Positions 1-21,979 of a stretch of 21,979 bases of DNA are shown piece by piece. Source of the stretch: a virus. The stretch spans positions 1 to 21,979 of the IMG/VR virus record IMGVR_UViG_3300045994_000323; one strand, given 5' to 3'. Under the pieces are notes generated by a model. That model was not told the origin of the DNA. It was given only the letters and a program-made list of their open reading frames with translations, and searched no databases. The translations under genes and the position numbers were made by a program. How positions within the stretch are numbered: the stretch's first letter is position 1; the number at the start of each line of letters is the position of its first letter.

Positions 1-1
1 T

Positions 2-280
2 ATTATTTTTGAAATTAATAGTAGCATTAATCCTGCAATTTTATTTTCTGAAGAAGAATTATCAGAAGCTATGTTGATGCAACGTGGCGTAAATTTTAAT
101 ACTGCTGTAACTTTAGCTAAAGAAAAAGGTTATGTATTATTAATTCATACTGGAAATTGTATATTTATCAGAGAAGATTATGTTCAATACATACCTGAAG
201 CTAAAGAGTTCTATTCTAATGAGGATAGCGATACTTTAACTAAACAATTAGAATTATTTAAAACCTCTTGGTTATCATAA
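2..280 (+). CDS. C-terminal end of a possible FkbM-like methyltransferase (5' truncated)
   Basis: The frame is open from the first bases of the window, so this is the last 92 codons of a gene that begins upstream; the ATG at 71 is probably internal. The visible tail contains a K-G-Y-x-L-L-x-H-T-G-N-x-I-F-I-R-E-D segment. This resembles the C-terminal strand of FkbM-type SAM-dependent methyltransferases, which often carry a KGY...GN.FFVR.D pattern near the end. The SAM-binding part lies outside the window, so the assignment is tentative. It is followed after 3 bases by a glycosyltransferase-like gene and so belongs to the glycan-modification block. Confidence 0.55.
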   Translation: MIFEINSSINPAILFSEEELSEAMLMQRGVNFNTAVTLAKEKGYVLLIHTGNCIFIREDYVQYIPEAKEFYSNEDSDTLTKQLELFKTSWLS

Positions 281-283
281 ATT

Positions 284-994
284 ATGGCAAATAAAATTAT
301 ATCAATGAGTATCTGGGGTGATAATCCTAGATACATCATAGGGACAAAAAAACAAGTAGCTCTTGCTAAAAAATATTATCCAGAATGGACGTCTAGGGTA
401 TACACAGATGATATTCATAAATTTGATGATATTAAAGACGATTGTGAATTAATTCAAGTAAATGATGATACATGGGGGTTTTATTGGAGATTCTTTCCAT
501 TATATGAAAGTGAGGATAATATTGTTATGGTTAGAGATCCTGACAGTAGAATCACTATCAGAGAACAAATGTGTATTGCTGAATGGTTAGAATCCGATAA
601 GAAATTTCATACATTCAAAGATCATGAAGCCCATTATGAATTCCCTATTATTGGATGTGCATATGCATATAAAGGAAAATTCAACCAAGAAACTTTAGAT
701 ACTATGACTTATTTTATGAATGAGCATAAGTATTACTTGAGTGATCAAATATTTTTGCGTGATGTTATATATCCTCAAGTTAAAGATGATATGATGCTAC
801 ATTCTATGTATGAGGGTTGGTTTGGAGAATCTAGGAAGTTGTTAAAGAATAAATATTCTTTCTGTGGAAATGGGTATTATGAAAATGATATGCCAATCTA
901 TCCAGATTCATTATCACCAATTAATACTTTTGATATAGATTCACAATCTGAAAAATTTAAATTTGATGAAGGTTTGTTGGTTGAACATATATGA
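284..994 (+). CDS. Glycosyltransferase-like protein with DxD motif
   Basis: A 236-residue protein starting at ATG 284, three bases after the preceding stop. An N-terminal alpha/beta region (IISMSIWGDNPRY, then RVYTDD near residues 39-43) leads to V-x-V-R-D-P-D-S-R (residues 83-89). The D85-P-D87 pair is the DxD metal/nucleotide-sugar site typical of GT-A glycosyltransferases. I see no signal peptide or membrane segment, so a cytoplasmic enzyme is likely. The stop overlaps the next start (ATGA at 991-994), indicating translational coupling with the epimerase downstream. Donor and acceptor cannot be read from the sequence; a host-glycan or virion-glycan modification role is inferred from the neighbours. 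Confidence 0.75.
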   Translation: MANKIISMSIWGDNPRYIIGTKKQVALAKKYYPEWTSRVYTDDIHKFDDIKDDCELIQVNDDTWGFYWRFFPLYESEDNIVMVRDPDSRITIREQMCIAEWLESDKKFHTFKDHEAHYEFPIIGCAYAYKGKFNQETLDTMTYFMNEHKYYLSDQIFLRDVIYPQVKDDMMLHSMYEGWFGESRKLLKNKYSFCGNGYYENDMPIYPDSLSPINTFDIDSQSEKFKFDEGLLVEHI

Positions 995-1911
995 ATATAT
1001 TAATATTGGGTGGGTCTGGTTTTATTGGTTCTAATTTAGTAGAACGACTATCTAATAGTAAACATAACATTAAAGTTTTATTACATAATGGTATTTCAAA
1101 AAATATTAAAACATTTAATAATATAGAATATTTTTTTTCAGATTTCTCTAATATAAGAAATATTCCTAAAATGTTTGATGATGTAGATTTAGTAATCAAT
1201 TTGATTACAACTACACAACCATCAAATTCTAATGCAGATAAAATTTATGATATTGAGAGCAATCTAATAAATAACATAAAATTATTAGATTTAATGAGAA
1301 CATATTCAATACCTAAAATAATATATGCATCATCTGGAGGAGCAATTTATGGAACTTCATTTACTGATAAGATAAAAGAGGATAATAGTCTACATCCTAT
1401 ATCTTCTTATGGTATAGTTAAAATAGCTATAGAATCTTATTTAAGACTATATAACCGATTATATGGTATTGATTACTTGATATTAAGGATTTCAAATCCA
1501 TATGGCAATTTGAATGCTAAAATTGGTATACATGGTATTATTTCTACAATCTTCAGCAAGATTCTTTCTAATGAATCTATAGAGATTTGGGGTGATGGTA
1601 CTATAGTCCGAGATTATATCTATATAGATGATCTAATTGATGCTATAGAACTTGGTATAGAGAAAAATATATTTGGTACATATAATATTGGAAGTGGTAT
1701 TGGTTATAGTATTATAGAAGCTATACGAGTAATAGAGAATATCGTTGGCAAATCTTTAGATATTAAATTTTGTCCATCTAGAAATATGGATATTGAAAGA
1801 GTAGTTTTGGATATAACAAGATTTCAATCTGTTAGTGGTTGGAATCCTAAAACTTCATTAGATGATGGTTGTAGAAAACATTATAAACAATTAAAAGAAT
1901 TATTATCATGA
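991..1911 (+). CDS. NAD-dependent epimerase/dehydratase (extended SDR)
   Basis: A 306-residue extended short-chain dehydrogenase/reductase. The N-terminus has the Rossmann motif GGSGFIG (residues 7-13). A serine-rich strand Y-A-S-S-G-G precedes the catalytic Y-x-x-x-K pair, seen as SSYGIVK with Y140 and K144. A late RDYIYIDD segment is the usual sugar-nucleotide epimerase signature. The length matches the UDP-glucose 4-epimerase/dTDP-glucose dehydratase family. It probably interconverts or reduces a nucleotide-activated sugar in the cytoplasm; the substrate is unknown. The start overlaps the previous stop by 4 bases and its own stop overlaps the next ATG by 4 bases, so it sits in the middle of a coupled operon. 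Confidence 0.88.
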   Translation: MNILILGGSGFIGSNLVERLSNSKHNIKVLLHNGISKNIKTFNNIEYFFSDFSNIRNIPKMFDDVDLVINLITTTQPSNSNADKIYDIESNLINNIKLLDLMRTYSIPKIIYASSGGAIYGTSFTDKIKEDNSLHPISSYGIVKIAIESYLRLYNRLYGIDYLILRISNPYGNLNAKIGIHGIISTIFSKILSNESIEIWGDGTIVRDYIYIDDLIDAIELGIEKNIFGTYNIGSGIGYSIIEAIRVIENIVGKSLDIKFCPSRNMDIERVVLDITRFQSVSGWNPKTSLDDGCRKHYKQLKELLS

Positions 1912-2720
1912 ATAAATCGTATTATATATTACCAGTATACAATAAAGAAACCTTGATATTAGATGTACTTAATGGTATAAAATCTTCACACAGTAATAAA
2001 ATACATCCACCAATTATAATTTGTATTCTGGATGGGTGTATTGATAATACAGAAAATATAATTTTAGAATTTAAAGATACATTAGAACATCCTGAACATC
2101 TTCATATGTTGTATATGGATGATGTTCATGAAATAGCATGTCTGAATAGAGGACTTGGGTATATCAAAACATATTTGAATCCAGAGCCAAATGATTTAAT
2201 ATTTATGGTTCAGGATGATGTTATTTTGATGGAGCCTGATATTGATATTTTATTTAATGATCTGTTTTCTAATCACGATAATCTTGGATATATTAGTATG
2301 AGATTTGGTTGTAGTGTTAATATATTTAATGGTACTATGGTTGAATCTAATTTTATTGAATCTGAGTTTGGACATTGGGATCAATTAAATTGGGGTTTTC
2401 ATACATCAATTAAACACTTAACTTTCAATCAATCAGAAATTGCAGTTAGAAGTCCTACATGTACTCAATGGAAGCGGTATGATGAAGTTGGATTCTTTGA
2501 TGTTAATCTAATGCCTTGTGGGTATGATTGTCACGAATTCAGTATTAGAATGAACAAGTTAGGTTATATTAATGGTGTTTTTATTGTGAAATATACAAGT
2601 CTAGTTGATTGGGGAACTATGCGTTCTGGGAAGGAATCATTACATAATGATAATCTAGACTATAATGGAAATAAAAGATATATAATTGAGAAACATAAAG
2701 ATTATTTTTTAAAAGGGTGA
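1908..2720 (+). CDS. Family 2-like glycosyltransferase (GT-A fold)
   Basis: A 270-residue protein. The N-terminus YILPVYNKE and the segment LDGCIDNT (residues 41-48) match the nucleotide-binding strands of GT2 enzymes (PVYN...DGS.D.T). FMVQDDVILMEP (residues 99-110) carries the acidic metal-binding site, and CGYDCHEFSIR near residues 205-215 sits where GT2 proteins have their GED..LxLR-type motif. No transmembrane segments are visible. It overlaps the upstream epimerase by ATGA and is followed two bases later by the fucose-synthase-like gene. Transfer of an activated sugar onto a glycan is likely; donor and acceptor are unknown. Confidence 0.8.
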   Translation: MNKSYYILPVYNKETLILDVLNGIKSSHSNKIHPPIIICILDGCIDNTENIILEFKDTLEHPEHLHMLYMDDVHEIACLNRGLGYIKTYLNPEPNDLIFMVQDDVILMEPDIDILFNDLFSNHDNLGYISMRFGCSVNIFNGTMVESNFIESEFGHWDQLNWGFHTSIKHLTFNQSEIAVRSPTCTQWKRYDEVGFFDVNLMPCGYDCHEFSIRMNKLGYINGVFIVKYTSLVDWGTMRSGKESLHNDNLDYNGNKRYIIEKHKDYFLKG

Positions 2721-2722
2721 TT

Positions 2723-4879
2723 ATGAATAAAAATGACAAGATCTATGTAGCTGGTCATACTGGATTAGTTGGTTCAGCTATTGTTAGAGAATTAAGGTTG
2801 CAGGGCTATGATAATCTAATTTTAAAAACTAGAACAGAATTAGATTTAACTAATCAAGCATTAGTTAATAAGTTTTTTGGAGACGAGAAACCAGAATATG
2901 TTTTTCTTGCAGCCGCAAAGGTTGGTGGGATTAATTTTAATAAATTATATGCTGCCGATTTTATCACTGAAAATTTACAAATACAAACTAATATTATAAA
3001 AAGTTCATTTGATCATAAAGTTACAAAATTATTATTCTTAGGCTCTGCTTGTTTTACTGCAGGTCAAGTTGTATTTACTAAATCTGGATATAAGAATATA
3101 GAAGATGTTAATATAGGTGATTATATTTTAACCCATACTAATACATTTAAAGAAGTGTATAATGTATATTCAAAAAATTCAAATAAATTAATTAAGATTA
3201 AAAGTGTTGGAAATGAAGTTATTGAATGTACACCCGATCATGAATTTTTGACATATAGTGGTATTTGGGTTGAAGCAAAAGATCTTACTAGAGAAGATTA
3301 TATATGCATACCAAAACATTATAATACATCTAATATTAAAGAGATTGCTATATTTAAAAATTCAGATGATATTTCTAAATATATACAATGTAAAAATTTT
3401 TTAGATAAAACTATATTACCATCAAATCCTGAAGAACATAGATGGAACAAAGGTAGTCTTCCTAGAATGATGAAATTAAAAAATGTTAATTTTAATTCTG
3501 AAGAACCGTATTCAATTTCATATCTTATTGGTGTATTTTTAGCAGAGGGTTGGGTAGTATATAAAAACACTAATAAGAGAGGTAGTAGACATTCTTTATC
3601 GTTTTCTCCCGGATTTGATCCTTTATTTATTAATAATATAGAAACCGCATTAAATACTGTATGTGATTCGTATATAAAATATAATAAGAGGACTTCTGTA
3701 TATTTAGGTGTCAATTCGAAAATATTATGTGAATTTTTTCTAGATTTTTATTCAGATAAAGATATAAAGAGAGCACATACAAAAATTATACCAGAATATA
3801 TTTTTAATTTATCAAAAAGTTCTTTGATAGAAATAATAAAAGGGTATTGGGATGGTGATGGTTGTATTCATAAGAGAAAAAATCGTATTGAACAATATAC
3901 CTGTATTGCAGCAAGTACATCAAAAGATTTAATATATGGACTAAGACGAATTTTATTTCAATTAGGCATTTTCTCATCTATTAATTTTATAAAAAAAGCA
4001 AATACTGCTATAATAGAAGGTAGAACTGTAAATCAAAAAAATCAATATTCTTTAAGGATAAATGGGAAATATGCCATAAAATTTTTAAATGATATATATG
4101 ATTATAATATAGTTAATGATAAAACTAATAGTAAAATATTAGAGGATAAAAATTATTTCTTTTCTAAAATTGTTTCGACTGAAGAAATTATTGAATCTAA
4201 GACTGTTTATGATTTAACTATTTTAGATGATCATTCATATACAGTTAATGATGTTATAGTACATAATTGTATTTATCCAAAAATCACAGAACAGCCTATT
4301 AAAGAAGAATATTTAATGACTTCTAAATTAGAAGAAACTAATGATGGTTATGCAATAGCTAAAATTGCTGGTGCGTTAATGTGTCAAAAATACAAGCAGC
4401 AATATGGGTTTAATTGTATAAGTTTAATGCCAACTAATTTATATGGAATTGGTGATAGATTTAATATAGAACATGGTCATGTTATACCTGGACTCATTAA
4501 TAAGTTTTTATTAGCAAAAGAATCTGGCGATTCTAATGTGTCGTGTTGGGGTGATGGATCTCCAACTAGAGAATTTTTATATTCTGATGATCTTGCAGAT
4601 GCTTGTATTTTTTTAATGAATACTTATGATTCAGAAGAAATTTTAAATATAGGTATTGATAATGAAATTACTATAAAAGATTTAGCTGAAAAAATAAAAG
4701 AAAAAATTGGATTTAGTGGTGAAATTCTTTGGGATACAACAAAACCAAATGGAACCCCTCGCAGAAAAGTTTGTAATGACAAATTATATTCATTGGGGTG
4801 GAGACCTAAATATAATTTAGATGAGGGGTTAGATCTAACTATAAATTGGTATAAGAACAATATAGGATTTACAAAATGA
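2723..4879 (+). CDS. fcl: GDP-L-fucose synthase family enzyme (possibly GDP-colitose synthase), interrupted by an intein
   Basis: A precursor of 718 residues; removing the 406-residue intein leaves about 312, the normal length of GDP-L-fucose synthase. The ATG at 2723 is preferred over the GTG at 2717 because AGGG (2714-2717) is correctly spaced for it. The spliced enzyme has GHTGLVG (residues 11-17, NADPH site), AAAKVGGI, S108, C110, Y137-x-x-x-K141 and H180. These align one residue offset from E. coli Fcl S107, C109, Y136, K140 and H179, which are the catalytic and epimerisation residues. It acts on GDP-4-keto-6-deoxy-mannose-type substrates with 3,5-epimerase/4-reductase chemistry. ColC, which makes GDP-colitose, belongs to the same family, and the adjacent ColD-like gene makes that alternative real. 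No GDP-mannose dehydratase gene is in the window. Confidence 0.93.
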   Translation: MNKNDKIYVAGHTGLVGSAIVRELRLQGYDNLILKTRTELDLTNQALVNKFFGDEKPEYVFLAAAKVGGINFNKLYAADFITENLQIQTNIIKSSFDHKVTKLLFLGSACFTAGQVVFTKSGYKNIEDVNIGDYILTHTNTFKEVYNVYSKNSNKLIKIKSVGNEVIECTPDHEFLTYSGIWVEAKDLTREDYICIPKHYNTSNIKEIAIFKNSDDISKYIQCKNFLDKTILPSNPEEHRWNKGSLPRMMKLKNVNFNSEEPYSISYLIGVFLAEGWVVYKNTNKRGSRHSLSFSPGFDPLFINNIETALNTVCDSYIKYNKRTSVYLGVNSKILCEFFLDFYSDKDIKRAHTKIIPEYIFNLSKSSLIEIIKGYWDGDGCIHKRKNRIEQYTCIAASTSKDLIYGLRRILFQLGIFSSINFIKKANTAIIEGRTVNQKNQYSLRINGKYAIKFLNDIYDYNIVNDKTNSKILEDKNYFFSKIVSTEEIIESKTVYDLTILDDHSYTVNDVIVHNCIYPKITEQPIKEEYLMTSKLEETNDGYAIAKIAGALMCQKYKQQYGFNCISLMPTNLYGIGDRFNIEHGHVIPGLINKFLLAKESGDSNVSCWGDGSPTREFLYSDDLADACIFLMNTYDSEEILNIGIDNEITIKDLAEKIKEKIGFSGEILWDTTKPNGTPRRKVCNDKLYSLGWRPKYNLDEGLDLTINWYKNNIGFTK
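3050..4267 (+). mobile_element. Intein with LAGLIDADG-type homing endonuclease in the Fcl-family gene
   Basis: A 406-residue in-frame insertion. It begins with Cys (CFTAGQVVFT, block A) and ends V-I-V-H-N directly before the extein Cys (block G, canonical His-Asn with Cys+1). Block B is visible as E-C-T-P-D-H (TxxH), and block F as VYDLTILDDHSYTVND. Two dodecapeptide motifs mark a LAGLIDADG-type endonuclease: LIGVFLAEG and GYWDGDG, each with an acidic residue in the expected place, so the endonuclease may be active. The flanking host protein reads LGSA|CIYPK, which rejoins into the conserved Fcl motif. All splicing residues are present, so self-splicing is expected. Confidence 0.95.
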
Positions 4880-6036
4880 GTTGGAAATTAATGGAAAATT
4901 CTATTACATTAAAAGATAGATTTGATTTAGTGAAATTTATATTATTTTCTGATAGATTTACTATGGGAGATAAAGTTAAAGAAGTAGAACAAGAATGGGC
5001 TGAGTGGATTGGTGCTAAACATGCGTTGTTTGTATCTTCAGGTAGTACTGCAAACTTTTTATTATTAGCTTCTGTAATAGAACAATATGGATTAAAACGT
5101 GGTGATAAAGTTTTGGTATCATCTTGTACTTGGATGACAAATATTTCTCCTATTATACAATTGGGTTTAATTCCAGTATTTTGTGATATAAATTTTGATA
5201 ATTTCAGTTTTAATGAAATTGATTTAGATTTTATCTCTCAGAAATATTTTGATATAAAAGTTATTTTTGTAACACATCTATTAGGATTTTATTCAGATAC
5301 TAAATTATTAAAAGCTTATTTCCCCAATGCTATTATTATTGAAGATGCATGTGAATCTATGGGTGCAAAAACCGATGATTTAAAATATGTAGGATCGGAT
5401 TCTCTTGGTTGCACATTTAGTTCTTATTTTGGTCATACTATTTCATCCATTGAAGGTGGATTTATCACCACTAATAATACTAAATTATATGATTTGATGA
5501 AAATGAAACGTAGTCATGGATTAGCTAGAGAATCTATGTATTTTGATGATTATGCTAAAAAATATAACCATATAGATAAACAATTTTTATTCATCACGGA
5601 TGGTTATAATTTTAGAAATCACGAAATTTGTGCTATGTTGGCTTCATCACAAATTAAAAAATTAAATTCATTTATTAAAATTAGAAATATTAATCATACT
5701 CAGTTTTCAGAATTAACAGAGAAACATTCGAATAAAATATATCAAATTAAACGTTATGTAACGAGTGCTAGTTTTTGTTTTCCTATTATATGTAAAACTC
5801 ATTATCTTTTACCTAAATTGAAGGAATTGTTATTAAAATATAACATCGAATATAGACCTATAATATCAGGAAATTTGTTGGATCATCCATTTTTAGATGG
5901 TTATGAAATAACCTCAAATAAAAAATATAATAATGTAGATGTTCTTTCTGATAGAGGATTATATATAGGAAACAATCAGTTTGTGAATAAAAAACGTCTT
6001 GAAGTTTTAGATCATATTTTAACTATATTGGAGTAA
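4876..6036 (+). CDS. DegT/DnrJ/EryC1/StrS-family PLP enzyme, ColD-type (sugar 3-dehydratase-like)
   Basis: A 386-residue fold-type I PLP enzyme. Visible family landmarks are the phosphate-binding SSGSTAN (54-60), the cofactor-pyridine aspartate in EDACES (D157), and GxxFS near 178-182. The position that holds the PLP-linking lysine in aminotransferases (K-N/T-I-...-E-G-G) is His187 in HTISSIEGG. A His there is the hallmark of ColD and related 3-dehydratases, which remove the C3 hydroxyl of 4-keto sugars instead of only transaminating. Other ColD-like segments are RFTMG near residue 27, YRPIISGN and GLYIGNNQ. It overlaps the fucose-synthase-like gene by ATGA, consistent with consecutive pathway steps. 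Family membership is firm; the exact substrate (GDP-4-keto-6-deoxymannose) is inferred. Confidence 0.9.
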   Translation: MSWKLMENSITLKDRFDLVKFILFSDRFTMGDKVKEVEQEWAEWIGAKHALFVSSGSTANFLLLASVIEQYGLKRGDKVLVSSCTWMTNISPIIQLGLIPVFCDINFDNFSFNEIDLDFISQKYFDIKVIFVTHLLGFYSDTKLLKAYFPNAIIIEDACESMGAKTDDLKYVGSDSLGCTFSSYFGHTISSIEGGFITTNNTKLYDLMKMKRSHGLARESMYFDDYAKKYNHIDKQFLFITDGYNFRNHEICAMLASSQIKKLNSFIKIRNINHTQFSELTEKHSNKIYQIKRYVTSASFCFPIICKTHYLLPKLKELLLKYNIEYRPIISGNLLDHPFLDGYEITSNKKYNNVDVLSDRGLYIGNNQFVNKKRLEVLDHILTILE

Positions 6037-6040
6037 TAAA

Positions 6041-6838
6041 TTGAATAGTATTAGAGAAAAAATGAAAAAATTAAATGTTGTATTTGTTGGTCCTGTAAGA
6101 AATTGTAGTAAATTTCTCGATAAAGTCTTTTTAAATATCGAACGTATTGGAGGATTATTTAAATCATATTCTTGTGTGTTTGTAGAAAGTGATTCTGTTG
6201 ATAATAGTTTAGATATTTTAAATGAATATAGCTTAACAAATAAAAATATCCATGTAATAACTTTAGGAAATCTTGAACCCAGAATACAATCTAGAACTCA
6301 ACGAATTGGTGTAGCAAGAAATGTTGGTATTCAATATTGTGAGGATAATAATTTACTAGATAGCCATGAATACTACATTCAATTATGTGTTGATGATGTA
6401 AACGCAGAACCTATTTATTTATCTGGTATTGAGAGTTGTTTTTCTTATGATTTAAATTCTTGGGATGGTATGACGGCAAATCAAAATACCTATTATGATT
6501 TGTGGACTCTTAGGAAAGATGGTTGGTTGAATTATGATTGTTGGTATGAATTAGCAACCACACATCAAAATTATCCATCATATGAAGATGCTAAAGAATT
6601 TTTAATAAATTCTAAATTCATAAAAGTACCAAAGGATTCTGAGTTAATTGAAGTTGATTCTGCTCATGGTGGGTTATCAATTTATAAATCATCTATCGCA
6701 AGGGGTTGTAGATATAAAGGTTATAATGAAATCACTAATTTTGAAGAATCTGATATTTTAGAATTTTGCCGAAATATAAAAGCTAAAAACGGAAAAATAT
6801 TCATAAATCCAAAATTACTTAATATGTATAATAACTAA
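6041..6838 (+). CDS. Glycosyltransferase-like protein resembling the CAP59/GT69 family
   Basis: A 265-residue protein. The TTG at 6041 is taken as start because GGAG (6030-6033) lies 7 bases upstream; an ATG at 6062 would still keep the domain but has a poor ribosome site. The pattern is VVFVGPVRNC, then VESDSxDNS (48-56), then RTQRIGVARNVG (85-96) and CVDDVN (116-121) with acidic residues in a DxD-like place. The R-T-x-R-I-x-x-A-R-N stretch followed by an acidic pair resembles the CAP59-type mannosyltransferase family (GT69), best known from fungi but present in phage and bacterial genomes. The assignment to GT69 is by memory of motif order and is moderate. It is the last gene of the glycan block. 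Confidence 0.75.
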   Translation: MNSIREKMKKLNVVFVGPVRNCSKFLDKVFLNIERIGGLFKSYSCVFVESDSVDNSLDILNEYSLTNKNIHVITLGNLEPRIQSRTQRIGVARNVGIQYCEDNNLLDSHEYYIQLCVDDVNAEPIYLSGIESCFSYDLNSWDGMTANQNTYYDLWTLRKDGWLNYDCWYELATTHQNYPSYEDAKEFLINSKFIKVPKDSELIEVDSAHGGLSIYKSSIARGCRYKGYNEITNFEESDILEFCRNIKAKNGKIFINPKLLNMYNN

Positions 6839-6840
6839 AA

Positions 6841-6900
6841 TTGAGAACATATAAATACTTAATATAACCATTTCATATTAGGTATTAGGTATGTTCTCAA
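6841..6900 (+). promoter_or_regulatory. Inverted repeat that can bury the start codon of the 6891 gene
   Basis: TTGAGAACATA (6841-6851) and TATGTTCTCAA (6890-6900) are perfect 11-bp complements separated by 38 bases. The right arm contains the ATG at 6891-6893 and the late promoter box lies at and just inside the left arm. In an RNA reading through from upstream the stem would close the start codon; an RNA starting at the late promoter would lack the left arm. Confidence 0.7.
6850..6857 (+). promoter_or_regulatory. T4-type late promoter box TATAAATA
   Basis: An exact match to the T4 late promoter octamer (recognised by the gp55 sigma factor), followed by C. It lies in the 52-base gap before the 6891 gene, 41 bases from its start codon. 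Transcription would start roughly 10 bases downstream, near 6866-6868. It is overlapped by the left arm of an inverted repeat. Confidence 0.75.
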
Positions 6901-7112
6901 GTTCAACAATATCACAATCTATGATAGCTGCAGTTACCGATATTTTAAATGAAGATCGAGAATATGTAGCTATTCATAAACCATCAGGAAAAGTTTCTTT
7001 TGTTGGTAAAACTAAACAAAGCAGAGATGGTTTCATTGCAAAATATGGTTCTGTTCATGAACCATCAAAAGTAGCCAATGGTTCTAAAAAAGTCGGAGAC
7101 ACTTGGATTTAA
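6891..7112 (+). CDS. Small conserved phage protein, late-expressed, function unknown
   Basis: A 73-residue protein behind a late promoter. The sequence VAIHKPSGKVSFVGKTKQSRDG suggests a small beta-rich unit, and similar short proteins occur among virion-assembly genes of T4-like marine phages. No catalytic motif, signal peptide or membrane segment is seen. AGG at 6880-6882 is the best ribosome site, 8 bases from the ATG. The start codon sits in the right arm of an 11-bp inverted repeat, so translation is probably restricted to transcripts starting at the late promoter. A structural or assembly role is inferred only from expression class and position. Confidence 0.75.
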   Translation: MFSSSTISQSMIAAVTDILNEDREYVAIHKPSGKVSFVGKTKQSRDGFIAKYGSVHEPSKVANGSKKVGDTWI

Positions 7113-7113
7113 T

Positions 7114-7884
7114 ATGCAAAATAATCAAGCACTTTTTATATTGGGTTCTCCTGGTTCTGGTAAAGACGTAGTAATTAGAGATATAACATCTAATTATAAT
7201 ATAATCGAATTTACTTCTGTGCAGATAGATGAAATGTTATCTAATAATGATTCTTTCGTTAGAGCCAAATCAGATAAACGTAACGCTCTATTAAATACTG
7301 AATCTATAATAGTTACTGCTAATACTTTTGATTTAAGTTTTATGGTAACTAAACATATATTAGAATCTATCGGTTACAGTTTACATTTAATATTAGTAGA
7401 AGCAGATTTATCTACCTCATACGATAGATTACAAAATAGAAATAATTTAAGAGAATCTCTAAATAGGATATCTATTGGTAATTCTAATAAACGTTCTATC
7501 CTTTCTGAGTTTAATTCAAATATAATTGTAAATAATTCAAAATCATTAGAATTATATGAATCAAGAAATTTCGTTTCTGATATATTATCAGATTTAAAAT
7601 TTGAATCTACTTTAAATCTAAGTGATATTGTAAAGCCAAAAATAAAATCTAAACTAAAATCTAAACTATCAACGATTGCGCCTAAATATGTACCAGCTCA
7701 ATCTGAAGATGGTATGGTAGGAACTATTACTTTTACTGGTGTTGAATCCGTAGATGAACCATCATTTGAAACAAACTTATTTGGTTCTTCCCAACAACAA
7801 AATGATAAAATAGATAGACAAACCACATTAAACAAAACTAAGAAGATATTATTTAAGAAAAGGGTAATTCCAAATGGCATCTAA
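7114..7884 (+). CDS. P-loop NTPase/kinase-like protein
   Basis: A 256-residue protein when started at ATG 7114, one base after the previous stop. An ATG at 7078 would add 12 residues inside the upstream gene and is less likely, because the Walker A motif GSPGSGKD (residues 11-18) normally lies near the start. After the P-loop come a kinase-like core (HLILVEAD) and an arginine-containing lid-like stretch (RLQNRNNLRESLNR). The last about 100 residues are low-complexity, with a short repeated K-S-K-L unit and polar linkers, suggesting a disordered tail. A small-molecule or nucleotide kinase-like activity is possible; the substrate is unknown. It lies within the late block, so a virion-assembly link is conceivable. 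Confidence 0.78.
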   Translation: MQNNQALFILGSPGSGKDVVIRDITSNYNIIEFTSVQIDEMLSNNDSFVRAKSDKRNALLNTESIIVTANTFDLSFMVTKHILESIGYSLHLILVEADLSTSYDRLQNRNNLRESLNRISIGNSNKRSILSEFNSNIIVNNSKSLELYESRNFVSDILSDLKFESTLNLSDIVKPKIKSKLKSKLSTIAPKYVPAQSEDGMVGTITFTGVESVDEPSFETNLFGSSQQQNDKIDRQTTLNKTKKILFKKRVIPNGI

Positions 7885-8269
7885 TATAATCGATCCAATA
7901 ACGGCACATTTTAAATTTACACAAGGTATTCATAGGTTTGGTAAAGATACAAATCCAAATACTAGAAAAGCACATGAGAAAGACCAGAGAGAAAAGGCTA
8001 AATTAACGGGTGCTGATACAACCAAAGATGTTGGATCTGCAGAAATTACAGCACAACAACATACAAACCAATTTATAGATAGTTTAAATAAAGTTAAAAA
8101 TTCAGTAATAGCTAAACCATTTAAACCAAAAACTATAAAACCTATTGCTATTCCACCAGTTGTTCATACAACACCTGTAGATCATTCTCATACACCAAAT
8201 AATCAACCGCATAATACTAGTCCGTTTTTTAATAATTATGCAAACAAATTTAAACACCCAAAATTTTAA
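7874..8269 (+). CDS. Hypothetical late protein, Pro/His/Asn-rich tail
   Basis: A 131-residue protein starting inside the last codons of the P-loop gene (11-base overlap). The first 65 residues are charged and probably helical (KAHEKDQREKAKL), while residues 80-131 are rich in Pro, Thr, His, Asn and Lys and look disordered. No known domain is recognised. The overlap with the upstream gene and the well-placed ribosome site for the next gene at its 3' end argue that it is truly translated. Function unknown; possibly a small virion or scaffold component. Confidence 0.68.
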   Translation: MASNIIDPITAHFKFTQGIHRFGKDTNPNTRKAHEKDQREKAKLTGADTTKDVGSAEITAQQHTNQFIDSLNKVKNSVIAKPFKPKTIKPIAIPPVVHTTPVDHSHTPNNQPHNTSPFFNNYANKFKHPKF

Positions 8270-8279
8270 GGATAATTTT

Positions 8280-9029
8280 ATGGATTTGTCTATTATAAAA
8301 CGATTATATAATGAAAAACTATCAACCAAATCTGCGACAAAACCAAAAGATGATAATGATGCTTCTACTATATTACATTATAGAACTAAATCTGGACGTA
8401 TAATTAGAAAGGTTTCTGAAGAAATTGTTGAAGAAGAAATTGTTGAAGAAGAATCTTTAGATGAAGTTTCTAACTATGATGCTGTAGTTACCTATTATAG
8501 AGATCAATTACATTTAGATCCATATAAATTAAAAGGTGAAGTTGGTAAACAACTTAGAGATAAAATTAAAATGTCTCCTGCTTTTCGTGCTTGGATGAAA
8601 ATTAATAAATATGAATCTGTTGATATAATTTCTGATGATCAATTAGATGAAGTTGTTGGTGCTGGTTTGAATACAAAATCTATACACAAACATTTAATTT
8701 CTAATGGTTGGAAATCTACTGGACCATCTGGTAGCCATAATAACTATTCACATCCAGAATCCTCAACTATTATATCTGTACCAAGACATGCTAAGGATAT
8801 AAATAGAATAACTGCTATGAAGATATTAAAACAATCTACTAATCTTAATAAATCTTGTGCTGCAGCTAATGAAAATGTTTCTGTACTTACTATGAATATT
8901 TTAGAAAAAATAAAAGAAGTAAAACAAAAATCAAGTAAACCATCTGAAGAAATTACTTTTTTTGGTACTGGTCAAGAAAAGAAATCTAAAAAACCTACAG
9001 CTACAGTTGATTATGGAACTGAGCAATAG
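8280..9029 (+). CDS. Phage protein with embedded HicA-like (dsRNA-binding fold) domain
   Basis: A 249-residue protein started at ATG 8280, where AAGGA (8268-8272) is 7 bases upstream; an upstream ATG at 8238 lies inside the previous gene and has no such site. Residues about 45-60 hold a tandem acidic repeat (E-E-I-V-E-E-E-I-V). A central helical part follows (YYRDQLHLDPYKLKGEVGKQLRDKI). Residues about 134-186 match the HicA toxin pattern: a helix, then NGWK, G-S-H-N-N-Y with the conserved His (H153), a strand ending in V-P-R-H, and a closing helix. HicA proteins are normally stand-alone mRNA interferases of about 60-80 residues paired with HicB. Here the domain is fused inside a late phage protein and no HicB partner is adjacent. 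The domain call is from pattern only. Confidence 0.75.
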   Translation: MDLSIIKRLYNEKLSTKSATKPKDDNDASTILHYRTKSGRIIRKVSEEIVEEEIVEEESLDEVSNYDAVVTYYRDQLHLDPYKLKGEVGKQLRDKIKMSPAFRAWMKINKYESVDIISDDQLDEVVGAGLNTKSIHKHLISNGWKSTGPSGSHNNYSHPESSTIISVPRHAKDINRITAMKILKQSTNLNKSCAAANENVSVLTMNILEKIKEVKQKSSKPSEEITFFGTGQEKKSKKPTATVDYGTEQ

Positions 9030-9034
9030 TTTTA

Positions 9035-9042
9035 TATAAATA
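9035..9042 (+). promoter_or_regulatory. T4-type late promoter box TATAAATA
   Basis: An exact TATAAATA followed by C in the 59-base gap between 9029 and 9089, 54 bases upstream of the next ATG. An alternating T/A run (about 9047-9062) lies just downstream of the expected start point and may help melting. Confidence 0.72.
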
Positions 9043-9088
9043 CTAATATATATATATATATATTTAAATTAATTAAAGGAATAATAAA

Positions 9089-9409
9089 ATGTCAGAATGG
9101 AAAGGTACGGATACAAGCAATTATGCAAACAACAAACCAATATGGTTGGTTCATCAGGGTATAGACGCAGCTAGAACTACTGCATATATAGCTAATACGG
9201 TTCTTGTTACAGCATCTAGAAAAGCTAATGCAAATACTTCAGCTATCACTGCTGCATATGGTCTAAGAGGTATTTCTCATACTGGTTGGGTTAATATAAA
9301 AGTTGGTACTGGTGGTAGAGCTGGTCGTATTACTTCAGAAGTTTTGGTTGCTATGTCTACTCCAATTGGTACTGGTAACAATGCAAATCCATATTTTACT
9401 GGAGTATAA
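9089..9409 (+). CDS. Putative virion structural protein
   Basis: A 106-residue, Ala/Thr/Gly-rich protein behind a late promoter, with a clear AAAGGA ribosome site before the ATG. The central HTGWV ... GTGGRAGRITSEVLVAM segment resembles a recurring module in small structural proteins of T4-like marine phages, where H-x-G-W and GxGGRAGRxxxExLVAM are typical. Composition is unlike the Lys/Asn/Ile-rich neighbours, as expected for an abundant virion protein. No enzymatic motif. Exact location in the particle (decoration, neck or tail) cannot be told. Confidence 0.78.
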   Translation: MSEWKGTDTSNYANNKPIWLVHQGIDAARTTAYIANTVLVTASRKANANTSAITAAYGLRGISHTGWVNIKVGTGGRAGRITSEVLVAMSTPIGTGNNANPYFTGV

Positions 9410-9412
9410 TCT

Positions 9413-9784
9413 TTGAAATCGTTCAAAGAATTTTTCTCTGAATATGTTGCAGTAGTATCAATCGATACTACTGGTTCTGATGTTAGTATACCAGAAATTA
9501 AAAATGAATTAAATAGAAATATAGATTTGATTCTAAGGCAACAGTTTCAGACAGTAGAAGAAGCAGCTAATAAAATTAGAAAAATTCTCTCTATGTATAA
9601 TTTAGATTTACCTCAGATAGATTGTGATGATACTGCTAAAGGAAATCTAAAGATGACTGTTGGTTATAAGCATATTGTTTATGATGAACTTAAGGGAGAA
9701 CTAGAAGAATTACATCCATTAATTTTTTCTATGAGTTATAAATTAATAAATGGGTTGTATAAAGTTTCTGGTGAATTGATCTAA
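9413..9784 (+). CDS. Conserved T4-like phage protein, MKSFKEFF-type N-terminus
   Basis: A 123-residue protein. The TTG at 9413 is the start, with GGAG (9401-9404) 8 bases upstream, overlapping the end of the previous gene. The N-terminus MKSFKEFFSE resembles a short N-terminal motif that recurs in several proteins of T4-like marine phages, including the one at 21557 in this window (MKTYKELTEE). The rest is mixed alpha/beta with an acidic surface (LKGELEELHPL). No catalytic motif is recognised. Function unknown; the late operon suggests assembly or structure. Confidence 0.74.
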   Translation: MKSFKEFFSEYVAVVSIDTTGSDVSIPEIKNELNRNIDLILRQQFQTVEEAANKIRKILSMYNLDLPQIDCDDTAKGNLKMTVGYKHIVYDELKGELEELHPLIFSMSYKLINGLYKVSGELI

Positions 9785-9785
9785 T

Positions 9786-10172
9786 ATGGACAATTTAACC
9801 AATGAAAATTATTTGTTGGTTGCAGCAAAGCAATATTGGTCTATACATTATACTGAATTAGAATTTTATGGTGATTTGAAACGAGTACTTTCTATAAAAA
9901 AATTGATTAATAAATATATAAATAATGGTGTTTTGTCTGATAGATTAATTTTAAATCATATTATTCTACTATTTAATTGTTTTGAATCAAATATATTTGT
10001 AGTTAAAATGTTGTTTTTAAAATTAGAAACTAAACATTATAGAGCCATTAAAACTTTTTTGGTATATTTAGATAATATGCCAGATGTAATAAAAATAAAT
10101 GATAAGGAAATAATTATGTCATCTGACATATTAATAGATATGAATATTGCAAATAAATTGAGGTTATTATAA
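9786..10172 (+). CDS. Conserved phage protein, DUF7207-like
   Basis: A 128-residue helical protein. The order EFYGDLKRVLSIKKLINKY, then LILNHIILLFNCF, then KMLFLK and IKTFLVYLDNMPD matches a small conserved protein seen widely in T4-like cyanophages and relatives (DUF7207, recalled by motif). It is translated directly after the 9413 gene (one base between stop and start) and directly before the 10174 gene. No known biochemical function. It is probably cytoplasmic and late-expressed. Confidence 0.78.
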   Translation: MDNLTNENYLLVAAKQYWSIHYTELEFYGDLKRVLSIKKLINKYINNGVLSDRLILNHIILLFNCFESNIFVVKMLFLKLETKHYRAIKTFLVYLDNMPDVIKINDKEIIMSSDILIDMNIANKLRLL

Positions 10173-10173
10173 T

Positions 10174-10827
10174 ATGATAAATGAAGATGGTGGTATACCA
10201 ACTAATAATGTAAGTGGTGGATCTATTGCTGGAACTACACCAGAAACTCTTGGTGTTTCAGTTAAAAACATGAAAGCTAGGAAAATCCCTAAAATGTTAA
10301 CTAGAACATTACCTTCTTGTGGACAAAAACAAAAATCATTTGCAAAGGAATCAGCTATGGTAAATAAAACATATTCTTCATTTATCATTGGATTAGATGA
10401 AGCAGCGGCAAAACCAAAACCAAAACCGGAAGCAGCACCTGCAGTTTCTAATAACAAAGATGATATTTCAAACAATATTGCATCAGAACTATTTGCTAGA
10501 TGTAGAGCAACAGCAACAACAACACATTTTGCACATCTAAGTACTGATTCATATTCAGAACACAAAGCTCTAGACACCTTCTATACAGACATTATAGACG
10601 AGATTGATGATTTTTGTGAAGCTTATATAGGTTTATATGGTAAATTTATTACACTACCGCCTATAGTTCCACAGATGCAAGAGGGAGAACCTGCAATTGA
10701 AGAATTGAGAGATTGGGTTTTACAAAACAGATCATTAATTACAGATGATACATCATTACAAAATGCTATAGATGATATAGTTACTCTTTGTAATAGTACA
10801 ATATATAAATTACAAAAGCTGAGTTAA
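10174..10827 (+). CDS. Two-part phage protein with helical C-terminal domain (DUF5856-like)
   Basis: A 217-residue protein. The N-terminal part (GGIPTNNVSGGSIAG) is a Gly/Asn-rich segment of a type common in T4-like phage structural proteins. Residues about 75-92 form a Lys/Pro/Ala linker (AAAKPKPKPEAAPA). The C-terminal part from about residue 100 is helical, with E-L-F-A-R-C-R-A-T-A-T-T-T-H-F-A-H and a Y-S-E-H-K-A-L-D-T-F-Y segment, resembling DUF5856, a four-helix type domain seen in phages. His and acidic residues recur within the helices, but no metal site can be proven. It starts one base after the previous stop and ends four bases before the lysozyme start. Confidence 0.75.
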   Translation: MINEDGGIPTNNVSGGSIAGTTPETLGVSVKNMKARKIPKMLTRTLPSCGQKQKSFAKESAMVNKTYSSFIIGLDEAAAKPKPKPEAAPAVSNNKDDISNNIASELFARCRATATTTHFAHLSTDSYSEHKALDTFYTDIIDEIDDFCEAYIGLYGKFITLPPIVPQMQEGEPAIEELRDWVLQNRSLITDDTSLQNAIDDIVTLCNSTIYKLQKLS

Positions 10828-10831
10828 TATT

Positions 10832-11275
10832 ATGAACATTTCAGATAATGGATTGTCTTTAATAGTTAAATCTGAAGGTTTAAAACTTTCGGCATATAAA
10901 TGTTCTGCTGGTGTTGTTACAATAGGTATCGGTACTACTAAAATAGATGGAAAATCTATTAAAATGGGTGATACTTGTACAACAGAACAAGCGTATGAAT
11001 ATTTAGAAATTTTTATTAAAGATGAAATATATCCCACTATAGCTAAATATGTTTCTGTACAATTAACACAAAATCAATTTGATGCTTTGTGTAGTTTAAT
11101 ATATAATATTGGAACTCCACAATTTATCACATCTACTCTATTAAAAATGCTAAATATTAATAATTTTGTTGGTGCTGCTGACCAATTTTTGCGTTGGAAT
11201 AAAGCTAGAGGCAAAGTTGATAAAGGTTTAGTTAATAGAAGAGCTACAGAACGGCAACTTTTTATAACGGAGTAA
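10832..11275 (+). CDS. Endolysin, GH24 lysozyme
   Basis: A 147-residue muramidase that cleaves the glycan strand of peptidoglycan at lysis. The catalytic pattern is E15-x8-C24-x5-T30, the E-8-D/C-5-T arrangement of phage GH24 lysozymes with Cys where T4 lysozyme has Asp20. GIGTT follows, and later FDALCSLIYNIG and WNKARGK...GLVNRRATER are the standard family blocks. The N-terminus has no signal peptide or signal-anchor, so export should need a holin. The next two genes, one with a C-terminal membrane segment, may complete a lysis cassette. Length and block order are normal for the family. Confidence 0.95.
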   Translation: MNISDNGLSLIVKSEGLKLSAYKCSAGVVTIGIGTTKIDGKSIKMGDTCTTEQAYEYLEIFIKDEIYPTIAKYVSVQLTQNQFDALCSLIYNIGTPQFITSTLLKMLNINNFVGAADQFLRWNKARGKVDKGLVNRRATERQLFITE

Positions 11276-11280
11276 TTTCA

Positions 11281-11547
11281 ATGATATCATTTAATATAAG
11301 AAAAAGTGATGATATATCATCAATCGAATATTTAAATAGATCATATGCATTTAATTTAAAAATTGATCAGTATGATAAAACCCCTAAATCAAAAATCGGA
11401 CAAAAGAGAGAATCTATAAATACTAGTAGTGTAGATAGATTAAAATGTCTAAATATGCTGACAAAATTAGAATCGTATTCTAATGTTTTAGACGAACACT
11501 TAAATTTATTTTCACAACTAGAAGAACCTAAAATAGAGGAAAGTTAA
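11281..11547 (+). CDS. Small hypothetical protein next to the lysozyme
   Basis: An 88-residue protein between the lysozyme and the coiled-coil membrane protein. It is charged and probably helical in its second half (RLKCLNMLTKLESYSNVLDEHLNLFSQLEE). No membrane segment, signal peptide or known motif. It starts five bases after the lysozyme stop, and its stop overlaps the next ATG by one base. Function unknown; a chaperone or regulatory partner of the following protein is only a guess. Confidence 0.65.
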   Translation: MISFNIRKSDDISSIEYLNRSYAFNLKIDQYDKTPKSKIGQKRESINTSSVDRLKCLNMLTKLESYSNVLDEHLNLFSQLEEPKIEES

Positions 11548-11987
11548 TGACTGAGCATTATCAAAAGCCAGATTATGATGGGTTAAAGTTAGAAATTGAA
11601 TTGATTAAAAAAGATATATTTTTCATAAATACGTTAATTGAACGTATGGATGTGTTTATGGTTAAAATACAAAATCAACACGATGTTATATTAGAAAAAA
11701 CTAATATCATTATAGATTCTAAAGTTAAATTGACTGTAGATGATATATCAGAGTTATGTTTGGATTTAGATAAGACCAAAGATCTATTATCAAATAGAAT
11801 TTCTATGTTAGAAAAAACTATAACAGAAGACGTTACGGAAGTTAAAGAAAATCTATCAAAACATATTGCAAAAAATAATTCGATAGTTAACACATATAAT
11901 AAAATAATCTATGCGGCTGGTGTTATATTAGCAGTTATTATATGGGGCATTAATAATCTAGAATTTATTAGACATATTATAAAATAA
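11547..11987 (+). CDS. Coiled-coil protein with C-terminal membrane anchor (holin/XhlA-like candidate)
   Basis: A 146-residue protein. Residues about 8-115 are predicted long amphipathic helices with Leu/Ile heptads. Residues about 119-138 form one hydrophobic segment (IIYAAGVILAVIIWGI), followed by a short basic tail (RHIIK), giving a tail-anchored topology. GAGGA (11536-11540) is 6 bases before the ATG. A coiled coil plus C-terminal membrane helix next to an endolysin recalls XhlA-type lysis proteins, so a holin or lysis-accessory role is plausible; the family match itself is not established. It is the last gene before the early promoter at 11991. Confidence 0.75.
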   Translation: MTEHYQKPDYDGLKLEIELIKKDIFFINTLIERMDVFMVKIQNQHDVILEKTNIIIDSKVKLTVDDISELCLDLDKTKDLLSNRISMLEKTITEDVTEVKENLSKHIAKNNSIVNTYNKIIYAAGVILAVIIWGINNLEFIRHIIK

Positions 11988-11990
11988 CAC

Positions 11991-12018
11991 TTTACATTTA
12001 GAAATTTTATGATATAAT
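11991..12018 (+). promoter_or_regulatory. Sigma70-type early promoter with extended -10
   Basis: TTTACA (11991-11996), 16-base spacer, then TATAAT (12013-12018) preceded by TG at 12010-12011 (extended -10). Transcription should begin near 12025, 28 bases before the primase ATG. This is the only strong host-type promoter I see in the window, and it opens the replication/nucleotide block. Confidence 0.78.
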
Positions 12019-12052
12019 AGGAGTTTGATTAAACTTTATCAGGCTCCTAGTT

Positions 12053-13075
12053 ATGTCAATTTGGATAGACAGAAAATATCTTTTATTATTATCCCCTAAA
12101 TTAGAATTATTCAAAAGAAAATCTGATAATTTATATAACTTCAGATGCCCATATTGTAATGATTCTCAGAAAATCAAAACTAAAACTCGCGGTTATGTTT
12201 ATTCTAGCAAGAACAATTATTTTTTTACTTGTCACAATTGCTCTAAGAATACAACACTTAGATCTTTAATAGATCTATTAGATCCATTCCTAGCTAAAGA
12301 ATATTCCCTAGAAAATTTTCAAGAGAATTCTTTTCATATACCTATAAAATCTACAGAATCTTTATATAAAGATCTGCAGAAAATTAACTCTAATACTATT
12401 GTTAAAAAATGCGTATTAGATCTACCAACAATTAAATCTTTATCAAAAACTCATATAGCTAAAGAATATCTTTTAAATAGAAAAATCCCAGAATCTAAAT
12501 TTGATGATTTATATTATGCTGAAGATTTTAGAGCTTTTGTGTCATCAGTATCTGATAAAATATTACCATCGACATCAGCAAGAATAGTAATCCCGTTTAT
12601 ATCTAAAAATGGTACTCTAAAAGCAATACAAGGTAGAGCTATAGATAAAAACGATCCTATGCGATACATTACTATTAAAATAAATGAAGCTTCTGATAAA
12701 TTGTATGGTGTAGATAAAATTGATATATCGAAACCAATTTTTGTATTAGAAGGAAGTTTTGATTCTATGTTTTTACAAAATTCAATAGCAACATCAGATT
12801 CAAATCTAAGTGCTGCTCAACAACTATATTCTAAAGATAAATTAATATTGGTAAGCGATAACGAACCAAGAAATCTTGCAATTGTTAATAATATAGAAAA
12901 GTTTATAAATGCTGGATTTACTGTTTGCCTATTTCCTAGATTTATTAAAGGAAAGGATATAAATGAAATGATATTAAATGGCTTGACATCTGAGGAATTG
13001 ACTGATATAATAATGACTAATTCATTTATTGGATTGAGAGCAAAATTAGAATTTTTACACTGGAGAAAATTATGA
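12053..13075 (+). CDS. 61: DNA primase, T4 gp61-like
   Basis: A 340-residue protein. An N-terminal zinc ribbon has C32-P-Y-C35 and C60-H-N-C63. A linker helix region with a YLLNRKIPESKFDDLYY pattern is typical of T4 gp61-type primases. The C-terminal Toprim domain shows VLEGSFD (E233), then LVSDNEPRN, then GKDINEM, supplying the acidic metal-binding residues. It makes short RNA primers for lagging-strand synthesis, working with a gp41-type helicase that is not in the window. Length equals T4 gp61 (about 340). It is the first gene after the early promoter and its stop overlaps the next ATG (ATGA). Confidence 0.92.
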   Translation: MSIWIDRKYLLLLSPKLELFKRKSDNLYNFRCPYCNDSQKIKTKTRGYVYSSKNNYFFTCHNCSKNTTLRSLIDLLDPFLAKEYSLENFQENSFHIPIKSTESLYKDLQKINSNTIVKKCVLDLPTIKSLSKTHIAKEYLLNRKIPESKFDDLYYAEDFRAFVSSVSDKILPSTSARIVIPFISKNGTLKAIQGRAIDKNDPMRYITIKINEASDKLYGVDKIDISKPIFVLEGSFDSMFLQNSIATSDSNLSAAQQLYSKDKLILVSDNEPRNLAIVNNIEKFINAGFTVCLFPRFIKGKDINEMILNGLTSEELTDIIMTNSFIGLRAKLEFLHWRKL

Positions 13076-13236
13076 AAAATAAAGAAAATGAAACAGTAAC
13101 AATGTCATTAACAGAATATAATGAACTAGTAGAAAAAATATGTAAATTAGCTGCTTTAGAGGCTGCTGGTGTCGATAATTGGGTTGGTTATGGTGATGCT
13201 ATGGATATGATGGAATCTGATAGCTATGAGTCTTAA
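13072..13236 (+). CDS. Small phage protein (54 aa), function unknown
   Basis: ATG 13072 overlaps the primase stop (ATGA), and TAA is at 13234-13236. The product is acidic, with a helix (SLTEYNELVEKICKLAALEA) followed by GVDNWVGYGDAMDMM. The L-E-A-A-G-V-D-N-W-x-G-Y pattern is common in tiny proteins of tailed phages, which supports it as real. No known function. Confidence 0.68.
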   Translation: MKNKENETVTMSLTEYNELVEKICKLAALEAAGVDNWVGYGDAMDMMESDSYES

Positions 13237-13357
13237 ATTCTCTTATATGGGCATAGAATGCTTAAGGGTTGATGGTATTTGGTTTGAATATATAAATTAT
13301 GAATATATACTATCAGAACAATCAATTAAATTAGAACAAATGTATAAAGGTAAATAA
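13226..13357 (+). CDS. Small phage protein (43 aa), function unknown
   Basis: ATG 13226 lies inside the end of the previous ORF (11-base overlap), and TAA (13355-13357) shares its last base with the ThyX start. The product is aromatic-rich (WFEYINYEYIL) with no recognised motif. The tight tiling between two genes and absence of other coding in the gap support it; function unknown. Confidence 0.55.
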   Translation: MSLKFSYMGIECLRVDGIWFEYINYEYILSEQSIKLEQMYKGK

Positions 13358-15057
13358 TGAAAATACAAATTTTAGATCATGGTTATTGCGAATTTATTGA
13401 ATCCTGGGGTTCAGATGAACGTATTATTGAAGCTGCCAGAATGTCAACTGATAAAGGCTTTAATGGTTGGGGTACAGAAGAAAATCCTGGTGATGAAAAA
13501 CTATTAGCCTATTTATGGAATAATCATCATTGTTATGATGAACAAAGTGAAGTTTTAACCTCAAATGGATTTGTTCCTTGGAATTTGATTACAAAAGAGG
13601 ATAAACTTGGTGGGTGGGATGATAATATAAACTCTTTAGTTTATGAAACCCCTTATTCTTTAATTAAACAAGAATATGATGGTGAAATGTATCGAGTTAA
13701 TCATGGAGGGGTTGATTTATTAGTAACCCCGAACCATAAAATGTTAGTAAAAACTATGGATTATTTTAGTGAAACCAAAACTCAACATTGGTCAAATAAT
13801 TGGAGTTTAATTGAATCCTCGAAATTAGGAAATCGTTCTATGATACGATTTAGAAAGCATTCTGAATTTAAAATAAGCCCAGAAATAAATTTAAATTTGT
13901 GGTTTCCAAAACACGATGATAGAAGTTCTTTGTTAAAATTAATAGGATTTTTCATAGGTGATGGTCATGCAGAAAAACCAAATATTAATGGGAAATCGTC
14001 AAATAAAATAATATTTCATTTAAAGAAAAAAAGAAAAATATCATGGTTAACTGATATTTGTAATAAACTTAATTGGGAATTGGGTATATTAGCTAATGAT
14101 AGTTATACTGTTACTGCTAAAGGAATAACTGATATTTTTAGAAATTTATTTTACGATAAAAACTCAGAAAAACAAATCCCAGAATTTCTATTGAAAACGA
14201 ACAGTGTCGATGCAAACTTTATTTTAGATGGGTTTAAAAATTCTGATGGTAGTGTAAAACGAAGCACTTGGGAATATTGTACAACATCAAAACAGGTGGC
14301 TGATGGGTTTCAATTATTGGTATTACATTCTGGAGGTTCTTGTCATATAAGATGTGATGATAATTATTTATATAGAATTGGTGTTCTTTCACGTATGCTT
14401 GAGCCTGTCATTAACCAAGGAACACAAAATACCTCACTTGAACAATATAGAGGGTATGTTTACTGCGCCTACACAAGAACAGGAATTTTAGTAATAAGAA
14501 GAAATGGTAAAATTGTACTATCTGGGAATTCTACTCCATTTGAAATGGCTGGTATGATTCTAGAAATTAAAGCCCCTATCATGGTTTTTCGTGAATGGCA
14601 TCGTCATAGGACTCAGGGATACAATGAAATGTCTGCTAGATATGTCCCATTGCCAGATGAAAATTATGTACCAACAATTGAACGACTACTGACTGGTGCA
14701 AATACAGCAACTACTAATAAACAAGCACAAAGTTCTAATCAATTAGAATTAACTGAACAATCTGCAATGGAATGGTTGGGTGTATTAGATGAATCATATA
14801 AACAAGCGCAATATTGCTATGAATATGGATTAAGTTTAGGTATTCCTAAAGAATTAGCTAGACTTCCTGTTCCTGTAGGTAGATATAGCAGAATGCGAGT
14901 TACTTGTAATCTTAGGAATTGGTTAGCATTTCTTACATTAAGACAAGATAGTAAAGCTCAATATGAAATTAGAGTTTATGCTGATCAAGTTTGTAAACTA
15001 ATCGAAGAACATTTTCCAAGAACCGCACAACTTTTTATTCAATCGCAGGTAAAGTAA
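13357..15057 (+). CDS. thyX: Flavin-dependent thymidylate synthase ThyX, interrupted by an intein
   Basis: A 566-residue precursor; without the 333-residue intein it is 233 residues, normal for ThyX. It converts dUMP to dTMP using FAD, NADPH and methylene-tetrahydrofolate. In spliced numbering the H58-S-T-P-F-E segment is the flavin-site motif (T. maritima H53...TPFE), and RHRTQGYNEMSAR (83-95) is the ThyX signature RHRxxxxNExSxR with S93 and R95. C-terminal blocks with RLPVPVGRYSRM and NWLAFLTLRQDSKAQYEIR are also standard. It starts one base into the previous stop with AAAGG upstream and is followed by MazG-like and ribonucleotide reductase genes, a nucleotide-supply operon. Confidence 0.95.
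   Translation: MKIQILDHGYCEFIESWGSDERIIEAARMSTDKGFNGWGTEENPGDEKLLAYLWNNHHCYDEQSEVLTSNGFVPWNLITKEDKLGGWDDNINSLVYETPYSLIKQEYDGEMYRVNHGGVDLLVTPNHKMLVKTMDYFSETKTQHWSNNWSLIESSKLGNRSMIRFRKHSEFKISPEINLNLWFPKHDDRSSLLKLIGFFIGDGHAEKPNINGKSSNKIIFHLKKKRKISWLTDICNKLNWELGILANDSYTVTAKGITDIFRNLFYDKNSEKQIPEFLLKTNSVDANFILDGFKNSDGSVKRSTWEYCTTSKQVADGFQLLVLHSGGSCHIRCDDNYLYRIGVLSRMLEPVINQGTQNTSLEQYRGYVYCAYTRTGILVIRRNGKIVLSGNSTPFEMAGMILEIKAPIMVFREWHRHRTQGYNEMSARYVPLPDENYVPTIERLLTGANTATTNKQAQSSNQLELTEQSAMEWLGVLDESYKQAQYCYEYGLSLGIPKELARLPVPVGRYSRMRVTCNLRNWLAFLTLRQDSKAQYEIRVYADQVCKLIEEHFPRTAQLFIQSQVK
13531..14529 (+). mobile_element. Intein with LAGLIDADG-type endonuclease in thyX
   Basis: A 333-residue in-frame insertion between H58 and the extein Ser. 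Block A starts CYDEQSEVLTSNGFV, block B is LLVTPNHKMLV (TxxH), and the C-terminal region is VYCAYTRTGILVIRRNGKI ending V-L-S-G-N|S. The penultimate residue is Gly rather than the usual His, and the +1 residue is Ser. Endonuclease blocks are LIGFFIGDG and LDGFKNSDG, each with an acidic residue. The exteins rejoin as HH|STPFEM, restoring the ThyX motif. Confidence 0.93.
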
Positions 15058-15058
15058 T

Positions 15059-15466
15059 ATGACAACATTAAACGAACAATATCAAAATTTCACAAAATCA
15101 ACAATCTCAAAACCATCCAGTAATTATGTTGATTTGGTTACTCGTCTATTTGAATTAGAAAATAACACATTAGATGTTAAACTTCCAGAACTTCTAACAG
15201 CAAGTTTTGGATTATCTGCTGAGGGGGGCGAATTCGGAGAAATTTTGAAGAAGATGGTATTCCAAGGTAAGCCATTGAATGAAGACAACATTTACCATAT
15301 GAAACGTGAGTTAGGGGATATTTGTTATTATTTGGTTACTGCTTGTACTGCACTAAATACTACACTAGATGAAATCTTAAAGATGAATATTGAAAAATTG
15401 TCTGCAAGATACCCTGATGGGTTTGAAATCTTAAAATCGGAAGAACGTAAAATTGGTGATATTTAA
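15059..15466 (+). CDS. MazG-like nucleoside triphosphate pyrophosphohydrolase
   Basis: A 135-residue all-helical protein. The metal-binding helix reads AEGGEFGE (E55, E58, E61) and is followed by HMKRELGD (E84, D87), the E-x-x-E...E-x-x-D arrangement of the MazG/all-alpha NTP pyrophosphatase family. It probably hydrolyses (d)NTPs to monophosphates, supplying dUMP-type substrates or removing aberrant nucleotides; some phage MazG proteins have been proposed to affect (p)ppGpp. It begins one base after the thyX stop, and nrdA follows after 12 bases, which fits a nucleotide-metabolism role. Confidence 0.88.
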   Translation: MTTLNEQYQNFTKSTISKPSSNYVDLVTRLFELENNTLDVKLPELLTASFGLSAEGGEFGEILKKMVFQGKPLNEDNIYHMKRELGDICYYLVTACTALNTTLDEILKMNIEKLSARYPDGFEILKSEERKIGDI

Positions 15467-15478
15467 TAAGGATCTGCA

Positions 15479-17707
15479 ATGGTTGTAACTAAGCGTAATG
15501 GAAATTCGGAAAATTTAAATTTAGACAAAATACATGCTGTAGTTTCTTGGGCGTGTGAAGGTGATGATAACTTTTCATCTATAAAAGGAGTTTCTATTTC
15601 TCAAATTGAAATGCAAGCAAATCCACATTTTAATAATAAAATTAAAACTAAAGATATTCATGAAATGCTTATTAAAGCATCTGTAGATTTAATATCAGAA
15701 GAATATCCTAATTACGCTCAAGTTGCTGCTAGATTAGTTTGGTTAGCTGTTAGAAAAGAAGCTTATGGAGAATTTATACCACCACATTTAAAAAGTATTA
15801 TTACTAGAAATATTAAATGTGGTGTATATGATAAAAATATTCTTAATGGATATTCTAATTCTGATTTAGATGAACTGAATTCTATGATAGATCATGATAG
15901 AGATGATTTATTTAAGTATGCGGGATCTGAACAGATGCGTAAAAAATATTTAGTTCAAAATAGAAAAACTAAACAATTATATGAATCATTTCAGATTCCA
16001 TATATTTTAGTTCCTATGATATTGTTCTCTAAATATCCTAAAGATACTAGAATGGGATGGATTAAGAAGTTTTATGATGCAATTTCTTTACAGTATATTT
16101 CTTTACCAACTCCTATTATGGCTGGATTGAGAACTACGGTAAAACAGTTTTCATCATGTACTATTATGGATTGTGGAGATTCTTTAGAATCTATTAATGC
16201 AACATCTAATGCTATTATTGATTATGCCTCCAGAAAGGCTGGTATAGGCTTGAATGTTGGAAGACTTAGAGCTATAGGTCAACCAATTAGAAAAGGTGAT
16301 ACTATTACTACTGGTGTAGTTCCTTTTACCAAATTATTTAATGCAGCATTAAAATCGGTATCACAAGGTGCTGTTCGTGGAGCATCCTGTACGGCAAACT
16401 TTCCTGGTTGGCATTTAGAATTTGAAAGGTTAATTGAATTAAAGAATAATAAAGGTACTGATGAAACTAGAGTTAGAACTTTAGATTATGCTATAGCTTT
16501 AAACGGAACATTATATAAAAGATTAATTAGTGGTAGTAATATCACATTATTTAGTCCAGAAGAAGTTCCAGATTTATATGAAGCATTTTATAGTCCAAAT
16601 TTAGAACTATTTGAAGAATTATATGAAAAGTATGAATCTTCTACTAAGGTAACTAAAAAGTCAATATCTGCTGTAGATTTCTTTTCTAAAATTATGACAG
16701 AACGGTATGAGACTGGTAGGATTTATATCTTCAATGCAGATCTAGTAAATACTCATACTCCATTTTATGAAAATATTTACATGACAAATTTATGTTGTGA
16801 AATAAATCTACCATCTACTCCATTGGGGTTTGGTGATTCTTTATTACCACTTTGTACTTTAGCTGCTATTAATTGGGGTAAATTTTCTAAAATTATTACT
16901 GAAAAAGAAGAGCTGAAATTAAAAGATTCGTGTCAAGTATTAGTTAGAGCTTTGGATTCTTTGTTAGACTATCAAGAATATCCAAATATTGCAGCACAAC
17001 GAGCTACAGAGCTTTATAGACCATTAGGTGTAGGTATCATTGGTTATGCTCATTGGTTAGCTAAGAGTAGAAATTTATGGGGTTCTGGTGATTCTTTATT
17101 GACTACGGAATCTATAATGGAGAAACAGGCATATTATTTGACTGAAGCCTCTATGGAATTAGCTAAAGAATATGGAGCATTGTCTATTAAAACTAAATAT
17201 TCTGATGGTATTGTCCCTAGAGATATGGTTAAGATTCCAATTAACCTAGAACTTATGAATTGGGTTAAATTACGAGAAGATTTAAAAACATATGGCATCA
17301 GAAATGCAACATTAATGGCTTTAATGCCAGCTGAGACAAGTGCTGCTCTATCTAATGAGACTAATGGCATTGAACCACCAAGATCATTAATTACCATAAA
17401 AGGGTCTAAGGATGGGGTTCTTCCTCAAGTAGTACCAGAATATGCTAAATTAAATCATGCATATCAAATTTTATGGGATGTAGATTGTAAAGATTACTTA
17501 AAGAATGTTTCTGTATTTCAGAAATATATTGACCAAAGTATTTCTACAAATACTTCATATAAAGGAGAGATTTCAATGAGTAGATTAATTGAAGATTTAT
17601 TTTTAGCTTATAAATTGAGGATTAAAGCATTATACTACTGCCAAGTTGATGATGGGTCTGGAGATGAAGTTGATGATGGGTGTTCTAGTGGTGCATGTAA
17701 ATTATAA
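15479..17707 (+). CDS. nrdA: Ribonucleoside-diphosphate reductase class Ia, large subunit
   Basis: A 742-residue protein with AAGGA 7 bases before the ATG. Residues 1-90 look like an ATP-cone (VVTKRNGNSENLNLDKIH). The catalytic cysteines are C227 (FSSCTIMDCGDS), C439 in NLCCE (the same number as E. coli C439) and C459 (PLCTLAA), with N437 and E441 in the radical site. The C-terminus has the YY pair of the radical-transfer path (ALYYC) and the C735-x4-C740 redox pair in CSSGACKL. It reduces NDPs to dNDPs together with NrdB just downstream. Unlike nrdB and thyX it carries no intein. All expected residues are present. Confidence 0.97.
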   Translation: MVVTKRNGNSENLNLDKIHAVVSWACEGDDNFSSIKGVSISQIEMQANPHFNNKIKTKDIHEMLIKASVDLISEEYPNYAQVAARLVWLAVRKEAYGEFIPPHLKSIITRNIKCGVYDKNILNGYSNSDLDELNSMIDHDRDDLFKYAGSEQMRKKYLVQNRKTKQLYESFQIPYILVPMILFSKYPKDTRMGWIKKFYDAISLQYISLPTPIMAGLRTTVKQFSSCTIMDCGDSLESINATSNAIIDYASRKAGIGLNVGRLRAIGQPIRKGDTITTGVVPFTKLFNAALKSVSQGAVRGASCTANFPGWHLEFERLIELKNNKGTDETRVRTLDYAIALNGTLYKRLISGSNITLFSPEEVPDLYEAFYSPNLELFEELYEKYESSTKVTKKSISAVDFFSKIMTERYETGRIYIFNADLVNTHTPFYENIYMTNLCCEINLPSTPLGFGDSLLPLCTLAAINWGKFSKIITEKEELKLKDSCQVLVRALDSLLDYQEYPNIAAQRATELYRPLGVGIIGYAHWLAKSRNLWGSGDSLLTTESIMEKQAYYLTEASMELAKEYGALSIKTKYSDGIVPRDMVKIPINLELMNWVKLREDLKTYGIRNATLMALMPAETSAALSNETNGIEPPRSLITIKGSKDGVLPQVVPEYAKLNHAYQILWDVDCKDYLKNVSVFQKYIDQSISTNTSYKGEISMSRLIEDLFLAYKLRIKALYYCQVDDGSGDEVDDGCSSGACKL

Positions 17708-17720
17708 TATGAGAAAATAA

Positions 17721-19745
17721 ATGACTATACTTAATATGAATGTAACCCCAGATAAGCTTTTTTTTGGCGAATCTGGTCATGGTATTTCTAGGTATGATAT
17801 TATTAGATATTCTACTTTAGATAAAATAGATGAAAAAATGAAATCTTTTTATTGGAATCCAAAAGAGATTGATTTAAGTCAAGAAAGAAGATCTTTTTCT
17901 TCGATGACAGATATAGAACAATTTGTATTTACCTCAAATCTAAAAAGACAAATATTATTAGATTCAATACAAGGTAGATCTCCAACATTAGCATTTCTGC
18001 CATATTGCAGCGATCCTATTTTAGAGAATTGTTTAACTACTTGGGCATTTTTTGAGACAATACATTCTCAATCATACACTCATATTATTAGATCTATCTA
18101 TCCAGATCCTAAAATTGTTATTGATGATATGCCTAATATTAAACAAATAACAGATTGTGCTACAGATATAACTAAAGTATATGATGAATTAATTAAAAAT
18201 CCAAATAAAGAGAATTTATATTTAGGATTAATTTCCGCTAATGCTTTAGAGGCTCTTAGATTTTATGTATCTTTTGCTTGCACATTTTCTTTTTTAGAAC
18301 GGGGTTTGGTTGAAGGTAGTGCTAAAATTGTTAAGTTAATTGCTCGTGATGAGAACTGTTTGCATCCAGATACAGAAGTTTTAACTACTTCTGGATGGGT
18401 TAAGATTTTAGACATTAAACTTTCTGATAATATAGCACAGGTAGATCTTGATACCTTTAATATAAGTTTTTCTAATCCAGATAATATTATTAATAAAGCA
18501 TATTCTGGAAATATGGTTCGTATAATACAATCAACTACTGGTAAAATATTGCAACATATCACGGAAGATCATGACATCATATTATCTAGAAGTAATTCTA
18601 ATAATAGATTTTCGTCTATAAAAAAATGTCCAGTAAATAAATCTAAATTTAATGTGTTTAATTATTTGCCAGTTAGTGGTGTAAACTATGGAAACCTTAA
18701 ATTGACCTATATGGAACGTCTAGCTATAGCTATACAAGCAGATGGCTCATTTTCGGATAGATATACTGGTGAAATTTGCGGAACTATTCCAGTAAGAATT
18801 TTTCTTAGTAAATTAAGAAAAATTAAAAATTTAGATTATATATTAAATAATTTACCAGAAATATCTTGGATTAAAAATGAAACGCAGGTACTTGAACCTA
18901 AATTAGCTGGATATACATATACTATAAATTTACCAAAAAATACTTTTATAGATAAAAATTTTTCATGGGTTAATATTGAAAATTTAGAAACTGGTTGGTG
19001 TAGAGAATTTATGGAGGAATTGGTAAAATGGGATGGTCATATACCAAAAGATGCTGATTATTTATACTATTCAAATACTAATTCTATTGCTATTGATAAT
19101 ATTCAAGCCATTTTAGCTTTTACTGGATTTAAACATAGAAGAGGAATACAAATAGACAAAAGAAGTGTAAATTTTAATGATATACATAGAATTTATTGGT
19201 GGGATATTCCTAACATTATAGGTAGAATTCCAACGCAAAATTTAAAAAAAGAATATTATGAATATTCTGGTTTAGTTGGTTGTGTAACTATGCCAAAAGG
19301 TACTATTATTACCCGATATAACAACAATGTTTGTATAACTGGAAATTGTCATTTAGCATTAGTGCAAAATATTTTAAAAATGTTACCTCAAGATGATCCA
19401 GAATTTATGCAAATTATTAATGATAATAAAGATAAAGCTAAAAGTCTTTTTGTATCTGCTGCAGAACAAGAAAAAGAATGGGCTGAATATTTATTTAAAG
19501 ATGGTTCTATGCTAGGTTTGAATTCTAATATTCTATCTAATTATGTAGATCATTTACTAAACAAAAGAATGAGATCTATAGGATTAACTAATGATAGTAA
19601 AATTGATAATCCTATTCCTTGGATAGATAAACACTTATCGTCTAAAAATTCAGCTCCAGCACCACAAGAAGTTGAGATTTCTAGCTATTTAGTTGGGTCT
19701 ATTAAAAATAATATATCAGAATTGGATTTGGGTGGATTATGGTAG
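17721..19745 (+). CDS. nrdB: Ribonucleoside-diphosphate reductase class Ia, small subunit, interrupted by an intein
   Basis: A 674-residue precursor; 344 residues after removal of the 330-residue intein. It is the diiron/tyrosyl-radical subunit partnering NrdA. Visible residues are D81 in LLDSIQGRSP, E112 and H115 in FETIHSQSY, radical Y119, E177 in ANALEALRFY, and E211 and H214, which come together as ARDE-N-C-H only after splicing. The C-terminus ends SELDLGGLW, the acidic/hydrophobic tail that docks on NrdA. It starts 13 bases after nrdA, and its 3' end overlaps the next small gene by 7 bases. Confidence 0.96.
   Translation: MTILNMNVTPDKLFFGESGHGISRYDIIRYSTLDKIDEKMKSFYWNPKEIDLSQERRSFSSMTDIEQFVFTSNLKRQILLDSIQGRSPTLAFLPYCSDPILENCLTTWAFFETIHSQSYTHIIRSIYPDPKIVIDDMPNIKQITDCATDITKVYDELIKNPNKENLYLGLISANALEALRFYVSFACTFSFLERGLVEGSAKIVKLIARDENCLHPDTEVLTTSGWVKILDIKLSDNIAQVDLDTFNISFSNPDNIINKAYSGNMVRIIQSTTGKILQHITEDHDIILSRSNSNNRFSSIKKCPVNKSKFNVFNYLPVSGVNYGNLKLTYMERLAIAIQADGSFSDRYTGEICGTIPVRIFLSKLRKIKNLDYILNNLPEISWIKNETQVLEPKLAGYTYTINLPKNTFIDKNFSWVNIENLETGWCREFMEELVKWDGHIPKDADYLYYSNTNSIAIDNIQAILAFTGFKHRRGIQIDKRSVNFNDIHRIYWWDIPNIIGRIPTQNLKKEYYEYSGLVGCVTMPKGTIITRYNNNVCITGNCHLALVQNILKMLPQDDPEFMQIINDNKDKAKSLFVSAAEQEKEWAEYLFKDGSMLGLNSNILSNYVDHLLNKRMRSIGLTNDSKIDNPIPWIDKHLSSKNSAPAPQEVEISSYLVGSIKNNISELDLGGLW
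18357..19346 (+). mobile_element. Intein with LAGLIDADG-type endonuclease in nrdB
   Basis: A 330-residue in-frame insertion. Block A begins CLHPDTEVLTTSGWV, block B is QHITEDHDIIL (TxxH), and the C-terminal part GCVTMPKGTIITRYNNN ends V-C-I-T-G-N|C (penultimate Gly, Cys+1). Endonuclease blocks are visible as LAIAIQADG and FMEELVKWDG. The exteins rejoin as LIARDEN|CHLAL, restoring the E-x-x-H metal-ligand pair of NrdB. Confidence 0.94.
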
Positions 19746-19960
19746 ATATTATTCCAAATTCTCTTGATTTGTGGAAAATTATAGATAAACAAAAAGAAGA
19801 ATTGCAATTATTAAGATCTGCAATTGCTTGTAGAGATATTCAGTTGGGGATTATCGAGAGATTAATTGATAATCCAGAATATGAAATATCTGGAGTAGAA
19901 TATGATTATGAAACTACTCTAATCAATAAAATACAAAAACTAAATGAAACTCTTAAATAA
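19739..19960 (+). CDS. Small coiled-coil protein downstream of nrdB
   Basis: A 73-residue protein whose ATG lies in the last codons of nrdB (7-base overlap). It is helical, with KQKEELQLLRSAIACRDIQL and LINKIQKLNETL as likely coiled-coil segments and an acidic middle (NPEYEISGVEYDYE). No known domain. Overlap with nrdB suggests translational coupling and a role in the same early block, but function is unknown. Confidence 0.65.
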   Translation: MVDIIPNSLDLWKIIDKQKEELQLLRSAIACRDIQLGIIERLIDNPEYEISGVEYDYETTLINKIQKLNETLK

Positions 19961-20087
19961 AATTTTATTTATATGCTTTTTACCGCTACTAGGATTTGGT
20001 TTCCTAGTAGCTTTTTTAGCCCTAGCTTTAGCATTTAAAGTTGGAGCTTTTATTCAGGAGATATATTTTGCCGCTTCGCGATTATAA
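19944..20087 (+). CDS. Possible small membrane protein (47 aa) overlapping a terminator
   Basis: ATG 19944 lies inside the end of the previous gene and TAA is at 20085-20087. The product is a Lys-containing N-terminus, then about 27 hydrophobic residues (ICFLPLLGFGFLVAFLALAL), then FKVGAFIQEIYF, as in small phage single-pass membrane proteins. Against it: there is no good ribosome site and a perfect intrinsic terminator lies inside it, whose T-rich sequence alone would give hydrophobic codons. Treat as possible only. Confidence 0.42.
   Translation: MKLLNKILFICFLPLLGFGFLVAFLALALAFKVGAFIQEIYFAASRL
19985..20017 (+). terminator. Intrinsic (rho-independent) terminator
   Basis: GCTACTAGGA (19985-19994) and TCCTAGTAGC (20002-20011) form a perfect 10-bp stem with a 7-base loop, followed directly by six T (20012-20017). 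It lies 25 bases after the 19739 gene's stop and so closes the primase-to-nrdB block. It also lies inside the possible 47-residue membrane ORF. Confidence 0.88.
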
Positions 20088-20253
20088 ATGTGAGTCATGT
20101 GGGGAAGTTTGGGAATCTCTTAGGAGAGATCAATCTGATCCAGAAAAATGTATAAAATGTGATGGTATAAATATTAAAAGATTGCCACCAACGAATACTG
20201 GTTTTCAATTAAAAGGTAAAGGTTGGTACGCCACAGATTTTAAAAATAAATAA
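20068..20253 (+). CDS. FmdB-like zinc-ribbon protein
   Basis: A 61-residue protein. TTG 20068 is chosen because CAGGAG (20055-20060) is 7 bases upstream and the product then begins MPLRDYKCESCG, matching the usual FmdB start MP.Y.Y.C..CG. Four cysteines, C8-x2-C11 and C28-x2-C31, would bind one zinc. The C-terminal FQLKGKGWYATDF is the other conserved FmdB piece. FmdB-type proteins are putative regulators of unclear target; in phages the gene is common and its role unknown. It follows the terminator, so it may depend on readthrough or an unseen promoter. Confidence 0.85.
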   Translation: MPLRDYKCESCGEVWESLRRDQSDPEKCIKCDGINIKRLPPTNTGFQLKGKGWYATDFKNK

Positions 20254-20272
20254 CTAATAAGGAAATTCAAGG

Positions 20273-20428
20273 ATGAAATTATCAATCCAATGTGAAGAAT
20301 GTGATTCAGAATATACTATAGAATATGAACAGGGTTTAATTGCTGATGAACCAAAATATTGTCTAATTTGTGGATCAATCATAGAACCAGAATTTTTTGA
20401 TGAATCTGATATAGAAGAAGATGAATAA
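20273..20428 (+). CDS. Small acidic zinc-ribbon protein (51 aa)
   Basis: ATG 20273 follows AAGGA at a good distance, and TAA is at 20426-20428. The product has C7-x2-C10 and C30-x2-C33, a treble-clef or ribbon type zinc site, and a strongly acidic tail (FFDESDIEEDE). Proteins of this layout occur in T4-like phages as small putative regulators. It is 19 bases downstream of the FmdB-like gene and probably co-transcribed with it. Confidence 0.75.
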   Translation: MKLSIQCEECDSEYTIEYEQGLIADEPKYCLICGSIIEPEFFDESDIEEDE

Positions 20429-20453
20429 TTCATTAATAGTAATTTAGTTAAGT

Positions 20454-20461
20454 TATAAATA
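20454..20461 (+). promoter_or_regulatory. T4-type late promoter box TATAAATA
   Basis: An exact TATAAATA followed by C in the 68-base gap after the small zinc-ribbon gene, 43 bases from the next ATG at 20497, the same spacing as at 6850 and 21515. Confidence 0.73.
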
Positions 20462-20474
20462 CTGATATAATTAA

Positions 20475-20494
20475 AACAAATAAAGGAATTTGTT
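20475..20494 (+). promoter_or_regulatory. Small hairpin presenting the ribosome site of the 20497 gene in its loop
   Basis: AACAAAT (20475-20481) and ATTTGTT (20488-20494) can pair perfectly, leaving AAAGGA (20482-20487) as the loop. The Shine-Dalgarno bases are thus exposed, 9 bases from the ATG. The stem is only 7 AU-rich pairs, so significance is uncertain. Confidence 0.4.
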
Positions 20495-20496
20495 GT

Positions 20497-21063
20497 ATGA
20501 TATATATCAAGTATTGGTTTTTAGCTATTTTCAGTTTATTCGCAAAATATTTTATTGCATATCCATTAACACCATTCTTAGTATTACTTAATACTGGTGG
20601 TGATTATCCAAAACTTCCAGGTTGGGTTAGTTGGTTTGATACCGAAGATAATAGTATAGATGGTGACGATCCTTGGAAGACTCTATGGAGACCTTATCTC
20701 AAACAAACTAATTCATACCAACGCTATATAAATCAGTGTCATTGGTTGTGGCGTAATTCACTACACAACTTTCAAATATCTATTATGGGTATTAAACTTC
20801 TAAGTACAGATAAACTTGAAGTGGTTACTGATGCATCAATACAAAACACTAGGCCAGGAAAATCTGGCCTAGTACGTAGATATATCACCAGAAATAGACA
20901 AATTATTGCTTTCCATTGGTATTATATTCACCAATGGAAATGGTGGCCTGATAGATGTGTTCGTATAAATTTGGGGTGGAAATTGTGGGGAAATATCAAT
21001 AACTCTGATATAGTAGTTCAATTTACTTTTTCTCCTTGGGTTTGGAATAATTTCACCGTATAA
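20497..21063 (+). CDS. Late phage membrane protein, DUF7338-like
   Basis: A 188-residue protein with an N-terminal hydrophobic stretch (residues about 5-32, YWFLAIFSLFAKYFIAYPLTPFLVLL), probably one or two membrane passes. The rest is a Trp-rich soluble part (WVSWFDTEDNSIDGDDPWK, WYYIHQWKWWPDRC). The YPL-P and W-x-D-T-x-D-N motifs recall DUF7338, a protein found across tailed phages without known function. It has a late promoter and an AAAGGA ribosome site. Two perfect inverted repeats lie within its coding sequence (20848-20873 and 20910-20940). Confidence 0.78.
   Translation: MIYIKYWFLAIFSLFAKYFIAYPLTPFLVLLNTGGDYPKLPGWVSWFDTEDNSIDGDDPWKTLWRPYLKQTNSYQRYINQCHWLWRNSLHNFQISIMGIKLLSTDKLEVVTDASIQNTRPGKSGLVRRYITRNRQIIAFHWYYIHQWKWWPDRCVRINLGWKLWGNINNSDIVVQFTFSPWVWNNFTV
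20848..20873 (+). repeat. Perfect 10-bp inverted repeat inside the 20497 gene
   Basis: ACTAGGCCAG (20848-20857), a 6-base loop, then CTGGCCTAGT (20864-20873). It is GC-richer than its surroundings and not followed by a T-run, so it is not a typical terminator. It should form a stable RNA hairpin within the coding sequence. Confidence 0.75.
20910..20940 (+). repeat. Perfect 11-bp inverted repeat inside the 20497 gene
   Basis: TTTCCATTGGT (20910-20920), a 9-base loop, then ACCAATGGAAA (20930-20940). It lies 36 bases after the previous inverted repeat. No T-run follows. Together they would give two adjacent hairpins in the mRNA. Confidence 0.75.
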
Positions 21064-21093
21064 CTTCACCAATAAAATTAAAGGGATATTATA

Positions 21094-21519
21094 ATGTCAT
21101 CTTGGATATTTGAAGGGAATCTAATAGAAGAACTTCCAGAATGTATTGGATTCTGTTATTGCATAACTAATACAACTAATAATAGAAAATATTTGGGCAA
21201 AAAGCTATCACACTTCACTAAGACTTCTTTAAAAACTGTTACTCTGAAATCTGGAGTAAAAAAGAAAAAGAAAGTTAAATCATATCCAGAATCCGACTGG
21301 AGAACTTATTATGGTTCTTGTATAGAACTACAAAATGATGTTAAATCTCTTGGTGAAGAAAACTTCTATAGAGAAATACTTTGCTTCTGTTATTCAAAAG
21401 GCGAATTATCATACAAAGAATCCGAATTACAATTTAGACATCAAGTACTATTATCAGATGATTATTATAATCGTATAATTTCATGTAGAATAAATGCTTC
21501 TCATTTAAAAATTATATAA
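21094..21519 (+). CDS. GIY-YIG-like nuclease-related phage protein
   Basis: A 141-residue protein with AAAGGGA before the ATG. GFCYCITNTTNNRKYLGKK (residues 19-37) resembles the N-terminal GIY-YIG strand pair, here degenerate (the second element is Y-L-G). After a Lys-rich insertion (about 51-62), WRTYYGS and a C-terminal helix with NFYREILCFCYSKGELSYKESELQ give the conserved Arg and Glu region of Seg/GIY-YIG-type proteins. It may be a homing-type or repair nuclease, or an inactive relative; the catalytic residues cannot be assigned surely. It is free-standing, not within an intron. Confidence 0.72.
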   Translation: MSSWIFEGNLIEELPECIGFCYCITNTTNNRKYLGKKLSHFTKTSLKTVTLKSGVKKKKKVKSYPESDWRTYYGSCIELQNDVKSLGEENFYREILCFCYSKGELSYKESELQFRHQVLLSDDYYNRIISCRINASHLKII

Positions 21520-21560
21520 ATAGTTTATATATTAAACAAAAATGGATTTTACTTAAATGA
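21501..21560 (+). promoter_or_regulatory. Inverted repeat flanking a late promoter and covering the 21557 start codon
   Basis: TCATTTAA (21501-21508) and TTAAATGA (21553-21560) are perfect 8-bp complements; the right arm includes ATG 21557 and the left arm lies upstream of the late promoter. The layout is the same as at 6841-6900, but the stem is shorter and AU-rich, so chance is possible. Confidence 0.4.
21515..21522 (+). promoter_or_regulatory. T4-type late promoter box TATAAATA
   Basis: An exact TATAAATA followed by G, overlapping the stop of the 21094 gene and 42 bases from ATG 21557. It is part of a small palindrome, TATATAAA (21513-21520) and TTTATATA (21524-21531). Confidence 0.7.
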
Positions 21561-21877
21561 AAACTTATAAAGAATTAACTGAAGAATTATACATTATAGA
21601 ATTGAATTCTCTATTAGAGCATGAGATTGTTAGGATGCCTGATGGATCTTATAGGGATGATGAAGGCAATGTTACATATGCTAAAACATCAAAACCCAAA
21701 TCTTATTATCAAAAATCACCATATAAAAAACCAGTAACTAATGAAGTGCCTCATGCTGTTTTTATTGATGGTCATGAATGGAAAACTTTTCCATCTGAAT
21801 CACATGCTAATAATGTAGCTCGTAAGATTCAAGAAAAAGATCCATCTAAAAAAGTAAGAATTTCTCCAGCAATTTAA
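21557..21877 (+). CDS. Conserved late phage protein, function unknown
   Basis: A 106-residue protein under its own late promoter. The N-terminus MKTYKELTEEL is like the MKSFKEFF motif of the 9413 gene. Residues about 24-40 (HEIVRMPDGSYRDDEGNVTYA) form a short beta unit, residues 44-60 a Lys/Tyr/Pro linker (KPKSYYQKSPYKKP), and the C-terminal HAVFIDGHEWKTFPSESHANNVARKI a small alpha/beta domain. No catalytic motif. Late expression and composition suggest an assembly or virion-associated role, inferred only. Confidence 0.75.
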   Translation: MKTYKELTEELYIIELNSLLEHEIVRMPDGSYRDDEGNVTYAKTSKPKSYYQKSPYKKPVTNEVPHAVFIDGHEWKTFPSESHANNVARKIQEKDPSKKVRISPAI

Positions 21878-21892
21878 AAGGGACTTACGTAA

Positions 21893-21979
21893 ATGAGTTT
21901 ATTAAACAATAGTTATGAAGCAAAGTTAAAAGCAGCAGGGGTTTATGAACCTCTTAGTACTCTTTTAGCAACTGAAACG
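21893..21979 (+). CDS. Start of a further gene (3' truncated by window end)
   Basis: ATG 21893 with AGGGA (21879-21883) nine bases upstream opens a frame that continues to the window edge, giving 29 residues beginning MSLLNNSYEAKLKAAGVYEP. The first part looks helical. Too short to assign. It is 15 bases after the preceding stop and so is probably in the same late transcript. Confidence 0.7.
   Translation, partial: MSLLNNSYEAKLKAAGVYEPLSTLLATET

Follow-up and report, generated by a model that had tools for sequence, protein, structure and literature searches.

The hairpin at positions 6841 to 6900 is probably a timing switch of the T4 gene e and I-Tev type, a reading for which we infer promoter activity, transcription start site, run-through transcription, and an effect on translation. 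According to this model, run-through RNA from the upstream glycan genes would hold both arms of the hairpin and fold into a two-tier structure in which the inner stem conceals the Shine-Dalgarno (SD) sequence and the outer stem conceals the AUG, leaving a small gene of 73 amino acids (6891 to 7112, + strand) silent. A gp55-type late RNA polymerase would instead start at the box TATAAATA, midway along the left side of the hairpin; its RNA, missing the outer left arm and the greater part of the inner left arm, would open the SD and permit translation. The promoter sequence itself would double as the anti-Shine-Dalgarno arm.

The window analyzed here is the entire 21,979-base IMG/VR record IMGVR_UViG_3300045994_000323, a fragment of a T4-like phage that carries a T4-type primase, ribonucleotide reductase, and related genes. 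The closest relatives of its primase are found in Methylophilales phage Melnitz and in cyanophages. In the list of open reading frames (ORFs), the + strand carries all of the main genes, from 284 to beyond 19,900. No gene for the gp55 late sigma factor was found on the record, which is a 22-kb fragment; a gp55-like late sigma homologue, 52% identical, is encoded on the next nearest relative contig, G004.

All elements of the switch lie on the + strand. Folding of 6841–6900 gives 12 outer pairs, a small internal loop, and 12 inner pairs, for a total of 24 bp. In the MFE structure, the outer left arm (6841–6852) pairs with 6889–6900, which holds the ATG (6891–6893), and the inner left arm AATACTTAATAT (6854–6865) pairs across a 9-nt loop (6866–6874) with ATATTAGGTATT (6875–6886), which holds the SD AGG (6880–6882), 8 nt 5' of the ATG. 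The T4-type late promoter box TATAAATA (extended form TATAAATACTTAATATA) occupies 6850–6857 and overlaps the inner left arm, such that the downstream half of the promoter is the anti-Shine-Dalgarno arm. At T4 late promoters, transcription begins 6 nt after the box, and the late start is thus expected at 6863. A preliminary description of this DNA had reported a perfect 11-bp inverted repeat with the start codon in its right arm and the promoter box at its left arm. These observations are correct: TTGAGAACATA (6841–6851) and TATGTTCTCAA (6890–6900) are perfect reverse complements, the ATG lies in the latter, and the box overlaps the end of the former. The inner 12-bp stem, which joins the promoter to the SD, had been overlooked.

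The 11-bp repeat by itself is only modestly unusual. Perfect repeats of at least 11 bp within 60 nt occur four times in the window compared with 1.4 expected, or 0.2 expected when at least three G/C are included. The box is no rarer or commoner than chance in this AT-rich DNA, with 11 copies seen and 11.1 expected. Neither the repeat nor the box alone would convince, but the fold as a whole is far from chance. Its energy is −24.4 kcal/mol compared with −6.95 ± 2.3 kcal/mol for 200 dinucleotide shuffles (z −7.6), none of which was as stable, and it ranks third in stability on the + strand in a 70-nt scan. Two hairpins of greater or equal stability on that strand (−25.0 and −28.2 kcal/mol in 70-nt windows) are at about 12001–12075, just 5' of the primase gene, and at about 19976–20055, inside a small ORF (19944–20087).

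The calculated accessibility of the translation start depends on where the RNA begins. In run-through RNA, 9.2 kcal/mol is needed to open the SD, compared with 1.1–1.5 for starts at 6860–6870 and 1.8 for the late RNA in the calibration described below; opening the AUG costs 9.4 kcal/mol for any upstream start versus 1.8–2.0 for starts at 6860–6870. For the whole SD–AUG stretch, the cost is about 20 kcal/mol (20.3, falling to 4.5) in run-through RNA versus 4.0–4.7 with a late start. The SD mask is lost once the 5' end of the RNA passes about 6858, and all starts between 6860 and 6870 leave the SD open. In the modeled late RNA, the AUG is still partly paired, with an unpaired probability of 0.12 and an opening cost of 1.9 kcal/mol. 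The preliminary description had proposed that both RNAs be folded; with the start site assumed, the run-through RNA makes the stem and the late-start RNA cannot. It had also proposed a gene e-like logic with the start codon as the hidden element. Fold and accessibility bear out this logic in silico, but the main masked element is the SD, by way of the inner stem, and not the AUG. Similarly, its suggestion that late RNA starts inside the stem holds for the inner stem, as the predicted start at about 6863 is in the portion of the inner left arm next to the loop, but not for the outer one, because this start lies wholly past the outer arm. RNA from this position is without the outer left arm and without most of the inner left arm.

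For calibration, several phages were examined at every TATAAATA associated with a gene start and an SD; the cost of opening the SD was calculated with 70 nt of upstream sequence, in the late RNA, and with shuffled upstream sequence. Among 20 late gene starts of T4, I-TevII (11.8 versus 0.3 kcal/mol) and e (13.4 versus 4.2 kcal/mol) rank first and second. By the same measure, T4 soc shows little SD masking (1.7 versus 1.4 kcal/mol), and gene 49 is not caught by the TATAAATA filter. The site in the window and its counterpart in a related phage fall in the range of the two top T4 cases, and when the upstream 70 nt were shuffled, the observed masking was reached in 0 of 200 trials for the window and 1 of 200 for the relative. 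The three other late promoters with gene starts in the window are unmasked, at 0.1–1.1 kcal/mol in both forms, and in Melnitz 1 of 17 starts is strongly masked. Masking therefore is a property of particular genes and not a by-product of AT-rich late promoters.

The relative comes from a search of viral and genome contigs for homologues of the 73-residue protein, which returned a single independent locus, represented by three near-identical contigs (L003–L005) and encoding a protein that is 68% identical. A further match in the genome contigs, L077, was rejected as a chance motif match; it is part of a 232-residue bacterial ORF that resembles RluA-type pseudouridine synthases by sequence. The protein has no match in Pfam or PHROG, its family is unrecognized, and its AlphaFold model is unusable (pLDDT 52). 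An Rfam search returned nothing relevant. Another relative, identified through neighboring genes (L009/G004), lacks both the 73-residue gene and a late promoter at that place.

The comparison with L003–L005 separates the two tiers of the hairpin. The upstream gene in the relative is a different one, another sugar-metabolism gene, and the 60 nt 5' of the box are unrelated between the two phages (19/60 identical). The box itself is identical and sits at the same distance from the gene. From box to ATG, the two phages share 39 of 44 bases; two of the five differences fall in the loop and the others in the spacer between SD and AUG, and the SD lies 8 nt from the ATG in each phage. Neither inner arm differs in the relative; third codon positions are 64% identical. 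Opening the SD of the relative costs 9.2–9.3 kcal/mol in run-through RNA versus 1.7–1.8 in late RNA, whereas the AUG costs 2.0 versus 1.8 kcal/mol, i.e. there is no AUG lock. The outer arm that hides the AUG is absent from L003–L005. Of the pairing that the preliminary description expected to be kept among relatives, the SD-hiding half is thus retained and the AUG-hiding half is not. Because the relative keeps the inner arms and the opening costs without the outer arm, SD masking is, as judged from sequence comparison, the conserved switch, and the AUG lock is lineage-specific. In the collections searched, this is the only independent homologous locus, which provides conservation and no covariation at the site. 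A second late promoter of the window, TATAAATACTAATATA (9035–9042; SD AGGA, gene MSEW...), is found at the same place in the relative (G003:27935) and is unmasked.

The switch requires a source of longer RNA, and the expected source is the gene at 6041–6838 on the + strand, the last of a sugar/glycan block. Its product has a weak glycosyltransferase 2 match (Pfam PF00535, E 7e-4) that is below the Pfam cut-off. The stop codon of this gene is 3 nt before the hairpin and 11 nt before the box. The preliminary description saw no terminator after the glycan block, and a terminator scan agrees in finding none between the 6041–6838 gene and 6841. Because the same-strand upstream gene ends so close to the box and no terminator is seen, run-through RNA from the glycan genes into the 6891 gene is plausible from the gene layout. 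Other features of the neighborhood were recorded. Genes at 2717–4879, 13357–15057, and 17721–19745 (sugar epimerase/GDP-fucose synthase-like, ThyX-like, and NrdB-like) contain apparent in-frame inteins, as read from the translations. A HicA toxin-like domain is found within a longer phage protein of 263 residues (8238–9029). At 10174–11275, a protein like T4 rI.-1/MobD.6 (PHROG 858) is encoded directly 5' of an endolysin gene; in T4, rI.-1 adjoins the lysis-inhibition gene rI.

Several other explanations for the hairpin can be considered. It could be an intrinsic terminator or a 3'-end stabilizer of the glycan operon that by chance overlaps the next promoter. The hairpin does start 3 nt past the upstream stop codon, and some promoter-nested hairpins of other phages are followed by 5–8 T and resemble terminators (see below). 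However, neither stem is followed by a T-run, in the window or in the relative, the terminator scan is negative here, and a stabilizer would have no need to enclose the SD and AUG. We consider this explanation unlikely. A DNA operator is another candidate, in which a protein, perhaps the product of the gene itself, binds the palindrome and blocks the promoter. The palindrome is nearly perfect as DNA and overlaps a promoter, and I-TevI is known to bind an operator at its own late promoter and repress it (PMC2988022). Against an operator, the inner stem of both phages includes a G-U wobble, a pair in RNA but a mismatch in a DNA palindrome; moreover, the outer half of the palindrome is not conserved, the SD is located exactly in the paired arm, and the 73-residue protein has no recognized DNA-binding family. 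The operator explanation is therefore distinctly unlikely.

Chance complementarity without function might be expected in an AT-rich window in which the box count equals chance and perfect 11-bp repeats are mildly in excess. The z score of the fold and the result of the shuffled-upstream test (0/200) make this possibility very unlikely, as does the retention of the inner stem in the relative despite a different upstream gene. Finally, a palindrome can be made by two late promoters placed back to back, which is the likely cause at the divergent gene pairs of the survey described below, such as L100, where the pattern occurs on both strands. In the window, the gene before the hairpin runs in the same direction as the 6891 gene, TATAAATA does not occur in CATACCTAATACCTAATATG, the minus-strand reading of the right arm, and there is no minus-strand box near the site, making a bidirectional promoter extremely improbable. 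A timing switch that acts on the RNA thus is the explanation we favor.

We surveyed IMG/VR for other leaders of this kind. A first scan for TATAAATACTTA with TARGTATT gave, after deduplication, 14 distinct matches versus 10 and 7, and few had real gene starts. An SD-anchored pattern (TATAAATACYT, 3–33 nt, AGGTATT, and a nearby ATG) was found in at least 119 stretches, and a control in which the right arm was scrambled and the SD kept (AGGTTAT) was found in 80. Leaders were retained after removal of duplicates if followed by an ORF that spans 50 codons or continues past the contig end. Among the matches listed, the SD is masked yet free in the late RNA in 64 of 82 test leaders, a figure that is partly by construction because the pattern fixes seven complementary positions, compared with 3 of 29 scrambled controls. 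For this reason, positions that the pattern does not fix were examined. The next inner pair is formed in 37 of 49 non-redundant genes among the matches listed (26.4 expected), and the second stem extension pair is Watson-Crick in 32 of 47 of those listed (13.0 expected; 0/2000 permutations). The scrambled controls lie closer to expectation for the stem extension pairs.

The genes behind such leaders, among the matches listed, include T4-type lysozymes, a head-tail adaptor, a baseplate tail-tube cap, head closure and tail fiber genes, a GIY-YIG homing endonuclease, and a RuvC-like resolvase. Ten of the leaders listed are at divergent gene pairs, where the palindrome probably represents two back-to-back late promoters. 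In one such case (L100:1055–1103), a palindromic late promoter with the pattern on both strands lies between divergent head-closure and tail-tube-cap-like genes and is a probable bidirectional late promoter. In 12 of 50 non-redundant genes among the matches listed, 5–8 T follow the stem. In these leaders (L087, L085, L119, L129, L158, L193, and others), the promoter-nested hairpin is followed by a T-run just before the ATG and may be an intrinsic terminator that ends the upstream unit, its 5' arm carrying the late promoter and its 3' arm the SD. The site in the window belongs to neither sub-type. A RuvC-like Holliday-junction resolvase family with a masked or partly masked late leader was observed in L106, L111, and L200, of which L106 matches PHROG 159; this resolvase is likely the functional counterpart of T4 endonuclease VII (gene 49), and its leader parallels the hairpin reported for that T4 gene.

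The survey suggests that masking hairpins of this kind occur more often among T4-like phages than one would expect from the few cases in T4. We lean, with some reserve, toward the view that the arrangement of gene e is an architectural rule widespread in T4-like phages, in which the promoter half AATACYT is co-opted as a built-in anti-Shine-Dalgarno arm for unrelated late genes, among them lysozyme, neck, and tail genes, and is sometimes fused with a terminator T-tract. The site described here would extend a textbook control device of T4 to an uncultured T4-like lineage. It also offers a testable sequence rule, pairing between AATACYT in the promoter and ARGTATT in the SD arm, to identify genes that would be kept off until late infection. 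If the rule is general, run-through RNA over such genes should not be counted as expression in phage transcriptomics. The presence of the same device at a RuvC-like resolvase suggests that selection has acted convergently to prevent early production of damaging late enzymes.

The closest known system is T4 gene e, at which long RNAs give about 100-fold less lysozyme through the switch (PMC3014915). As predicted here, the late promoter of gene e lies in the DNA of the 5' strand of the hairpin, and the SD is hidden in run-through RNA and freed in late RNA. The pairing is also alike, with promoter AATACCTTCT pairing with AGGAGGTATT in gene e and AATACTTAATAT with ATATTAGGTATT here. The differences are that the gene here encodes 73 residues of an unrecognized family, that its SD is weak (AGG compared with AGGAGG in T4), that it has one late promoter and not two, and that its stem is two-tier, with an outer tier that would lock the AUG as well. 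A late promoter combined with an SD-masking hairpin is likewise found at homing endonuclease genes embedded in earlier transcription units (PMC2988022), namely T4 I-TevI, I-TevII, I-TevIII, and segB and Aeh1 mobE, and I-TevII has the largest masking difference among T4 starts by the measure used here. Unlike these, the gene in the window encodes no recognized endonuclease, is not in an intron, and is not clearly inserted. T4 soc and gene 49 are also late genes with an SD or AUG sequestered on longer RNAs (PMC3014915), although soc is barely SD-masked by our measure. Compared with these systems, what would be new at this site, based on the modeled fold, is a two-tier form of the gene e-type hairpin that also locks the start codon.
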